Shown here: piece by piece, positions 1 through 64,000 of the stretch | How positions within the stretch are numbered: the first letter of the stretch is position 1 | Layout: the number at the start of each line of letters is the position of its first letter | From: Wenyingzhuangia heitensis | GTDB lineage: Bacteria > Bacteroidota > Bacteroidia > Flavobacteriales > Flavobacteriaceae | NCBI RefSeq assembly: GCF_011762155.1 | Contig: NZ_JAASQL010000001.1 | Location: 558,001-622,000 of the forward strand | Length of the DNA: 64,000 bases | Reading direction: 5' to 3' | Translations under genes and position numbers: made by a program | Notes under the pieces: generated by a model | What the model was told of the DNA's origin: nothing | The model's input: the letters and a program-made list of their open reading frames with translations, nothing else | The model's database searches: none

Positions 1-2074
1 TTTCTATAATCTCTTTAATAAAAGGACTTTTTTCTTCGGCTAAAATAGTTTCTAGCAAGGTTTTGTTTTCTAGCAACAATTCAGCATCAGTAATGGTAAT
101 GTTAATAGCTTCTAGTTTTATAGAACCATTCTTCATCCCTAAAGATTTGGCTATAAAAGCTTTCTCTTCAGGAGATGTTATGCCTGTAAATTTAAGGGTT
201 AATAAACCAGCCAATACATCTTTGTTGGCAATAGCATCGTTTAGTTTGGTAGCTAACACTTCTTTATTTACCTGTGTTGCCAAAGGTTCAATTTCTGATA
301 GAATCGAATTTCTATCATCATTATTACGAGCTTTTAAATGTTTACCTGCTAAAACAATAATAGTATCATAAGAAGCATCGTTTGCAGGAGCAGCCGTTTT
401 CTTTTCTTCTTTAGCCCAAGAATCTGTCAGTCCAACGGTACGGTTAAATATCAATTGGTTAGAAGTACTATTTGTATCTGCACAAAAATACCCTTTACGT
501 TGAAATTGAAATCTGTCTCCTGGTTTAGACGTTAACAAACTTGGTTCAACTAAAGCAGTAATGGTTTTTAAAGAGTTTGGGTTGATAAATTGTTTAAAAT
601 CTATGTCTTTATGACTGTCAGGAGCTTCATCCTTAAACAAACGATCGTACAAACGCACTTGTGTTTTTACAGCGTGTTTACTACTTACCCAGTGAATGGT
701 TCCTTTTACTCTACGTTGACTAGCTTCGGTTCCAGATCCAGATCTAGAGTCTAAATCGGCTGTACAATGAACAACAGTAATGTTTCCGTTTTCGTCTTTT
801 TCAACCGAATCAGCTTTGATAATATATGCATTTTTTAAACGAACTTCTCCACCAATTTTTAATCTAAAGAATTTTTTATTGGCTTGTTCTCTAAAATCTT
901 CTCTTTCTATAAACAGCTCTTTAGAAAAAGGAACTTCTCTTTCTCCTGCGGTTTCATCCTCAGGGTTGTTTTCTGCAATTAAGATTTCCTCTTTGTCAGC
1001 AGGATAATTATCAATTATCAATTTTATAGGATCTAAAACAGCCATTACACGTGGGGCTGTTTTATTTAATTCATCTTTAATACAAAACTCTAACAAAGCA
1101 ACATCTGTTACGTTGTCTCTTTTAGAAATTCCGGCAATTTCGCTAAATTTTCTTATAGAATTAGGAGTATAACCTCTACGTCTTAGTCCAGAAATGGTAG
1201 GCATACGAGGATCATCCCATCCAGATACCATATTTTCTTGAACCAATTGTAGTAATTTACGTTTGCTCATTACGGTATAACTAATGTTTCTACGCGCAAA
1301 TTCACGTTGTTTAGGCTGTGTGTTGTCAGTAGTAGCTACTTGTGCTAAATACCATTCGTATAAATCTCTATGACTCTTAAATTCTAATGTACACAAAGAG
1401 TGTGTAACTTGTTCTAAGTAATCAGATTCACCATGAGTCCAATCATACATAGGATAAATAACCCAATCGTTTCCAGTTCTGTGGTGAGCTTTTTTAAGCA
1501 CACGATACATAATAGGATCACGCATATGCATGTTGTTATGCTGCATGTCTATTTTAGCACGTAAAATAGCTTCCCCTTCATTAAATCCACCATTCTTCAT
1601 TTTTTCAAATAAAGCTAGATTTTCATCAATAGGAGTATCTCTGTAAGGACCCGCAACACCAGGCTCTGTAGGAGTTCCTTTTTGCTTGGCAATTTCTTCG
1701 GATGATTGTAAGTCTACATAAGCATTACCTGCTTTAATAATCTCTACAGTCCAATCATATAATTGTTGAAAATAGTCAGAAGAATACAATTCCTTATCCC
1801 ACTTAAAACCTAACCAAGCTACATCACGCTTAATAGCATCAACATATTCTTGCTCTTCTTTGGCAGGGTTGGTGTCGTCAAAACGCAAGTTTACAGGAGC
1901 GTTGTATTTTTCTCCCAATCCAAAGTTTAAGCAAATAGAAGCAGCATGCCCAATGTGTAAATATCCATTTGGTTCTGGTGGAAAACGGAATCTAAGATTC
2001 TTTGGATCCAATCCATTAGCCAAATCTTCTTCTATAATTTGTTCTATAAAATTCAATGATTTTTTTTCTACCAT
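1..2074 (-). CDS. glnS: Glutaminyl-tRNA synthetase, 3' end outside the window
   Basis: Class I aminoacyl-tRNA synthetase that charges tRNA-Gln with glutamine in the cytoplasm. The reverse strand is open from an ATG at 2074-2072 to the left edge, giving 691 visible residues. The HIGH motif lies at residues 40-43 after PPEPNGYL, and the second ATP-binding motif is VMSKRK at 268-273. The catalytic and anticodon-binding body fits a standard GlnRS of about 550 residues. The remaining 130 or more residues, rich in Ala, Lys and Glu, form a C-terminal extension that continues off the edge. Some Bacteroidota GlnRS are described as YqeY-domain fusions and this tail is in the right place, but I could not see a clear YqeY motif. 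The family assignment is secure; the nature of the tail is open. Confidence 0.95.
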   Translation of the reverse strand, partial: MVEKKSLNFIEQIIEEDLANGLDPKNLRFRFPPEPNGYLHIGHAASICLNFGLGEKYNAPVNLRFDDTNPAKEEQEYVDAIKRDVAWLGFKWDKELYSSDYFQQLYDWTVEIIKAGNAYVDLQSSEEIAKQKGTPTEPGVAGPYRDTPIDENLALFEKMKNGGFNEGEAILRAKIDMQHNNMHMRDPIMYRVLKKAHHRTGNDWVIYPMYDWTHGESDYLEQVTHSLCTLEFKSHRDLYEWYLAQVATTDNTQPKQREFARRNISYTVMSKRKLLQLVQENMVSGWDDPRMPTISGLRRRGYTPNSIRKFSEIAGISKRDNVTDVALLEFCIKDELNKTAPRVMAVLDPIKLIIDNYPADKEEILIAENNPEDETAGEREVPFSKELFIEREDFREQANKKFFRLKIGGEVRLKNAYIIKADSVEKDENGNITVVHCTADLDSRSGSGTEASQRRVKGTIHWVSSKHAVKTQVRLYDRLFKDEAPDSHKDIDFKQFINPNSLKTITALVEPSLLTSKPGDRFQFQRKGYFCADTNSTSNQLIFNRTVGLTDSWAKEEKKTAAPANDASYDTIIVLAGKHLKARNNDDRNSILSEIEPLATQVNKEVLATKLNDAIANKDVLAGLLTLKFTGITSPEEKAFIAKSLGMKNGSIKLEAINITITDAELLLENKTLLETILAEEKSPFIKEIIE

Positions 2075-2104
2075 TTCAACAAAAATAATCAGTTATTAAG
2101 TCTG

Positions 2105-2112
2105 CAAATTTA
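2105..2112 (-). promoter_or_regulatory. Putative -7 element for glnS
   Basis: Read on the minus strand this is TAAATTTG, a perfect match to the Bacteroidota -7 consensus TAnnTTTG, about 30 bases upstream of the glnS ATG. No TTG was found at the usual 17-23 base distance, so the -33 half is missing or degenerate. Confidence 0.45.
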
Positions 2113-2306
2113 CAGAAAACTGAACAAATACGATGATATTATAGTTTGAAGTTGAAATATGTTAAAAAGTTGTCTATATACGATTTATCTAAGAACATAT
2201 GATTTTATAATTTAACCATCTGAGAATGTTGTATTGGTATTAAAATTGTTCTTTTAGTGATGAACGTTTAAAGGCATTCCATTTTATTAAATTTAAAACA
2301 ACAATT

Positions 2307-2774
2307 ATGCAATTTAAGTTAACAGTAAATAATAAAGTATATAAGGTTGATGTGGATCAAGACACTCCGCTACTTTGGGTGTTAAGAGACCATTTACATT
2401 TGGTTGGTACTAAATTTGGTTGTGGAATTGGTCAGTGTGGAGCGTGCTCTGTGCATCTAAATGGAACTGTTATTCGTAGTTGTTTGTTTCCTGTAATTGC
2501 GGTGGGTGATTCTAAAATTACCACTATAGAAGGTTTGTCTGATCAAAATAACCATCCTGTACAAATTGCATGGAGAGATATAGATGTACCACAATGTGGC
2601 TACTGTCAAGCAGGACAAATTATGGCAGCTTCTTCTTTTTTAGCAGAAAATAAAAACCCTACTAAAAATGAAATTAAAGATGCTATGCACGGAAATATTT
2701 GTAGATGTGCTACCTATAAAAGAATTGAAAAAGCGGTAGAAAAAGCTGTTGAAATCACTCAAAAAACTAAATAA
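2307..2774 (+). CDS. Molybdenum hydroxylase [2Fe-2S] subunit (IorA/CoxS-like)
   Basis: Small iron-sulfur subunit of a xanthine-oxidase-family molybdenum hydroxylase. It passes electrons from the Mo centre of the large subunit encoded next. Of 155 residues, the N-terminal ferredoxin-like domain carries C39, C44, C47 and C59. The C-terminal helical domain carries C97, C100, C132 and C134 (CGYC and CRC motifs). Together these are the eight ligands of two [2Fe-2S] clusters. Size and motifs fit the alpha subunit of isoquinoline 1-oxidoreductase type enzymes. Its stop codon directly abuts the start of the large subunit. No FAD subunit is present, as expected for the IorAB type, which uses another electron acceptor. 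The substrate cannot be read from sequence. Confidence 0.9.
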   Translation: MQFKLTVNNKVYKVDVDQDTPLLWVLRDHLHLVGTKFGCGIGQCGACSVHLNGTVIRSCLFPVIAVGDSKITTIEGLSDQNNHPVQIAWRDIDVPQCGYCQAGQIMAASSFLAENKNPTKNEIKDAMHGNICRCATYKRIEKAVEKAVEITQKTK

Positions 2775-4913
2775 ATGAAAACATTAAAAAATAAAATGGA
2801 CAGAAAAACCTTTATAAAGGTGTCTTTGCTTTCAGGAACAGGAATTATTTTTGGAGTTAATTATTTACAGGCAAGTGATATAAGTTCTAAAATGCCCAAC
2901 GATCTAGAGTCTTTAAACTACAATAATTTTAATGCTTATATACAAATAGCCAACAATGGAATGGTGACTATTTATGCACCAAATCCAGAAATTGGGCAAG
3001 GTGTAAAAACATCTATGCCTATGATTGTGGCAGAAGAGTTAGATGTTGTTTGGGAAAATGTAAGTGTAAAACAAGCCAATTTGGATACTGCTAATTTTAA
3101 AAGGCAAGTAGCAGGAGGAAGTCAATCTATTCGTTATTCTTGGATGCATTTAAGAGAAGCAGGTGCCACGGCAAGACAAATGTTGATAAACGCTGCTGCT
3201 ATAGAGTGGAATGTGAATGCGAGTGATTGTAAAACAAATAGTGGATTTGTAATTCATCCTAACGGAAAAAAAATAGGATATGGAGATTTGGTTGTAAAAG
3301 CAGCCAAATTAGAAGTGCCAACTAAAGTCACTTTAAAAGAACCAAAATACTTTAAAATTATAGGAAAACAAGCCAGGAATGTTGATAATTTTAAAATAAC
3401 CCAAGGAGATTCTTTGTACGGAATGGATTATTTTGAAGAGGGAATGGTGTATGCTTCTATTATTCATCCGCCAGCATTTGGGCAAAAACTAATCAATATA
3501 GATGATTCGGAAGCTTTAAAAGTAAAAGGAGTTTTAGAGGTAATTCGTATTGGGAACAATATAGCTGTAATTGCAACCGATACTTGGGCTGCGTTTAAAG
3601 GTAAAAAGCAAGTAACCGCAACTTATGACGAGGTAAATAAAAAAGAAGATTCCAATTATTTTGATGCTCAAATGGACAAAGCTTTTGAGTCTGGGGAGTT
3701 TAAAAAAATAAGAGAAGATGGTAATGTCTTAGAGGCTTTTAGCAAAGCAGACAAAGTAGTAGAAAGAGTTTACGAAGCTCCTTTCTTAGCGCACAATACC
3801 ATGGAGCCTATGAACTTTTTTGCTAACGTAACTCCTAGTAAAATTGAATTAAAAGGACCTATACAAACTCCAGAAGGAACAGCTAATCAGGTTGCTAGAA
3901 TTTTAAAAAGAGAGGTGAGTGAGGTAACTTTAGAAATGTGTAGAATTGGTGGTGGTTTTGGTAGAAGATTAAAAGGAGATTATGTGATAGAAGCTGCATT
4001 AATTTCTGATAAAATTAAAAAACCGGTAAAATTAGTTTATACTAGAGAAGATGATATGACAGCAGGTTTGTATAGGCCTAAAGTAAAATATAAAATCAAG
4101 GCAGCTATAAAAAACGGAAAAGTTACAGGGTATCATTTACAAGAGGCTTCTGTAAATGCAACGGTTAATAAAATGCGAGCAGATTTTTTTCCATCAGGTG
4201 CTGTTGATAATTTATTAATAGAAACTCATAGAATAAAAAGTAAGGTAACTTGTTTTGCTTGGCGAGCTCCTATTTGTAATATATTGGCTTTTGCAGAACA
4301 AAGCTTTTTTGATGAATTAGCTATAGAATTAAATACTAGCCCTGTTCAATTACGATTAGATTTGTTGGAAAATGCTAAAAATCACAAGGATAAAAACATG
4401 CAATATTCTCCTGATAGAATGCAAGCGGTGATTAAAAAAGTAGTGGCGGATGCTAATTTTGGAACCTCTAAAAAAGGAGTATACCAAGGATTTAGTGCTT
4501 ACTACAGTCACAATTCTCATGTAGCTCAAATTGCTGAGGTAGAAATTAAAGACCATCAACCTGTGGTAACCAAAGTATATTGTGCAGTAGATTGCGGAAT
4601 TGTAGTGAATCCTTTAGGTGCACAAGCACAAGCAGAAGGTGGAATTATAGACGGAATAGGACATGCTATGTATAGCGAACAAATTGTAGAAAAGGGAGTG
4701 GCACAAAACACCAATTTTCATCAATATAGATTGATTCGTTTAAAAGAAGCTCCAGAAATTCACGTTTCATTTATAAAAAGTGATGAAGCTCCAACAGGTA
4801 TGGGAGAGCCTACTTTACCACCAGCACCCGCTGCATTGGCAAATGCAATTTATGCAGCTACGGGAAATAGATTAAGAAAACATCCATTTGTAACCAATGG
4901 GTTAAATAGTTAG
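2775..4913 (+). CDS. Molybdenum hydroxylase large subunit (IorB-like)
   Basis: Molybdopterin-binding catalytic subunit of a two-component aldehyde/N-heterocycle hydroxylase. The 712-residue protein begins with a hydrophobic stretch (about residues 16-33) after DRKTF. This resembles a degenerate Tat-like leader, as in other IorB proteins, but has no twin arginine. The Mo-cofactor segment RIGGGFGRR starts near residue 390. The catalytic glutamate sits in GMGEPTLPP, with E678 as the likely base. The start at 2775 immediately follows the stop of the Fe-S subunit; an in-frame ATG eight codons in is possible. Downstream XdhC and MobA-like genes support a maturation operon. Substrate unknown; periplasmic location is inferred only from the leader-like N-terminus. 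Confidence 0.88.
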   Translation: MKTLKNKMDRKTFIKVSLLSGTGIIFGVNYLQASDISSKMPNDLESLNYNNFNAYIQIANNGMVTIYAPNPEIGQGVKTSMPMIVAEELDVVWENVSVKQANLDTANFKRQVAGGSQSIRYSWMHLREAGATARQMLINAAAIEWNVNASDCKTNSGFVIHPNGKKIGYGDLVVKAAKLEVPTKVTLKEPKYFKIIGKQARNVDNFKITQGDSLYGMDYFEEGMVYASIIHPPAFGQKLINIDDSEALKVKGVLEVIRIGNNIAVIATDTWAAFKGKKQVTATYDEVNKKEDSNYFDAQMDKAFESGEFKKIREDGNVLEAFSKADKVVERVYEAPFLAHNTMEPMNFFANVTPSKIELKGPIQTPEGTANQVARILKREVSEVTLEMCRIGGGFGRRLKGDYVIEAALISDKIKKPVKLVYTREDDMTAGLYRPKVKYKIKAAIKNGKVTGYHLQEASVNATVNKMRADFFPSGAVDNLLIETHRIKSKVTCFAWRAPICNILAFAEQSFFDELAIELNTSPVQLRLDLLENAKNHKDKNMQYSPDRMQAVIKKVVADANFGTSKKGVYQGFSAYYSHNSHVAQIAEVEIKDHQPVVTKVYCAVDCGIVVNPLGAQAQAEGGIIDGIGHAMYSEQIVEKGVAQNTNFHQYRLIRLKEAPEIHVSFIKSDEAPTGMGEPTLPPAPAALANAIYAATGNRLRKHPFVTNGLNS

Positions 4914-4920
4914 ATATTTC

Positions 4921-5898
4921 ATGACTCATGAATTTAAACAAATAATTACAGCTTATTCACAAGCAAAATCACTTTCTAAAAGTACAGTGTTAGCTACTTT
5001 AGTGTCGGTTAATGGTTCATCTTATAGAAAAGAAGGTGTGCGAATGTTAATTCACCAAAATCAACAAATTGTTGGAGCTGTAAGTGGTGGTTGTGTAGAA
5101 AAAGAAGTGGTTCGTCAATCAGAATCGGTATTTGCAACAGGCCAATCTAAGCTGATGAGTTATGATGGTCGTTACCGTTTAGGTTGTGAAGGAACGTTGT
5201 ATTTGTTGTTAGAGAAATTAGAGATTGAAGATGAGGTGCTTGTTAAAATTCAAGAATCGTTTGTAAATAGAACATCTTTTGAATTGGTTACTTTTTATGG
5301 TGATGAATTTTCTGAAGAAGGAAGAACAATTATTCAGTTTGAAGACGAAGAATATCCAATATCAAACGTTAAAAAAGGAACTGATTTTTTTAATTGTTTT
5401 CGTCAAAAAATGGAACCTATATTTCAATTGTATATCATAGGTATAGAGCACGATGCAAACAGTTTAAGTCAGCAAGCTTCTTTTTTAGGTTGGGAAGTTA
5501 CGGTTGTAAATACGGGTAAAATATTAAAATCTATTGATAAGTTTATTGGAACTAAAAAGATTATCAATTTGGAAGAAGAAAAAGAGATAGACTTGTTGAT
5601 TGATGATGAAACGGCAATTGTATTGATGAATCATAATTATGCAAAAGATTTATTGTTTTTAAAAAGTATAAAAAACAAGAGGCCTGTGTATATAGGTTTG
5701 TTGGGAGCTAAAAAAAGAAAAGAGCAATTGTTAAATGCTTTAATTGAAGAGGATTTAGATGTTTCTGAAGAATTTTTAGCACTTATTCATGGCCCAACAG
5801 GATTGGATATAGGATCTGTAACTCCACAAGAAATTGCGGTTTCTATTGTTTCTGAGATTATTTTAACAATCAAAAAGAAATCAGTAAAATGTTTATAA
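4921..5898 (+). CDS. XdhC/CoxI family molybdenum-enzyme maturation protein
   Basis: Chaperone of the XdhC family, which binds the molybdenum cofactor, protects its sulfurated form and loads it into xanthine-oxidase-family enzymes. The 325-residue protein has the N-terminal XdhC/CoxI motif VSGGCVEKEV near residue 54 and a C-terminal Rossmann-like domain ending in GPTGLDIGSVTPQEIA. It starts seven bases after the stop of the large subunit, so co-transcription and a role in maturing that enzyme are likely. Confidence 0.88.
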   Translation: MTHEFKQIITAYSQAKSLSKSTVLATLVSVNGSSYRKEGVRMLIHQNQQIVGAVSGGCVEKEVVRQSESVFATGQSKLMSYDGRYRLGCEGTLYLLLEKLEIEDEVLVKIQESFVNRTSFELVTFYGDEFSEEGRTIIQFEDEEYPISNVKKGTDFFNCFRQKMEPIFQLYIIGIEHDANSLSQQASFLGWEVTVVNTGKILKSIDKFIGTKKIINLEEEKEIDLLIDDETAIVLMNHNYAKDLLFLKSIKNKRPVYIGLLGAKKRKEQLLNALIEEDLDVSEEFLALIHGPTGLDIGSVTPQEIAVSIVSEIILTIKKKSVKCL

Positions 5899-5929
5899 AA
5901 AAGGAATACTTGTAACGTGTCTGTGTAAA

Positions 5930-6535
5930 ATGATAGAAAATACGGCTTTTTTAATTTTGGCAGCAGGAGCTTCAAAAAGAATGGGAACTCCCAAGCAATT
6001 GTTGTCTTTTAAAACCGATGTTTTGTTAACCCATGCCATTAAGCAGGTGTTGCAAGTTTCTACAGAAAATGTATTTGTTGTGTTGGGAGCAAATTATAAA
6101 TCTATCTTAAAAAAAATAAGAAGCCTTTCTGTTAATGTAATAGAACATAAAGAATGGGAAAAGGGAATTGGGAGTTCTATTGCTTTTGGAGTGTCTCAAA
6201 TTCAACAAACAAATAAATACAAAAGAGTAATGCTCTTGTTGGCAGATCAGCCAAATATTAAAGCCGATGATCTTCAACAAATTTTAAGACATCATTTTAA
6301 TAATAAAAATAAAATTACGGTAACAGCTTGTTATAATTACACGGGAGTTCCTGTTGTTTTTGAGCATTATTTTTTTAAAGAATTAACTTTGTTGTCTAGT
6401 GATAACGGAGCAAAATCAATATTGAAAAAATATGAATCTATTGTTTCTGATTTTTTAATAGAGAAAGAAATTGTGGATATAGATACTCCTGAGGATTATG
6501 ATAAAATGTTAAAAAGTTTAAAACCTTTGTTATAG
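5930..6535 (+). CDS. MobA-like NTP transferase (MocA-type)
   Basis: Nucleotidyltransferase of the MobA-like NTP transferase family. Members attach CMP or GMP to molybdopterin; MocA makes the cytosine dinucleotide form used by xanthine-oxidase-family enzymes. The 201-residue protein opens with LAAGASKRMGTPKQLL (residues 10-25), the nucleotide-binding signature, and has LLADQP near the middle as the metal-binding region. It closes the molybdenum hydroxylase cassette, which makes the MocA role the best guess. CTP versus GTP preference is inferred from context only. Confidence 0.82.
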   Translation: MIENTAFLILAAGASKRMGTPKQLLSFKTDVLLTHAIKQVLQVSTENVFVVLGANYKSILKKIRSLSVNVIEHKEWEKGIGSSIAFGVSQIQQTNKYKRVMLLLADQPNIKADDLQQILRHHFNNKNKITVTACYNYTGVPVVFEHYFFKELTLLSSDNGAKSILKKYESIVSDFLIEKEIVDIDTPEDYDKMLKSLKPLL

Positions 6536-6559
6536 ATTTGTGTTTCCAAAAGACAAGAA

Positions 6560-6916
6560 ATGGGAATTATTAGAGTTCAGAATATTAGAATATACAGCAA
6601 TCACGGATGTTTAGAAGAAGAAGCTAAAATTGGTTCTCACTACCGAGTAGATGTTGCTGTAAAAGCAGATTTAAGCACGTCTGCAATATCTGATAAATTA
6701 GCAGATACAGTAGATTATGTGCATATTAATAAAATAGTAGAAGAAGAGGTGTTGCAACGTTCAGAATTGTTAGAGCATGTGGTAGAAAGAGTGTTGGTAA
6801 GACTGCTAAAAGAAATTACATTAATTGAAGAAGCAACTGTGGCTTTGTCTAAATTAAATCCACCAATTGGAGGGGATGTAGCTGCGGTAACTATAGAAAT
6901 GACAAAAAAAAGATAA
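6560..6916 (+). CDS. folB: Dihydroneopterin aldolase
   Basis: FolB converts 7,8-dihydroneopterin to 6-hydroxymethyl-dihydropterin and glycolaldehyde in folate synthesis. The 118-residue length is typical. Visible family features are the N-terminal strand IIRVQNIRIYSNHGCLEEE, the central DTVDYVHI segment and the C-terminal KLNPPIGGDV stretch. It starts 24 bases after the preceding gene in the same direction, so it may be read through from the molybdenum cassette. It is functionally unrelated to that cassette. Confidence 0.92.
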   Translation: MGIIRVQNIRIYSNHGCLEEEAKIGSHYRVDVAVKADLSTSAISDKLADTVDYVHINKIVEEEVLQRSELLEHVVERVLVRLLKEITLIEEATVALSKLNPPIGGDVAAVTIEMTKKR

Positions 6917-6942
6917 GAGGTTAAAAAAAATAGAAAAGTGTA

Positions 6943-6972
6943 TTGTAGAATGTACATTTTTATATAAATTTG
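6943..6972 (+). promoter_or_regulatory. Promoter of tRNA-Cys
   Basis: TTG at 6943-6945 and TAAATTTG at 6965-6972, separated by 19 bases, match the Bacteroidota housekeeping consensus TTG-N17-23-TAnnTTTG. The predicted transcription start falls about 6-10 bases before the mature tRNA 5' end. Confidence 0.75.
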
Positions 6973-6985
6973 CAATCCTAATTAG

Positions 6986-7056
6986 GGTGTTGTGGCCGAG
7001 TGGCTAGGCCCTGGTCTGCAAAACCAGTTACAGCGGTTCGAATCCGCTCGACACCT
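6986..7056 (+). tRNA. tRNA-Cys (anticodon GCA)
   Basis: A 71-base cloverleaf. The 7-bp acceptor stem pairs GGTGTTG (6986-6992) with CGACACC (7049-7055), with one G-U pair. The anticodon stem is CTGGT/ACCAG with loop CTGCAAA, placing GCA at 7018-7020. The T arm carries GGTTCGAATCC. The discriminator base at 7056 is U, the identity element expected for tRNA-Cys. CCA is not encoded. Confidence 0.97.
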
Positions 7057-7062
7057 CTAAGT

Positions 7063-7095
7063 AAAACCATCACTTTTTAGTGATGGTTTTTTGTT
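7063..7095 (+). terminator. Terminator after tRNA-Cys
   Basis: Perfect 12-bp stem (7063-7074 with 7079-7090) and a TTTT loop, followed by a T-rich tail. It lies seven bases after the tRNA. Confidence 0.85.
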
Positions 7096-7238
7096 TTTAG
7101 ACCTATTTCTTAATGCGTTTTTTCTAGTTGAATAATAATAATGAATTGTCACGTTTACGCAAATCTCATTCTAAATCCTGTTTTTTGGCAGGACTAATTG
7201 TTTCATAATGTCTTAGCTTTATACTTTAAGTCAAGTCA

Positions 7239-7300
7239 AAAAGCAATTTTTTTGCTTTTAATAAGAATCTGGGACTGTTTTTTAAAATAGGATTCTTATT
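7239..7300 (+). promoter_or_regulatory. Two tandem stem-loops in the leader of the glycosylglycerate operon
   Basis: First hairpin: 8-bp stem 7239-7246 with 7252-7259 and loop TTTTT. Second: 10-bp perfect stem 7260-7269 with 7291-7300 and a 21-base loop. They directly abut and end 21 bases before the first ATG of the operon. A leader attenuator or mRNA-stabilising structure is possible. No known riboswitch family was recognised. A weak promoter candidate (TTG at 7198-7200) lies upstream. Confidence 0.4.
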
Positions 7301-7321
7301 TAATGTTTTTGAACATCAATT

Positions 7322-8116
7322 ATGAAGACAGTTATATTTACAGATTTAGACGGAACTTTTTTAAACCACGATGATTATTCTTTTGAGGCATCGTCAGAGG
7401 CTTTAGCGTGTATTTTTAAAAAAGAAATTCCGTTAATATTTACCACAAGTAAAACAAAAATAGAAGTTGAATTGTTGCAACAAAAAGTAGCTATTAAAGA
7501 ACCTTTTATTGTAGAAAATGGAGCAGCTTTGTTTATTCCTAAAAACTACAAAGGGTTTGATTTTTCTTTTTTAACTGCCTTTGAAGATTATTATGTTCTA
7601 CAATTAGGAGTTGCATATTCACAAGTTTTAAAATTTTACAATGCTTGTAAAAAGCAGTTTGGAATGTTGGGTTTTAGTGATATGACAGATGATGAGGTTG
7701 TAAAATATACAGGACTACCTCTAGAAAGTGCAAAATTATCTAAGATTAGAGATTTTACAGAACCTTTTGTTTTAAAGGAAGAAGCTGCGCTAGATATTTT
7801 GGAAAAACTAGCTTCAGAAAATGAATTAAAAATTACCAAAGGAGGACGATTTTATCATTTAATAGGAAAAAATCAAGACAAAGGGAAAGCGGTTGAAAAG
7901 TGCGCAGAAATTTTTGAGAAGATATACAAAGAAAAAGTAAAATCTATAGGATTGGGAGATGGACAAAACGATGTGCCCTTGCTAAATAGTGTAGATGTAC
8001 CCATTGCCATTCAAAATCATAAAGGAGAATATATAAGTTTAACAAATTCCGATTTGCAGAAATCTAGTTTTAAAGGAGCTAAGGGTTGGAATGAAATGGT
8101 GCTAAAAAATGTATAA
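7322..8116 (+). CDS. HAD phosphatase of the mannosyl/glucosyl-3-phosphoglycerate phosphatase family
   Basis: Predicted to remove phosphate from a glycosyl-3-phosphoglycerate, giving the free glycosylglycerate. The 264-residue protein has HAD motif I DLDGT at residues 8-12 (D8 as nucleophile, D10 as acid/base). Motif II is the FTTSK stretch, and the motif IV region is GLGDGQNDVPLL. Together with the VENGAALF segment this matches MpgP/YedP-type Cof-like phosphatases. Its stop overlaps the next start by eight bases. The nearby GpgS-like transferase and GH13_18 phosphorylase favour glucosyl-3-phosphoglycerate over the mannosyl form (inference). Confidence 0.85.
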   Translation: MKTVIFTDLDGTFLNHDDYSFEASSEALACIFKKEIPLIFTTSKTKIEVELLQQKVAIKEPFIVENGAALFIPKNYKGFDFSFLTAFEDYYVLQLGVAYSQVLKFYNACKKQFGMLGFSDMTDDEVVKYTGLPLESAKLSKIRDFTEPFVLKEEAALDILEKLASENELKITKGGRFYHLIGKNQDKGKAVEKCAEIFEKIYKEKVKSIGLGDGQNDVPLLNSVDVPIAIQNHKGEYISLTNSDLQKSSFKGAKGWNEMVLKNV

Positions 8117-9260
8117 AAAAGAATTAGAAAAAATATATAACAAAGCTTTGCGAAAAGTAAAAGCAGTTTCTTTAATAAAAGACAACGTATCTGTTCTGGA
8201 AAATGTAATTACTCTTGTAGGGAATGATTATGTGCTTAACAACAATTCTCGTTTTTTTGTTTTTGGAGTAGGAAAAGCTGCTTTTGATATGGCAAAAGAA
8301 TGCGAAGCTATTTTAAAAGATAAAATTGCAGGAGGAGTCGTTATTTCTACTTCTGTAGGAAAATTAAAATACGCAAAACACTTTACGTCTACGCATCCGT
8401 TAGTGTCTGATAAAAGTATAGAAGCAGCAGAAATGTTGATCAATGGAGTGTCGGAATTAACAGAGAATGATGTCTTTGTTTTCCTATTGTCTGGTGGAGC
8501 TTCTGCTATGATAGAAAAACCGATTAACGGATTAACTTTAGATGATTTTACTAAAATATCGGCAGCTCTTTTAACATCGGGAATAGATATAAAAGCTTTA
8601 AATACTGTTCGAAAATCAATTTCTGAAATCAAAGGAGGAAAACTAGCCAATTATATAAAAGCAAAAGGTGAAGTGTTGGTGTTGAGTGATGTAATTGGAG
8701 ACGATTTACATACGATTGGTTCAGCACCAATGAACAATGGAAAGTTTCCACATCATATTATTGGGAATAATGAAATTGCTTTACAAGAAGCAAAAATGTA
8801 TATGAACTCTAAGGTAGAAAAAACAGAAATTATAACAACTACTTTAGAAATGAGTTCAGAAAAAGCAACTGAATTTATATGTGATGAAATTAAAAAATAC
8901 GATGAACAATACAATAGTTTTTGTTTGCTGTTTGGTGGTGAAACCACAACTGTGGTGACAGGAGATGGTTACGGAGGTAGAAATCAGGAATTAGCATTAA
9001 GATTATTGCTTAGTGATTGTATTAACCAAAAAATAACAGTTTTAAGTGCAGGTAGCGATGGTATTGATGGACGATCAAAAGCGACAGGTGCTTTTGTAGA
9101 TTATGATATTTATGAATTGATAAAAAAGAAAAAACTAGATCCACAAGCATCCTTAAAAAATAGTGATAGCAATACTTTTTTTAAAGAATTAGGGTACGAT
9201 TTTGTTACAGGAATATCGGGTACCAATGTGATGGATTTTATAATAATTATAAAAAAATAA
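8109..9260 (+). CDS. Glycerate 2-kinase (GckA, MOFRL family)
   Basis: Type II glycerate kinase phosphorylating D-glycerate with ATP, usually to 2-phosphoglycerate, which enters lower glycolysis. The 383-residue protein has the N-terminal DUF4147 fold (VFGVGKAAFDMA, LLSGGASAM) and the C-terminal MOFRL domain (LFGGETTTVV, GRNQELAL, LSAGSDGIDG). It overlaps the phosphatase gene by eight bases and lies eight bases before the glycosyltransferase. In this operon it would consume the glycerate released when the GH13_18 enzyme phosphorolyses glucosylglycerate. Confidence 0.9.
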   Translation: MYKKELEKIYNKALRKVKAVSLIKDNVSVLENVITLVGNDYVLNNNSRFFVFGVGKAAFDMAKECEAILKDKIAGGVVISTSVGKLKYAKHFTSTHPLVSDKSIEAAEMLINGVSELTENDVFVFLLSGGASAMIEKPINGLTLDDFTKISAALLTSGIDIKALNTVRKSISEIKGGKLANYIKAKGEVLVLSDVIGDDLHTIGSAPMNNGKFPHHIIGNNEIALQEAKMYMNSKVEKTEIITTTLEMSSEKATEFICDEIKKYDEQYNSFCLLFGGETTTVVTGDGYGGRNQELALRLLLSDCINQKITVLSAGSDGIDGRSKATGAFVDYDIYELIKKKKLDPQASLKNSDSNTFFKELGYDFVTGISGTNVMDFIIIIKK

Positions 9261-9268
9261 AGAAAAGT

Positions 9269-10480
9269 ATGGCAGATTTTTTTCAGAATGGAGTGATTAC
9301 AACACTTCAAAACTTAGGAGATAGAACATTAGAAGATTTAGAAAGCGAATTAGAAGGTTTTAGCAAAAGAAGAGGAATGTTGTTAATGTTACCTGCACTG
9401 TATTCTGAGTTTGAAACTCCTGCAATGCACAATATTATAGAGGAGTTAAAAAGTGTAAAATATTTATATAAAATTATTTTAGGGTTAGATCAAGCTACAA
9501 AAGAGCAGTTTGAAGAGGTTAAGGAGCTAATGTCTGTTTTGCCTTGTAAAGTAGATGTTTTGTGGAACGATGGCCCTAAAATTCAAGAACTGTATGCCGA
9601 TTTAACAGCAGAGGGGTTTCCAGGTTTACAAACGCCAGGAAAAGGAAGAAACGTTTGGACAATGATTGGTTATGCTTTGGCAGATAAAGATGCTTATGCC
9701 TTTGCGTTACACGATTGTGATATTGTAAATTACAGTAGAGAAATACCTGCTAGATTGTTTTACCCTATTGTACACCCTGCTTTAGATTTTGAATTTAACA
9801 AAGGATTTTACTCTAGAGTAACTAACAAACTACACGGTAGAGCAACTCGATTGTTGTATACACCTTTGGTGAATTCTTTAGCTAAAGTATACGGAGAAAG
9901 TAAATATTTAGATTATATGGGGAGTTTTAGATACTCATTGTCTGGAGAGTTTTCTTTTATAAGATCTTTAGCTAGAGGTATTGGGATTTCTCCTACTTGG
10001 GGGTTAGAAGTTTCTACGTTAAGTGAAGTGTATAAAAACACCTCTAACAAAAGAATTTGTCAAACGGAGATTATGGAAACCTATGAGCATAAACATCAAG
10101 ATTTGGGAGATCAAGCTTCGGGTTCTGGAATTTATAAAATGTCTAAAGATATTGCCAAAACGTTGTTTAGAGTTTTAGCCCAAGAAGGGATTGTGTTTTC
10201 TGAAGCCTCTTTTAAAACTTTGTTGGCTACTTATTTTCAAGAATCTAGATTTGAGATTTCTAAATACAACGCTTTAAGTAAACTAAATGCATTAGAGTAT
10301 ACCAGAGAAAAAGAAATAAAAGCAGTAGAAGCTTTTCAGAATGCTATAAAAGAAGCTGCTTCTGAATTTTATGAAGATCCTATGGGAACACATTCGTTAT
10401 CCTCATGGATTACCGTAAGATCTGTAATGCCAGACTTTTCTGAAAAATTTGTGAACTACGTTAAAAAAGACAATGAGTAA
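9269..10480 (+). CDS. gpgS: Glycosyltransferase resembling glucosyl-3-phosphoglycerate synthase
   Basis: Predicted to transfer a sugar from an NDP-sugar to 3-phosphoglycerate, the committed step of glycosylglycerate synthesis. The 403-residue protein has a GT-A like fold with LMLPALYSEFETPA near the start and GKGRNVWTMIGYAL around residues 124-137. A DCD metal-binding triad lies at 149-151. No signal peptide or membrane segment, so it is cytoplasmic. The GT81 (GpgS) assignment rests on general similarity and on the operon; the family could instead use GDP-mannose. Its stop overlaps the next ATG by one base, indicating translational coupling. Confidence 0.75.
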   Translation: MADFFQNGVITTLQNLGDRTLEDLESELEGFSKRRGMLLMLPALYSEFETPAMHNIIEELKSVKYLYKIILGLDQATKEQFEEVKELMSVLPCKVDVLWNDGPKIQELYADLTAEGFPGLQTPGKGRNVWTMIGYALADKDAYAFALHDCDIVNYSREIPARLFYPIVHPALDFEFNKGFYSRVTNKLHGRATRLLYTPLVNSLAKVYGESKYLDYMGSFRYSLSGEFSFIRSLARGIGISPTWGLEVSTLSEVYKNTSNKRICQTEIMETYEHKHQDLGDQASGSGIYKMSKDIAKTLFRVLAQEGIVFSEASFKTLLATYFQESRFEISKYNALSKLNALEYTREKEIKAVEAFQNAIKEAASEFYEDPMGTHSLSSWITVRSVMPDFSEKFVNYVKKDNE

Positions 10481-12204
10481 TGAAACATATTTCCGACAAA
10501 GACCACACAATAAATAAGCGATTACATAAATTATATCCGCCAGAAGTAGCAGATAGAGCTGTAGATAGTATTATCGATTTAATTTTTAAATACAAATCTA
10601 GAATACAATCAAAACCGTATCAATTAAGCGAAAAAGATGTGATTTTAATTACCTACGGAGATCAGGTAAACAAAGATTATGAACCCTCTTTACAAACTTT
10701 AAAAGGGTTTATGGACAAGCATTTAAAAGGAATTATAAATTCGGTGCACATTTTGCCTTTTTACCCATACTCTTCTGATGACGGATTTTCTGTAGTGAAT
10801 TACGGGGCGGTAGATCCTAAAATGGGTTCGTGGAGAGAAATTGAACAAATTAGTGGAGATTATAGATTAATGGTTGATGGAGTAATCAATCATATTTCTC
10901 AGTTTTCAGATTGGTTCAAAGCTTTTTTAGCAGATGATCCTTATTTTCAAGATTTTTTTACAGAAGTAGACCCTTCTGTAGATTTAAGCAAAGTGGTAAG
11001 ACCCAGAGCATTGCCTTTGTTAAGCGAGTTTACAGATGCTAACGGAAAAATTAGACACGTTTGGACTACGTTTAGCAAAGATCAGGTTGATTTGAATTAC
11101 AAAAGTCATCGGGTTTTAAGAAACGTATTAGATGCCCTGTTTTATTATGTAGAAAAAGGAGCAACGTTAATAAGATTAGATGCCATTGCTTTTATTTGGA
11201 AAGAAATAGGAACAGAATGTGTGCATTTAGAACAAACGCATGAGCTGATTCAGCTAATGAGAGAAGTGCTACATGAGGTAGCTCCAGAAGTAATTATAAT
11301 TACCGAAACCAACGTACCGCATCACGAAAACGTATCTTATTTTGGTAGTGGATCAGATGAGGCTCAAATGGTGTATAATTTTGCATTGCCACCTTTATTG
11401 GTACATTCCATTTTAAATAAAAATACTGAAACGTTAATGGGCTGGGCAAAAACCTTAACCTTGCCTAGCGATAAAGTTTGCTTTTTTAATTTTACAGCCA
11501 GTCACGATGGAATAGGGTTAAGACCTGTAAAAGGAATTTTAACAGATGCTGAGGTAAATTATGTGGGTGATGTTGTGAAAAGTCACGGAGGATTGGTGTC
11601 TTACAAAACAGATGCTGATGGAAGTCAAAGTCCATATGAGCTAAATTGTAGTTATATGGATGCTTTAACTCACCCTGATGAAGAGGACGAAATTCGTTAC
11701 AAACGTATGTTTTTAGCACAAGTAACGGTGTTAGCTATGCCAGGAGTTCCTGGGGTTTATTTTCATTCTTTGGTAGGTTCTAGAAATTATCATGATGGAG
11801 TAAAACACTCCGGAGTAAACAGAACTATTAATAGAGAAAAATACCATATAGATTGGTTAGAAAAAGAATTAGGAACTCAAGGATCTTTGTCTAAAAAAAT
11901 GTTAGATAGTTATAAGCGTATCATCTCTATTCGTGTAAATGAACCTGCGTTCAATCCTTTTGGGAAATTTGAGTTTTTAGATTTAGGAACCTCACTTTTT
12001 GTGGTAGATCAACATTGTATGCATCAAAAAGAGAGAATTGTAGCCCTACATAACTTTTCGGACACAAATATTACTTGTGAATTGCCAGAAACGATAGCAT
12101 TTCCGTTAACCAATATTTTAATATCTGGTTCAGAATCAAAAATAACAAGTTCTTCTATCACTTTAGAGCCTTTTCAAATACTTTGGTTAAAAGGAGAATT
12201 ATAG
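10480..12204 (+). CDS. GH13_18 sucrose-phosphorylase-like enzyme, probably glucosylglycerate phosphorylase
   Basis: Retaining alpha-glucoside phosphorylase releasing glucose 1-phosphate. In this 574-residue (beta/alpha)8 protein the nucleophile is D234 in IRLDAIAFIWKEIGT, the acid/base E276 in ITETNVPH, and the transition-state stabiliser D343 in TASHDGIGL. The subfamily includes sucrose, sucrose-6-phosphate and glucosylglycerate phosphorylases. Neighbouring genes for glycosyl-phosphoglycerate synthesis and glycerate kinase favour glucosylglycerate plus phosphate giving glucose 1-phosphate plus glycerate. No signal peptide. Specificity is inferred from context; the subfamily is clear. Confidence 0.85.
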   Translation: MKHISDKDHTINKRLHKLYPPEVADRAVDSIIDLIFKYKSRIQSKPYQLSEKDVILITYGDQVNKDYEPSLQTLKGFMDKHLKGIINSVHILPFYPYSSDDGFSVVNYGAVDPKMGSWREIEQISGDYRLMVDGVINHISQFSDWFKAFLADDPYFQDFFTEVDPSVDLSKVVRPRALPLLSEFTDANGKIRHVWTTFSKDQVDLNYKSHRVLRNVLDALFYYVEKGATLIRLDAIAFIWKEIGTECVHLEQTHELIQLMREVLHEVAPEVIIITETNVPHHENVSYFGSGSDEAQMVYNFALPPLLVHSILNKNTETLMGWAKTLTLPSDKVCFFNFTASHDGIGLRPVKGILTDAEVNYVGDVVKSHGGLVSYKTDADGSQSPYELNCSYMDALTHPDEEDEIRYKRMFLAQVTVLAMPGVPGVYFHSLVGSRNYHDGVKHSGVNRTINREKYHIDWLEKELGTQGSLSKKMLDSYKRIISIRVNEPAFNPFGKFEFLDLGTSLFVVDQHCMHQKERIVALHNFSDTNITCELPETIAFPLTNILISGSESKITSSSITLEPFQILWLKGEL

Positions 12205-12288
12205 TTTTTTTCTTTTTCTGTTATATTTTAATAAAATCAAACCTCTTTCTAAAGTCATTTTATATCTTTAATATCAAATTGATTTAAG

Positions 12289-13152
12289 ATGACTTTATAC
12301 CCAATAGAATCGGGAAACTTTAAGTTAGATGGAGGAGCTATGTTTGGTGTAGTACCTAAAGCTATTTGGCAACGAACCAATCCGGCAGATGCTACAAATA
12401 GAATAGATGTTGGAATGCGTTCTTTGTTGATAGAAGATGGAGAACGATTGATTTTAATTGATACCGGTTTAGGGGACAAACAAGATGACAAATTCTTTAG
12501 TCATATTAGCCCTTGGGGAGATTTTACCACAGATATTTCTTTAGCAAAATACGGTTTTCATAGAGATGATATTACCGATGTTTTTTTAACACACCTGCAT
12601 TTTGACCATGTTGGTGGAGCTATTCAATGGAACAAAGACAGAACGTTTTTAGAACCGGCATTTAAAAATGCTACGTTTTGGTCCAATGCCAATCATTGGC
12701 AATGGGCTGTACAACCCAACGCAAGAGAAAAAGCTTCTTTTTTATCAGAAAACATAGTGCCAATAGAAGAAAGTGGGCAGTTAAAATTTGTGGCAATTAA
12801 TGGTGAACAAAAATTACAAACATCAGAATTGGGGTTTGGCATATTTTTAGCAGATGGTCACACAGAAAAACAAATGATTCCGATGATTGATTACAAAGGA
12901 AAAAAAGTTGTTTTTATGGCAGATTTATTGCCAACAATAGGTCATGTTCCTTTGCCTTATGTAATGGGGTATGATACTAGGCCTTTGTTGACATTGTCGG
13001 AAAAAGAATTATTTTTGAAAGAAGCTGCAGATAATGAATACTTGCTGTTTATGCAGCACGATGCACATCATGAAATATGTACAGTCCATCAAACAGAAAA
13101 AGGAATAAGATTAAAAGAAACATATACATTTAAAGAAATATTTAATTCATGA
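12289..13152 (+). CDS. Metallo-beta-lactamase-fold hydrolase (lactonase-like)
   Basis: MBL-fold metallohydrolase of 287 residues with no signal peptide. The dinuclear metal motif HLHFDH is at 102-107 (T before, VGG after), with further ligands in DGHTEKQ and in the C-terminal HDAHHE stretch. The overall form resembles the AttM/quorum-quenching lactonase branch. Substrate is not readable. It overlaps the next gene by four bases (ATGA), so the two are probably translationally coupled. Confidence 0.85.
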   Translation: MTLYPIESGNFKLDGGAMFGVVPKAIWQRTNPADATNRIDVGMRSLLIEDGERLILIDTGLGDKQDDKFFSHISPWGDFTTDISLAKYGFHRDDITDVFLTHLHFDHVGGAIQWNKDRTFLEPAFKNATFWSNANHWQWAVQPNAREKASFLSENIVPIEESGQLKFVAINGEQKLQTSELGFGIFLADGHTEKQMIPMIDYKGKKVVFMADLLPTIGHVPLPYVMGYDTRPLLTLSEKELFLKEAADNEYLLFMQHDAHHEICTVHQTEKGIRLKETYTFKEIFNS

Positions 13153-14807
13153 AATTAACAAGATATACAGCCGTTGTAGCGTTAGGAGTATTTGTAGTAA
13201 GTTGTAGCTCTATTCATAATATTGCGATTCCAGAAGGGAAAAGTGCAGCCATAAACATACCTGCTAAAAAGGTTTTTGCAGAGCAAGAGTTAAACACATG
13301 GTCACATTCAGATTTAGCAACGGATTCTATTCCAGGTATGAGTATAGAAAAAGCCTATGAATTTTTACAAAATAAAAAATCAGTTCCTGTAATTGTAGCG
13401 GTTACAGATTCAGGATCCGATATTACTCATGAAGATTTAAAAAGCAAGGTTTGGGTAAACAAAAAAGAAATAGCTGGCAACGGTAAAGACGATGATAAAA
13501 ATGGATTTATTGATGATGTTCATGGATGGAACTTTTTAGGGTCTACCTATGATGAGACTTTAGAGATTACTAGATTGTACAGATCTTTAAAACCTAAATA
13601 CGAGGGAAAAACATCTGTAGATATTAAGAAAAAAGATACTGAGGCTTATTTGGCTTTTAAAGCCTTGGAAGAAGATTATGAAAATAATTTAGCCGAAGCT
13701 AAAAAAGGACAAGAGCAATATATGCAATATCAAGGTATGCTAAAAGATACGGATGTTGCGATGCAAAATTTAACAGGTAAAAAAGAATATACCTTAGAAG
13801 ACATAAAAGGGGCTACTTCTACATTTGATTTGGTAAATTCTAAAAAAGAAATGGCTATCCGAATTTTAGAAAGCGGAAGTACTATTGAAGAGCAGATAGA
13901 GCAATTAGAACCTGCTGTAGAATATTATACTTCTAAAGTTAATACCTATTACAATTTAGAGTTTGATGGTAGAGCTGCATTAAATGATGATGCTTATTCT
14001 ATGAAAACAAAAGTATACGGGGATAACAATGTAAAAGACCAGGCAGAAGATGAAATTCACGGAACACATGTTTCTGGGATTATTTTAGCTGATAGAAATA
14101 ACAGTTTAGGAGTACAAGGAGTTGCCGAAAATGCTTTGTTAATGGCGGTAAGAGTTGTGCCAAACGGAGATGAATATGACAAAGATGTGGCTTTGGGAAT
14201 TAGATATGCGGTAGACAATGGAGCAAAAGTAATTAATACAAGTTTTGGAAAAGGATATTCTCCAAATGCAGAATGGGTATATGATGCGATTAAATACGCA
14301 GCTAAAAACGATGTGTTGATTGTAAATGCAGCTGGAAATGATGCTCAGAATATTGACGAAAAAGCGAGCTATCCAAAAGATGTAGATGATGCAGAAGAAA
14401 TTTCTGACAATTTTTTAACCATCGGTGCATTGACTCGTTTTTATGACGAAAAATTATTAGCAGATTTTACCAACTATGGTAAAAAGAGTGTAGATGTTTT
14501 TGCACCAGGACACGATATTTACAATACCGTTCCAGGGAATGAATACAAAAAATTAAGCGGAACATCAATGGCATCTCCTGCAACAGCGGGTGTAGCAGCA
14601 TTAATTAGATCTTATTACCCAGAATTATCGGCAAGTCAAGTAAAACATATTATTATGAATTCGGGTACGTTGGTAAATATGGAGGTTTTATTGCCAGGAG
14701 GAGCAGGAAAAAAAGTAAAATTATCAGAGATTTCTAGAAGTGGGAGAATGGTAAATGCATACAATGCTGTAAAAATGGCAGAAGCAATTGTGAATCAAAA
14801 AAAGTAA
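13149..14807 (+). CDS. S8 (subtilisin-like) serine protease lipoprotein
   Basis: Secreted subtilase of 552 residues. The N-terminus is a lipoprotein signal ending in FVVSC with the acylated cysteine at 19. Catalytic Asp87 is in AVTDSGSDI, His304 in EIHGTHVSG and Ser473 in SGTSMASPA. The gap between Asp and His is 217 residues against about 30 in subtilisin. The insertion is charged and Lys/Glu/Gln-rich, probably helical, and looks like a family-specific inserted domain. It overlaps the lactonase-like gene upstream. A terminator follows. Confidence 0.92.
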   Translation: MKLTRYTAVVALGVFVVSCSSIHNIAIPEGKSAAINIPAKKVFAEQELNTWSHSDLATDSIPGMSIEKAYEFLQNKKSVPVIVAVTDSGSDITHEDLKSKVWVNKKEIAGNGKDDDKNGFIDDVHGWNFLGSTYDETLEITRLYRSLKPKYEGKTSVDIKKKDTEAYLAFKALEEDYENNLAEAKKGQEQYMQYQGMLKDTDVAMQNLTGKKEYTLEDIKGATSTFDLVNSKKEMAIRILESGSTIEEQIEQLEPAVEYYTSKVNTYYNLEFDGRAALNDDAYSMKTKVYGDNNVKDQAEDEIHGTHVSGIILADRNNSLGVQGVAENALLMAVRVVPNGDEYDKDVALGIRYAVDNGAKVINTSFGKGYSPNAEWVYDAIKYAAKNDVLIVNAAGNDAQNIDEKASYPKDVDDAEEISDNFLTIGALTRFYDEKLLADFTNYGKKSVDVFAPGHDIYNTVPGNEYKKLSGTSMASPATAGVAALIRSYYPELSASQVKHIIMNSGTLVNMEVLLPGGAGKKVKLSEISRSGRMVNAYNAVKMAEAIVNQKK

Positions 14808-14827
14808 GTAAAAAATTTATAAATTAT

Positions 14828-14860
14828 ATACCAGCCTTTTTTAGGCTGGTATTTTTATTT
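14828..14860 (+). terminator. Terminator after the S8 protease
   Basis: 10-bp stem 14828-14837 with 14843-14852 around a T5 loop (core CCAGCC/GGCTGG), followed by TTTTATTT. Confidence 0.88.
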
Positions 14861-14865
14861 AAAAG

Positions 14866-16695
14866 ATGATGAAAAAAATAATATTCTTTTTGGGAATGTT
14901 GTCAATTACAGTAAATGCACAGTACTGGCAACAAAAAACAGATTATAAAATGGATGTTGATATGGATGTAGAAACCTATCAATACAAAGGAAAACAGGAG
15001 ATTACGTACAGAAATAATTCCCCAGAAACCATCACAAAAGTTTACTATCATTTGTATAACAATGCTTTTCAGCCAGGGAGTGCTATGGATGTAAAAATCC
15101 AAAATATGAAAGATCCAGATCCTAGAGTGATGATAAATATAGGGACTGAAGAGGCTCCAGTAAATAAAAGTAAAATAGCATTGCTAAAGCCAGAAGAGCA
15201 AGGGTTTATAAAAGTCTTAAAACTAACGCAAAAAGGAGAGCTTTTAAAATATTATGTAGAAGGAACGGTTTTAGAAGTAGCGTTGGCAAAACCTATAAAA
15301 GCAGGACGTAAAACCAGCTTAGAAATGGAGTTTGAAGGTCAAATTCCGTTACAAGTAAGAAGGTCTGGTAGAGATAATAAAGAAGGTGTGGCTTTGTCTA
15401 TGACACAATGGTATCCAAAATTAGCTGCTTACGATCAAGAAGGATGGCATGCAAATCCGTACTTGGGAGCGGAGTTTTATGCAGATTGGGGAGATTATGA
15501 AGTAAATATCTCTATAGATAAAGAGTATACCATTGGAGGTTCTGGGTATTTGCAAAATCCGAATGAAGTAGGACATGGGTACGAAACATCTAAAGACAAA
15601 TTAGAACAAAAAATAGAAAACGGAAAAATTACTTGGGAGTTTAAAGCACCAAATGTTCACGATTTTTCTTGGGCTGCAGATGCAGATTACAAACATTTAA
15701 AACATCAAGTAGCAAACGGACCCGAAGTTCATTTTTTATACAAAAACACACTAGATGGAGATAGAAAAGCCTCTTGGGAAAAATTACCTAAAGTTATGGA
15801 TCAGTTGTTTGCTTTTTACAAAGAACAAGTAGGAGCTTATCCTTACAAACAATATACGGTAGTTCAAGGAGGAGACGGAGGTATGGAATATGCAATGTGT
15901 ACTTTAATTACGGGAGATAGAGATTATAGAAGCTTGGTAGGTGTAGTTGCTCACGAATTGGCACATTCTTGGTTTCAGTTTTTATTAGCGAGTAACGAGA
16001 CCAAACATGCTTGGATGGATGAAGGATTCACTACCTACATATCTACATTAATAGAGCATCAATTGTTTAATGATGATAAAGGTGCTTTTGAAAAAATGTA
16101 TGCTAGTTATGTAAAGTTGATAGGATACGGAATAGAAGAACCTTTAACAACTTATGGTGATTCTTTTGATTATAATTATGGATATGGAGTGTCTTCTTAT
16201 AACAAAGGAGCTTTGTTTCTAGATCAATTAGAATATATAATAGGAAAAGATGCATTAAAAAATACGTTAAGAAATTATTTTAAAGCCTATAGTTTTAAAC
16301 ATCCAACACCAGAAAACTTTATGAGAGTAGCAGAAAAAAGCTCAGGATTGGAATTGGATTGGTATTTAAATTATTGGACAGAGACGACGGCTACTATAGA
16401 TTATGAAATTTTCCCTCCTTTAACAGATAAAATTACAATCCATAGAAAAGGAAAAATGCCTATGCCAATAGAAGTAACGGTAACTTATGAAGATGATAGT
16501 ACAGAAGGATTTTACATTCCTTTGGATATTATGAGAGGTGAAAAAAAACAAGAAGTGACTGTTTTGGCAGATTGGTCTTGGATAAAACCTACCTATAGTT
16601 TTTCTGTTGCGAAACCAATAAAAAAAGTGGAGCTTGATCAAGATCATCAAATGGTAGATGTAAACAGAGAAAATAATGTGTGGAATAAAAATTAA
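14866..16695 (+). CDS. M1 family zinc aminopeptidase
   Basis: Gluzincin aminopeptidase of 609 residues, exported by a Sec signal (MMKKIIFFLGMLSITVNA, cleavage near residue 19). The zinc site is H363-E364-x-x-H367 in VVAHELAHSW, and the third ligand E386 follows in WMDEGFTTY, exactly the HEXXH-X18-E spacing of M1 enzymes. The substrate-binding GGMEYAM motif is present about 35 residues earlier. The Bacteroidota short M1 form lacks the long C-terminal ERAP-like domain. Two ATGs in tandem (14866 and 14869) could start it. Periplasmic or outer-membrane peptide trimming is the likely role. Confidence 0.93.
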   Translation: MMKKIIFFLGMLSITVNAQYWQQKTDYKMDVDMDVETYQYKGKQEITYRNNSPETITKVYYHLYNNAFQPGSAMDVKIQNMKDPDPRVMINIGTEEAPVNKSKIALLKPEEQGFIKVLKLTQKGELLKYYVEGTVLEVALAKPIKAGRKTSLEMEFEGQIPLQVRRSGRDNKEGVALSMTQWYPKLAAYDQEGWHANPYLGAEFYADWGDYEVNISIDKEYTIGGSGYLQNPNEVGHGYETSKDKLEQKIENGKITWEFKAPNVHDFSWAADADYKHLKHQVANGPEVHFLYKNTLDGDRKASWEKLPKVMDQLFAFYKEQVGAYPYKQYTVVQGGDGGMEYAMCTLITGDRDYRSLVGVVAHELAHSWFQFLLASNETKHAWMDEGFTTYISTLIEHQLFNDDKGAFEKMYASYVKLIGYGIEEPLTTYGDSFDYNYGYGVSSYNKGALFLDQLEYIIGKDALKNTLRNYFKAYSFKHPTPENFMRVAEKSSGLELDWYLNYWTETTATIDYEIFPPLTDKITIHRKGKMPMPIEVTVTYEDDSTEGFYIPLDIMRGEKKQEVTVLADWSWIKPTYSFSVAKPIKKVELDQDHQMVDVNRENNVWNKN

Positions 16696-16744
16696 CATTC
16701 GTCAAATTAAAAGAGTACCTTAATCACCCACTAGAAACAATAAA

Positions 16745-17698
16745 ATGCCTCAGTCAAAAACATTACAACAAATATTAAATATAGAGTTGCCTTTTTTGGT
16801 AGCTCCCATGTTTTTGGTGTCTAACACAGCTATGGTAATTGCAGCAATGCAAAAAGGAGGAGCAGGATGTATTCCGGCTTTAAATTACAGAAGAATTAGT
16901 GAATTAAAAGAGGCTATAAGAGAAATGAAAGCTCATAAACCTAGTCATGGGGCTTTTGGAATTAATATTATAGTAAACCCATCAAACTTAAAATACAGAG
17001 AACAATTAAAAGCATGTTGTGATGAAGGTGTAGATTTTATTATTACTTCATTAGGAAGTCCTAGAGAGGTGATTGTAAAAGCGAGAAGGGCTAAGATTAA
17101 AGTTTTTTGTGATGTAGTAAATTTAGAGCATGCAAAAAAAGCAGAGGCTTTGGGTTGTGATGCTTTAATTGCCGTAAATAACAGAGCCGGAGGACATAGA
17201 GGAGCATTAGATCCAGAGAGCTTAATTAAAGAGTTGGTTAGTAATACAAGTTTACCTGTAATATCTGCAGGAGGAATTGGATCTAAGCAAGACTTATATG
17301 AGGTGTTGTCTTATGGAGCGGCAGGAGCATCTATAGGGAGTCCATTTATAGCATCGGAAGAGTCTCAGGTTTCAGAAGCGTACAAAAGTGCATGTGTTTC
17401 TTATGGAGCCAAAGATATTGTAATGACTAAAAAAATATCGGGAACACCTTGTACGGTTATCAATACACCTTATGTACAAAAAGTAGGTTTGGATGAAACT
17501 TGGATAGAAAAAAAACTTCACAGATATCGTTTCTTGAAAAAGTGGATTAAGTTACTAAGATATTTAAAAGGAACACAAGATGTGGTTTGTTCTGCTAAAG
17601 AAGTTACTTATAAAAATGTTTGGGTTGCTGGCCCAAGTATTGAAGATACTCATAAAATTGAGCCTATTTCTAAAATTATAGATAGATTTATTCTGTAA
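16745..17698 (+). CDS. NAD(P)H-dependent flavin oxidoreductase (nitronate monooxygenase family)
   Basis: FMN-binding TIM-barrel protein of 317 residues related to nitronate monooxygenase and enoyl reductase FabK. Visible family features are FLVAPMFLVSNTAMV at the N-terminus, FGINIIV, NNRAGGHRG and the phosphate-binding ISAGGIGSKQDL. It is cytoplasmic. Annotations in this family are often over-specific, so a general flavin oxidoreductase call is safest. Confidence 0.85.
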   Translation: MPQSKTLQQILNIELPFLVAPMFLVSNTAMVIAAMQKGGAGCIPALNYRRISELKEAIREMKAHKPSHGAFGINIIVNPSNLKYREQLKACCDEGVDFIITSLGSPREVIVKARRAKIKVFCDVVNLEHAKKAEALGCDALIAVNNRAGGHRGALDPESLIKELVSNTSLPVISAGGIGSKQDLYEVLSYGAAGASIGSPFIASEESQVSEAYKSACVSYGAKDIVMTKKISGTPCTVINTPYVQKVGLDETWIEKKLHRYRFLKKWIKLLRYLKGTQDVVCSAKEVTYKNVWVAGPSIEDTHKIEPISKIIDRFIL

Positions 17699-17724
17699 GC
17701 ACAATCCCTTTGCTATTAGAACGT

Positions 17725-17732
17725 TATATTTG
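17725..17732 (+). promoter_or_regulatory. Putative -7 element upstream of the sprE-like gene
   Basis: TATATTTG, a perfect -7 consensus, about 40 bases upstream of the GTG start. The nearest TTG (17710-17712) is only 12 bases away, shorter than usual. Confidence 0.4.
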
Positions 17733-17770
17733 TGACTTAAGAAAATTCATATTTTTAGACTTAAACTTTT

Positions 17771-19918
17771 GTGAAGCACTATTTTTTATACATATCTGCA
17801 TTTCTTTTGTTGGCCTGTAGTACTCGTAAAGATAAATTTGTTAATAGACAATATCATGCTTTAGTTACAAAATACAACGTGGTTTACAACGGAAAACTGG
17901 CTTTTAAAAAAGGGTTAGAAAAAGTAGAAAACACCTATCAAGACAATTTTAATGAGATTCTTCCTATTGAGCCTTTTAGTTTTTACGCAGATCAAGAAGT
18001 AGATGGAGATGCCCAGCCTATTGGTCAAGTAGATTTTGAACGTGCTGAAGAAAAAGCGGTAAAAGCAATTCAGAAACATTCTATGTTAATAGGAGGAGAG
18101 GAGAGAAATTCTCAAATAGATGAGGCTTATTTATTATTGGCTAAATCTAGGTATTATACCAAAAGATTTGGACCTGCTTTAGAATCTTTTGAATACATTA
18201 TAAAAAATTATCCAAGCGCTAGTTTAATTTACGAGACTGTAGTTTGGAGAGCTAAGGCAAATATCCATTTAGACAATGCTGATTTTGGTAAAAGAGCTTT
18301 AAAAAGATTGTTGACTTCTTCAAAAATATCTCCTAAAATAAGACAACAGGCTGAGGTGGGAGTAATTATGGCTTATCAAAAAACACCAGATAGTTTAGAT
18401 CAAATAACAACCCATTTAGAAGCAGCTTTGGAAGCTTTAGATAAAGGAACTACAGCCTCTAGAGTTGCATTTACATTAGGTCAAGTTTATAGAAAACAAG
18501 GACAGATTGAAAAGTCTGATAAAGCTTTTGATAAGGTTATAAATACCCAAGGAGGATTGTATAAGTTTAAAGTGCAGGCTAGGTTAGAAAAAATCAACAA
18601 TCATATAGAAGACTATACAACACAAGAGTTTTTAGATGAGGTTAATCACTTAATTAGTGTGACTAAAAATAGACCTTATTTAGGTGCTTTATTATATGAA
18701 AAAGGACTGATTTATCAAGCTTCAGATTCAATTATATTGGCAAAACAGTTTTTTACAGAATCTGTACAAAGTCCTAAAAGTGATGTAAGTCAGAAAGTGT
18801 TGAGTTATGAAAAATTAGGAGATTTATCGTATGACTTAAAAAAGTACGAATCAGCAAAATCGTACTACGATACTTTAATTAATGTTGCTCAAAATAAAAA
18901 ATCTAGACGTGTAATTAGAATAAAAAGAAAATCTAGCAGTTTAGAAAAAATTGTAAACATTCAGAAAGAGGCAAAAGTGAATGATAGTTTGTTGAAAATA
19001 GCAAGCATGAACAATGTTGATTTAAACACTTACTTTGAAAATTACATTCAGAAAATACAAGAACAAGAAAAACAAACCAGACTAAGGGAATTAAAGCTAT
19101 TGGCTGGTCAAAATAATATTGGATTTGCAGATAAAACAGATTGGTATTTTTACAATAGTACAGAAAGAATAAAAGGAAAGACTGCGTTTAAGGAAATGTG
19201 GAATTTAAATCTTAAAAAACAAAATTGGTACGCAGTATCTTTAGGGATTAAGAATGACGTAGATGAAGGAACAAAGCCTTTAGAAGAAGAAAAAACACCA
19301 TCAGAAAATAAATATAAAGTAGCATTTTATACTAGTACAATAAATAGGGATCCACAGTTTTTAGATAGTATTACAAAAAGTAGAAATCTAAACTATTACG
19401 AATTAGGAAATGCATATTACAGTCAGTTAGCAGAAAACAATTTGGCAATAGAAAAATTAGAAACTTTAATTTTATTTGATCCTAAAAATGATTTAAAAAT
19501 AGGAGCCTATTATAAATTGTATAAAATATATAAAGAATCTGATGATTTTACAAAGGCTAATTTGTACAAACAAAAATTGTTGCAAGAATACCCTAGTTCA
19601 TCATTTACAAAATTGGCAAACAATAACAATGAAGTTGATGTAGCTAAAGAAGCAGCAGATTCTTATATTACTTGTTACGAGACTATTTATGAATTGTATA
19701 AGTTAAATTCTATAGAAGCTGCAAAAGAAGAAATAGATGTAGCGCTTATTAAATATGGAGAAACTGATTTGGCACCAAAATATGCTTTGTTAAATGCATA
19801 TTTAATAGCAAAGCAACAGGGGAAAGAAGCCTTTGAAAAAGAATTGAAAGATTTAAGCTTTAGATATCCTAATTCTACTGAGGCAGAAAAAGCAAAAGAG
19901 CTATTAAATAAGAAATAA
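17771..19918 (+). CDS. sprE: PorW/SprE-like TPR lipoprotein of the type IX secretion system
   Basis: Large tetratricopeptide lipoprotein (715 residues). The lipobox LLLACS puts the acylated cysteine at 16. It opens with STRKDKFVNRQYHALVTKYN, typical of the SprE/PorW family, which links to the T9SS and is needed for secretion and gliding. TPR-like helical pairs recur through the body (for example residues 110-180, 300-380 and 540-620). The gene starts with GTG. It is shorter than the roughly 870 residues I recall for the Flavobacterium protein. Its place ahead of bactofilin, AtpZ and atpB is also familiar from flavobacteria. Family 0.85; exact orthology less certain. Confidence 0.8.
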   Translation: MKHYFLYISAFLLLACSTRKDKFVNRQYHALVTKYNVVYNGKLAFKKGLEKVENTYQDNFNEILPIEPFSFYADQEVDGDAQPIGQVDFERAEEKAVKAIQKHSMLIGGEERNSQIDEAYLLLAKSRYYTKRFGPALESFEYIIKNYPSASLIYETVVWRAKANIHLDNADFGKRALKRLLTSSKISPKIRQQAEVGVIMAYQKTPDSLDQITTHLEAALEALDKGTTASRVAFTLGQVYRKQGQIEKSDKAFDKVINTQGGLYKFKVQARLEKINNHIEDYTTQEFLDEVNHLISVTKNRPYLGALLYEKGLIYQASDSIILAKQFFTESVQSPKSDVSQKVLSYEKLGDLSYDLKKYESAKSYYDTLINVAQNKKSRRVIRIKRKSSSLEKIVNIQKEAKVNDSLLKIASMNNVDLNTYFENYIQKIQEQEKQTRLRELKLLAGQNNIGFADKTDWYFYNSTERIKGKTAFKEMWNLNLKKQNWYAVSLGIKNDVDEGTKPLEEEKTPSENKYKVAFYTSTINRDPQFLDSITKSRNLNYYELGNAYYSQLAENNLAIEKLETLILFDPKNDLKIGAYYKLYKIYKESDDFTKANLYKQKLLQEYPSSSFTKLANNNNEVDVAKEAADSYITCYETIYELYKLNSIEAAKEEIDVALIKYGETDLAPKYALLNAYLIAKQQGKEAFEKELKDLSFRYPNSTEAEKAKELLNKK

Positions 19919-19948
19919 TTAACTTTGAAAGAATAAATTTAAGAGGAT

Positions 19949-20395
19949 ATGTTTGGTTCAGACAAAAAGAAAGCACAGAGCATGCAAGAGAATTCAACAA
20001 TGGAGAGAAATAGGATTTCAAAGAAATCAGTATTTAAAGGAAGTATTACTTCACAAGGAGATTTTAGAATTGATGGTACTGTTGAAGGAGATTTAACAAC
20101 TACAGGAAAGGTGATAATTGGTCCTGATGGGAAAGTGTACGGAAAAGTAAGATGTGTAAATGCTGATATAGAAGGTTATTTTGAAGGACATTTAGAAGTT
20201 AAAAATTCTTTATGCTTAAAGCCGTCAGCAAAAGTGGCAGGTGATATTTTTATGGAAAGTTTAACCGTAGAGCCAGGAGCTATTTTTAATGCTAATTGTA
20301 GAATGTTAAGTACTATAAAAGAGTTAAACCCAGCAACAAGTGAACAACCAAAAGAAGCAAAAGAAAGAGAACACAACGTTTCGGAAATTTCTTAA
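19949..20395 (+). CDS. Bactofilin (polymer-forming cytoskeletal protein)
   Basis: Small cytoskeletal protein of 148 residues that self-assembles through a right-handed beta-helix. The core, about residues 28-115, shows the repeating glycine/valine pattern (GSITSQGDFRIDGTVEGDL, GKVIIGPDGKVYGKV). Short disordered tails rich in charged residues flank it. No membrane segment. It follows the sprE-like gene by 30 bases and overlaps the AtpZ gene by 56 bases, so it is embedded in the ATP synthase transcription unit. Confidence 0.9.
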   Translation: MFGSDKKKAQSMQENSTMERNRISKKSVFKGSITSQGDFRIDGTVEGDLTTTGKVIIGPDGKVYGKVRCVNADIEGYFEGHLEVKNSLCLKPSAKVAGDIFMESLTVEPGAIFNANCRMLSTIKELNPATSEQPKEAKEREHNVSEIS

Positions 20396-20576
20396 ATTTT
20401 CTGGAATCGGGGTACAGTTGGGGGTAATGATGTTTTTAGCATCTAAGCTAGGAAATTTAGTTGATGAATATTATCAATTTAAAAAACCATGGATTACTCT
20501 TTTGTTCATTATACTAGCTCTTGTTATTTTTGTGATGAATTTAATGAGGCAATTAAACAAACTTAATAACGAATAA
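20340..20576 (+). CDS. AtpZ/AtpI-family ATP synthase assembly protein
   Basis: 78-residue protein with two membrane segments (about 24-42 and 52-70). It has the AtpZ-like pattern FSGIGVQLGVMMFLASKLG followed by WITLLFIILALVIFVMN. AtpZ/AtpI proteins aid c-ring assembly or act as small cation channels. The start is a GTG inside the end of the bactofilin gene. Without it, the next methionine would remove part of the first helix, so the GTG is preferred. Confidence 0.8.
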   Translation: MNNQKKQKKENTTFRKFLKFSGIGVQLGVMMFLASKLGNLVDEYYQFKKPWITLLFIILALVIFVMNLMRQLNKLNNE

Positions 20577-20580
20577 TTTA

Positions 20581-20994
20581 ATGATTAAGAATCATACCAA
20601 AGGTTTTGCTATTTTAATAGTAATAAACCTTTTTGCATTTCTAGTGCACAGTTTTTTTAAAAACGACAATCTAATAGATCCGATAATTACGGTGGTTAAT
20701 TTGCCAATCTCATATGGGGTTAATGCTGTCTTATCAATTTTATTATGCTCTAGCATATTGTTGTTAAGCAAAATATATGAAAGTCAAATAGGCTTTATTT
20801 TTTTAGGATTAAGTGTTGTAAAAATGCTTATTTTATACTTAGGATTAAATCCTACGAATAAATTAGGAGAGGTAAGCACACCAGATGCAATAGCATTCTT
20901 TGTTCCGTTTGGTTTAAATTTAATTATGGAGCAGATATTTATAGTAAAACTCTTAAAAATAAATGATTTAACTAAAAATTTTAAAAAGGATTAA
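20581..20994 (+). CDS. Small membrane protein of the ATP synthase operon
   Basis: 137-residue protein with four predicted membrane helices (about 8-24, 48-66, 72-90 and 104-124) and basic ends. It occupies the place of ATP synthase subunit I just before atpB and is separated from AtpZ by four bases. I take it as the uncharacterised flavobacterial family at this site (possibly DUF6168, from memory). Its function is unknown; an assembly role is inferred from position only. Confidence 0.7.
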   Translation: MIKNHTKGFAILIVINLFAFLVHSFFKNDNLIDPIITVVNLPISYGVNAVLSILLCSSILLLSKIYESQIGFIFLGLSVVKMLILYLGLNPTNKLGEVSTPDAIAFFVPFGLNLIMEQIFIVKLLKINDLTKNFKKD

Positions 20995-21053
20995 ACTTTT
21001 TGAATTTTGTGCAAAACAATGTTGAAAACTTCTATATATTTTAAATTATTGTT

Positions 21054-21061
21054 TACATTTG
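21054..21061 (+). promoter_or_regulatory. Putative -7 element upstream of atpB
   Basis: TACATTTG, a perfect -7 consensus, 34 bases upstream of the atpB ATG in the 101-base gap before it. No TTG at the right distance was found. It suggests a second start point separating the structural genes from the sprE-bactofilin-AtpZ part. Confidence 0.4.
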
Positions 21062-21095
21062 CACAAATTTTGAAACAATCCTTATTCACGAGAGA

Positions 21096-22253
21096 ATGAT
21101 AGTAAAATTGAACTTAAAGTTTTTAGTGGTGTTAATGTTAACATTAACAACGTTTACAAGTCAGGCAAACGATGATCAGCATCATGCAGATGCACACCAA
21201 ACAGAAGCTGTACAGCATGAAAATGCTGAGCATGTTTCATCTCACAACTCTCACACTAGTGGAGCAAATGATGGAATTAGTACTCCAGAAGAGATTACTG
21301 CTTATTCTCAACATCACTTAGCAGATGCTCACGACTTTGTGTTTTTTTCTGATGAAAAAACAGGTCACCACTATGGATTTCCTTTACCAGTAATTTTGGT
21401 AGATAACGGATTGAAAATATTTATGTCTTCAGAATTTCACCACGGTGAAGCTGTAGTTAGCAAAGGAAACGCACACTATGTTTTACAACATGGAAAAGTA
21501 TACAGTTCAGATGCTGAAGGTAATTTATTAGAAGATGAACACGGTCATCACGTACATCCTTTAGATATTTCTATTACTAAAAATGTATTGTCTATTTTAG
21601 TAATATCAATCTTAATGTTGTTGTTATTTATTAGCTTGGCTAATGGGTATAAAAAAGGACCAATTCCTACAGGTTTTGCTAGAGTTTTAGAGCCTTTAGT
21701 AGTTTTTGTAAGAGATGAAATAGCAAGACCTAATATTGGAGAAAAGAAATACCGTAAATTTATGGGATTCTTATTAACTGTATTCTTCTTTATTTGGATT
21801 ACCAACTTATTAGGATTAACACCTTTAGGAATTAACGTAACAGGGAATATTGCAGTAACAGTTTGTTTGGCATTATTTACTTTCTTTATTGTTCAGTTTA
21901 GTGGAACAAAAGATTATTGGAAACACATATTTTGGATGCCAGGAGTACCGGTTCCAATGAAAATTGTATTAGCTCCTATTGAGATTTTAGGAATGTTTAC
22001 AAAACCATTCTCATTATTAATTCGTTTGTTTGCAAATATTACTGCAGGTCACACCGTTGTAATGGGATTAATAGCTTTGGTTTACACAGGTAAAGCCATG
22101 TTAGGAACAGGTGGTAGTATTGGGGTATCGTTGTTATTAACGTTATTTATCAATGTTATCGAAATATTGGTTGCGTTTTTACAAGCCTACATTTTTACAA
22201 TGTTATCATCATTGTTTATTGGTATGGCTGTAGAGGAACACGATCATCATTAA
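21096..22253 (+). CDS. atpB: F-type ATP synthase subunit a with His-rich N-terminal extension
   Basis: Membrane subunit forming the proton half-channels against the c-ring. The conserved helix RLFANITAGHTVV contains the essential arginine, R310. The 385-residue length exceeds the E. coli protein (271). The extra N-terminus is a signal-like helix (1-24) followed by about 130 mostly polar residues with roughly 20 histidines. About five or six membrane helices follow (from about 165). Long subunit a proteins are usual in Bacteroidota, and the extension should lie in the periplasm. First structural gene of atpB-E-F-H-A-G. Confidence 0.96.
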   Translation: MIVKLNLKFLVVLMLTLTTFTSQANDDQHHADAHQTEAVQHENAEHVSSHNSHTSGANDGISTPEEITAYSQHHLADAHDFVFFSDEKTGHHYGFPLPVILVDNGLKIFMSSEFHHGEAVVSKGNAHYVLQHGKVYSSDAEGNLLEDEHGHHVHPLDISITKNVLSILVISILMLLLFISLANGYKKGPIPTGFARVLEPLVVFVRDEIARPNIGEKKYRKFMGFLLTVFFFIWITNLLGLTPLGINVTGNIAVTVCLALFTFFIVQFSGTKDYWKHIFWMPGVPVPMKIVLAPIEILGMFTKPFSLLIRLFANITAGHTVVMGLIALVYTGKAMLGTGGSIGVSLLLTLFINVIEILVAFLQAYIFTMLSSLFIGMAVEEHDHH

Positions 22254-22294
22254 GAATAAATTTTTTGTTTAATTATTATAAATCAATTTAAGTT

Positions 22295-22483
22295 ATGTAC
22301 AATTTAGTAGGAGCAGGTTTAATCGTTATTGGAGCAGGTTTAGGTTTAGGTAAAATTGGTGGTTCAGCAATGGATGCTATTGCACGTCAACCAGAAGCAG
22401 CTAACAAGATTCAAACTGCAATGATTATTATTGGTGCATTATTAGAAGGTTTAGCATTTGGTGCTTTAATCTTAGGAAAATAA
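22295..22483 (+). CDS. atpE: F-type ATP synthase subunit c
   Basis: 62-residue two-helix proteolipid that forms the rotor ring. The polar loop is RQPE, and the ion-carrying carboxylate is E51 in ALLEGLAF. The residue after E51 is Gly rather than the Ser/Thr typical of sodium-type rings, so proton coupling is likely. It is short compared with the 79 residues of E. coli, but both helices are complete. A strong hairpin follows the stop. Confidence 0.96.
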   Translation: MYNLVGAGLIVIGAGLGLGKIGGSAMDAIARQPEAANKIQTAMIIIGALLEGLAFGALILGK

Positions 22484-22499
22484 TCACTAAGAAGATTTT

Positions 22500-22541
22500 A
22501 AAGACTATTTGTAACGGTTGGTTGCAAATAGTCTTTTTAAA
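22500..22541 (+). terminator. Strong intercistronic hairpin between atpE and atpF
   Basis: Perfect 12-bp stem, 22500-22511 with 22525-22536, 13-base loop, then TTTTTAA. It has the form of an intrinsic terminator but sits inside the operon, 46 bases before atpF. It may act as a partial terminator or 3'-end stabiliser that raises atpE relative to downstream genes. Confidence 0.7.
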
Positions 22542-22581
22542 CAAAAAACAAAAAACAAACTATATTAAATATTTTACATAG

Positions 22582-23082
22582 ATGGATAAGTTAATTAACG
22601 ATTTTTCATTTGGTTTATTTTTCTGGGTAGCAATTATATTTGTTATCTTAATTGTTTTAATGCGTAAGTTTGCATGGAAACCTATTTTAGAAGCTTTAAA
22701 CGAGAGAGAAGAAGGGATTTCTAATGCTTTAGAGGCAGCAGAAAATGCAAAGAAAGAATTACAAGCTTTAAATGCAGATAACGAAAGAATCTTAAAAGAA
22801 GCTAGAGCAGAAAGAGACACTATGTTAAAAGAAGCTCGTGAAATTAAAGACAAGATTGTTGCAGATGCAAAACAAGAAGCAAATGAGCAATCTGCAACTA
22901 TTATTTCTAATGCAAAACAAGCGATTGAGGTAGAAAAACAAGCAGCATTGGCTGAGTTAAAATCTCAAATTGCAGGAATTTCTATTAGCATTGCAAAAAA
23001 GGTGATCAAAAGTGAATTAGCTTCTGAGAAAAGCCAATTAGAGTTGGTAGAAAAATCTTTAAAAGAAGTTACTTTAAACTAA
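22582..23082 (+). CDS. atpF: F-type ATP synthase subunit b
   Basis: Peripheral stalk subunit of 166 residues. One N-terminal membrane helix (about 9-27, FGLFFWVAIIFVILIVLM) is followed by a long Ala/Glu/Lys-rich coiled coil that dimerises and contacts subunit delta. It begins 98 bases after atpE, past a terminator-like hairpin. Confidence 0.95.
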   Translation: MDKLINDFSFGLFFWVAIIFVILIVLMRKFAWKPILEALNEREEGISNALEAAENAKKELQALNADNERILKEARAERDTMLKEAREIKDKIVADAKQEANEQSATIISNAKQAIEVEKQAALAELKSQIAGISISIAKKVIKSELASEKSQLELVEKSLKEVTLN

Positions 23083-23090
23083 TATAAAGA

Positions 23091-23645
23091 ATGAGTACAA
23101 GAGCAGCATTACGTTACGCAAAAGCGATCTTAAATCTTGCCAAAACTGATAATAGTGAATCAGCAGTATATGCAGATATGCAGTTGATAGAAGCTACAAT
23201 TCAGGGAAGTAATGATTTAAAAGTGTTGTTAAAGAGTCCCATTATTAAAGTAAGCGATAAAGTGAATGCTTTAGAAGCTGTTTTTGGGAAACAAATTAAC
23301 AACTACTCTTTAGGATTGATTAAGCTTTTAGCAAACAACAAACGATTAAACGTTTTAGAAGCAGTAGCAAGTGATTATCAAATTATTTATGACCACTTAA
23401 AATCTATTGAAGTTGCTAAAGTAACTACAGCTGTTCCTTTAACGGCAGCATTAGAAGCACAAGTTATTGCTAAAGTAAAAGAATTAACTGGACACGAAAC
23501 AACACTAACAAACGATATAGATCCTGAAATTATAGGTGGATTTATTTTAAGAGTTGGAGACATTCAGTACGATGCTAGTATAGCAAAAAGTTTGAGAGAG
23601 TTAGAAAGAAGTTTTGACGATAGTCACTACGAAGCAAAAATTTAA
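23091..23645 (+). CDS. atpH: F-type ATP synthase subunit delta
   Basis: 184-residue OSCP/delta subunit joining the peripheral stalk to the top of the alpha3beta3 head. N-terminal helical domain (STRAALRYAKAILNLA) and C-terminal motif IIGGFILRVGDIQYDASI are diagnostic. Eight bases after atpF. Confidence 0.95.
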   Translation: MSTRAALRYAKAILNLAKTDNSESAVYADMQLIEATIQGSNDLKVLLKSPIIKVSDKVNALEAVFGKQINNYSLGLIKLLANNKRLNVLEAVASDYQIIYDHLKSIEVAKVTTAVPLTAALEAQVIAKVKELTGHETTLTNDIDPEIIGGFILRVGDIQYDASIAKSLRELERSFDDSHYEAKI

Positions 23646-23671
23646 AAAATTACATCAAATAATAAATAAAG

Positions 23672-25246
23672 ATGGCAGCAATAAAACCAGCTGAAGTATC
23701 AGCAATTTTACAAGAGCAGCTAACGAATTTTGAAGCAACAGGTTCTTTAAATGAAGTTGGTACTGTATTACAAATTGGAGATGGTATTGCACGTGTATAC
23801 GGATTAGCGAATGTGCAGTATGGAGAATTAGTAGAGTTTGAATCAGGTTTACAAGGAATTGTATTAAACTTAGAAGAAGATAATGCAGGTGTTGTATTAT
23901 TAGGTGCTTCTTCAGAAGTTTCAGAAGGTTCTGTAGTAAAAAGAACTGAAAAAATTGCTTCTATCAAAGTAGGTGAAGGAATTGTAGGTCGTGTTGTTGA
24001 TACCTTAGGGAATCCTATCGATGGTAAAGGACCAATTACAGGTGAAACTTTTGAAATGCCTTTAGAGCGTAAAGCTCCTGGGGTTATTTTTAGAGAGCCA
24101 GTAACAGAACCTTTACAAACAGGTATTAAATCTATTGATGCAATGATCCCTGTAGGTCGTGGTCAACGTGAGTTGATTATTGGTGACCGTCAAACAGGTA
24201 AATCTACAGTTGCTTTAGATACAATCTTAAATCAAAAAGAATTTTACGATGCTGGAGTACCCGTTTATTGTATTTATGTAGCTATCGGTCAAAAAGCTTC
24301 TACAGTTGCTTTAATTGTAAACTTATTAGAAGAAAAAGGAGCGTTAGCATACACTACTGTTGTAGCTGCAAGTGCTTCTGAGCCTGCTCCAATGCAAGTA
24401 TATGCTCCGTTTGCAGGTGCTGCAATTGGTGAATACTTTAGAGATACTGGTAGACCCGCTTTAATTGTATTTGATGATTTATCTAAACAAGCTGTTGCTT
24501 ACCGTGAGGTATCTTTATTATTAAGAAGACCACCGGGACGTGAAGCATACCCTGGAGATGTATTCTTTTTACATTCTAGATTGTTAGAACGTGCTGCAAA
24601 AGTGATCAACAACGATGAGATTGCTGCAAAAATGAACGATGTGCCAGCTTCATTAGTTGGGAAAATTAAAGGAGGTGGATCTTTAACTGCATTGCCAATT
24701 ATTGAAACACAGGCAGGAGATGTATCAGCATATATTCCTACGAACGTAATTTCTATTACAGATGGTCAAATCTTCTTAGATGGAGATTTATTTAACTCTG
24801 GAGTTCGTCCTGCAATTAATGTTGGTATTTCTGTATCACGTGTAGGAGGTAACGCACAGGTTAAATCTATGAAAAAAGTATCAGGTACTTTAAAATTAGA
24901 TCAAGCTCAGTTCCGTGAATTAGAAGCATTTGCTAAGTTTGGTTCTGATTTAGATTCAGCTACTTTATCTGTAATTGAAAAAGGACAACGTAACGTAGAA
25001 ATTTTAAAGCAAGCTCAAAACGATCCTTATACAGTAGAAGATCAAATTGCAATTATTTATGCAGGAACTAAGAATTTATTAAAAGCAGTTCCTGTAAAAA
25101 AGGTGAAAGAATTTGAAGCTGACTATATTGATTTCTTAAACGCAAAACACAGAGATGTGTTAGATTCATTAAAGTCTGGTAAATTAGAGCAATCTTCTTT
25201 AGACGTTTTAGAAAGTGTAGCTGCAGAAATCTCAGCAAAATATTAA
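23672..25246 (+). CDS. atpA: F-type ATP synthase subunit alpha
   Basis: 524-residue non-catalytic nucleotide-binding head subunit. The P-loop GDRQTGKST starts at residue 171. The alpha-specific [21 protein letters not shown] and [24 protein letters not shown] segments are present. Codon use here looks more biased than in neighbours, consistent with high expression. A hairpin lies between it and atpG. Confidence 0.98.
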
Positions 25247-25257
25247 TTAATAAAAAG

Positions 25258-25294
25258 TATCTAGTATAAAGTTGTAAAAACTTTGTACTAGATA
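25258..25294 (+). other. Intercistronic stem-loop between atpA and atpG
   Basis: 15-bp stem, 25258-25272 with 25280-25294, one G-U pair, 7-base loop TGTAAAA. An 11-base piece of the right arm (ACTTTGTACTA, 25280-25290) is repeated at 25318-25328, just before atpG. No T-tract follows, so it looks like an mRNA processing or stability structure rather than a terminator. Confidence 0.65.
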
Positions 25295-25347
25295 TATTAT
25301 TATAAATAAGTCTTAGTACTTTGTACTAATTACTGAATACTATAAGA

Positions 25348-26208
25348 ATGGCAAACTTAAAAGAAATTAGAAACAGAATTACTTCTATTGGTTCGACAAT
25401 GAAAATTACGAGCGCAATGAAGATGGTATCTGCTGCAAAGTTAAAAAAAGCACAGGATGCAATTACTGCCATGCGACCATATGCTGATAAATTAACTGAA
25501 TTGTTACAAAACTTAAGTGCTACTTTAGATAGTAACAATGGAGGTACCTATGCAGAGCAAAGAGAGGTTTCTAAAGTTTTATTGGTAGTAGTTTCTTCTA
25601 ACAGAGGTTTGTGTGGAGGTTTTAATACATCTATTATCAAAAAAACAGATCGTGTTATTTCTGAAAAATACCAAGGAAAAGACATTACTCTATATACAAT
25701 AGGTAAAAAAGCAAATGACATTTTATCTAAAAAGTACAATGTAATAAAAAATAACATTGAGATTTTTGATAATTTAACATTTGACAATGTTACTGTAATT
25801 GCAGAAGAGTTAATGGATTTATTCTCTAAAGGAGATTATGATAAAATAGAAATTGTATATAACGTGTTTAAAAATGCTGCAACTCAAGTAGCTACATTAG
25901 AACAATTTTTGCCAATACAACCTATAGAGATTGAAGGAAATACATCTGCAGATTATATTTTTGAACCTACTAAGGAAGAAATTGTAGAAGCATTGATCCC
26001 AAAATCTTTAAAAACTCAATTGTACAAAGCAATTAGAGATTCTTATGCAGCAGAACATGGTGCTCGTATGACAGCAATGCATAAAGCAACAGACAATGCA
26101 AAAGATTTAAGAAACGATTTATTGTTAACATACAACAAAGCTCGTCAAGCAGCAATTACAGGAGAAATCTTAGAAATTGTTGGTGGAGCAGAAGCTTTAA
26201 ACAATTAA
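25348..26208 (+). CDS. atpG: F-type ATP synthase subunit gamma
   Basis: 286-residue central rotor shaft. N-terminal helix MANLKEIRNRITSIGSTMKITSAMKMVSAAKLKKAQ and C-terminal helix NARDLRND-like region (NAKDLRNDLLLTYNKARQA, then ITGEILEIVGGAEAL) are diagnostic. Last gene of the operon. Beta and epsilon (atpD, atpC) are absent, as is usual in Flavobacteriaceae, where they lie elsewhere. Confidence 0.97.
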   Translation: MANLKEIRNRITSIGSTMKITSAMKMVSAAKLKKAQDAITAMRPYADKLTELLQNLSATLDSNNGGTYAEQREVSKVLLVVVSSNRGLCGGFNTSIIKKTDRVISEKYQGKDITLYTIGKKANDILSKKYNVIKNNIEIFDNLTFDNVTVIAEELMDLFSKGDYDKIEIVYNVFKNAATQVATLEQFLPIQPIEIEGNTSADYIFEPTKEEIVEALIPKSLKTQLYKAIRDSYAAEHGARMTAMHKATDNAKDLRNDLLLTYNKARQAAITGEILEIVGGAEALNN

Positions 26209-26268
26209 GCTGAGGCAACGAAGCTAAATTTACTATCTGCGAAGCTTTAAACAATTAAGCTAAATTTA
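26191..26268. repeat. Direct repeat of the 3' end of atpG
   Basis: A 21-base perfect direct repeat, 26191-26211 and 26241-26261. The first copy includes the last codons and stop of atpG. A shorter shared piece AAGCTAAATTTA (26221-26232 and 26257-26268) lies between and after. It looks like a local duplication of the gene end and does not change the reading frame. Confidence 0.9.
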
Positions 26269-26280
26269 TAATATATAAAA

Positions 26281-26309
26281 ACCGATAACATTAAGTTATC
26301 GGTTTTTTT
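26281..26309 (+). terminator. Terminator of the atp operon
   Basis: 9-bp stem ACCGATAAC/GTTATCGGT (26281-26289, 26295-26303), loop ATTAA, followed by T7. Nearly identical to the terminator at 28182-28210. Confidence 0.92.
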
Positions 26310-26585
26310 GTGCCGTTTCTAGATGGATTTATTAAAATTCCTTTTCAAAAATTAACAAATTAAAGTTTTACTGTGTCTATACGCAGGTAGTAAATAAATA
26401 TTATTTTATTAACATATGTTTGTTTTTTGTTTTTTACTTTTAGCATACTATGAAAAATAAAATTGTTCGTAATCTTTTACCAGTAGTTAAAAGTGAAACG
26501 GTTTTATTGAATGCTGAGTTTTAGAAAGTGTGATTTATTACACTTGAAAATTGAAACATTTATTAATAATAAAATTTTAATTACT
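26310..26585. other. Intergenic stretch without a supported gene
   Basis: AT-rich and non-coding as far as I can tell. It holds a 24-codon open frame (26450-26524) and a small hairpin (26526-26531 with 26540-26545). I could not support either as functional, and no promoter with both consensus halves was found. Confidence 0.5.
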
Positions 26586-27188
26586 ATGGAACCATTTATT
26601 GGACAAATTATGATGTTTGGAGGGAACTTTGCTCCAAAATATTGGGCATTCTGCGATGGCCAAATATTATCAATCTCAGATCATCAAGCCTTATATTCAC
26701 TTCTAGGTAATGCTTATGGAGGAGATGGTAGAACAACTTTTGCTTTACCAGATTTAAGAGGGAGAGTAACAGTACATCCTGGATCCGGCCCTGGTTTAAC
26801 TACTAAAAAACTAGGACAAAGCGATGGTCTAGAGGCAACTGTTATTAACATAAACAATATGCCTAATCATAGTCATAATGCAAGCTTTACACAAACATCT
26901 GGAGAGGTGTCTGCAGTGGGATCCATTCCTGTAAACAATGAAGATGGTAATGCTGATTCTTCAGATCCTTCTTCTGGGGTATTTGCATATGCTAGTGGAG
27001 ATATGTACACTTCAGAACCTGCAAATGCAAATAACCCAGGAAATATAAGTGTTACAGGAAGTGCTAAAGTTACAGGAAATGTAGTGGTAGATCCTCAAGG
27101 GAATCAAGAACCGTTTAATAACATGCAACCTTTCTTAGCAATTAATTACATTATTGCTCTAGAAGGAATTTACCCATCAAGAAGTTAA
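26586..27188 (+). CDS. Phage tail-collar domain protein (microcystin-dependent protein family)
   Basis: 200-residue protein starting MEPFIGQIMMFGGNFAPKYW. The tail-collar signature continues through CDGQILSISDHQALYSLLG, GGDGRTTFALPDLRGR and the end MQPFLAINYIIALEG. The ATG at 26586 is chosen because the family begins with this MEPFIGQI stretch; an upstream in-frame ATG at 26511 would add 25 unlike residues. No phage gene lies nearby. Such orphan collar proteins are common in Bacteroidota and their role is unknown. No signal peptide seen. Confidence 0.88.
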   Translation: MEPFIGQIMMFGGNFAPKYWAFCDGQILSISDHQALYSLLGNAYGGDGRTTFALPDLRGRVTVHPGSGPGLTTKKLGQSDGLEATVININNMPNHSHNASFTQTSGEVSAVGSIPVNNEDGNADSSDPSSGVFAYASGDMYTSEPANANNPGNISVTGSAKVTGNVVVDPQGNQEPFNNMQPFLAINYIIALEGIYPSRS

Positions 27189-27226
27189 ATTTTAGTTAAT
27201 TGTTACAAAACGTAAAGTTAATTAGA

Positions 27227-27256
27227 TTGCTCTGTGTTTTAAATTATATAATTTTG
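27227..27256 (+). promoter_or_regulatory. Promoter of the T9SS cargo gene
   Basis: TTG (27227-27229), 19-base spacer, TAATTTTG (27249-27256): a full match to the Bacteroidota consensus, 16 bases before the ATG. Confidence 0.75.
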
Positions 27257-27272
27257 ATAAAAAAATAATACT

Positions 27273-28154
27273 ATGAAAAAAATTACTTATTTATTTTATT
27301 TACTACTGTCAATAAATGCTATTGCACAAGACAAAAATGGAAGTATAGATGCTGCCGGTGATATTATGGTTATTGCTTATGATAACAGTGGTGATGATGG
27401 ACTTGCTTTTCTATTACTAGATGATGCACCAAATGGAACAGAGATCCGTTTTACAGATGAGGAGTGGGAAACAAATCAGTTTAATTCTCCTACAGGTGAG
27501 GGAGATTTATTGTGGTCTAACACAGGAGCTAAGATCAATGCAGGAACTGTAATTATTATAGATAATGCAAACGGGACAGGTATAACTGTTAATTTAGGAA
27601 CTATTGTAGAAAGTGATTCTGGTTACACGCATTCTAATGGAGATCAGGTAATTGCATTTACAGGAACCAGATCAACTCCAGGTACTTTTTTAACCTTTCA
27701 TGGAGATGAAAACAGTGTCACTGCCAATCCTCCTGAAGATGCAACGTTAGCAGGAACAGGTTTAACAGCAGGTGTTAATGCGCTGCCTCTACCAGATGCT
27801 GTTGGTTATTATACAGGAATTACAGACTTTAATGGTTCAATTACTGAAGTATCAGCAGCCATTGCAAACAGTTCTAATTGGACTATTTCGGCTTTTGCTT
27901 TTCCGACTAATGTACAAACAGAGTTTACTGGTACAGCTTTTGGCTCAACTTTAACCACTAGTAATTTAGATACTATAAAAACAAGTATTTCTGTTGTTGG
28001 AGATAAATTTGTAAGTAATGATGCTAGTTTAACTATACAGGTTTACAATACCCTAGGACAAAAAATAACTAACGAATCTTTGTCCAAAGGAATTTACATT
28101 TTAAGAATTATAAATACCAAAGGAGAAGTTGTTTCCTTAAAAAAAGCAATATAA
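27273..28154 (+). CDS. Exported protein with type IX secretion sorting tail
   Basis: 293-residue secreted protein. Sec signal MKKITYLFYLLLSINAIAQ, then a beta-rich body (about 25-225) with repeated Asp/Gly/Thr segments such as GDIMVIAYDNSGDDGLAFLLLDDAPNG cut by turns, resembling a lamin-tail-like or adhesin-like domain. The final 60 residues match a type A T9SS tail: VYNTLGQKI, then SKGIYILRI and the end GEVVSLKKAI. It should be exported through the T9SS and surface-bound or released. It has its own promoter and terminator. The body function is unknown. Confidence 0.82.
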   Translation: MKKITYLFYLLLSINAIAQDKNGSIDAAGDIMVIAYDNSGDDGLAFLLLDDAPNGTEIRFTDEEWETNQFNSPTGEGDLLWSNTGAKINAGTVIIIDNANGTGITVNLGTIVESDSGYTHSNGDQVIAFTGTRSTPGTFLTFHGDENSVTANPPEDATLAGTGLTAGVNALPLPDAVGYYTGITDFNGSITEVSAAIANSSNWTISAFAFPTNVQTEFTGTAFGSTLTTSNLDTIKTSISVVGDKFVSNDASLTIQVYNTLGQKITNESLSKGIYILRIINTKGEVVSLKKAI

Positions 28155-28181
28155 AACAAATACATAATTATTATATATAAA

Positions 28182-28210
28182 ACCGATAACATTAAGTTGT
28201 CGGTTTTTTT
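28182..28210 (+). terminator. Terminator after the T9SS cargo gene
   Basis: 9-bp stem (28182-28190 with 28196-28204, one G-U pair), loop ATTAA, then T7. The surrounding bases also match the atp operon terminator 1.9 kb upstream. Confidence 0.9.
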
Positions 28211-28249
28211 GTGCGTAATACCTATATTTAGACTTTAATTTTTTTAGAA

Positions 28250-28975
28250 ATGGAAAGAACACTAGTTATTGGAGATGTACACGGAGGTTTTAAGGCTTTA
28301 GAACAAGTTTTAGAAAGAGCAAGCGTAACTACAAAAGATACACTTATCTTTTTAGGAGATTATGTAGATGGGTGGAGTGAAGCTTTTGAAGTATTGAATT
28401 TGTTAATCAGTTTAAAAGCATCACACAATTGTGTGTTTTTAAAAGGAAACCACGATGAGCTTTTTTACGATTGGCTAACAAAGGGTAAAGACAATCCCAA
28501 TTGGTTGCACCATGGTGGGCAAGCTACTATAAACTCTTACAAAGACAGACCTTATAACTTTATTCAAATTCATACTCATTTTTTAGAAAACTTAGAAAAC
28601 TATCATTTAGACTCTAAAAATAGATTGTTTTTACATGCAGGATTTACCAATGTAAAAGGAATAGAGCAAGAGCATTTTACCAAAATGTTTTATTGGGACA
28701 GATCTTTATGGGAAACTGCTTTGGCTTGTAGAAATTTAGATAAGAGTGATGAATTTTATCCTGAAAGGTTAACTATTTATTCAGAAGTATACATTGGTCA
28801 CACTCCCTTGTCTAGAATAAATAAAGACAAACCCTATTGTGCAGCTGGAGTTTGGAATGTAGATACCGGAGCTGCTTTTACCAATCCGTTAACTATTATG
28901 GATGTAGATACCAAAGAATTTTGGCAAAGCGATGCGTTACCCACTTTATATCCAAATGAAAAAGGTAGAAATTAA
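28250..28975 (+). CDS. Calcineurin-like metallophosphoesterase (PPP-type)
   Basis: 241-residue cytoplasmic phosphoesterase of the bacterial Ser/Thr phosphatase / ApaH-like group. Metal-binding motifs in order: GDVHGG (8-13), GDYVDG (about 37-42), GNHDE (about 66-70), then LFLHAGF and YIGHTPL with later histidines. Substrate could be a phosphoprotein or a dinucleotide; this cannot be decided here. Confidence 0.88.
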   Translation: MERTLVIGDVHGGFKALEQVLERASVTTKDTLIFLGDYVDGWSEAFEVLNLLISLKASHNCVFLKGNHDELFYDWLTKGKDNPNWLHHGGQATINSYKDRPYNFIQIHTHFLENLENYHLDSKNRLFLHAGFTNVKGIEQEHFTKMFYWDRSLWETALACRNLDKSDEFYPERLTIYSEVYIGHTPLSRINKDKPYCAAGVWNVDTGAAFTNPLTIMDVDTKEFWQSDALPTLYPNEKGRN

Positions 28976-29017
28976 TATAAAAAAAGCTTTTCAGATTTTT
29001 AATCTGATTACTTTTAT

Positions 29018-29025
29018 TACTTTTG
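29018..29025 (+). promoter_or_regulatory. Putative -7 element before the small membrane protein/trmB pair
   Basis: TACTTTTG, a perfect -7 consensus, 25 bases before the ATG at 29051. The -33 position 19 bases upstream holds only a T-run. Confidence 0.45.
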
Positions 29026-29050
29026 CAAGGCTAATAAAAATATAACTATT

Positions 29051-29260
29051 ATGACAGCATTAAACATCTTTAACACTATTGATGATTTATTTACAAACGG
29101 TTTGTTTGCACCCTTTAAAGCTTTACGTTTTAGTGGATCTTGGTGGGGATCAAACGCTTTAAACTTTGTATTTATAATTATAGGTTTGGTATACTTTGCT
29201 TATTGGATGAAAGAATCTAAAAGATTTAAAGATACAAATACAGAAGATTCATCAAAATAA
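29051..29260 (+). CDS. Small conserved membrane protein
   Basis: 69-residue protein with one clear membrane helix (about 37-54, ALNFVFIIIGLVYFAYW), an aromatic/glycine segment SGSWWGSN just before it and a charged C-terminal tail. It resembles a short family in flavobacteria (possibly DUF6341, from memory). It ends nine bases before trmB and is probably co-transcribed. Function unknown. Confidence 0.7.
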   Translation: MTALNIFNTIDDLFTNGLFAPFKALRFSGSWWGSNALNFVFIIIGLVYFAYWMKESKRFKDTNTEDSSK

Positions 29261-29269
29261 GAAACTAGA

Positions 29270-29941
29270 TTGGGAAGTAAAAATAAGTTAAAACGTTTTA
29301 ATGAAAATGAAACGTTTGACAACGTAATACAGCCAACTAGAGAAGAAGTTGTATCAGGTTTTAAATATCAAGGAAAGTGGAATACATTCTTTAAAAACGA
29401 CAATCCTATAGTTTTAGAACTAGGTTGTGGTAAAGGAGAATATACAGTTGCCTTGGCACAAAGAAACCCGAACGTTAATTATATTGGTATAGATATTAAA
29501 GGAGCTCGTTTTTGGAGAGGTGCCAAAACAGCTACCGAAGAAAACATGCCTAATGTAGCTTTTATTCGTACTCAAATAGAATTGGTTGATTATATTTTTG
29601 CTGAAAATGAAGTAAGTGAAATTTGGATTACTTTTCCAGATCCACAAATAAAGTACAAACGTACCAAACACCGTATGACAGGGAATGCTTTCTTAAAAAG
29701 ATATCATAAGATATTAAATAACGAAGGAATTATGCATCTAAAAACTGATAGCGAGTTTATGCACGGCTATACCATCGGTTTGTTACACGGACAGGGTCAA
29801 GAAATTTTGTATGCAAACCACGATGTTTACAGACAAGAAGGAGCTCCTAAAGATGTAACCGAAGTACAAACTTATTACGAAAGTCAATACTTAGAAGTAG
29901 GTAAAGCCATTACCTATTTAAAGTTTAAATTAACATATTAA
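29270..29941 (+). CDS. trmB: tRNA (guanine-N7)-methyltransferase
   Basis: SAM-dependent enzyme that makes m7G46 in the tRNA variable loop. The 223-residue protein has the SAM-binding LELGCGKGEYTVALA (about 47-61), YIGIDIKGARFWRGA and the catalytic-region ITFPDPQIKYKRTKHRM. The start is TTG: the frame opening MGSKNKLKRF is the usual N-terminus of the Bacteroidota family and no ATG is near it. A bidirectional-looking terminator follows. Confidence 0.93.
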   Translation: MGSKNKLKRFNENETFDNVIQPTREEVVSGFKYQGKWNTFFKNDNPIVLELGCGKGEYTVALAQRNPNVNYIGIDIKGARFWRGAKTATEENMPNVAFIRTQIELVDYIFAENEVSEIWITFPDPQIKYKRTKHRMTGNAFLKRYHKILNNEGIMHLKTDSEFMHGYTIGLLHGQGQEILYANHDVYRQEGAPKDVTEVQTYYESQYLEVGKAITYLKFKLTY

Positions 29942-29970
29942 AAAAAACCTCTGTATACAGAGGTTTTTTT
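29941..29970 (+). terminator. Terminator after trmB
   Basis: Perfect stem 29941-29953 with 29958-29970, CCTCTG/CAGAGG core, A7 before and T7 after, loop TATA. It overlaps the trmB stop. Confidence 0.88.
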
Positions 29971-29989
29971 GTTTTATACATGATTCTTT

Positions 29990-30322
29990 TTGAGTTCAAA
30001 TAATCAAGATTTTTTTAAGAGAGTACATCAAGTAGCTACACTAATACCCGTAGGTAGAGTAACTTCTTACGGAGCTATTGCTCAATACTTAGGAACAAAG
30101 TCATCTGCCAGAGTGGTAGGATGGGCAATGAATGCTGCACATGGCGATTTGTCTATTCCTGCACACAGAGTGGTAAATAGAGTAGGCTTATTAAGCGGAA
30201 AACATCATTTTGAAGGAACCAACTTAATGCAACAACTTTTAGAGAATGAGGGAGTAGTTGTAAAAGAGAACAAAATTCAAAATTTTAAAGAAATTTACTG
30301 GGATCCATGTAAAGAATTGTAA
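29990..30322 (+). CDS. Alkyltransferase-like protein (ATL)
   Basis: 110-residue DNA-binding protein related to the C-terminal half of O6-methylguanine-DNA methyltransferase. The active-site segment reads IPAHRVV, with Ala58 where the alkyl-accepting cysteine of MGMT (PCHRV) would be. It therefore cannot be a methyltransferase and fits ATL proteins, which bind O6-alkylguanine and hand it to nucleotide excision repair. Helix-turn-helix GRVTSYGAIAQYLG at 22-35, Arg finger region ARVVGWAM at 40-47. Start codon TTG; the nearby ATG at 29980 is out of frame. Confidence 0.88.
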   Translation: MSSNNQDFFKRVHQVATLIPVGRVTSYGAIAQYLGTKSSARVVGWAMNAAHGDLSIPAHRVVNRVGLLSGKHHFEGTNLMQQLLENEGVVVKENKIQNFKEIYWDPCKEL

Positions 30323-30346
30323 AAATAAAATTTTATATAAATAAAT

Positions 30347-30390
30347 AACCCACTAGTAAACAGATGTTTATTGGTGGGTTTTGTTTTTTG
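30347..30390 (+). terminator. Terminator after the ATL gene
   Basis: Stem AACCCAC/GTGGGTT (30347-30353, 30374-30380) with an inner partly paired GTAAAC/GTTTA region, followed by a T-rich tail. Confidence 0.75.
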
Positions 30391-30478
30391 TTAAAAAAAA
30401 TAAAACTTTTTTAAAACCGTATAGAACTTTCTCTCGTACATAATTGTGTAAACGTTTTAATAACTAAAAAATACAATT

Positions 30479-31144
30479 ATGAAGACAAGTAAAATTTTAT
30501 TGGGGCTAGCAACTATAGCTTTAGTGTCTGGAGCAATTATAGCGGCAGACCATATTGATGCTCCAGACGTAAAAGGAGGTACAAGTGATATTACAGATTT
30601 TTATGCTTTTGAGGGAGCAAGTGCTAGCAATTTGGTTTTTGTAGCAAATGTGCAAGGATTAATTTCTCCAGAAAACTCAGCATCAGCAAAATTTGACAAA
30701 GATGTAATGGTAGAAATTAATATTGATACTGATGGGGATAATATTGAAGATTTAGTAATTCAGGCTGTGCCAAACGGAAATAACATGGATGTTTATGGAC
30801 CTGCTGTGCCAAATGAAACTGGAGGAGTAAGTACTATGTTAGATGCTAAATTTAAAAGTAGTGTAGCCGTTACTACTTATGGAACTACACAAATTGCTGC
30901 AACTGTAAACGCAAGTTTGGTATCAGGAGTAAAAGCATTTGCAGGTTTAAGAGACGATCCTTTCTTTATGGATTTTGCTAAGTATACTGAAATTATTGGA
31001 GGAACAGCAACAAGTTTTGACAATCCAGGAGCAGATACTTTTGCAGAAAGCAATGTGTTATCTGTAGTAGTAGAAGTACCAAAAACTATGATTGGTGGTA
31101 CAGGAACAATCAATACTTGGGTAACTACAAAAAGAAAACAATAA
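30479..31144 (+). CDS. DUF4331 family exported protein (first copy)
   Basis: 221-residue protein with a Sec signal (1-22, cleavage about GAIIA-ADH). It starts its mature part with DHIDAPDVKGGTSDITDFYAFEG, the family hallmark (His-x-Asp/Glu-Ala-Pro followed by D.TD.YAF). The rest is a beta-rich domain with D-T-D-G-D-N and F-D-K-D-V. Family function is unknown. First gene of a four-gene run with a second DUF4331-like protein, a TPR lipoprotein and a TonB receptor. Compared with longer DUF4331 proteins it seems to hold mainly the N-terminal part. Confidence 0.82.
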   Translation: MKTSKILLGLATIALVSGAIIAADHIDAPDVKGGTSDITDFYAFEGASASNLVFVANVQGLISPENSASAKFDKDVMVEINIDTDGDNIEDLVIQAVPNGNNMDVYGPAVPNETGGVSTMLDAKFKSSVAVTTYGTTQIAATVNASLVSGVKAFAGLRDDPFFMDFAKYTEIIGGTATSFDNPGADTFAESNVLSVVVEVPKTMIGGTGTINTWVTTKRKQ

Positions 31145-31165
31145 TAACATTTAAAAATTAAGATT

Positions 31166-31723
31166 ATGATACGCAAAATAACAACCATAGCATGTATGTT
31201 ACTAATCGCAGCAGTTTCTGTAAACTGTTCTAACGATGATGACAATAACGATATTAAGAACGAAACGAAAGCAATGTACGTTTTAGAAGATCAAATGGGG
31301 AGGCCAGCTATAAACACAGTATTTGTAGCCACGGAAGACAAAGATGATTTTAACACAACCATTCCATCGGAGCAAGGAGCCAAATACGCAAGTAAGTTCA
31401 AAACAAATTTAGAAGCTTTAAGTCCGGCTTTTAATGAATCTACAGACACAAACGCTTTGGGGCAAGATGCAACAGCATTTACAACTTTATTAGCGACAGA
31501 TGTATTAAATGTAAGTTTAGATGGTAAAACATCTTTTTACGATGGTAGTGATGGTACTTTATTAACTGGTAGAAACTTAACTGATGATGTAATTACTACA
31601 GAGTTATTATTAATTTTTGGAGGAGAAGACTTTGATGAAAACCCAACTTTATCTGATGACCATGTTGATGCAAATGATAAAGAGTTCTTGACTGAATTCC
31701 CTTATTTAGCTTCTCCTTGGTAA
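31166..31723 (+). CDS. DUF4331-like lipoprotein (second copy)
   Basis: 185-residue lipoprotein; the signal ends AVSVNC with the cysteine at 21, followed by an acidic linker (SNDDDNNDIKNE). The body has MGRPAINTVFVATEDKDDFN, like the RMGNPLVNEV segment of longer DUF4331 proteins, and ends LLIFGGEDFDENPTLSDDHV, also family-like. It seems to carry the C-terminal half pattern, so the two adjacent genes may be complementary halves. 22 bases after the first copy; function unknown. Confidence 0.72.
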   Translation: MIRKITTIACMLLIAAVSVNCSNDDDNNDIKNETKAMYVLEDQMGRPAINTVFVATEDKDDFNTTIPSEQGAKYASKFKTNLEALSPAFNESTDTNALGQDATAFTTLLATDVLNVSLDGKTSFYDGSDGTLLTGRNLTDDVITTELLLIFGGEDFDENPTLSDDHVDANDKEFLTEFPYLASPW

Positions 31724-31742
31724 GCAGTTTTTTTAAAAATAA

Positions 31743-31777
31743 ATAAATAAATGCTGGTTTGTCCAGCATTTATTTAT
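31743..31777 (+). terminator. Stem-loop between DUF4331-like and TPR genes
   Basis: Perfect 15-bp stem, 31743-31757 with 31763-31777, loop TTTGT. The AT-rich outer stem could serve as a terminator, but no clean T-tract follows. It may reduce read-through into the TPR/TonB part. Confidence 0.6.
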
Positions 31778-31807
31778 CAATCATTCACTTTTTAATCCCC
31801 CTTTAAA

Positions 31808-33094
31808 ATGAAGTATCTAAACAAAACAATAGCTATTGCTAGTATAGCTATACTAACCGTTTCTTGTTCAAAAAACAGCAACAACGTAGTACAACTAAAA
31901 GACATAAAAACATATTTAAGAGTTCAGCCAGATAAAGAACTGATTAAAACACAAAAAAACATTGCGTTCTGGAGTAGAAAACTAGAAGCAACTCCATCTC
32001 AATTTCCATACAAGGTTCAGTTAGCAGGTTTAGAAAATCAATTATTTTCTAAAACCGGATCTATAGAACATTTAAAAAATGCTGAATACTTTTTGCTAGA
32101 TGCTATCAATAAAACAGGACATAAAAATTCTGGATATTTAAGAGCCTTAGCCAAAAACTACATTTCTCAACATCAGTTTAAAAAAGCATTAGACTTATTG
32201 CAAAAGGCAGAAGTAAATGGAGATAAAAAACAAGAAACAATTAAAATGTTGTTTGATGTAAATCTAGAATTAGGAAATGATGAAACAGCAGAAGCTTATC
32301 TAAGAAAAATAGAAAATAAACGTTCTTTTGATTATTTAATTAGAATTGCCAAATGGCAAGATCATATTGGTCATTTAGATGCTACCATTTCTTATATGGA
32401 AGAGGCATTGGCTGTGGTTACAGAAAAAGAATACAAAGGCTTAGAGTTGTGGTGTATTACCAATTTAGCTGATTATTACGGACATTACGGAGATATTCAA
32501 AAATCTTATGAATATTATTTAAAAGCTTTAGAATTAAACCCACATAATTATTACTCACTAAAAAAAATAGCATGGATTTCTTTTTCTAATGATAGAAATA
32601 TACAAGAAGCCAAAGCAATTTTATCCTTTTTAGACAAAAACTATCAAGGAGTAGATGTAGATTTATTAGTTTATGAAATTGCTTTGTATGAAAATAATCA
32701 GGTAGAAAATAGTTATAATTCTTATTGGTCTCAAGTACAAAATTCGGCTTATGGAGATATGTATAATGCTTATAATTTTGATATTTTTGTACATCAAAAA
32801 AAATACGAACAAGCCTATCAAATTGCATTAAAAGAAGTAGAAAATAGACCTACAGTAAGTTCTTATTCTATGTTGGCATTAGCATTAACATATGTAGATA
32901 AACCATTGGTTGGATTGGAAATTATTAACACAAAAAATGTTTTAAAATCTTATGAGCCTTTGGTATTGTTAAGAGTGGCTAAAGTATACGAGCTTAATGG
33001 TAAAGCAGATAAAGTTGCTCCTATAAAACAAGAATTGCTAGGGGCATATTTTGAACTAGGGCCTGTAAAAATAATGGAAGTACAAAAATTGTAA
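31808..33094 (+). CDS. TPR lipoprotein
   Basis: 428-residue lipoprotein (lipobox LTVSCS, cysteine at 20) with several tetratricopeptide-like repeats, clearest at about 75-130, 145-190 and 215-255 (GDIQKSYEYYLKALELNPHN). TPR scaffolds at the outer membrane often organise protein complexes. It sits four bases before the TonB receptor gene, so the two are almost certainly co-translated and likely work together. Confidence 0.82.
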   Translation: MKYLNKTIAIASIAILTVSCSKNSNNVVQLKDIKTYLRVQPDKELIKTQKNIAFWSRKLEATPSQFPYKVQLAGLENQLFSKTGSIEHLKNAEYFLLDAINKTGHKNSGYLRALAKNYISQHQFKKALDLLQKAEVNGDKKQETIKMLFDVNLELGNDETAEAYLRKIENKRSFDYLIRIAKWQDHIGHLDATISYMEEALAVVTEKEYKGLELWCITNLADYYGHYGDIQKSYEYYLKALELNPHNYYSLKKIAWISFSNDRNIQEAKAILSFLDKNYQGVDVDLLVYEIALYENNQVENSYNSYWSQVQNSAYGDMYNAYNFDIFVHQKKYEQAYQIALKEVENRPTVSSYSMLALALTYVDKPLVGLEIINTKNVLKSYEPLVLLRVAKVYELNGKADKVAPIKQELLGAYFELGPVKIMEVQKL

Positions 33095-33098
33095 AAGA

Positions 33099-35303
33099 AT
33101 GAAAAATGTAATTTATATAGCATTGTTTTGGGTAACAAGTATTGCTGTGGGACAAACAGTAAAGGGAGTTGTTGCCAATCAAAATAAAACTCCTGTGGAG
33201 TATATGTTTGTGGTCAATCAAAAAACACAAGAACATGCACATACTAATTTTAAAGGAGAGTTTAGGTTAGCAAATACTTATGTTGGAGATACTATTATAT
33301 TTCAAAAAATAGGATTTAACCCTAAAAAAATAGTATGTACTAGTGCAATTGTCAATGTACAAGTAACTACACAAAGCATTGCTTTAGAGCAAGTAGTATT
33401 AACTAGTGGAGTAAGTGCATCTAGCGTAATAACAGCAATAGATGTAGAAACAAATCCTGTGAAATCAGCACAAGAATTATTAACCAAAGTACCTGGTTTA
33501 ATTATTGGTCAGCATGCAGGAGGTGGTAAGGCCGAACAAATTTTTTACAGAGGTTTTGATATAGATCACGGAACAGATTTACAGGTAAATGTAGACGGTT
33601 TACCTGTAAATATGGTGTCTCATGCACATGGACAAGGATACGCAGATCTGCATTTCGTAATTCCAGAAACCATTAAAAATTTAGATTTTAAAGCAGGGAC
33701 TTACAATGCAAAACAAGGAAATTTTGCAACTACAGGAACGGTAAATATTAGTAGTAAAGAAAGGTTAAGTGATAATAGAATCAAGTTAGAAGTAGGAGAT
33801 TTTAATTCTCAACGTTTGCTTTTTATGAATCAGTTTATCAATAAAACAAACGAATCTGCATATGTTGCTACCGAATACATTAAATCTGACGGACCTTTTG
33901 AAAGTCCTCAAAATTTTAAAAGATTTAACATAAACAGTAAATACATTAAAAGAATAGAAGATACGCAATTGGCTTTTACATTTTCTCATTTTGAAAGTAA
34001 TTGGAATGCATCGGGACAAATACCCGAAAGGGCTGTAAATAACGGAAGTATTTCTCGTTTTGGAGCTATTGATGATACTGAAGGAGGAGAAACTGCAAGA
34101 ACTAATATTGCTTTGGCAATTACCAATTCTTATTCAGATAATTCGGAATTAAAACACTTGTTATATTATACCAATTACCAATTTGATTTGTATTCTAATT
34201 TTACTTTTTTCTTAGAAAATCCTGTAGATGGAGATCAAATTCATCAAAAAGAAAACAGAGCTATTTTTGGGTATCAGTCAGATTATAAAAAGCAATTAAA
34301 CATTGCAAATAAAGAAATTTTATTTTCTGCTGGGTTAGGAGTTAGAGCCGATAAAGTAAAAGATAATCAGTTGTCTAGTACCAAAAATAAAACAGAAATT
34401 TTAGAAAGAATTCAGTACGGAGATGTAAATGAAACAAACTTTTTTGGATACGTTAGTGGAGATATAGAGCTAGGAAAATGGAATATAATACCAGCTCTTA
34501 GAGTTGATTATTTTTCTTTCGGATACCAAGATTTTTTATCAACAGATAACAAACTAAAAGAACAGACTAGTGCTGTAGTAAGTCCAAAACTAAGCGTATT
34601 GTATACACCTGTAAATAGTTTTCAGGCTTATGTAAAATTAGGGCAAGGTTTTCATACCAACGACAGTCGTTTGGTGTTGAATTCTTTAGGAAATGACATT
34701 CCTAAAGCTTACACAACAGATGTTGGTTTTGTATGGAGAGCAGATCCTAAAGTTTTAATTGGATTGGGTGCTTGGGCAATGTATTCAGAACAAGAATTTG
34801 TATATGTAGGAGATGCTGGAGTGGTAGAGCCTAATGGAGCATCAGAAAGGGTGGGACTTTCTTTAAACACAAGATTGCAGCCTACACGTAACCTGTTTGT
34901 TAATTTTGATGCCAATTATACACATGCAAGATTTGCAAATGAACCTAATGGAGAAGATTACGTTCCCTTAGCTCCAAGCTTTACCTTAAAAGGAGGGATT
35001 ACCTATAAAAAAGACAAAGGTTTTTACGGAGGGATAGACTTTTTACATTTAACGGATAGACCAGCAAATGAAGATAATTCTATTGTTGCTGATGGGTATA
35101 CTTTAACCAATTTAAATGCAGGTTATAGATGGAATAAAGTAGAATTGGGAATTCAAATTCAGAATTTATTTGATGTAGAATGGAACGAAACTCAGTTTGC
35201 TACTGAATCTAAATTGGCAAACGAAACAAATTCAGTAGAAGAAATTCATTTTACTCCAGGTACACCATTGTTTGTTAAAAGTAGCATTACTTATAAATTT
35301 TAG
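33099..35303 (+). CDS. TonB-dependent receptor with His-rich plug loop
   Basis: Outer-membrane transporter of 734 residues. Signal peptide (1-18), a carboxypeptidase-like beta domain (about 20-95, TVKGVVANQNKTPVEY), a plug domain (about 115-225) and a 22-strand-type barrel ending in an aromatic residue (SITYKF). The plug holds DIDHGTDLQVNVDGLP and VNMVSHAHGQGYADLHF, with H157, H175, H177, D183 and H185. This cluster could bind a metal. Related receptors are seen next to DUF4331 genes in other Bacteroidota (from memory). The ligand is unknown. Confidence 0.9.
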   Translation: MKNVIYIALFWVTSIAVGQTVKGVVANQNKTPVEYMFVVNQKTQEHAHTNFKGEFRLANTYVGDTIIFQKIGFNPKKIVCTSAIVNVQVTTQSIALEQVVLTSGVSASSVITAIDVETNPVKSAQELLTKVPGLIIGQHAGGGKAEQIFYRGFDIDHGTDLQVNVDGLPVNMVSHAHGQGYADLHFVIPETIKNLDFKAGTYNAKQGNFATTGTVNISSKERLSDNRIKLEVGDFNSQRLLFMNQFINKTNESAYVATEYIKSDGPFESPQNFKRFNINSKYIKRIEDTQLAFTFSHFESNWNASGQIPERAVNNGSISRFGAIDDTEGGETARTNIALAITNSYSDNSELKHLLYYTNYQFDLYSNFTFFLENPVDGDQIHQKENRAIFGYQSDYKKQLNIANKEILFSAGLGVRADKVKDNQLSSTKNKTEILERIQYGDVNETNFFGYVSGDIELGKWNIIPALRVDYFSFGYQDFLSTDNKLKEQTSAVVSPKLSVLYTPVNSFQAYVKLGQGFHTNDSRLVLNSLGNDIPKAYTTDVGFVWRADPKVLIGLGAWAMYSEQEFVYVGDAGVVEPNGASERVGLSLNTRLQPTRNLFVNFDANYTHARFANEPNGEDYVPLAPSFTLKGGITYKKDKGFYGGIDFLHLTDRPANEDNSIVADGYTLTNLNAGYRWNKVELGIQIQNLFDVEWNETQFATESKLANETNSVEEIHFTPGTPLFVKSSITYKF

Positions 35304-35333
35304 TTGATTCATTTTTTGTTTAAGGTGAATGTT

Positions 35334-35362
35334 GGGCTATCTGGGGGGATAGCCCTTCTTTT
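35334..35362 (+). terminator. Terminator after the TonB receptor
   Basis: 8-bp stem GGGCTATC/GATAGCCC (35334-35341, 35348-35355) followed by TTCTTTTATTT. Confidence 0.8.
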
Positions 35363-35407
35363 ATTTCTAGTGTATTTAAACAGAAAATATAGTTATGACA
35401 TAAAATC

Positions 35408-35439
35408 AAAAAGACCCTCTATTTGTAGCGGGTCTTTTT
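35408..35439. terminator. Bidirectional terminator between convergent genes
   Basis: 10-bp stem AAAAAGACCC/GGGTCTTTTT (35408-35417, 35430-35439). A and T runs on both sides let it work for the anti-sigma gene on the minus strand and for residual read-through on the plus strand. Confidence 0.82.
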
Positions 35440-35461
35440 GGTTTTATGTATTTGTAATTAG

Positions 35462-36268
35462 TTAAGATACATTTGTTAATCCAAGGGTATATAACTGTTC
35501 TAACGTTGGAGATTTACTACCACCAGCTGGTTCTAATGTAATTCCAAAAGCTTCAGATTTATTAGTATTACTTACTTTAATATATCTATTTCCTTTATTA
35601 TAAGCATCCATCGTTCCTAAACTAGTTGGAGTTAATGGGTTTAAAGTTAAAGACCATAGTTGATATACTTTTCCTGCAGGTGCAGGAGGCAATCCGTTTA
35701 AATCTACATACATTTCGTTGGTGTTTTTATCCCAATAAACCTGTGCATAACTTTCTGGAGAAACTGTTTGACCAGCTAAATTTACTTTTAATGTTTCTGA
35801 TGATGATAAAAACGCAATTACCTCATCTCTAGTCGTAAGGTCAATATTTTTTGCAATTAAATCACCTTGCAGCGTTGCCCTCTGCTCGTCTAAAATTTCG
35901 TTACCAGCAATTTGTTTGGTTAAATTTTTCTTTAAATCAGTATTGTTGGTGTATAGGCTAATAATTCCAATAGTTAGTAGTACACTAGCAGCCCAACCCA
36001 TATAACTATACCATTTAATGGGGATTACTTTGGTTTGAGGTCCGTTAACAGCATTCATCAATTTAGTAAAAGGATATGCTTTTAAGGTTTCTTTTTTACT
36101 TAGTTCAGCCACCTTTATAACAGTGTATTCTATGTTTTTAATATGTTCTTTTAGTTCTGGATATTGCTGTATGTTGGCATACACCTCATAACTGTCTTCT
36201 CTGTTAAGGGTACCTGCCACATATAGTTCAAGTATTCCAGACTCTATATATTCATTTATATTTATCAT
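35462..36268 (-). CDS. Anti-sigma factor, RskA-like
   Basis: 268-residue single-pass membrane protein. The N-terminal cytoplasmic part (1-85, INEYIESGILELYVAGTLNRE) is the sigma-binding zinc-less domain type. One membrane helix follows at about 88-105 (YMGWAASVLLTIGIISLYT). The C-terminal periplasmic RskA domain contains QVYWDKNTNEMYVDLNGLPPAPAGKVYQLW in pieces. It lies four bases downstream of the sigma factor, so they form one operon, with this protein holding the sigma factor inactive until an envelope signal arrives. Confidence 0.88.
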   Translation of the reverse strand: MININEYIESGILELYVAGTLNREDSYEVYANIQQYPELKEHIKNIEYTVIKVAELSKKETLKAYPFTKLMNAVNGPQTKVIPIKWYSYMGWAASVLLTIGIISLYTNNTDLKKNLTKQIAGNEILDEQRATLQGDLIAKNIDLTTRDEVIAFLSSSETLKVNLAGQTVSPESYAQVYWDKNTNEMYVDLNGLPPAPAGKVYQLWSLTLNPLTPTSLGTMDAYNKGNRYIKVSNTNKSEAFGITLEPAGGSKSPTLEQLYTLGLTNVS

Positions 36269-36272
36269 AACC

Positions 36273-36803
36273 CTATCTATTAATACTTAATTTTAAACTG
36301 CTTAAACAACTTCTACTTCTTGTTTTTACGGTTCCTAACGGAATGTCTAACTCTTCAGAAGTTTCTTTTTGTGTATAACCTTTGTAAAAAATTAAGTCGA
36401 TTATTTTTCTACACTTTTCAGACAGTTTTTTTACTTTGTCAATTAGTGTTTTTTCTTCGTCGCTAACCTCTCTGTCTTCTGGTTCTGATATATTTACGAA
36501 AATATCTATGCTTTGGTTCTTTTTCTGAAGTTTATAATCTTTAGACCTAGTTTTATCTATGGCTGCGTTTCTAGATATGTTTAACAACCAAGTAAAAAAT
36601 CGACCACGTTTAGGTGAGTAACTTTCTATATTGTCCCAAACTTTTAAAAAAACTTCTTGCAACACATCTTTAGACAAATCTTCGTCTTGTAAAATAGTAT
36701 CAATAACACCTAACATACTTTTGTTATACATTTCATATAATTTCTGGTAGGCAAGTACATCTTTCTCTTCCTGAAATTTTTTAACTAGATTGTCTATATC
36801 CAT
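36273..36803 (-). CDS. RNA polymerase ECF sigma factor (SigK-like)
   Basis: 176-residue extracytoplasmic-function sigma factor. Region 2 contains DVLQEVFLKVWDNIESY and FTWLLNISRNAAID (DNA melting); region 4 contains IDLIFYKGYTQKETSEELDIPLGTVKTRSR (helix-turn-helix), described here in segments of family-typical spacing. It is convergent with the DUF4331/TPR/TonB run and may control it, by analogy with other Bacteroidota sigma/anti-sigma/TonB loci. That link is inference, as no shared promoter motif was established. Confidence 0.93.
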   Translation of the reverse strand: MDIDNLVKKFQEEKDVLAYQKLYEMYNKSMLGVIDTILQDEDLSKDVLQEVFLKVWDNIESYSPKRGRFFTWLLNISRNAAIDKTRSKDYKLQKKNQSIDIFVNISEPEDREVSDEEKTLIDKVKKLSEKCRKIIDLIFYKGYTQKETSEELDIPLGTVKTRSRSCLSSLKLSINR

Positions 36804-36970
36804 ATAGAATTGTGTAAGAATTAGATGTTGAAATTAGTAAGAAAAAAGTAGCTAAGCTAACAAGAGTTACAAATATGTGTAAGATTTTAATTAAAAGCAG
36901 ACAATAGGAGGTATGTTATTATAAATAAAGTGAAATAGCGTATCTTTACACACCAAATAAAAAGGGTAAA

Positions 36971-38113
36971 ATGAGTATTACAAAATCAGATATAAAAGCA
37001 GTATTAGAAACCATTACAGCTCCTGGAGAGGGAAAAAGTTTGATGGAAAATAACAACGTTACCAACATTAATATTTTTGGTGATGAAGTTATGGTGGATG
37101 TTAACATTAGCAATCCAACATTACAAGCAAAAAAGAAAACCGAAACTGAAATTGAAAAAGCAATTGTAGCAAAATATTCAACGGCAAAAGTAAAGGTAAA
37201 CTTAACAGTAGAAGCTAAAAAGAAGGAAGAAGCTCCTAAGTCAAATCCTAATTTAATTAAAGGAGAAAAAATTCCAGGAATCCAAAATATTATCGCCATT
37301 GCTTCAGGTAAAGGAGGAGTAGGGAAATCTACTGTAACGGCTAATATGGCGGTTACATTACAAAAAATGGGATTTAAAGTGGGAGTTTTAGATGCCGATG
37401 TATACGGTCCTTCTATGCATATTATGTTTGATGTTGCCAAAGCAAAACCTATTTCTGTAAATGTAGACGGACGATCTAAAATGAAGCCTGTTGAGAATTA
37501 TGGAATTAAACTATTGTCTCTAGGTTTTTTTACCAATCCTAACGAAGCCGTCATTTGGAGAGGGCCAATGGCCTCTAAAGCATTAAATCAAATGATTTTT
37601 GATGCAGATTGGGGAGAACTAGACTTCTTGTTAATTGATTTACCACCAGGAACAGGAGATATTCACTTATCTATTGTGCAAGCTTTACCAATTACGGGAG
37701 CTGTGGTAGTTAGTACTCCACAAAATATTGCTTTAGCCGATGCTAAGAAAGGAGTGGCTATGTTTCAACAAAAAAACATCAATGTTCCTGTATTGGGAAT
37801 TGTAGAGAATATGAGTTATTTTACTCCTGCAGAATTGCCAGAAAACAAATATTATATTTTTGGAGAAAACGGAGCTAAACACTTAGCAGAAGATATAGAA
37901 ACTGCCTTTTTAGGAGAGGTTCCTTTGGTACAAAGTATTAGAGAAGCAGGAGACGTAGGTCACCCTGTAGCATTGCAAGAAGGAACACCACAAGAAGTAG
38001 CTTTTAAAGAAATTACTAAGAATATGGCAGCAGAGTTGGTAAAACGTAACAAAGATTTACCACCTACTGAAGTTGTTAAAATTACAACTATGAGCGGTTG
38101 TTCAACAAAATAA
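36971..38113 (+). CDS. mrp: Mrp/NBP35-family iron-sulfur carrier ATPase
   Basis: 380-residue P-loop ATPase that carries or transfers [4Fe-4S] clusters. An N-terminal DUF59/MIP18 domain (about 5-85) precedes the deviant Walker A GKGGVGKST (about 113-121), DADVYGPSMH and LLIDLPPGTGD. The C-terminus ends in a CSTK tail. The usual cluster-binding CxxC is not obvious, and the Bacteroidota forms vary here. Followed 30 bases later by an Nfu-domain protein, strengthening the Fe-S role. Confidence 0.93.
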   Translation: MSITKSDIKAVLETITAPGEGKSLMENNNVTNINIFGDEVMVDVNISNPTLQAKKKTETEIEKAIVAKYSTAKVKVNLTVEAKKKEEAPKSNPNLIKGEKIPGIQNIIAIASGKGGVGKSTVTANMAVTLQKMGFKVGVLDADVYGPSMHIMFDVAKAKPISVNVDGRSKMKPVENYGIKLLSLGFFTNPNEAVIWRGPMASKALNQMIFDADWGELDFLLIDLPPGTGDIHLSIVQALPITGAVVVSTPQNIALADAKKGVAMFQQKNINVPVLGIVENMSYFTPAELPENKYYIFGENGAKHLAEDIETAFLGEVPLVQSIREAGDVGHPVALQEGTPQEVAFKEITKNMAAELVKRNKDLPPTEVVKITTMSGCSTK

Positions 38114-38143
38114 TAATAGTATATTTAAGACTTAAATAAGTAA

Positions 38144-38383
38144 ATGATGAACGCAGAAGAGTTACAACAAAATGTAGAAAATGCTTTAGATGAAATCCGT
38201 CCTTTTTTAGAATCTGATGGGGGAAATATATCTTTAGTATCTATTGAAGATAATATTGTGAAAGTAAAGTTAGAAGGTGCTTGTGTGGGTTGTAACGTAA
38301 ATCAGATGACCTTAAAAAATGGAGTAGAAGCTACAGTTAAAAAACATGCTCCACAAATACAAAGTGTGATTGATATTAGCTAA
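38144..38383 (+). CDS. NifU C-terminal (Nfu) domain protein
   Basis: 79-residue Fe-S scaffold/carrier. The CxxC cluster ligands lie in GACVGCNVNQMTLKNGVE; FLESDGGNISLV is the typical N-terminal half. Starts at a tandem ATG. Probably works with the Mrp protein upstream in passing clusters to apo-enzymes such as the Mo hydroxylase elsewhere in the window. Confidence 0.92.
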   Translation: MMNAEELQQNVENALDEIRPFLESDGGNISLVSIEDNIVKVKLEGACVGCNVNQMTLKNGVEATVKKHAPQIQSVIDIS

Positions 38384-38402
38384 AAGCTATATTCTTAATA
38401 AA

Positions 38403-38446
38403 AATAAAAAATCCCTAATTGAATTTTCAATTAGGGATTTTTTATT
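38403..38446 (+). terminator. Terminator after the Nfu gene
   Basis: Perfect 20-bp stem, 38403-38422 with 38427-38446, loop ATTT. A-rich left and T-rich right sides mean it can act on both strands. Confidence 0.9.
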
Positions 38447-38450
38447 TAGT

Positions 38451-38517
38451 TCTCGACTCCGCTCGAACACCTTTAGTAACTAAGAGGCTTGTTATGGGGC
38501 ATCGAGCGGAGTCGAGA
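38451..38517. repeat. REP-like inverted repeat
   Basis: Perfect 16-base inverted repeat: TCTCGACTCCGCTCGA (38451-38466) and TCGAGCGGAGTCGAGA (38502-38517), 35 bases apart. GC content is far above the surrounding DNA. I recall closely similar short sequences scattered through flavobacterial intergenic regions, resembling REP/BIME elements. No transposase lies nearby. Confidence 0.8.
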
Positions 38518-38545
38518 TGTATGTAATAATTTCTGAAGTATTATT

Positions 38546-40411
38546 TTACCCCTCTAATTTTTCACTCAATTCAAACCAACGCATTTCTTTAAACTCAATA
38601 TCATCAATAATTTTTTGTAGTTCTAAAGATTTTTTATCAATAGCATCACCTTCTATTTTACCTTCAGCAAATTCTGCTTCTATCGCTTCTTTTTTACGGT
38701 TTAGTTTGGCAATATCGCTTTCTAGGTTAATGTATTCTTTGTTTTCAGAATAGCTTAGTTTGGCAGGTGTTTTTGTTTTTTCTTTAACAGCTTCAATTTT
38801 AGTAGGAACAATTTCTTGTTGTTCGCTGTTGTCAGAACTTTCATAAGCTCTAAAGTCTGAATAATTTCCAGGAAAGTTTTCAATCACTCCATTTCCTCTA
38901 AATACAAATAAAGAATCTACAATTTTATCCATAAAATAACGGTCGTGAGAGACTACAACTAAATTTCCAGGATAATCTAACATAAAACTTTCTAATACGT
39001 TTAGCGTTACAATGTCTAAATCGTTGGTCGGCTCATCTAAAATTAAAAAGTTAGGATTCTGAATTAAAACCGTACACAAGTACAAACGTTTACGTTCTCC
39101 TCCACTTAGTTTTTCTACAAAATCGTATTGTTTCTTTTTGTCGAACAAGAAACGTTCTAACAATTGACTTGCGGATATTTTATGTCCTTTGGCTAGCGGA
39201 ATAAATTCACCAAATTCTTTAATAACCTCAATTACTTTTTGACCCTCTTTTACTTGTATTCCAGACTGATGGTAGTATCCAAACTTAATCGTTTCTCCTA
39301 CTACTACTTTACCGGCATCTACAGGTGTATTTCCAGTTAATACATTTAAGAAAGAAGATTTACCTGTTCCGTTTTTACCAATAATTCCAATACGTTCTCC
39401 ACGGTTAAAATTATAATCAAACTGATCTAACATGACCATGTCTTCCCAAGCTTTAGAAACTTTGTGAAATTCGACAATTTTGTTCCCTAAACGTTCCATG
39501 TTAATTTCTAACTGAACTTTGTGTTCAGATCTTCTTGCTCTGGCTTTTTCTTTAATTACATAAAAATCATCCTGACGAGATTTAGATTTAGTGGTACGTG
39601 CCTTTGGCTGTCGTCTCATCCAATCTAATTCTTTTTTAAATAAGTTTTTAGCTTTGGCTTGTACGGTTTGTTCAAGCTCTATACGTTCTTCTTTTTTTTC
39701 TAAATAATAAGAGTAGTTTCCTTTATAACTGTACAACTGTCCGTTGTCCATTTCTATAATTTCGTTACACACGCGTTCTAAAAAGTAACGGTCGTGAGTA
39801 ACCATAAACAAGGTTATTTTTTCTTTGGCAAAGAAAGATTCTAACCACTCAATCATTTCTAAATCTAAGTGGTTGGTAGGCTCATCTAAAATTAAGACAT
39901 CAGGTTTGCTAATTAAAACGGTAGCCAATGCCAAACGTTTACGTTGTCCTCCAGAAAGACCACTTACTTTAAGTTGTAGGTTTTCTAACTTTAGTTTGGT
40001 TAAAATTTGTTTGTATTGTGTTTCAAAATCCCATGCGTTGTATTGGTCCATCATGTCAAAAGCCAATTGATATCTTTCGGCATCATCTGGGTTTTCAATG
40101 GCTTTTTCGTATTCTTGTACAATTTTAAGCACCTTACTGTCCGATGCAAAAATTACTTCTTCTACGGTTTGATTTTCATCAAAAGCATCTTCTTGAGACA
40201 GATAAGAAACATGTAAGTCTTTACGGGTTACTACTTGTCCAGTATCCGGAATATCATTTCCTGCAATAATTTCTAACAAGCGGGTTTTACCAGTTCCGTT
40301 TTTGGCAACAAAAGCAATTTTTTGGTCTTTGTTAATTCCAAATGATAAGTTTTCAAACAATACGCGTTCTCCAAAAGCCTTGGAAACGTTTTCTATAGAT
40401 AGATAATTCAC
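38546..40411 (-). CDS. ABC-F family ATPase (Uup-like)
   Basis: Soluble tandem ABC protein of 621 residues with no membrane domain. First cassette: AKNGTGKTRL (Walker A), LSGGQRKRLALA (signature), LDEPTNHLDL (Walker B). Second: GKNGTGKSSF, LSGGERKRLYLC, LDEPTNDLDI. The interdomain linker (about 225-310) is charged and helical, and a C-terminal coiled coil (about 545-621) matches Uup-type members. ABC-F proteins act on the ribosome at the E site; whether this one resolves stalls, as Uup does, or gives drug resistance is not decided. Confidence 0.93.
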   Translation of the reverse strand: MNYLSIENVSKAFGERVLFENLSFGINKDQKIAFVAKNGTGKTRLLEIIAGNDIPDTGQVVTRKDLHVSYLSQEDAFDENQTVEEVIFASDSKVLKIVQEYEKAIENPDDAERYQLAFDMMDQYNAWDFETQYKQILTKLKLENLQLKVSGLSGGQRKRLALATVLISKPDVLILDEPTNHLDLEMIEWLESFFAKEKITLFMVTHDRYFLERVCNEIIEMDNGQLYSYKGNYSYYLEKKEERIELEQTVQAKAKNLFKKELDWMRRQPKARTTKSKSRQDDFYVIKEKARARRSEHKVQLEINMERLGNKIVEFHKVSKAWEDMVMLDQFDYNFNRGERIGIIGKNGTGKSSFLNVLTGNTPVDAGKVVVGETIKFGYYHQSGIQVKEGQKVIEVIKEFGEFIPLAKGHKISASQLLERFLFDKKKQYDFVEKLSGGERKRLYLCTVLIQNPNFLILDEPTNDLDIVTLNVLESFMLDYPGNLVVVSHDRYFMDKIVDSLFVFRGNGVIENFPGNYSDFRAYESSDNSEQQEIVPTKIEAVKEKTKTPAKLSYSENKEYINLESDIAKLNRKKEAIEAEFAEGKIEGDAIDKKSLELQKIIDDIEFKEMRWFELSEKLEG

Positions 40412-40427
40412 ACAAAAATATTTTGTG

Positions 40428-40435
40428 CAAAAGTA
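40428..40435 (-). promoter_or_regulatory. Putative -7 element for the ABC-F gene
   Basis: TACTTTTG on the minus strand, 17 bases before the ABC-F start. A clear -33 TTG was not found. Confidence 0.4.
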
Positions 40436-40529
40436 GGGGAATATATTGAGAGTTGTATTTGTTATTTTAGATATTAAATTATATCCAAATAACTTTTAGT
40501 ATTAGTAGTTATTTTAAAATGAGGTAAGT

Positions 40530-41399
40530 TTACCATGCTTGTTGAAACGTTTTTTCGTGTATGTATAGATCTTTTACTAATTTATTGATTCCTGTATTTT
40601 TAAAAATATTCATCACTTTTTTGGGCCAAGTTTCTCTAAAGTTAAAAGAGTTAGGTCTACCACCAATGGTGTAAATAAATTTTTCGTTTAGTTTGGGGTC
40701 AAATAAAACATGAATTCCGTGTAAAGCTACTTGTTCATCTAACAAAGTCCGAGCTTCATTATAGGCTTTAATACGGCTAGTGTGAGAAATAAATCGGGAT
40801 ACAAAATCTTCTACATTTTTAAGATTTGCTTTGGTCATTTCATCAGGATGATTGATTAAAAACTCAAGATTTTGTGTCGTTCCTGCAATGCTATCAGGTC
40901 GATAATCTTTTTTTAAAGAAGGAGGTCTTTCTTCCCATACAATGTTGGCTTTAGGTATTTTTTTTAATCGACTTTTATCTAGAATAGGTGTTTGTGTGGT
41001 AATGTCTTTTGGCATGGTTAAGGCAGGTAATTCAGCATCACTACCTACAGCATTTAAACTTAAAAAGTTACCGGTAATTCTACCAATGTATCCATTTCCC
41101 CAACCAGATTCTAAAGAAATAATACTTAATACAGCAGCGGGGGGAACTTTGTGTTGTATACACAACTCTGTAACAGGTAATGCCAAACGTTGGTATAGCT
41201 TTGCTACATGGCTATATTTTCTATATCTGTAACCTGTAACTGATTTTTTGACAGGACCTACTGCTTTTTTTAGTTTAACAATTGGTGCTTTTTTAGGAAC
41301 AGACGTTTTGTTTTTTTGTTGTGTGGTAAGATCCAAACAGAAAAAATAAAATAGGGCAAGTGCTCCAAAAATAAAAAAATATCTTTTACGGTTGTACAT
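40530..41399 (-). CDS. Glucosaminidase-domain (Bax-like) protein
   Basis: 289-residue protein with one N-terminal membrane anchor (about 7-24, YFFIFGALALFYFFCLDL) and a basic linker. A domain around AAVLSIISLESGWGNGYIGR has its putative catalytic Glu in ESGWG, as in Bax/FlgJ-type N-acetylglucosaminidases. Expected to face the periplasm and cut peptidoglycan. The C-terminal 100 residues are less recognisable. Confidence 0.72.
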   Translation of the reverse strand: MYNRKRYFFIFGALALFYFFCLDLTTQQKNKTSVPKKAPIVKLKKAVGPVKKSVTGYRYRKYSHVAKLYQRLALPVTELCIQHKVPPAAVLSIISLESGWGNGYIGRITGNFLSLNAVGSDAELPALTMPKDITTQTPILDKSRLKKIPKANIVWEERPPSLKKDYRPDSIAGTTQNLEFLINHPDEMTKANLKNVEDFVSRFISHTSRIKAYNEARTLLDEQVALHGIHVLFDPKLNEKFIYTIGGRPNSFNFRETWPKKVMNIFKNTGINKLVKDLYIHEKTFQQAW

Positions 41400-41535
41400 A
41401 GGTTGATTTAGTAACTATAAAATCAAATATATATAAATATTATTTGAGATAATTCTAGAGTTTGTCTTTTAAAAAATTAGAACTAGAATTAAAACCATCC
41501 ACATAGTTTTGTTAATTTTAAAAATTCAATTCTTA

Positions 41536-43227
41536 ATGCAAACCATGAATCCAATTCTTAGCATACATAATTTAAGTATCTCGTTTCAAAATCAGAATAA
41601 AGCGAATCGGGTAGTTCACAATGTGAGTTTTGAGATTATGCCCAATCAAATTGTGGGAGTCGTGGGAGAATCGGGAAGTGGAAAATCGGTAACTTCTATG
41701 GCTATAATGGGCTTGTTACCCAAGCAAATTTCTAAAGTAACGGGAACAGTTTTGTATCAGAAAATTTCTTTATTAGAGTTAGAAGCTAATCAACTAAGAA
41801 AAATTGTAGGAAAAGAGATTAGTATGATTTTTCAGGAACCGATGACCTCTTTAAATCCTAGTTTAACTTGTGGAGAACAGGTGTCAGAAGTGCTAGAAAT
41901 CCATACCCAATTATCAACAAAAGAAATAGAAGCTGAGGTTTTACAGTTGTTTGAGAAAGTAAAATTACCTAGAGCAAAAAAAATGCTAAATCAATATCCG
42001 CATGAGCTGTCTGGAGGGCAAAAACAACGAGTAATGATTGCCATGGCTATTGCTTGTAAACCTAAGTTACTAATTGCTGATGAGCCCACAACAGCTTTAG
42101 ATGTTAGAGTGCAAGATGAAATTGTATTGCTATTAAAAGAACTACAGCAAGAAACGGGAATGAGTATTTTGTTTATTACTCATGACTTGGCTTTAATAGC
42201 TGAAATAGCCAATAAGGTGGTGGTGATGCAAAAAGGGAAAGTGGTAGAGCAAGGCAATGTGGAACAAGTATTTTTACAGCCGAAAGAAATTTATACCAAA
42301 GCGTTAATTAATGCCAAACCAAAACTAAATGTCAGATTAAAAGAGTTGCCATCGGTAGCAAGTTATATAGATCATAATTTTAAAGAAGAGGTTTATTCTA
42401 CAAAAGATAGAGCAGAATTTCATCAACAGATTTATAGCAAAAAACCATTGTTAGAAATTAAAAATTTAAAAACGTATTACACCTCTAAAAATAACTGGTT
42501 TGCTACACCCAATGTAGTAAAGGGAGTAGATGATGTTAGTTTTAAAGTTTACGAAGGAGAAACGGTGGGGTTGGTAGGAGAATCTGGTAGCGGAAAAAGT
42601 ACCATAGGAAGAACTATTTTAGGATTAGAAAAAGCTACGGCAGGAGAAATTTGGTACAAAGGTGTAAACTTAATCACGCTTTCAAATTCGCAAAGAAAAA
42701 AATACAGACAAGAAATTCAGTTAATTTTTCAAGACCCCTATTCTTCTTTAAACCCAACTCTAAAAATAGGAGAGGCTATTTTGGAGCCGATGGTAAAACA
42801 TAAGGTTTTGGAAAATAATACAAAACGAAAAGAATACATTTATCGGTTGTTAGAAAAAGTGGGTTTGGAAAAAGAACACTATTCTAGATATCCACATGAG
42901 TTTTCTGGAGGGCAAAGACAACGTGTAGGAATTGCTAGAGCATTAGCATTGCAGCCCAAATTAATTATATGTGACGAGTCTGTTTCTGCTCTAGATGTTT
43001 CTGTACAAGCACAGGTTTTAAACCTGTTAAACAAACTAAAAAAAGAATTTGATTTTACGTACTTATTTATTTCTCATGACCTCTCTATTGTTAAATTTAT
43101 GTCCGATCAATTGATTGTTTTAAATCAAGGAAAAATAGAAGAAATTGGAGATGCAGATATTATTTACAATCAGCCACAAAAAGAATATACAAAAGCATTA
43201 ATTGATGCCATTCCTAAAGGGATTTGA
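41536..43227 (+). CDS. Tandem ABC transporter ATPase (peptide/nickel type)
   Basis: 563-residue fusion of two ATPase domains of the DppD/DppF (OppD/F) kind. Walker A GESGSGKSV and GESGSGKST; signatures LSGGQKQRVMIA and FSGGQRQRVGIA; Walker B LIADEPTTALD and IICDESVSALD. It energises an oligopeptide or similar importer, but no permease or binding-protein gene is nearby. I prefer the ATG at 41536 (or 41545) over an upstream TTG because the domain starts just after. The 3' end is followed by the DUF4292 lipoprotein. Confidence 0.88.
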   Translation: MQTMNPILSIHNLSISFQNQNKANRVVHNVSFEIMPNQIVGVVGESGSGKSVTSMAIMGLLPKQISKVTGTVLYQKISLLELEANQLRKIVGKEISMIFQEPMTSLNPSLTCGEQVSEVLEIHTQLSTKEIEAEVLQLFEKVKLPRAKKMLNQYPHELSGGQKQRVMIAMAIACKPKLLIADEPTTALDVRVQDEIVLLLKELQQETGMSILFITHDLALIAEIANKVVVMQKGKVVEQGNVEQVFLQPKEIYTKALINAKPKLNVRLKELPSVASYIDHNFKEEVYSTKDRAEFHQQIYSKKPLLEIKNLKTYYTSKNNWFATPNVVKGVDDVSFKVYEGETVGLVGESGSGKSTIGRTILGLEKATAGEIWYKGVNLITLSNSQRKKYRQEIQLIFQDPYSSLNPTLKIGEAILEPMVKHKVLENNTKRKEYIYRLLEKVGLEKEHYSRYPHEFSGGQRQRVGIARALALQPKLIICDESVSALDVSVQAQVLNLLNKLKKEFDFTYLFISHDLSIVKFMSDQLIVLNQGKIEEIGDADIIYNQPQKEYTKALIDAIPKGI

Positions 43228-43276
43228 TTCTGTGATTCCTACGAATAAATTGTATATTGCATCAAAAAATAAACGT

Positions 43277-44089
43277 ATGCAGTTTAGGTTATTGGCAGTG
43301 TGTTTACTGCTTTTTTTGGTTTCTTGTAATTCTACGCAAACGCTAGAGCCTATTAAGGTTGACATACCTAGAATTAGAGAGTCTAAATTAATAAAGAAAT
43401 ATCAGGCAAATTCTTTTGAAGATTCTGGAATTAAAACAGTTAAGATTGATGCTAAAATGTCTTATAAAATTGGAGACTCTTCTCATAAATTAGGACTTAA
43501 ATTTAGAATAGCCAAAGGAGAAAAAATCTGGATGAGTGCTGATTTTTTAGGAATTCCTGTGGTTAAAATGTTGATAGAAAAAGACAGTGTTCACTATTAT
43601 AATAAATTTGATAAGACTTATTTTGAGGGATCTTTTGAGTTTATAAAAGAGTTAATTGGGGTAAATGTTAACTATGGAGTTCTAGAAAAACTATTTATGG
43701 GAGATATGATTTTAAACATAGCTTCTAAAAAATATAATGTAGATATTCATGACAATGCCTACTTTTTTTATGACACCAAAAATGAAGGTTATTATATAGA
43801 GGGTGCTTTGTATCCTTTTACCTTTAAAACAAAATCTCAAGTAATAGAACAAGTTTTAAGCCTGAATAAGTTTGCAGCCTATTACAAAACCCACCAAATG
43901 GTAAATGAGTTTTTGTTTCCTAAAGTTGTAGAGCTTCAGGCAAATAACAAAGGTAAGATAACCGTTATTTCTATGATTTATAAAGATGTAACTTTTGATG
44001 AAACGCTTTCTTTCCCATATAGAATTCCTAAGGATTGTGACAAAGAAATTCAGTTAAAATCTAAAAAAGAGACAAAAGTAGATGAGTAA
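43277..44089 (+). CDS. DUF4292 lipoprotein
   Basis: 270-residue lipoprotein; signal MQFRLLAVCLLLFLVSC with the cysteine at 17. Its beta-rich body resembles lipoprotein-carrier folds (LolA/LolB-like) with VKIDAKMSYKIG and KIWMSADFLGIPVVKMLI pieces. I chose ATG 43277 because it yields a clean lipoprotein signal, unlike an upstream in-frame ATG at 43202. It overlaps the EnvC-like gene by eight bases, suggesting a joint envelope task. Confidence 0.8.
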   Translation: MQFRLLAVCLLLFLVSCNSTQTLEPIKVDIPRIRESKLIKKYQANSFEDSGIKTVKIDAKMSYKIGDSSHKLGLKFRIAKGEKIWMSADFLGIPVVKMLIEKDSVHYYNKFDKTYFEGSFEFIKELIGVNVNYGVLEKLFMGDMILNIASKKYNVDIHDNAYFFYDTKNEGYYIEGALYPFTFKTKSQVIEQVLSLNKFAAYYKTHQMVNEFLFPKVVELQANNKGKITVISMIYKDVTFDETLSFPYRIPKDCDKEIQLKSKKETKVDE

Positions 44090-45314
44090 AAAATTCTTCC
44101 TTTTTTTTAGTATTTTAATTTTAACCATTACTTTTTCTTTTGGACAATCTGCCAAACAAAAAGAGTTAGAAAAAAAAAGAGCACTGTTGCAACAAGAAAT
44201 TGCAAGAGTAAATAAGTTGTTGTTTAGTACTCAAAAAGAAGGAAAAAACTTACTAAGTAATTTAGAAGACATCAATAAAAAAATTCAGGTACGAACAGAT
44301 TTAATTAAAGCTATTACTGCAGAAGCTAATTATTTAGAACACCTGATTGTGAAAAATGAAAAAACTAGAAGAAAATTAGAAGAAGAGCTAGTTGCTCTAA
44401 AAAAGGATTATGCAGAAATGATTTTAAAATCTTATCAAAGTAAATCCGAACAAAGTAAATTGATGTTTTTATTATCTTCTGAAGATTTTTTTCAAGGATA
44501 CAAACGTTTTAGGTATATGCAACAATATGCCAACTTTAGAAAAAAACAAGGAGACTCTATTGTTGCTAAAACAGAAAAAATTGCTGATTTAACCAGAGAA
44601 TTACAAGGTCAAAAAAAGCAAAAAGAAACTTTAGTAACAAAACATAAAAGAGAGGCTGATAAAATAAAAACTGAACAAAAAAGTCAGGAGTTATTGGTTA
44701 AAAAAATTAAATCTAAAGAAAGAATTTATATTTCAGAGATTAAGAAAAAGCAACAGCAGGAAAGAGATATAGAAAAGGAAATTGAACGTGTAATTAGAGA
44801 AGCTATTGCGGCATCTAACAAATCTAAAAACCCTACTAGTAAGCCAGATGTAAATGCCAAGTCATCAGGTTTTGCGTTAACACCAGAAGGAAAGGCTTTG
44901 GCTACTCGTTTTGAAGAAAATAGAGGAAAGTTACCTTGGCCAGTAACCGAAGGAGTAGTGACTAGAAATTACGGAGTAATTCCACATCCTACTTTAAGTG
45001 GTATAAAAATAGATAGTAAGGGAATACATATTACGACTAAAAAAAACGCATCAGCTAGAGCAGTCTTTAAAGGGACGGTATTAGCAATACAATCTGTTAG
45101 TGGTCGTAATGCAGTGTATATACAACATGGTAATTACATTTCTTTGTATAATAACTTAGATAGAGTATATGTAACCAAAGGGCAAGAGGTAGTTTTAAAA
45201 CAATCTTTAGGAACTGTATTTACAGATAAAGTAACAGGAAAAACAACTTTAAAATTCCAAATTTGGAAAGATACCAATAGACAAAATCCAACGTATTGGT
45301 TGGCTAGAATGTAA
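44082..45314 (+). CDS. EnvC-like murein hydrolase activator (LytM/M23 fold)
   Basis: 410-residue periplasmic protein with a Sec signal (1-21, ILILTITFSFG), a long coiled coil (about 22-255) and a C-terminal LytM/M23 domain (about 290-410). The zinc ligands of active M23 peptidases are not kept: the HxxxD position reads GIKIDSKGIHIT, and YNNL and FQIW replace the HL and HxH motifs. This fits EnvC, which activates cell-division amidases rather than cutting itself. It converges with the thioesterase gene with a single base between stops. Confidence 0.85.
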   Translation: MSKKFFLFFSILILTITFSFGQSAKQKELEKKRALLQQEIARVNKLLFSTQKEGKNLLSNLEDINKKIQVRTDLIKAITAEANYLEHLIVKNEKTRRKLEEELVALKKDYAEMILKSYQSKSEQSKLMFLLSSEDFFQGYKRFRYMQQYANFRKKQGDSIVAKTEKIADLTRELQGQKKQKETLVTKHKREADKIKTEQKSQELLVKKIKSKERIYISEIKKKQQQERDIEKEIERVIREAIAASNKSKNPTSKPDVNAKSSGFALTPEGKALATRFEENRGKLPWPVTEGVVTRNYGVIPHPTLSGIKIDSKGIHITTKKNASARAVFKGTVLAIQSVSGRNAVYIQHGNYISLYNNLDRVYVTKGQEVVLKQSLGTVFTDKVTGKTTLKFQIWKDTNRQNPTYWLARM

Positions 45315-45315
45315 A

Positions 45316-45825
45316 CTATTCAAACAAAGATTTTAACTCTAAAGCATCTTGGGGTTTTAACTTACCAGCCACCACTAAACTTAATTGTTTTCTTTGCAAT
45401 GCATTTTTAAAACGCATTTTTTCTAATTTGGTTTCTGGGATTATTTCTGGAACTCTATGTGGTTTTCCATGTTCGTCTACAGCCACAAAAGTATAAATAG
45501 CCTCGTTTACTTTGGTGCGCTCTCCAGAGTTTCTGTCTTCTAAAAAAACATCGGCAATTACCTCCATAGAGGAGTTAAAAGCTCTAGAAACTTTAGCTTC
45601 AATAGTCATCATACTTCCTAATGGAATTACTTTACCAAAAGATACATTGTTTACTGAAACGGTAACACAAATAGAATTAGAATGTCTTTGGGCAGCAATA
45701 CAACAAATTCTATCTACGCGTGCTAAAAGCTCTCCACCAAATAGACCGTTTAGGGCATTGGTGTCGCTAGGTAAAATAATATCGGTACTAATTGCTAAAG
45801 AGGCAGATGATGTTTTGGCTTTCAT
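45316..45825 (-). CDS. Acyl-CoA thioesterase (hotdog fold)
   Basis: 169-residue hotdog-fold thioesterase. The core segment NALNGLFGGELLARVD (around residues 22-37) carries the catalytic Asn/Asp region, with AAQRHSNSICVTVSVNNVSF after it. Hydrolyses an acyl-CoA; chain-length preference unknown. Converges with the EnvC-like gene one base away. Confidence 0.88.
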   Translation of the reverse strand: MKAKTSSASLAISTDIILPSDTNALNGLFGGELLARVDRICCIAAQRHSNSICVTVSVNNVSFGKVIPLGSMMTIEAKVSRAFNSSMEVIADVFLEDRNSGERTKVNEAIYTFVAVDEHGKPHRVPEIIPETKLEKMRFKNALQRKQLSLVVAGKLKPQDALELKSLFE

Positions 45826-45874
45826 AAAATAATGAGTTATAAACTTAGGTAGGCCTAAATATAGGTTTTATAGT

Positions 45875-46765
45875 TTATTCATTCACAAATAACCAAGCAT
45901 GTTTGTTGTCAACTTTTCTAATCTTGTTTAAAGTATTGATAGCTTCTCTTTTATTGTTAAAAGATTGGTAACTTACTTGTGTCAATCCCCATTTGTTTAA
46001 GCCAATAATACTAGATTTGTATCCTTTTTTGTTTAAAAGGCTTACTTTTTTTACAGCATTGGTTTCATCTTTAAAAGCACCTGCAATAATATGATACTTA
46101 TAACGAACTGCTTCTACTTCTTTTTTCTCAACGTTTAATGTTATAGAAGGTAAAGGAGTTAGAATATTAAAAGATGCTTGCTGAATTTGATGAGTGATTT
46201 CTTGCTGAGCTACAATTTCTTGTTGATTGGCAAGGTTACTAATATAGGTGTTTGCTCCAATAAATAGACCTGTAGCAATTGCAGCTGCAGCTATATATTT
46301 TGTATAAGATTTTTTACGAATTACTTCTTGTTGTGGAGTGATAATTGTATTTCTTAAAACGTAATTCGCATCCACATCACTTAAACCAAAAGAAGAGGTT
46401 AGGTAATTTATTTTATCAATTGGTTCAAAAGATAATTGATTGTTGATAAAAGTAAATTGACCAATGTTTTGTAGTAAAAGGGGAGCGTTTTGTAAATCTT
46501 GCTTCCAATTTTCTACTGTTTTTTGAATAATTTGTACAGATTCATCATAAGTAACATTCAAAGACGTAGCAACATGATTAACCAATAAACCATCATTTTG
46601 TTGAAGGTTAACATTAAAAGAAATGTTTTTGCTAGGAGGTGTAAATATTTGATTTTCAGAATCTAATTGACTAGCCAAAGTGTTGCTAACAAATCCTCCA
46701 AAGTTGGGAACCATTACACACTCATATCTGTATAGTAAATCGCTTATGTATTTTGATAACTGCAT
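45875..46765 (-). CDS. HU-like (CCDC81) and SPOR-domain membrane protein
   Basis: 296-residue Bacteroidota-specific protein. The N-terminal tandem HU/CCDC81-like domains (about 1-135) start MQLSKYISDLLYRYECVMVPNFGGFVSN in the family's usual form. One membrane helix (about 158-176, KYIAAAAIATGLFIGANTY) follows, then a SPOR domain at about 220-296 (YHIIAGAFKDETNAVKKVSLL), which binds denuded septal glycan. A link between nucleoid and septum is inferred from domains only. The promoter lies immediately before the ATG. Confidence 0.85.
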   Translation of the reverse strand: MQLSKYISDLLYRYECVMVPNFGGFVSNTLASQLDSENQIFTPPSKNISFNVNLQQNDGLLVNHVATSLNVTYDESVQIIQKTVENWKQDLQNAPLLLQNIGQFTFINNQLSFEPIDKINYLTSSFGLSDVDANYVLRNTIITPQQEVIRKKSYTKYIAAAAIATGLFIGANTYISNLANQQEIVAQQEITHQIQQASFNILTPLPSITLNVEKKEVEAVRYKYHIIAGAFKDETNAVKKVSLLNKKGYKSSIIGLNKWGLTQVSYQSFNNKREAINTLNKIRKVDNKHAWLFVNE

Positions 46766-46769
46766 AGCA

Positions 46770-46799
46770 CAAAAATATCAAAAAAATAATTAGGTTCAA
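46770..46799 (-). promoter_or_regulatory. Promoter of the HU/SPOR gene, probably giving a leaderless mRNA
   Basis: On the minus strand TTG (46799-46797), 19-base spacer, TATTTTTG (46777-46770). The ATG begins four bases after the -7 element, so transcription should start at or within a base or two of the start codon. Confidence 0.7.
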
Positions 46800-46858
46800 G
46801 ACTAGATTTCTCTTTTTTGATAGAAACATTTTTGTAACTTATTAGAAAAATATTGCGT

Positions 46859-47962
46859 ATGGATATTGAAGAGCTTCAATATGCTTTAGCACTACAAGAT
46901 ACCAAAGGTGTTGGAAGTGTTACTGCTAAAAAATTGATTGCTATATATGGTAGTGCTGTAGAATTATACAAAGCACATCAGCGAAAAGAGATTAGAGATA
47001 ATGTTAACCAAAAAGTTTTTGATAGATTATTCCGTTCTACCTCTGTAGATAAAGCAAAAAAAGAAATTGATAGAGCTTTAAGTAGAGGAATTAATTGCAT
47101 TTATTATAAAAGTAAAGAGTATCCAAAAGAGTTGTTAAACTGTTCCGATGCTCCCGTTATTCTATTTAAAGATGGGGATGATAATTGCAATGAATATAAA
47201 AGGGTTATAAGTGTAGTAGGAACAAGAAATATTACGTCTTATGGTAGGGATTTTTGTAAAGAATTATTATTGTCTTTAAAAGGATACAATCCTTTAATTG
47301 TAAGTGGTTATGCTTTTGGAATAGATATATGTGCACATTTAGAAGCGTTAGAAAATGGTTTGTCTACGTTAGCCGTAATGGCTCATGGTTTTGGATCTGT
47401 TTACCCTAAAGAACATAAAAAATATTACAGGGAAGTAAAGGAAAGTGGTGGGTTTTTGTCTGAATTTGGTTTTGATGAGCCGCCTTATAGAGAAAATTTT
47501 TTAAAGAGAAATAGAATTGTAGCAGGTATGAGTCAGGCAACAATAGTTGTAGAATCTGCTGCAAAAGGAGGTGCTTTGGTTACGGCAGATATAGCAAATT
47601 CTTATAATAAAGATGTTTTTGCTCTACCGGGTAGGTCTACAGATGTTTATAGCAAAGGATGTAATAATTTAATCAAACAACACAAAGCCGCTTTAATAAC
47701 GTCTGGAGAAGATTTAATAGAACAGTTAGGTTGGATATCTAAAATAGATACTAGTGTAAAAGCAATTCAGCCTCAATTATTTTTAGATTTAGAAGGAGGC
47801 GAAAAAGAAGTGTACGAAATGTTAGAAATATCTTCTTTATATATGGATGAGATTTCTAGATTAAGTGGCATTCCAATTTACAAAATATCTAACATTGTTT
47901 TTCAGTTAGAAATAAAAGGATTGGTACAAGTGTTGCCTGGTAAAATGATTAAGAGGATTTAA
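46859..47962 (+). CDS. dprA: DNA processing protein DprA
   Basis: Single-stranded-DNA-binding RecA loader that protects incoming DNA in natural transformation. The 367-residue protein has an N-terminal helix-hairpin-helix region, the Rossmann fold with VVGTRNITSYGRDF, VSGYAFGIDICAH and MAHGFGSVYP, and a C-terminal winged-helix (DprA_WH) domain. ATG at 46859 is preferred over the in-frame TTG two codons upstream. The end overlaps the convergent EamA gene by 14 bases. Confidence 0.94.
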   Translation: MDIEELQYALALQDTKGVGSVTAKKLIAIYGSAVELYKAHQRKEIRDNVNQKVFDRLFRSTSVDKAKKEIDRALSRGINCIYYKSKEYPKELLNCSDAPVILFKDGDDNCNEYKRVISVVGTRNITSYGRDFCKELLLSLKGYNPLIVSGYAFGIDICAHLEALENGLSTLAVMAHGFGSVYPKEHKKYYREVKESGGFLSEFGFDEPPYRENFLKRNRIVAGMSQATIVVESAAKGGALVTADIANSYNKDVFALPGRSTDVYSKGCNNLIKQHKAALITSGEDLIEQLGWISKIDTSVKAIQPQLFLDLEGGEKEVYEMLEISSLYMDEISRLSGIPIYKISNIVFQLEIKGLVQVLPGKMIKRI

Positions 47963-48821
47963 CTTTTTTAGAAATTAAACTCTCTAATATTACGGCAGAA
48001 ACAATAATACTACCCCCAATTAAGGTGGAAATTGTAGGTTGTTCATTTAAGAATAAATAAGCTAATATTACTACATATACAGGTTGTATACAACTTAATA
48101 GTGAAGCCGTAGTTGCCGAAAAATATTTAAAAGTTTTTACATAATAAGTGTGACCAATAGCGGTAGTAAAAGCTCCTAGAAATATTAAATAGGGGAGTAG
48201 ATTAGTGTAATGAGTAACCTTAAAGTCTAATAAGAATAAAAGAGGGCTTAATAAAAGAGCCACCCATCCATTTTGATAAAACATTAACATACTAGCATCG
48301 TAAGTAGCTACGTGTTTTTTCATTAAAATATTTCTTGTGGCAAAAAATACTGCAGAAATAATTCCAAAAAAGATTCCTAAACTAGTTTGATTTCCAAAGT
48401 TAAATTCAGGAGTTAGTACATAGAGCCCTAAAAGAACAACCAAGGCAAGTAATAAATGTTTTGGATTGAATTTTGTCTTTAAAATAAACGGTTCTAACAA
48501 GGTGGTGAAAATAGGGAATGTAAATAAAGAGATCACTCCCAGACCAGCTCCAGCTAGTTGAAGTGCATAAAAATAAGTAATCCAATGGCCTCCTTGTAAA
48601 ATAGCACAAAAAATAAAAGAACCTGTGTCTTTTTTGTAATTATAAATAAGAGAGACTCCTTTAATTTTTACATAAATAGCAAGGGTGATAAATGCAAAAA
48701 AGCATCTGGACCAAATACCTATTTCAGGAGGTAGAGAGATATAGTTCCCTAAAGGAGCAGCACCCGCAATAATTATTAGAGCTATGTTTAGCTCTAGAAT
48801 ATTTTTAAGTTCTTTTTTCAT
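47949..48821 (-). CDS. EamA/DMT family transporter
   Basis: 290-residue inner-membrane protein with ten predicted helices in two EamA repeats (about 1-130 and 140-285). The second repeat starts TSLGIFFGIISAVFFATRNILM and ends with VYVVILAYLFLNEQPT. Drug/metabolite exporters of this group have many substrates; none can be named. Six bases downstream of dut on the same strand. Confidence 0.88.
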   Translation of the reverse strand: MKKELKNILELNIALIIIAGAAPLGNYISLPPEIGIWSRCFFAFITLAIYVKIKGVSLIYNYKKDTGSFIFCAILQGGHWITYFYALQLAGAGLGVISLFTFPIFTTLLEPFILKTKFNPKHLLLALVVLLGLYVLTPEFNFGNQTSLGIFFGIISAVFFATRNILMKKHVATYDASMLMFYQNGWVALLLSPLLFLLDFKVTHYTNLLPYLIFLGAFTTAIGHTYYVKTFKYFSATTASLLSCIQPVYVVILAYLFLNEQPTISTLIGGSIIVSAVILESLISKKVKSS

Positions 48822-48826
48822 GGAAT

Positions 48827-49261
48827 TTATTTAGTACCTGTACTTCCAAATCCACCTGCTCCTCTATCAGTTGTATTTAGTTCATTTACCTCTAACCATT
48901 CAGCTTGCTTGTGCTTGGCAATTACCAATTGAGCAACTCGTTCACCATCTGTTACCTCAAAAATTTCGTTAGATAGATTTACTAAAATCACTCCAATTTC
49001 ACCCCTGTAATCTGCATCTACAGTTCCAGGAGAGTTTAATACGGTAATTCCTTTTTTGGCAGCCAAACCACTTCTAGGTCTTACTTGCGCTTCGTACCCT
49101 TGTGGTAATGCAATAAATAAACCTGTTTTAACAATAGTTCGTTCTAAAGGTTTTAAAAAGATACTTTCGGTTATGTTTGCTTTTAGATCCAAACCAGCAG
49201 CTCCTGTGGTTTCATATTGTGGTAAAGCGTGTTTAGATTTATTGATGATTTGGACTTTCAT
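48827..49261 (-). CDS. dut: dUTP diphosphatase
   Basis: 144-residue trimeric dUTPase, hydrolysing dUTP to dUMP and keeping uracil out of DNA. Conserved motifs: AAGLDLKAN (1), [11 protein letters not shown] (2), [14 protein letters not shown] (3), [10 protein letters not shown] (4), [11 protein letters not shown] (5). Confidence 0.96.
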
Positions 49262-49278
49262 ACTAAAGAGATTTTGTG

Positions 49279-49310
49279 CAAAAGTAACTTTTTATTTAGC
49301 GGTTGACCAA
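49279..49310 (-). promoter_or_regulatory. Promoter of dut
   Basis: TTG (49310-49308 on the minus strand), 21-base spacer, TACTTTTG (49286-49279), about 18 bases before the dut ATG. It partly overlaps the 3' end of the flippase gene. Confidence 0.6.
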
Positions 49311-50738
49311 TCTTTGTTTTATGAATTTTTGTTGGCTAAAATATAAGAAGACTAGAGTGATAATAATAAATAAAGTATTGACCATAAAATCTCCTCTAAA
49401 AAAGTAAAAAGAGACAAAACTAAGTGCGGTTGTAAATAAAAACAATCCAATTATCTTAAATACTTGGTAAGGAGTTTTATAATGTTTTTGACCATATAGA
49501 TAAGAAGTTATCATCATAACAGCATATACTCCAAAAGTAACCCATGCAGCTCCCATATAACCAAATATAGGTACCAGTGTGACTAAGCCTGTAATAGTTA
49601 AAACTCCTCCTAAAATCGAAAAATACATAGCGTATTTTGTTTGTCCTGTGTTTTTATACCAAACAGAAAGATTGTTGTATATACCTAACAATAAGTTCGC
49701 TAATAAAATAACAGGAACAATAGCTAAGGTTTCAAAATACTCAGGTTGTTTTAATAACAAACTAGCAAAAAAATCAATATAAGAAACTATGAATAAAACA
49801 ATTAAAGAACCTAAAATGGTAAACCATTCTAAAATTAAGGCATAAGTTGTTTTTGCGTTTTTCTGTTTAGCAATATTAAAAAAGAAGGGCTCTGCACCTA
49901 GTTTAAATGCTGTAATAAATAAAGACATAAAAACTCCCAATTTATAAGTTCCTGCATAAGCACCCGCAATACTTTCATTTAAATATCTAGGGAGTATTAA
50001 TTTGTCAAGATTCTCATTCGTTATATAAGCAATTCCAGCAATTAAAATAGGCCAGCTATAGTGTAACATTTTTTTTAATAATGTAAAATTTAACTGTATT
50101 CTAAAGGTTGAAAACAGAGGGAGTAATAGTATAAAAATAAATCCACTTGCAATTAAATTTGCTAAAAATATGTACCCCACCTGAGAAGAGTTATTGAATA
50201 AATTAAAGTTGTTTAGATAGCCATGCGTTGGTAAATACCACAAAAATAAAATGTTTAAAATGGCATATACAGTAATATTTAATGTTTTAAAAATAGCATA
50301 GTTAAGCGCTTTGTTTTTTACTCTTAAATAAGCAAAAGGAATTACCACAAGGGTATCTAACAAAGCTGTAATAATTAAGATTTTAAAATGACTGGTTTCG
50401 CTAAATTCTAATATGGGAGCAATAGTGTCTGCCAAAAAAAATAGTGGAGTTAATAAAAGGATGGCTACCAATGCTATTATAGAAAAAGTAGTGTTTAGTA
50501 CTTGTGCTTTGTCCTTTTCTGCATTAAAAAACTTAAAAAATGTAGTCTCCATTCCAAAAGTAAGCAAAACATTAAAGTAAGCAGCCCAAACGTAATACTC
50601 GGTATTTGTATTAAAGTCGGCAGTGCTTGGTAAGATTTTTGTGTGTAGTGCCACAAGAAACACATTAATAGCTTTTGGTAAAACGGCAGCAATACCATAG
50701 ACCAACGTATTTTTTATAAAAGATTTTAATGTGCTCAA
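49296..50738 (-). CDS. Polysaccharide/oligosaccharide flippase (MATE-like superfamily)
   Basis: 480-residue protein with about fourteen predicted membrane helices, of the RfbX/MurJ-like exporter superfamily that flips lipid-linked sugars. It starts with TTG (MSTLKSFIKNTLVYGIAAVLPKAINVF); this N-terminus fits the family and no ATG is close. Runs towards dut with a 34-base gap. Substrate unknown. Confidence 0.88.
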   Translation of the reverse strand: MSTLKSFIKNTLVYGIAAVLPKAINVFLVALHTKILPSTADFNTNTEYYVWAAYFNVLLTFGMETTFFKFFNAEKDKAQVLNTTFSIIALVAILLLTPLFFLADTIAPILEFSETSHFKILIITALLDTLVVIPFAYLRVKNKALNYAIFKTLNITVYAILNILFLWYLPTHGYLNNFNLFNNSSQVGYIFLANLIASGFIFILLLPLFSTFRIQLNFTLLKKMLHYSWPILIAGIAYITNENLDKLILPRYLNESIAGAYAGTYKLGVFMSLFITAFKLGAEPFFFNIAKQKNAKTTYALILEWFTILGSLIVLFIVSYIDFFASLLLKQPEYFETLAIVPVILLANLLLGIYNNLSVWYKNTGQTKYAMYFSILGGVLTITGLVTLVPIFGYMGAAWVTFGVYAVMMITSYLYGQKHYKTPYQVFKIIGLFLFTTALSFVSFYFFRGDFMVNTLFIIITLVFLYFSQQKFIKQRLVNR

Positions 50739-50766
50739 ATTATAAATTTATAGCACAAATATATTC

Positions 50767-50774
50767 TATTTTTG
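50767..50774 (+). promoter_or_regulatory. Putative -7 element before the conserved exported protein gene
   Basis: TATTTTTG, perfect -7 consensus, 25 bases before the ATG at 50800, in the divergent gap to the flippase gene. -33 element not clear. Confidence 0.45.
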
Positions 50775-50799
50775 CAGAAAAAAATGAAAGCAAGAAGTT

Positions 50800-51492
50800 A
50801 TGAAAGTTAAAATATTTAGATCTGTTTTATTGTTAGCACTTTTGTTTACAACGGTTGCTTCTAGTCAATCTTCTAAAAAAGCATTTAAAAAATTAAGTTC
50901 TGCAGAAAAGTGCTGGGTCATTTTTCATCCGTTTAAGGCTAAAAGGGCTTACAGGGTTACCAAAGAGGTGAAGCAAGTAGTAGATTCTATTTTACATACT
51001 CAGAACATGGGAAATCATCATGCTGGAAACCAATTAGATGCATTTAAACACGCGTTTTGGATGTGGAGTTTGGCAGAAGAAATAGGGTGGAGATCGGCTA
51101 AAAGTTTAGGAGATCAACATGAAAAAGGAAATTATCAATTTTTTAAAGAACACAAATTAGAAGATAGAACAACTCCAGACAAGGTAAGTGGAGACATGGA
51201 TTTACACAACAATTCTATAGGAATTAAATTGTATAAATTGTACAAAAAGCAACATTTGTCTCAAAAAGAACGAATAGAAAAAGTAAAAGAAGCAGTACTG
51301 AGAGGTGAAATGAGAATGATTTATCAGACACATTCTGGTAAATATTTAAACGCTAATGGGTATTTAATACCCAAAAAAGAATATTACGGTGTTTGGGACA
51401 ACGCAAAATGTTTGGTTCCATCAACCTCTATCTTTTTAATGGCTGATAATAAATCTAAATCATTAAATTTGCCACAAAACATTAAACAATGA
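50800..51492 (+). CDS. Conserved exported protein, possibly DUF6973
   Basis: 230-residue protein with a Sec signal (1-22). The central block GNHHAGNQLDAFKHAFWMWSLA, SLGDQHEKGNYQFFK and DKVSGDMDLHNNSIG is rich in His, Asp and Asn, like a metal-dependent enzyme or wheel of conserved polar residues. I recall a flavobacterial family of this form (DUF6973) with no known function. Overlaps the next gene by four bases. Confidence 0.68.
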   Translation: MKVKIFRSVLLLALLFTTVASSQSSKKAFKKLSSAEKCWVIFHPFKAKRAYRVTKEVKQVVDSILHTQNMGNHHAGNQLDAFKHAFWMWSLAEEIGWRSAKSLGDQHEKGNYQFFKEHKLEDRTTPDKVSGDMDLHNNSIGIKLYKLYKKQHLSQKERIEKVKEAVLRGEMRMIYQTHSGKYLNANGYLIPKKEYYGVWDNAKCLVPSTSIFLMADNKSKSLNLPQNIKQ

Positions 51493-51917
51493 GAACAGTA
51501 CATTCAATTTTAGCAGCTTTTGTATTAATTGCCTTAGCTATGGTAGTTTTTAATGCTATAATGAGTTTAAAAAGAAATGAACAATTTAAAGCTGGAGACA
51601 GAAAATTAGGTTTAATCGCTTTAATTTTAACTCACACCCAGTTAATTATTGGTTTAATTACCTATTACGTTTCTCCTTGGTACACCTTATTAAAAGGGAT
51701 TGGAATGGGAAATGCTATGAAAAATGCAGAGTTGCGTTTAATGAGTGTAGAGCATCCTTTAATGATGATTATTGCCATTGTATTAGTAACTGTTGGTTGG
51801 TCTAAGCATAAAAAAGCAACGGAAGATGTAGCAAAATATAAATCTTTTATTATTTTTTACGGATTGGCATTGTTGGTTATCTTGTCAAGAATTCCTTGGG
51901 GTCAGTGGTTTCAATAA
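51489..51917 (+). CDS. Conserved four-helix membrane protein
   Basis: 142-residue protein with four predicted helices (about 6-24, 44-63, 90-108, 118-136). Conserved histidines lie near helix 2 (LTHTQLIIG) and helix 3 (VEHPLMM), giving it a cytochrome-b-like look. I know the family only as hypothetical in Bacteroidota; haem binding is a guess. ATGA overlap with the gene before, ten bases from plsC after. Confidence 0.72.
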   Translation: MRTVHSILAAFVLIALAMVVFNAIMSLKRNEQFKAGDRKLGLIALILTHTQLIIGLITYYVSPWYTLLKGIGMGNAMKNAELRLMSVEHPLMMIIAIVLVTVGWSKHKKATEDVAKYKSFIIFYGLALLVILSRIPWGQWFQ

Positions 51918-51926
51918 ACTAATTTT

Positions 51927-52688
51927 ATGGCAAAGCATAAAAAAATGCCATTAGCTAAAAGTCTATTGGCATATCCTTTATCAGTATTATTTTATTTAAT
52001 GTATACGTTGATTTTGTGCGTATTTCATCCTATTCAATGGATTGCTCTAAAACTAGGAGGATATAATACTCATAAAAAAGTAGTAGATGTGTTAAATTTT
52101 TGCTTGATAGCATCACTTTATATTTTAGGAACTCGTGTGAAATTTATCAATACGTATAAATTTGATACTTCAGTGCCTACTATTATAGTATCTAATCATC
52201 AAAGTTCTCACGAAATATCTCCATTAGGTTGGTTTTTTAGAGATTTACATCCAAAGTATGTTTCTAAAAAAGAATTAGGAAAAGGAATTCCTAGTGTTTC
52301 TTTTAATCTAAAACACGGAGGGTCTGCATTAATAGATAGAAAAGACGGAAGACAAGCACTATCTGCAATAGGTGCATTTGCAAAATATTTAGAAAAACAT
52401 AAAAGAGCTGGAGTTATTTTTCCGGAAGGAACAAGAAGTCGAGACGGACAACCTAGACGTTTTTCTGAAAATGGATTGAAGGTTTTAACCAAATTTGCTC
52501 CATCAGCAACGGTAATACCAGTAACCATAAACAACTCTTGGAAATTGTGGGAATATGGTCAGTTTCCTATGAATATTGGTGTGAGAATGACAATAGAAGT
52601 TCATCAGCCTATAAAAGTTTCAGAGACTTCTTTTGATGAATTGTTTAAAGAGGTTGAGCAAAAAGTAAAGAGTAAAATTATTTCATAA
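51927..52688 (+). CDS. plsC: 1-acyl-sn-glycerol-3-phosphate acyltransferase family protein
   Basis: 253-residue membrane-associated acyltransferase making phosphatidic acid from lysophosphatidic acid, or a relative. The HX4D catalytic motif reads SNHQSSHEI: H91 with Glu at 96 in place of Asp. The second motif FPEGTRSRDG is intact, and VIPVTINNS follows. Two N-terminal hydrophobic segments (about 14-38 and 54-68). The D-to-E change is unusual and could mean altered activity or a divergent subfamily. Confidence 0.85.
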   Translation: MAKHKKMPLAKSLLAYPLSVLFYLMYTLILCVFHPIQWIALKLGGYNTHKKVVDVLNFCLIASLYILGTRVKFINTYKFDTSVPTIIVSNHQSSHEISPLGWFFRDLHPKYVSKKELGKGIPSVSFNLKHGGSALIDRKDGRQALSAIGAFAKYLEKHKRAGVIFPEGTRSRDGQPRRFSENGLKVLTKFAPSATVIPVTINNSWKLWEYGQFPMNIGVRMTIEVHQPIKVSETSFDELFKEVEQKVKSKIIS

Positions 52689-52784
52689 GAAATTTATTAA
52701 GATCAATTTGAATGCTTTTAAGGTGCGAAAAAGTGTATCAAGGATTAGCTTAAAATTCAAATTGACGAAATTTAATATAAACAT

Positions 52785-52819
52785 AAAAGAGCCTCTAGTT
52801 TTTAGAGGCTCTTTTGTGT
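52785..52819. terminator. Terminator between plsC and the SusD-like gene
   Basis: Perfect 13-bp stem, 52785-52797 with 52803-52815, loop GTTTT, A run before and T run after; serves both converging genes. Confidence 0.88.
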
Positions 52820-54355
52820 TTAATAACCTATATTCTGTTTAGCATTTACATTTAATTCAATCTCAGATTTGGGTATGGGTAAAATTAGTTGATAATTTTC
52901 AATATTAAGTTCATCTATAGCTTTGTTAAAAGCTTTTAGAATGTAGAATCTGTTTCCGTCTAATTGTAGTTCATTCTGATATTGTTTAAAGATAGTTTTA
53001 GACAATTCACTCTTACTTATTGTTGGTGAAATAATAGGTTGCTGAGATCTGGTTCGTAATTTATCTAGGTATTCAATAGCCTTTGTAACGTTGTTTGTTT
53101 GATTGTAACATTCTGAAAGCATTAGCAAAACTTCGGAATATCTGGAAATGTTTAAGCTCTGAATGCTTAGGTTGTAGTTGTTGTTAAGTGAATTGATGAT
53201 AGCTGAATTGGTGTTTGATGAACTAAAATTAAAACCATAGCTATAAAGCAGTTCAGAAGTTTTTGGAGTTTTAACAGAGTTAGATAAACTGTATTTGTTT
53301 TCGGATACTATTGTCTCTAGAATGTCAATAGTTTTCTGATATTCGTTTTGCATAAAATAGATTCTACTTAATAAAACTTTAGCAAAGTCTGTTGTTATTC
53401 TATTTTCTGATTTTGTAAAGTTAGAAGGTAAATATTGTATAGAAAACTCTAAGTCTTTAGTGATTTGTGCTGTAATTTCGTTAGTGTTTTTATATTCAAG
53501 CTCAGGAATATTAGTAATGGTCTTTAACAGCATAGGTCCGTTTCCAAACCAATTGATAATAGCTGAATAAGCATAAGCTCTTAAAGCATAGGCCTCAGCA
53601 AGTTTACTGTTTAGTTTGTTAGGGTGGTCTTTGTAAGTTAGAGCACTAACCTCTGCTAACCTATTAGCCCAATGGATTGTGCTATAGATACTTTGCCAAA
53701 ATTTGTCTAAATCGATGTTGGTAGATTTGACTGTGTGACTGTTTAAATCGGTTTTGGAACCAAATGGTTTTTCCGTTATTTGATTTGTGTAAAAAGAGTC
53801 AAATAAAAATTGATATTGTAAAAATATAGGAAGTTCTTTAGTATAAATCTCGGTTAAGAGTGCTTCAATATCTTCATCTTCCATGTCAGATAGTGAGGTG
53901 TTAGAATATACAAGGACATCTTCTAACGTAATTGAGTCTAACAGCAAGCTGTCTTGGGTATTATTATTGGCTATAATTACCGCATTAAGTTTTGCAGATA
54001 TTTTATGAATAGAGTCTTTTTGAATGGTGATAAGACCACTTTTGCTAGAGTATGTCTTATTACTTAAAGTATACTGTATAACAGCTGATTTTTGATTTAC
54101 CACAGTGTTAAAAGAAACTATTTTATAATCTCCTTGTAATGTATCATTCGTTTCTAATAGTAAAGTATCGTTTGCTCTTACCACACTAAATAAATAAGTG
54201 TGGTCAATTGTTTTTTCTATAAAAAAATCAGTTCCTGATAGAACAAGGAGTTTTACCTCTGTTTCAGTTTCGTCTATTTTTGTGTTTAATTCTTCTTTAG
54301 TGCAACTAAGAGTAATTACTACAATTAAACACAGTGCTAAAAAATAACTTTTCAT
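52820..54355 (-). CDS. SusD/RagB-like outer-membrane lipoprotein, orphan
   Basis: 511-residue lipoprotein (VVITLSC, cysteine at 18). The C-terminal part has the SusD/RagB look: YSEVLLMLSECYNQTNN, AIEYLDKLRTRS, YQNELQLDGNRFYILKAF and the end LPIPKSEIELN. SusD proteins bind glycans beside a SusC TonB transporter, but no SusC, glycosidase or regulator adjoins. The first 170 residues are a beta-rich segment (VVNQKSAVIQYTLSNKTY) not typical of SusD. Function and ligand unknown. Confidence 0.78.
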   Translation of the reverse strand: MKSYFLALCLIVVITLSCTKEELNTKIDETETEVKLLVLSGTDFFIEKTIDHTYLFSVVRANDTLLLETNDTLQGDYKIVSFNTVVNQKSAVIQYTLSNKTYSSKSGLITIQKDSIHKISAKLNAVIIANNNTQDSLLLDSITLEDVLVYSNTSLSDMEDEDIEALLTEIYTKELPIFLQYQFLFDSFYTNQITEKPFGSKTDLNSHTVKSTNIDLDKFWQSIYSTIHWANRLAEVSALTYKDHPNKLNSKLAEAYALRAYAYSAIINWFGNGPMLLKTITNIPELEYKNTNEITAQITKDLEFSIQYLPSNFTKSENRITTDFAKVLLSRIYFMQNEYQKTIDILETIVSENKYSLSNSVKTPKTSELLYSYGFNFSSSNTNSAIINSLNNNYNLSIQSLNISRYSEVLLMLSECYNQTNNVTKAIEYLDKLRTRSQQPIISPTISKSELSKTIFKQYQNELQLDGNRFYILKAFNKAIDELNIENYQLILPIPKSEIELNVNAKQNIGY

Positions 54356-54376
54356 TCTCTTTTTAGCGTAAAACTA

Positions 54377-55150
54377 TCAATTTTTAATTTCAAATTCATC
54401 TTTGTTTTCTAAAAATCTAAATTGGTTTCTAGCTTTGGTAATTGTTTCTTTGTAGAGTGTAATTTGCCTCATAACAGGTTGGTTTTTGCAATGAGTAAGT
54501 AATTCTCCCAAGGGGCCAATAACCTGAGAATCTCCTTGATACGTTAGATTGTTGCCATCAGTTCCTAATCTATTTACAGCCACCACATAGCACATGTTTT
54601 CTATGGCTCTTGCTGTTAAAAGTGAGTTCCATGCAAAGGCTCTTTTGGCAGGCCAATTGGCAACATAAACAGCAATTTCGTAATTGTCTGTATTACGAGA
54701 CCAAACTGGAAATCGCAAATCGTAGCAAATAAAAGGTTTTATCTTAAAGGCCTTGTAGTTTATTGTTGTAAATGTGTTTCCAGCGGTGTACACATTGTCT
54801 TCTTTACCATAAGTAAATAAATGCTTTTTGTTGTAAATGGTTTCAATTCCGTTGGGAGTTACAAATACAAATCGGTTAAAATATTGGTTGTTTTCTTCTA
54901 TACTTAAAGATCCGCAAATAGCACAGTTTAATTCTTTGGCTTTGGCAAGCATCCAAGAAACAGAAAGTCCATTCATAGGCTCTGCAATTTTGGTAGGCTC
55001 CATGCTAAAACCTGTGCTAAACATTTCAGGTAGCACAATTAAATCAGTAGTAATGTTAGCCAACTGTTTGTCTAAATAATCAATAGTTGCTTTGCTGTCC
55101 ATCCAATTAATATCAGTTTGAACGAGCGTAATGTTTAGTTGATCTTGCAT
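54377..55150 (-). CDS. Omega-amidase / carbon-nitrogen hydrolase (YafV-like)
   Basis: 257-residue nitrilase-superfamily hydrolase. Catalytic triad: E42 in LPEMFST, K109 in YNKKH, C142 in FICYDLRFPVW. The best match is the YafV/Nit2 omega-amidase type, which cleaves alpha-ketoglutaramate or alpha-ketosuccinamate. The adjacent, overlapping aminotransferase (16 bases) would make alpha-ketoglutaramate from glutamine, so the pair forms a coupled glutamine-transaminase pathway. Confidence 0.88.
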   Translation of the reverse strand: MQDQLNITLVQTDINWMDSKATIDYLDKQLANITTDLIVLPEMFSTGFSMEPTKIAEPMNGLSVSWMLAKAKELNCAICGSLSIEENNQYFNRFVFVTPNGIETIYNKKHLFTYGKEDNVYTAGNTFTTINYKAFKIKPFICYDLRFPVWSRNTDNYEIAVYVANWPAKRAFAWNSLLTARAIENMCYVVAVNRLGTDGNNLTYQGDSQVIGPLGELLTHCKNQPVMRQITLYKETITKARNQFRFLENKDEFEIKN

Positions 55151-56280
55151 AATATTTCGGTAGCTTTTATAATGGTTTCATCTGTTTTAGCAAAACAGAA
55201 TCTAAGAACTTTTTCGTCTAAATTATCAACGTTAAATACAGAAACAGGTATAGTGGCTATTTTAAATTCTTTGACCAATCTTTTGGCAAAATCCACATCG
55301 TTTTCTTGAGTAATTTTATCATATTTTAACAATTGAAAGTAGGTTCCTTTAGACGGGACATAAGTAAAGTTAGAGTTTTTAATTCCCTCTAGAAACAAAT
55401 CTCTTTTGTTCTGGTAAAATTGATTCAAATATGAATAATTGCTTTCATCTTTAACAAACGTAGCAAATGCTTTTTGAGTGGGTGTGTTAATGCTGTATAT
55501 ATTAAATTCGTGTACTTTTATAAATTCATCCATTAAATATTTTGGGGCTGCGCAGTAACCAATTTTCCAACCTGTGTTGTGAAATGTTTTTCCAAAAGAA
55601 GCAATCACAAAACTTTGTGCTTTTAAAATGGGATATTTACAAGCACTTTGATGTGGGTGTCCATCATAAGTCATGTGCTCATAAACTTCATCACTAATTA
55701 CAATAATATTGGTGTTGGTAATAAGGTATTGCAAAGCCATCATATCATTATTAGTAAACAAAGTACCTGTTGGGTTTAAAGGAGTGTTTAAAATAATCAT
55801 TTTTGTTTTTGATGTTATTTTAGAAGCCACTTCTTGCCAATTCACTTTATAATCAGGATAGTTTAATTGAATCAATACAGGAAGACCACCGTTTAATTTT
55901 ACCACGGGTTCGTAACTATCAAATGCAGGTTTAAAAATAATTACTTCATCATTTTTATTCACAAAACAGGTAATAGCATTAAACAAAGCTTCGGTTGCAC
56001 CTGCGGTAATGGTAATTTCGTTTTGAGGATTGTAATTGGTTTGATATAAGTTTTCTATTTTCTGAGCAATCACTTCTCGCAATTCAATGTCTCCACGCAT
56101 ATGTGCGTACTGATTGTGTCCATTTGACATGGCTTGACTAACCAAATGTTGTAAAATTGTTGAGGTTTCAAAATTTGGAAAGCCCTGAGACAAATTAATG
56201 GCATTGTGTTTATTGGCTAAGCCACTCATGGTTGTAAAAATACTTTCTGGTAAATTGGGTAGTTTAGAATTGATAGTCAA
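55135..56280 (-). CDS. PLP aminotransferase, methionine/glutamine transaminase (YbdL-like)
   Basis: 381-residue fold-type I aminotransferase. N-terminal INLSQGFPNF, the NPLNPTG-like LNTPLNPTG and the PLP lysine in FGKTFHNTGWKIGY are all present. Close to YbdL/kynurenine-glutamine transaminase, which reaminates the methionine keto acid KMTB using glutamine. The overlapping omega-amidase gene fits methionine salvage. Exact donor and acceptor are inferred. Confidence 0.88.
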   Translation of the reverse strand: MTINSKLPNLPESIFTTMSGLANKHNAINLSQGFPNFETSTILQHLVSQAMSNGHNQYAHMRGDIELREVIAQKIENLYQTNYNPQNEITITAGATEALFNAITCFVNKNDEVIIFKPAFDSYEPVVKLNGGLPVLIQLNYPDYKVNWQEVASKITSKTKMIILNTPLNPTGTLFTNNDMMALQYLITNTNIIVISDEVYEHMTYDGHPHQSACKYPILKAQSFVIASFGKTFHNTGWKIGYCAAPKYLMDEFIKVHEFNIYSINTPTQKAFATFVKDESNYSYLNQFYQNKRDLFLEGIKNSNFTYVPSKGTYFQLLKYDKITQENDVDFAKRLVKEFKIATIPVSVFNVDNLDEKVLRFCFAKTDETIIKATEILCKIN

Positions 56281-56364
56281 CGTACTAGTTTTTTATTTAC
56301 GATAAAAATAAGCATTGATTTGTGATTTAAATGCAAATTAAGGGTTAATTCCATAGAGAAGTCT

Positions 56365-56372
56365 TATTTTTG
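56365..56372 (+). promoter_or_regulatory. Putative -7 element upstream of gpsA
   Basis: TATTTTTG, perfect -7 consensus, 25 bases before the gpsA ATG; -33 half not clear. Confidence 0.45.
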
Positions 56373-56397
56373 AGCGAATTGAAAAGTTTGATTTTTA

Positions 56398-57393
56398 ATG
56401 AAAAAAGATACTAAAGTAGCAGTTTTTGGAGGAGGTAGCTGGGCAACAGCTATTGTTAAAATGTTGTGCGAAAAAGTAGATTTAGTCGGTTGGTATATGC
56501 GTAATACCACTGCTATAGAGTATATTAAAGAACACAATCACAACCCAAATTATTTAACATCTGTAGAGTTTAGAACAGAGCAACTTTTTCTTTCTGAGGA
56601 TATTAATGAGTTGGCTGCTTATGCAGATATTATCATTTTTGCCATTCCCTCTGCTTTTTTAAATACAGAGCTATCTAAATTAACAGTTTCTTTAGCTGAT
56701 AAAATGGTGTTTTCTGCGATTAAAGGAATTGTGCCAGAAACAGGTTTAATTGTTGGGGAACATTTACATGAGAAGTTTGAAATTCCGTTTGACAATATAG
56801 GTGTAATTGCAGGTCCTTGTCATGCAGAAGAAGTGGCTATGGAGCGTTTATCTTACTTAACGGTTGCTTGTCAAGATGAGTCTAAAGCAAAAGATTTGGC
56901 AGATTGTTTAACGTCTGATTATATTTTTTGTAAAACATCTGATGATATTATAGGTACTGAATATGCAGCGATGCTAAAAAATATTTATGCCATTGCTGCA
57001 GGAATTGCACATGGTTTAGGGTATGGAGATAATTATCAGGCGGTTTTAATGTCTAACGCGGTTAGAGAAATGAAGCGTTATATTAGAAAAGTTCATAAAA
57101 TGAAACGTAATATTAACAATTCTGCTTATTTAGGAGATTTGTTAGTTACAGGATATTCTACTTTTAGTAGAAACCGAATGTTTGGAAATATGATTGGTAA
57201 AGGATACACTGTAAAATCTGCCATGATGGAAATGAAAATGGTGGCTGAAGGTTATTATGCTGTAAAATCTGCTTATGAAATTAATCAGATAAATGGGGCT
57301 AGAACCCCTATTATAGATACTGTTTATAGTGTGGTTTACGAAGGAAAAAGTCCTAGAAAACACTTTAAAATGCTATCAGAAAAGTTAGATTAA
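56398..57393 (+). CDS. gpsA: NAD(P)-dependent glycerol-3-phosphate dehydrogenase
   Basis: 331-residue enzyme reducing dihydroxyacetone phosphate to sn-glycerol 3-phosphate for phospholipids. NAD-binding FGGGSWATAIV at 10-20; GPCHAEEVAMERLSYLTVA; catalytic Lys region TEYAAMLKNIYAIAAGIAHG. A terminator follows directly. Confidence 0.95.
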   Translation: MKKDTKVAVFGGGSWATAIVKMLCEKVDLVGWYMRNTTAIEYIKEHNHNPNYLTSVEFRTEQLFLSEDINELAAYADIIIFAIPSAFLNTELSKLTVSLADKMVFSAIKGIVPETGLIVGEHLHEKFEIPFDNIGVIAGPCHAEEVAMERLSYLTVACQDESKAKDLADCLTSDYIFCKTSDDIIGTEYAAMLKNIYAIAAGIAHGLGYGDNYQAVLMSNAVREMKRYIRKVHKMKRNINNSAYLGDLLVTGYSTFSRNRMFGNMIGKGYTVKSAMMEMKMVAEGYYAVKSAYEINQINGARTPIIDTVYSVVYEGKSPRKHFKMLSEKLD

Positions 57394-57396
57394 AAC

Positions 57397-57442
57397 AAAG
57401 ACCGAAGAAGAAAAATTCATTTCCTTTTCGGTCTTTTTTCTT
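57397..57442 (+). terminator. Terminator after gpsA
   Basis: 10-bp stem AAAGACCGAA/TTCGGTCTTT (57397-57406, 57427-57436), 20-base loop, then a T-tract. Confidence 0.8.
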
Positions 57443-57451
57443 TATAAAGTT

Positions 57452-57856
57452 TTATTTACTAATAATCCCTTCTTTAGTTCCCATTTGTTTAATAACACGC
57501 AAAGCACCTTCTTTAATGGTGTTTTTTTCAAACTCAAACTTTTTTTCGTACATCGTGTTTCTTACAAAAAAAGTAGTATTAAAAAAATTGGTCAGTTTGA
57601 ATAAATCAGGTTGAATCAATTCAATTTTAGCAAAAGATTTAGCAGGTAACTGTTTAAGTGTTTTACGCATTACAGAAGTTTCTATCAATTTATCTTCGTC
57701 ATAACCTTTAGATACAATTAAAATCATTTCTAAATCTTCTTCTTTGTCGTTTATCAAATAAACATTCCAATCTTCACATTGAAACTCATCGTTGTATTCT
57801 TTTACAACGGCCATAAAAACGTTTTCTAATTCCGGAATTTGAATATCTTTTTTCAT
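57452..57856 (-). CDS. Conserved hypothetical protein
   Basis: 134-residue soluble protein with no signal or membrane helix. Acidic and aromatic N-terminal half (EYNDEFQCEDWNVYLINDKEE) and a basic C-terminus. I do not recognise a functional domain. Such genes are found in flavobacteria near pheS, and it lies 2 kb from pheS here with the same orientation. Function unknown. Confidence 0.65.
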   Translation of the reverse strand: MKKDIQIPELENVFMAVVKEYNDEFQCEDWNVYLINDKEEDLEMILIVSKGYDEDKLIETSVMRKTLKQLPAKSFAKIELIQPDLFKLTNFFNTTFFVRNTMYEKKFEFEKNTIKEGALRVIKQMGTKEGIISK

Positions 57857-57952
57857 AAGTCTGATAAATTAATAAAGCAATACTTTATAAGTAAAATTGA
57901 AATGTAAAAATACTGAATATTAAAGTACTGCTTTTATAAAATAGATAGCTTT

Positions 57953-58693
57953 TTAATCAAAACCTCCCGATACCCCTATTTTTTGTCCTGTAATCCATTC
58001 TGAGTTATCCGAGCCCAAGAAAATTGCTGCATTTGCAGTGTCTTTAGTAGTTCCCAATCTTCCTAAGGGAATTTGATTTGTTATAAAATCTCCCATTTCA
58101 GATCCTTTAATCTTATTTCCTTCTGTGTGTGTAGGTCCTGGTAAAATAGCATTTACTCTAATTTTTTTTGGTGCTAATTCTTTTGCCAAAGTTGTTGTAA
58201 TAGCATCCACAGCTCCTTTAGTCGCACTATATAAAACAGTCATGGGTGTTGCTTTAACAGTAGCAATAGAACTAATATTTATAATGCTTCCTCCGTTTGG
58301 ATTGAAGTGATTTAAGGCTTGTTGACTGGTGAATAAAACACTTAATAGATTTGCGTTTATCTGTCTATAAAATTCATTTTCCTGAATCATTTCAAAAGGT
58401 TCAAAATGATAAACTCCAGCATTGTTTACTAGTATATCTATTTTTCCAAAATGCTTTTCGGTTTCAGATAATAATATTTTTATTTCGTCTATTTTAGAAA
58501 CATCTGCTTTGATTGATTTAGCAATTCCGTTAGCAATTGTAATTTCATTAACTAAATTTTGCGCAGCCACTTCACCTGATAAATAGTTGACAATAACCTT
58601 TGCTCCATTTTTAGCATAACACCTTGCTATTTCTGCTCCTATTCCTTTTGAGGCTCCTGTAATAAGTGCAGTCTTTCCTTTTAAACTTTTCAT
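57953..58693 (-). CDS. Short-chain dehydrogenase/reductase (SDR)
   Basis: 246-residue classical SDR. Cofactor motif TGASKGIG at 13-20, NNAG in the middle and catalytic Ser/Tyr/Lys in INISSIATVKATPMTVLYSATKGA (YxxxK = YSATK). NADP(H) or NAD(H) and substrate not determined. It lies 75 bases downstream of a Crp-like regulator on the same strand, which may control it. Confidence 0.9.
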   Translation of the reverse strand: MKSLKGKTALITGASKGIGAEIARCYAKNGAKVIVNYLSGEVAAQNLVNEITIANGIAKSIKADVSKIDEIKILLSETEKHFGKIDILVNNAGVYHFEPFEMIQENEFYRQINANLLSVLFTSQQALNHFNPNGGSIINISSIATVKATPMTVLYSATKGAVDAITTTLAKELAPKKIRVNAILPGPTHTEGNKIKGSEMGDFITNQIPLGRLGTTKDTANAAIFLGSDNSEWITGQKIGVSGGFD

Positions 58694-58767
58694 CTATTTT
58701 GTTTTAATTATGATGGGATAAAACTAATAGAAGAAAAAAAGATAAGTTTTGCTATATGGCAAAAAAG

Positions 58768-59334
58768 CTATTTTTTAGATTTAATTCTGCTTAGTGTGTA
58801 TTGTGAAATTCCTAAATGAAGTGCAATTTCGTTTTGAGAAACTTGCTGAATAATTTCGGGTTGACGTTGTCGTAGTTTCTTATATTTAGTTGTTGCATCA
58901 TCAATAAGCATTTCTGATTTAAACTTCATTTTTTCGAGTAAAGCTCTTTCTTTTAAGATGCTGATTATTTTTGAAAAACTAAAAATTTCCTTTTCAAAAT
59001 AATCATAATCAATATTGGTAATGGTAATTATTTCTGAAGGAATTAAAGAGATAATATCTTCTTCTGAATTAGTCTTGTTAGAAAAGCTGTCTATATCAAC
59101 AGCAAAATGACCACTTGTAATAAAGTAAGGAATGTATGAATTTCCTTTCTCATCTGTTTTTACAACTTTAAAAATTCCACTTTTTACAAAGCTTAGTTTT
59201 TTACAAATTTTACCATTGTAACTATGGATTGTGTTTTTATCAATAGTCTGAATAAACAAACGTTCTCTTAACAAATTTATATCTTGATTTGTTAAGGGGT
59301 ATACAGAATTAAAAAGAGCAATTAAGTGTTCCAA
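58768..59334 (-). CDS. Crp/Fnr family transcriptional regulator
   Basis: 188-residue cyclic-nucleotide-binding-domain regulator. An N-terminal beta-roll (about 25-110, SYNGKICKKLSFVKSGIFKVV) is followed by the dimer helix and a C-terminal helix-turn-helix (EIALHLGISQYTLSRIKSK). The ligand pocket is not obviously cAMP-type. Probably regulates itself and the adjacent SDR gene (inference). Confidence 0.86.
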   Translation of the reverse strand: MEHLIALFNSVYPLTNQDINLLRERLFIQTIDKNTIHSYNGKICKKLSFVKSGIFKVVKTDEKGNSYIPYFITSGHFAVDIDSFSNKTNSEEDIISLIPSEIITITNIDYDYFEKEIFSFSKIISILKERALLEKMKFKSEMLIDDATTKYKKLRQRQPEIIQQVSQNEIALHLGISQYTLSRIKSKK

Positions 59335-59383
59335 GAATTGATTGTATTAAAAAAGAGCTCATAAGGAGCTCTTTTGAATATTT

Positions 59384-60403
59384 TTAGTTGATACTTTTAA
59401 ATTGTTCTAAGAAACGAACATCGTTTTCGTAAAACATTCTAATATCTGGAATTTGATATAACAACATCGCAATACGTTCTATTCCCATTCCAAAAGCGTA
59501 ACCACTATATTTTGTAGGATCTATATTTGCGTTTTTTAATACGTTAGGGTCTACCATTCCACATCCCATAATTTCTAACCAACCTGTACCTTTGGTAATT
59601 TTATAGTCAGTTTCAGTTTCTAATCCCCAATAAATATCTACTTCTGCACTTGGTTCTGTAAAAGGAAAGTAAGATGGTCTTAAACGAATTTTAGATTTAC
59701 CAAACATTTCTTGAGTAAAATATAAAAGTGTTTGTTTTAAATCGGCAAAAGAAACATCCGTATCAATATACAAGCCTTCTACTTGATGAAAAATACAGTG
59801 GGCACGAGCCGATATATCTTCATTTCTAAACACTCTACCTGGAGATAAAGTTCTAATAGGAGGAGTGTTATTTTCCATATATCTTGTTTGTACAGATGAA
59901 GTATGTGTACGTAACAAAATATCTGGGTTTTGTTCTATAAAAAACGTGTCTTGCATATCTCTTGCAGGATGGTATTCTGGCAAGTTTAATGCGGTAAAGT
60001 TATGCCAATCATCCTCTATTTCTGGACCTTCAGAAACGGTAAAACCAATTCTAGAAAACACATCAATAATTTGATTTTTTACAATAGAAATAGGATGACG
60101 AGAACCTAAACTTAAAGGTTCTGCAGGTCTTGTTAAATCGTTTAAACTGTTTTTGTTAAGATTTGCATCCTCTAAAACTTCTTTTAATTCGTTAACTTTT
60201 CCTTCGGCAGCATTTTTAAAAGTATTTAGTGCTTGACCAAATTCTTTTTTCTGATCGTTGGCAACATTTTTAAATTCAGTAAAAAGGTCATTTAAAATTC
60301 CTTTTTTACCAATGTATTTAATTCTAAATGCTTCAAGTTCCTCTTTAGTAGTGGCCTTAAAATCATTTACTTCACCAATCAGCTCTTTAACTTTATCTAA
60401 CAT
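59384..60403 (-). CDS. pheS: Phenylalanyl-tRNA synthetase alpha subunit
   Basis: 339-residue catalytic subunit of PheRS, class II. N-terminal coiled coil (1-85), then motif 2 FRNEDISARAHCIFHQVEG and motif 3 GFGMGIERIAML near the end. Length is standard. The beta subunit gene is elsewhere, as is usual for flavobacteria. Confidence 0.96.
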   Translation of the reverse strand: MLDKVKELIGEVNDFKATTKEELEAFRIKYIGKKGILNDLFTEFKNVANDQKKEFGQALNTFKNAAEGKVNELKEVLEDANLNKNSLNDLTRPAEPLSLGSRHPISIVKNQIIDVFSRIGFTVSEGPEIEDDWHNFTALNLPEYHPARDMQDTFFIEQNPDILLRTHTSSVQTRYMENNTPPIRTLSPGRVFRNEDISARAHCIFHQVEGLYIDTDVSFADLKQTLLYFTQEMFGKSKIRLRPSYFPFTEPSAEVDIYWGLETETDYKITKGTGWLEIMGCGMVDPNVLKNANIDPTKYSGYAFGMGIERIAMLLYQIPDIRMFYENDVRFLEQFKSIN

Positions 60404-60427
60404 AATTGTTATTCAGAAATTAGATTG

Positions 60428-60435
60428 CAAATTTA
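60428..60435 (-). promoter_or_regulatory. Putative -7 element for pheS
   Basis: TAAATTTG on the minus strand, about 25 bases before the pheS ATG. No clear -33 element was found. Confidence 0.4.
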
Positions 60436-60460
60436 ACAAACTATTTGGAGTAATGCTTTA

Positions 60461-60482
60461 TTTGCATAGACTTTTATGCAAA
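60461..60482. other. Inverted repeat between pheS and the HTTM gene
   Basis: TTTGCATA/TATGCAAA (60461-60468, 60475-60482). Could end HTTM transcription or serve as an operator for pheS; no T-tract. Confidence 0.4.
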
Positions 60483-60522
60483 AGCTAACAATTATGAATA
60501 GCGATGTTTTGGTTAGAAAAAA

Positions 60523-61827
60523 TTACCATCCTTTAAAAGGAAGAATCCAAGGTTGATGTTTGAAATAATTCCATGAAGTATTTGCTAAATCAACGTTAGG
60601 ATCTATAAATTGCTGTAGAGGTCTCCCGTTTAAGCTTTTTTTACTAACGGCATAAACGCGTATGTTGTTTCCTTTTTTTTGTGCCTCATGTTTTAAGTAT
60701 TGAGCGTATTGCCAAATAACATCAGGATGTGTATTTAGCAATCTTTTTTGTTTACTTGTTAAAATATTAGGTCTATGGTAATAGGTACTGTTGTTTGTTG
60801 TGTTTACTATTTTGTAATGTATTGTTCCAGTGGCAGATCTTAACATCATTCTCCAGCTCATTTTATGACCTTGCTCTGTCCAAAACGTATTTCCTTTTAT
60901 AAGATGTTGTCTAAGTGGTAAAAACAGTTGAATTAATACATAAATCAATATTAAATAGTTGATTTTGGAGTTGTTTAATTTAGTTTTTATCTCGTTAAAA
61001 TATTCTTTTTTAGGGAAAAATAATTGTTGAATTCTTTTAGCAGGAAAAAAGAACAAAGCAAAAGAAATACTTAAATAAGGAAAAACACCTACTTGAAATA
61101 CAATGGAATTAAAACTGTGAAAAAGAATTGAAATAAGGAGGCCTAAAATTCTAGTTCGTTTGTAAATAAGCAAGGGAATAATTAATAAATCATATAAAAA
61201 ACCACCATAAGCAATCCCCATATAAAACCATTCTTGAGAAAAATATTTACCTATAATAGGAAAAGATGTTTTGGATTCTAGTACAATTTGTGGAAATGTA
61301 CCATCCAGCCAATCTGGATATAATTTTGCAATGGCTCCAAAAAAGTAAACACAGCTTATCTGAAAAATTAATAAAAACTTACACCAATAAGGCATATAGT
61401 TTTTTAACAAAACTCTATTTTTTCTTACATCCAAAGAAGCATAATTATTAGCGGGTAACACACACATAATTAAACAAAGTAGAATCATTAAGTAATAATG
61501 ATTGTTGTAAGAGATTTTATGAGATAAATAACAATAAGACCATAGAATAGTATAGGTAATTATAGAGAATTTATAAAAATATCCTAATAAAACTCCCAGT
61601 CCCATTATTCCCATAAATACATATAAATAATACATTCCCATTCCGTCTAACGGTTCAATCCATTCCAATCCTATGTAACTAAAATGAATAGTTGGTTCTA
61701 TGTATGTTTTCTGAATCCATCCTGTAAAAATGGAACCCCAAGCCTCTAAAGTTAAGACCAAACCAAAAATAATTCTAAAAACAACTAAAGAGCTATTGTC
61801 TATTTTTTTTGATAGAAAAGATAACAT
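60523..61827 (-). CDS. HTTM-domain membrane protein (vitamin-K-dependent carboxylase-like)
   Basis: 434-residue polytopic protein with about eight or nine helices. It carries the HTTM (horizontally transferred transmembrane) pattern shared with gamma-glutamyl carboxylase: an N-terminal RIIFGLVLTLEAW, HFSYIGLEWIEPL and CYLSHKISYNNHYYLMILL with conserved Asn-His. The C-terminal part (about 300-434) is soluble-looking and basic. Function in Bacteroidota is unknown. It is divergent from gdhA. Confidence 0.82.
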   Translation of the reverse strand: MLSFLSKKIDNSSLVVFRIIFGLVLTLEAWGSIFTGWIQKTYIEPTIHFSYIGLEWIEPLDGMGMYYLYVFMGIMGLGVLLGYFYKFSIITYTILWSYCYLSHKISYNNHYYLMILLCLIMCVLPANNYASLDVRKNRVLLKNYMPYWCKFLLIFQISCVYFFGAIAKLYPDWLDGTFPQIVLESKTSFPIIGKYFSQEWFYMGIAYGGFLYDLLIIPLLIYKRTRILGLLISILFHSFNSIVFQVGVFPYLSISFALFFFPAKRIQQLFFPKKEYFNEIKTKLNNSKINYLILIYVLIQLFLPLRQHLIKGNTFWTEQGHKMSWRMMLRSATGTIHYKIVNTTNNSTYYHRPNILTSKQKRLLNTHPDVIWQYAQYLKHEAQKKGNNIRVYAVSKKSLNGRPLQQFIDPNVDLANTSWNYFKHQPWILPFKGW

Positions 61828-61852
61828 AGATTGTAAGGTTTTTATGAGTAAA

Positions 61853-61882
61853 TTGTACTAAACAAATATATTTTTATATTTA
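61853..61882 (+). promoter_or_regulatory. Promoter of gdhA
   Basis: TTG (61853-61855), 19-base spacer, TATATTTA (61875-61882), one base off TAnnTTTG; the ATG is 15 bases on. Confidence 0.65.
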
Positions 61883-61897
61883 GTTAAAACTACAAAA

Positions 61898-63241
61898 ATG
61901 GATAAAAGAGTTAAAGACTTTATGAATGAAGTAAAAACTAGAAATGGTCATGAGCCAGAGTTTTTACAAGCTGTACAAGAAGTTGCAGAGACTGTAATTC
62001 CTTATATATACGAGCATGATATTTATTTTGGAAAAAAAATACTTTCTAGAATAGCAGAACCCGAAAGACTAATTTCTTTTAGAGTTTCTTGGGTAGATGA
62101 TTCTGGAGAAATACAAATAAACAGAGGATATAGAGTTCAAATGAATTCTGCCATTGGTCCTTACAAAGGTGGGTTGCGTTTTCACCCAACGGTAAACCAA
62201 AGTGTATTAAAGTTTTTAGCATTTGAACAAGTTTTTAAAAACTCACTAACCACATTGCCAATGGGAGGTGGTAAAGGAGGTTCTGATTTTGACCCTAAAG
62301 GAAAGTCAGATGATGAAATTATGCGTTTTTGCCATGCTTTTATGAGTGAATTATTTCGTCATATTGGTCATGATACAGATGTACCTGCTGGAGATATTGG
62401 AGTTGGAGCTAGAGAGGTGGGGTATTTGTTTGGAATGTATAAAAAACTAAAAAATGAATTTACAGGAGTGTTAACTGGAAAAGGACTGTCTTGGGGTGGT
62501 TCACAAATTAGACCGGAAGCAACAGGGTATGGAGCAGTGTATTTTGCAGAATCTATGCTTAAAACCATTGGGAAAAGTATTGATGAAAAGACAATTGTAA
62601 TATCAGGTTCTGGAAACGTAGCGCAATACGCTGTTGAAAAATGTATTCAGTTAGGAGGTAAGGTAGTAACTATGTCAGATTCTTCAGGATATATATATGA
62701 TAAGGATGGAATTACACAAGAAAAATTAAATTTTATCAAAGAGTTAAAAAATGTAAAGAGAGGAAGAATTTCTGAATATATAAAAGAATATACGACAGCG
62801 GAATATTTTGATGGAGAAAAACCATGGCAAGTAACTTGTCAGTTGGCTTTTCCTTGTGCAACACAAAATGAATTGTTAATACAAGATGCTGAATCTTTAG
62901 TAGGTAATGGGTGTATTTGTGTTACCGAAGGGGCTAATATGCCTTGTGATATTAATGCGGTGGAAGTTTTTCATAAAGCAAAAATTTTGTTTGCTCCAGG
63001 TAAAGCTTCTAATGCAGGTGGAGTAGCAACTTCTGGTTTGGAAATGACACAAAATGCATTGCGTTACAAATGGACAAGAGAAGAAGTAGATAACAAGTTG
63101 AAAGAAATTATGAAAGATATTCATGAGTCTTGTCAGCAGTATGGAGCTGAAAAAGATGGTTATATTAATTATGTAAAAGGAGCTAATATTGCTGGGTTTG
63201 TTAAAGTTGCAGATGCCATGTTAGCTCAAGGTGTGATTTAA
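61898..63241 (+). CDS. gdhA: NADP-type glutamate dehydrogenase
   Basis: 447-residue hexameric-type GDH aminating 2-oxoglutarate to glutamate. Substrate-binding and catalytic PMGGGKGGSDFDP (K126 equals the conserved lysine), GVGAREVGYLFG, and the NADP fold SGSGNVAQYAVEK. Length matches the small NADP(H) group of E. coli type. Catalytic and cofactor assignment from family. Confidence 0.96.
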   Translation: MDKRVKDFMNEVKTRNGHEPEFLQAVQEVAETVIPYIYEHDIYFGKKILSRIAEPERLISFRVSWVDDSGEIQINRGYRVQMNSAIGPYKGGLRFHPTVNQSVLKFLAFEQVFKNSLTTLPMGGGKGGSDFDPKGKSDDEIMRFCHAFMSELFRHIGHDTDVPAGDIGVGAREVGYLFGMYKKLKNEFTGVLTGKGLSWGGSQIRPEATGYGAVYFAESMLKTIGKSIDEKTIVISGSGNVAQYAVEKCIQLGGKVVTMSDSSGYIYDKDGITQEKLNFIKELKNVKRGRISEYIKEYTTAEYFDGEKPWQVTCQLAFPCATQNELLIQDAESLVGNGCICVTEGANMPCDINAVEVFHKAKILFAPGKASNAGGVATSGLEMTQNALRYKWTREEVDNKLKEIMKDIHESCQQYGAEKDGYINYVKGANIAGFVKVADAMLAQGVI

Positions 63242-63275
63242 ATCTGTAAGCGCTGTAGTGGAAATGTATGGTTGT

Positions 63276-63337
63276 AAATGGTTTTAAATAAGCTAAATAG
63301 GTCTGTTTAAAACCATTTGTGTTTTGTTTAAAACCAT
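63276..63337. repeat. Short repeats downstream of gdhA
   Basis: A 13-bp inverted repeat (63276-63288 with 63306-63318, AAATGGTTTTAAA/TTTAAAACCATTT) plus a second direct copy of GTTTAAAACCAT at 63326-63337. It may be the gdhA terminator or a protein-binding site for the next gene. Confidence 0.6.
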
Positions 63338-63398
63338 ATGAGAATATGTTTTTTTTAGTGTTTATGTAGTTTTAGGAAACTAATTAAATTTACAGAAC

Positions 63399-64000
63399 AT
63401 GATTAAAAAATTATCTTTAATGGTTGCTTTTGCAGCAACATTATTTTCGTACGGACAAGCAGCTGATACTGCTACTTTTACAAGAAGCACAACAGCTTCA
63501 GATATTAACAACTTGGTGATTTCTACCAATGGATTTTTTTTAGAGAAACAGTCTGATGGAATGGGAGGATTTACATATACCCCTGTTACTTATACTGTTA
63601 CTTGTGTAACAGATTTTAGAACTTTAGGTGCAGGAAATGAACCAGAATATAAGAGCTCATGGTTTCCTATTAAAGACAACGTAGACCAAAGTGAGAATGC
63701 ATTTGCAGCTCAAAATGGTTTAAAAACAGATAATGTTACAAGTACTAGTTTGGACATGAATCCAAATGATAGTAATAATATGACCTTAAGAACCAGAGTT
63801 TGGACTTATGATAAATTAGATGTTTTAACACCTGCTAAGGCTGTTGTAGGAACAGGATATTCTTTAAGAACTAGTGCAAATGCCGATACAGGTAATACTC
63901 TGACTATTGAAAAGTCTGGTATTCCTAATATTAATAATTTTGAAGTTGTAGCTGCTTATTATCCTGCAAATTATGTTGCTATTACCAATGAGCAGACAGC
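63399..64000 (+). CDS. Exported protein of unknown function, 3' end outside the window
   Basis: Open from the ATG at 63399 to the right edge, 200 codons visible. Sec signal MIKKLSLMVAFAATLFSYGQ, then a Thr/Asn/Ser-rich, probably beta-structured chain (for example TFTRSTTASDINNLV). The composition resembles flavobacterial surface or T9SS cargo proteins, but the C-terminus that would show a sorting tail is not in view. No domain recognised. Confidence 0.75.
   Translation, partial: MIKKLSLMVAFAATLFSYGQAADTATFTRSTTASDINNLVISTNGFFLEKQSDGMGGFTYTPVTYTVTCVTDFRTLGAGNEPEYKSSWFPIKDNVDQSENAFAAQNGLKTDNVTSTSLDMNPNDSNNMTLRTRVWTYDKLDVLTPAKAVVGTGYSLRTSANADTGNTLTIEKSGIPNINNFEVVAAYYPANYVAITNEQT

Follow-up and report, generated by a model that had tools for sequence, protein, structure and literature searches.

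In a 64,000-nucleotide stretch of Wenyingzhuangia heitensis DNA (the window) positions 7322–12204 hold four adjoining plus-strand open reading frames, each with an ATG start, which to judge from their sequences very probably encode the enzymes that make and take apart glucosylglycerate. With a probability of roughly 85% the four are transcribed as a unit that serves a glucosylglycerate cycle and were gained by horizontal transfer. In the proposed cycle the synthase (GpgS) would transfer the glucose of a nucleotide sugar to D-3-phosphoglycerate, the phosphatase (GpgP) would then dephosphorylate the product to 2-O-alpha-glucosylglycerate, the phosphorylase (GGaP) would convert glucosylglycerate and phosphate to glucose 1-phosphate and D-glycerate, and the kinase would return glycerate to glycolysis as phosphoglycerate, probably the 2-phospho form; because the breakdown is phosphorolytic, glucose would be regained already phosphorylated. 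A point against this reading is that, with synthesis and breakdown co-transcribed, some additional control would be needed to prevent a futile cycle. The analysis shows which genes and motifs are present, that the order is conserved, where the genes fall in trees and that there are two insertion sites; we infer the substrates, the reaction direction, the single transcript and the physiological role. The product, a protective sugar compound, may serve as an osmolyte or as a carbon store, perhaps quickly turned over, as the initial annotation suggested.

The first gene encodes a GpgP-like HAD-IIB phosphatase of the mannosyl/glucosyl-3-phosphoglycerate phosphatase family (7322..8116, 264 aa) and is followed by a short-form MOFRL-type (class II, GckA-like) glycerate kinase (8109..9260, 383 aa), a GpgS-like glucosyl-3-phosphoglycerate synthase (GT81-like; 9269..10480, 403 aa), and a glucosylglycerate phosphorylase-like GH13_18 protein (10480..12204, 574 aa), the junctions being an 8-base overlap, an 8-base gap, and a 1-base overlap. 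The initial annotation gave these overlaps and the gap as the reading frame coordinates have them but named the products in another order, while its enzyme identities and its scheme of synthesis, phosphorolysis, and glycerate salvage find support in family models and motifs.

The 574-residue protein is well supported by its residues as a predicted glucosylglycerate phosphorylase. It matches the alpha-amylase model PF00128 with 79.5 bits (cut-off 22) and TIGR03852 with 225.2 bits, below the cut-off of 334.4, and shares 42% identity with E. coli YcjM. The latter model, its best in NCBIfam, is named sucrose phosphorylase, and YcjM itself reaches 221 bits on it. As had been claimed, the catalytic D234, E276, and D343 are intact, being invariant in a 10-sequence alignment that includes YcjM. 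According to the available passages of PMC7178133, the signatures of glucosylglycerate phosphorylases are a (T/S)ETN motif and a loop-A Glu, which is Gln in most other clades; the window protein has TETN at strand 5 (275–278) and SPYE with E387 in loop A, both common to YcjM, so that its acceptor site carries the residue set published there for glucosylglycerate phosphorylase and not that of sucrose phosphorylase. A reading as sucrose or sucrose 6-phosphate phosphorylase is rejected on these loop-A and TETN residues. The same triad, TETN, and loop-A Glu belong to the known enzyme (EC 2.4.1.352, GH13_18; Meiothermus silvanus, Spirochaeta thermophila, E. coli YcjM), while the glucosylglycerol phosphorylase 7xdq has the Gln of GAIYQ in place of E387. 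Both signatures are present in 49 of 50 complete phosphorylase copies among the best 80 database loci.

The transferase aligns with the GpgS model NF040724 across 400 residues at 320.4 bits and misses the equivalog cut-off of 700, for which reason it is called GpgS-like here; no curated model certifies it. The GpgS/GpgP pathway of glucosylglycerate synthesis is known from Methanococcoides burtonii and Persephonella marina. A Persephonella homologue is likewise below the cut-off (345.6 bits), and the window transferase, which matches NF040724 over its full length, is 62–63% identical to homologues from Persephonella metagenome-assembled genomes. Searched with phmmer against solved structures, the single sequence found no relative; a profile matched six solved GT81 chains (E 5e-5 to 1.2e-3). 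A related solved GT81 enzyme, 3f1y from Rubrobacter, is named mannosyl-3-phosphoglycerate synthase. K125, D149, D151, R191, E227, E247, and H274 are invariant in 30 transferase sequences, and the GT81 metal, donor, and acceptor motifs are present (DxD, the donor-network Lys and Glu, LSGE, and GRxT). The positions Lys114, Asp134, Glu232, PLSGE, and Val186/Thr187, given for the Mtb GT81 enzyme in the accessible part of PMC2581804, correspond to K125, D149, E247, SLSGE (223–227), and A192-T193 of the window protein. By simple pattern counts over the best 80 loci, GKG and DxD occur 80 times each, GRxTR and WGLE 79 times each, and LSGE 73 times, being absent from 7 relatives; the Ser of this motif is not strictly tied to glucose, since 7p5l, a solved structure that bears the name GpgS, shows PLGGE.

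The phosphatase scores 207.7 bits with the HAD MPGP subfamily model TIGR01486 (cut-off 164.75) and 200.9 bits with the equivalog TIGR02461, below its cut-off of 244.35; its HAD motifs TDLDG (7–11) and GDxxND (212–217) are conserved in seven sequences. Its closest models and structures are mannosyl-3-phosphoglycerate phosphatases (3ztw, E 2.7e-28; 1wzc, E 6.3e-28), and this family name, together with that of 3f1y, would favor an operon making mannosylglycerate or both glycosides. We regard such a product as very improbable, because the adjoining YcjM-like phosphorylase bears the glucosylglycerate marks, the model that the transferase matches best describes a glucosyl synthase, and most relatives have galU in fifth place. 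For the kinase, DUF4147 (PF13660, 188.6 bits) and MOFRL (PF05161, 112.3 bits) exceed their cut-offs of 23 and 28.3, the equivalogs NF040791 (191.9 of 670) and NF041176 (173.1 of 550) are missed, and the solved 2b8n (“glycerate kinase, putative”) is matched at E 1.6e-59. About 45 residues between its two domains are absent, a short form common to loci L077 and L112 but not to L084, L121, and L132.

Chance neighbourhood of the four genes is rejected on the conservation of their order across genomes of the genus and family and across database loci. The identical order was found in seven other genus or family genomes examined, the last gene running off the contig in one of them (G005), and it recurs at 49 of the best 80 loci in the database, 39 of them from Campylobacterota, 7 from Flavobacteriaceae, and 3 from elsewhere, where the widest gap between neighbours is 109 bases. 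Among the seven relatives the synthase is 86–97% identical and the other three genes 67–90%, with one truncated GGaP copy at 91%. This strong conservation of the synthase argues against a locus that breaks down scavenged glucosylglycerate and whose synthase is incidental, as does the lack of any regulator, receptor, or symporter among the scanned genes adjoining the operon; a family genome, G333 (L219), does have such a locus, with a LacI regulator, a TonB receptor, a glucosylglycerate-hydrolase-like GH, a sodium symporter, a phosphorylase, and a GlxK-type kinase, and for the window operon scavenging is very improbable. It is scarcely more credible that glucosylglycerate is a mere intermediate to a larger glycoside or a polysaccharide primer. 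Mannosylglucosylglycerate is known from other organisms, and the Persephonella locus L132 carries an additional GT2/mannosylglycerate-synthase-like transferase, encoded between the kinase and GpgS, while the Persephonella stretches examined, some of them short, yielded no phosphorylase; against this, neither the window nor the 49 full-order loci leave space for another gene among the four, and breakdown is encoded within the same operon.

The initial annotation, aware of no such operon described in Bacteroidota, is superseded on this point, as by gene order and trees the operon is chiefly one of Campylobacterota and the few Flavobacteriaceae are apparently recipients; thus it is, as far as these comparisons reach, no Bacteroidota invention. 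Nor is such a cluster novel in kind: the available text of PMC7178133 describes glucosylglycerate phosphorylase genes as often having glycerate kinase, synthase, or phosphatase genes nearby, the same kinds of neighbour as in the window. The 16 kb examined around E. coli ycjM contain genes for an ABC transporter, for dehydrogenase and for kojibiose phosphorylase, and none is annotated as a synthase, whereas in the window all four genes adjoin. Other Bacteroidota pair a phosphorylase with another, shorter class of GpgS. This L050 type has the same predicted product, and its phosphorylases carry both marks in 13 of 14 complete copies, but L050 differs from the window operon in its GpgS class (NF010496 type, 395 bits, cut-off 262), its HAD-IA-like phosphatase, and its convergent phosphorylase gene.

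In all four gene trees (quick searches, midpoint root) the Flavobacteriaceae, namely Wenyingzhuangia, Ochrovirga, and Flavicella, form one clade among Campylobacterota with SH-aLRT of 98–100; proteins under set lengths (180, 330, 380, and 480 aa) were excluded, and the GckA tree was read without its middle. The nearest Arcobacteraceae GpgS are 83–87% identical to that of the window. By AU tests, with groups named after the trees were seen, synthase and phosphorylase group with Arcobacteraceae, the other two genes with a set rich in Sulfurovum. The operon therefore looks chimeric in origin. Its apparent source is Arcobacter-like bacteria, members of a different phylum; we infer transfer from Campylobacterota to Flavobacteriaceae. 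In a check for misbinned Arcobacter contigs (L077, L081, L140) 20 of 21 flanking reading frames were matched, with Campylobacterota on top in a comparison only with reading frames of the 80 mostly campylobacterotal loci, which makes it a weak argument against misbinning.

The operon was found at two chromosomal sites, one of which is empty in two genomes of the same genus (L183, L184). The left flank in the window is a tRNA-Cys gene (6986..7056, plus strand, Rfam tRNA 61.3 bits) outside the pathway, found at the equal position in L041–L043, L046, L047, and L076 and at the empty site; the right flank, also outside the pathway, is a YtnP-like metallo-hydrolase gene (12289..13152, plus strand; NF047919 173 bits, below the cut-off of 425), which in both operon-free genomes directly follows folB and tRNA-Cys. 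Between tRNA and operon lies a terminator-like hairpin (7063..7090, plus strand), a match to the consensus pattern only, of which the 64-kb stretch has 5 sites versus 2.6 expected; the promoter scan found 29 versus 23.8 expected and is uninformative. The last 16–25 bases of the tRNA occur once in the window, with no attachment repeat of a tRNA-mediated island, and GC in 1-kb windows over the operon (0.31–0.36) is similar to the flanks, so base composition gives no mark of transfer.

The source operon is proposed to be gpgP-gckA-gpgS-GGaP-galU, found today mainly in Campylobacterota, some copies with Entner-Doudoroff genes nearby; its first four genes are ordered as in the window, and the ancestor of the small Flavobacteriaceae group would have received, or kept, only these four. 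The fifth gene, galU, would usually supply the sugar donor. Among 41 loci from outside the Flavobacteriaceae that have enough sequence, 37 carry galU right after GGaP, within 93 bases, and 4 lack it; all four galU neighbours scanned exceed the GalU cut-off. None of the six Flavobacteriaceae loci that extend far enough downstream has it in fifth place. In the window the next gene, 84 bases downstream, is the metallo-hydrolase, and the description of the operon as self-contained was too strong. In the W. heitensis genome GlgC is present and no GalU was seen, so ADP-glucose may be the donor. Searches of this genome with UDPGP and EctC gave no match, yet control genomes gave none either, so these searches are uninformative; OtsA had no match, with control matches in 6 of 14 genomes, which speaks for the proposed cycle. 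A point against it is that the genome also encodes a BCCT transporter, so betaine import may be possible.

It is a tentative suggestion, which we hold to be rather unlikely, that the flavobacteria took over the cycle without galU and run it on ADP-glucose, the solute being tied to the glycogen branch and not to UDP-glucose metabolism and the donor change being forced by partial operon transfer. If true, this would, with the apparent kinase-phosphatase swap before transfer, show a solute pathway being re-assembled step by step from modules.

In summary, the kind of gene cluster is already known, and what is interesting is the transfer history of the flavobacterial operon, whose chimeric origin and missing galU lead to concrete predictions on the donor sugar. 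The phosphorylase clade could be of use in glucosylglycerate production. The metabolic function of the phosphorylase was without experimental confirmation as of 2020, according to the part of PMC7178133 available. The operon bears on the turnover of glucosylglycerate in vivo, and since cultured marine Wenyingzhuangia species carry the whole predicted cycle in one stretch, the making and breaking of the solute is testable by single-gene deletions.

The proposal of the initial annotation that 7322-12204 holds four coupled genes was borne out by the ORF calls: a HAD phosphatase (GpgP), a MOFRL glycerate kinase (GckA), a GpgS-like transferase and a GH13_18 phosphorylase (GGaP) follow one another in this order, all on the + strand, the first pair overlapping by 8 bases and the last by 1, with 8 bases between the kinase and transferase genes. 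Molybdoenzyme-type genes, folB and tRNA-Cys (6986-7056) lie upstream, and downstream 84 bases are followed by genes for a YtnP-like metallo-hydrolase and a subtilase; the genome carrying the window is 3.67 Mb. The molybdenum hydroxylase subunit, XdhC-like and MocA-like genes are directly 5' of folB (2775-6535), and no match to them was found within the stretches examined of two related operon loci (L041 and L042).

The catalytic triad D234/E276/D343 of the phosphorylase is present as previously annotated, and the comparison with characterised GH13_18 enzymes proposed there gave the marks of a glucosylglycerate phosphorylase, reported as (T/S)ETN together with a loop-A Glu, where most other clades have Gln (PMC7178133): in the sequence alignment TETN occupies 275-278 and SPYE carries E387. 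The protein is 42% identical to E. coli YcjM, which is given as glucosylglycerate phosphorylase in annotation and tables. A GTDB contig scan yielded at least 352 relatives, of which the best 80 loci were analysed; among these both marks occur in 49 of the 50 complete phosphorylase copies, the sole exception (L128) keeping TETN and having AYELN at loop A. The phosphatase exceeds the MPGP subfamily cut-off with its HAD motifs kept and is under the equivalog cut-off TIGR02461. The kinase has both domains, matches the solved structure 2b8n and is under the equivalog cut-offs NF040791 and NF041176; it is without about 45 residues between its two domains, a short form common to L077 and L112, and these residues are present in L084, L121 and L132.

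The transferase aligns over its full length with NF040724 at 320 bits, under the cut-off of 700, as does the Persephonella homologue (346 bits versus 700). No solved relative was found by phmmer with the single protein; a profile built from 30 sequences matched six solved chains. Four carry the name glucosyl-3-phosphoglycerate synthase (7pdo, 7p5l, 4y6n and 4ddz; E between 5e-5 and 6e-4); the other two, 3e25 (E 6e-4) and 3ckj (E 1.2e-3), were deposited as uncharacterised. In the M. tuberculosis enzyme Lys114, Asp134 and Glu232 are described as belonging to the donor network, PLSGE to the sugar pocket and Val186/Thr187 to the acceptor (PMC2581804). By reading of the profile alignments the counterparts in the window are K125, D149, E247, SLSGE (223-227) and A192/T193. 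LSGE is found in 73 of the best 80 of at least 352 relatives; since 7p5l has PLGGE, the serine is no strict mark.

Outside Flavobacteriaceae, 41 of the best 80 of at least 352 loci contain GGaP followed by 1.5 kb or more of sequence. In 37 of these a fifth gene, encoding a nucleotidyltransferase, starts no more than 93 bases past the GGaP end, and no such gene was found within this distance in the other four (L090, L104, L105 and L113). Four of the nucleotidyltransferases were scanned, and all exceeded the GalU cut-off (385.5-391.6 bits versus 326.8). Among Flavobacteriaceae loci with enough downstream sequence galU follows GGaP in none of six, and a search of the window's genome with the GalU family and the GalU of L081 gave weak matches only, the best being RmlA. 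This genome has GlgC (428.5 bits, barely over the cut-off of 424.9) and one unclassified NTP transferase (L218). The M. tuberculosis enzyme is reported to prefer UDP-glucose and to use ADP-glucose efficiently as well (PMC2581804). From gene content ADP-glucose may be the donor in the window's organism, an inference kept conditional because the L218 enzyme is a possible source of UDP-glucose. Some operon copies also have an Entner-Doudoroff set (Zwf-Pgl-Edd-Eda) nearby, with zwf in 11 of 47 loci with room: among Campylobacterota, galU and zwf-pgl-edd-eda occur in L081 (10979-16410), likewise downstream in L080, L083, L085, L092 and L140, and upstream of the operon in L093, L094, L096, L103 and L112. 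In one Persephonella locus (L132, 6729-7991) an extra GT2/mannosylglycerate-synthase-like transferase lies between the glycerate kinase and GpgS, and spacing is similar in L133-L137.

Among 40 relatives searched the full-length transferase was present in all seven genomes of the genus, including the window's, and in one of the 33 others; each of these eight genomes keeps the four-gene order, with one copy truncated at a contig end. The window and six genomes (L041, L042, L043, L046, L047 and L076) carry the operon between folB-tRNA-Cys and ytnP. In two genomes of the same genus (G004 and G005) folB-tRNA-Cys adjoins ytnP without the operon (L183 and L184), which in these and in Ochrovirga occupies another site with common neighbours on one side (L074, L075 and L079); a LysR-type gene, named by sight, is among the other-site neighbours in L075 and L044.

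Among 395 genomes drawn from the phylum this transferase type was found in the window's genome only, and 29 others gave weak partial matches (best 53 bits). In a separate search the phosphorylase was detected in 23 of the 395, namely the window's genome, G333 of the same family and 21 of the 29 weak-match genomes; it lies inside the stretch around the short transferase in 15 of 24 stretches taken from these 29 genomes. All eight short transferases scanned match NF010496 (L050, 395 bits, cut-off 262). Thus, short NF010496-type transferases with the phosphorylase in other Bacteroidota constitute a second, differently built arrangement in the phylum. It is exemplified by L050 (5656-9300), where a HAD-IA-like phosphatase gene comes after GpgS and GGaP is convergent, with similar loci among L048-L070. 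The G333 locus (L219, 5453-15001) comprises a LacI regulator, a TonB receptor, a glucosylglycerate-hydrolase-like GH (NF047898, 317 bits, cut-off 550), a sodium symporter, a 54% identical GGaP and a GlxK-type glycerate kinase, and looks built for glucosylglycerate use.

The nearest non-Bacteroidota relatives among the matches listed were Campylobacterota, with Arcobacter MAGs at 85-87%, and this phylum accounts for 46 of the best 80 loci. The order GpgP-GckA-GpgS-GGaP is seen in 49 of the 80 (39 Campylobacterota, 7 Flavobacteriaceae, 1 gammaproteobacterial MAG and 2 unassigned), the remaining 31 having a partial operon, some at contig ends. Flavobacteriaceae (10 rows; 9 for GGaP, one copy being cut) formed one clade in each gene's tree (SH-aLRT 98-100). 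The reduced trees of GpgS and GGaP place this clade and the three nearest Arcobacteraceae (L077, L081 and L140) in a group with six further loci that are mainly Arcobacteraceae (unstarred support of 87.4 and 88.5); placement with a Sulfurovum-rich set (8-9 rows, including L110, a MAG labelled Arcobacteraceae) was rejected for both genes (AU p 0.006 and 3e-5). For GckA and GpgP these loci grouped with the Sulfurovum-rich set (support 100), and placement with Arcobacteraceae was rejected (AU p 1.6e-5 and 6e-7); the AU groups were defined after the trees, which came from quick searches, had been inspected. On our reading of these differing affinities, the operon had its kinase-phosphatase pair replaced before it moved to Flavobacteriaceae; a single clade of Flavobacteriaceae with L077, L081 and L140 was neither supported nor rejected. 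Psychrobacter and the gammaproteobacterial MAG also fall among Campylobacterota in the GpgS tree, and from this nesting the Psychrobacter genes perhaps represent another transfer; the Psychrobacter loci (L098-L101) encode GpgP and GpgS, and neither a kinase nor a phosphorylase gene was seen in the sequence examined around them.

No description of the operon in Bacteroidota/Flavobacteria or Campylobacterota/Epsilonproteobacteria was found in titles or abstract openings of the open-access literature; glucosylglycerate is reported in mat consortia with cyanobacteria (PMC3985010, PMC5507952). It is described as typically building up at high salinity and nitrogen starvation (PMC11009771), and W. 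gilva is reported to grow best at 2% NaCl within a range of 0-5% (PMC10971456). The window's genome has a BCCT transporter and gave no match to OtsA, for which the control matched in 6 of 14. The operon fits a compatible solute with built-in recycling, and a role as carbon store is possible.
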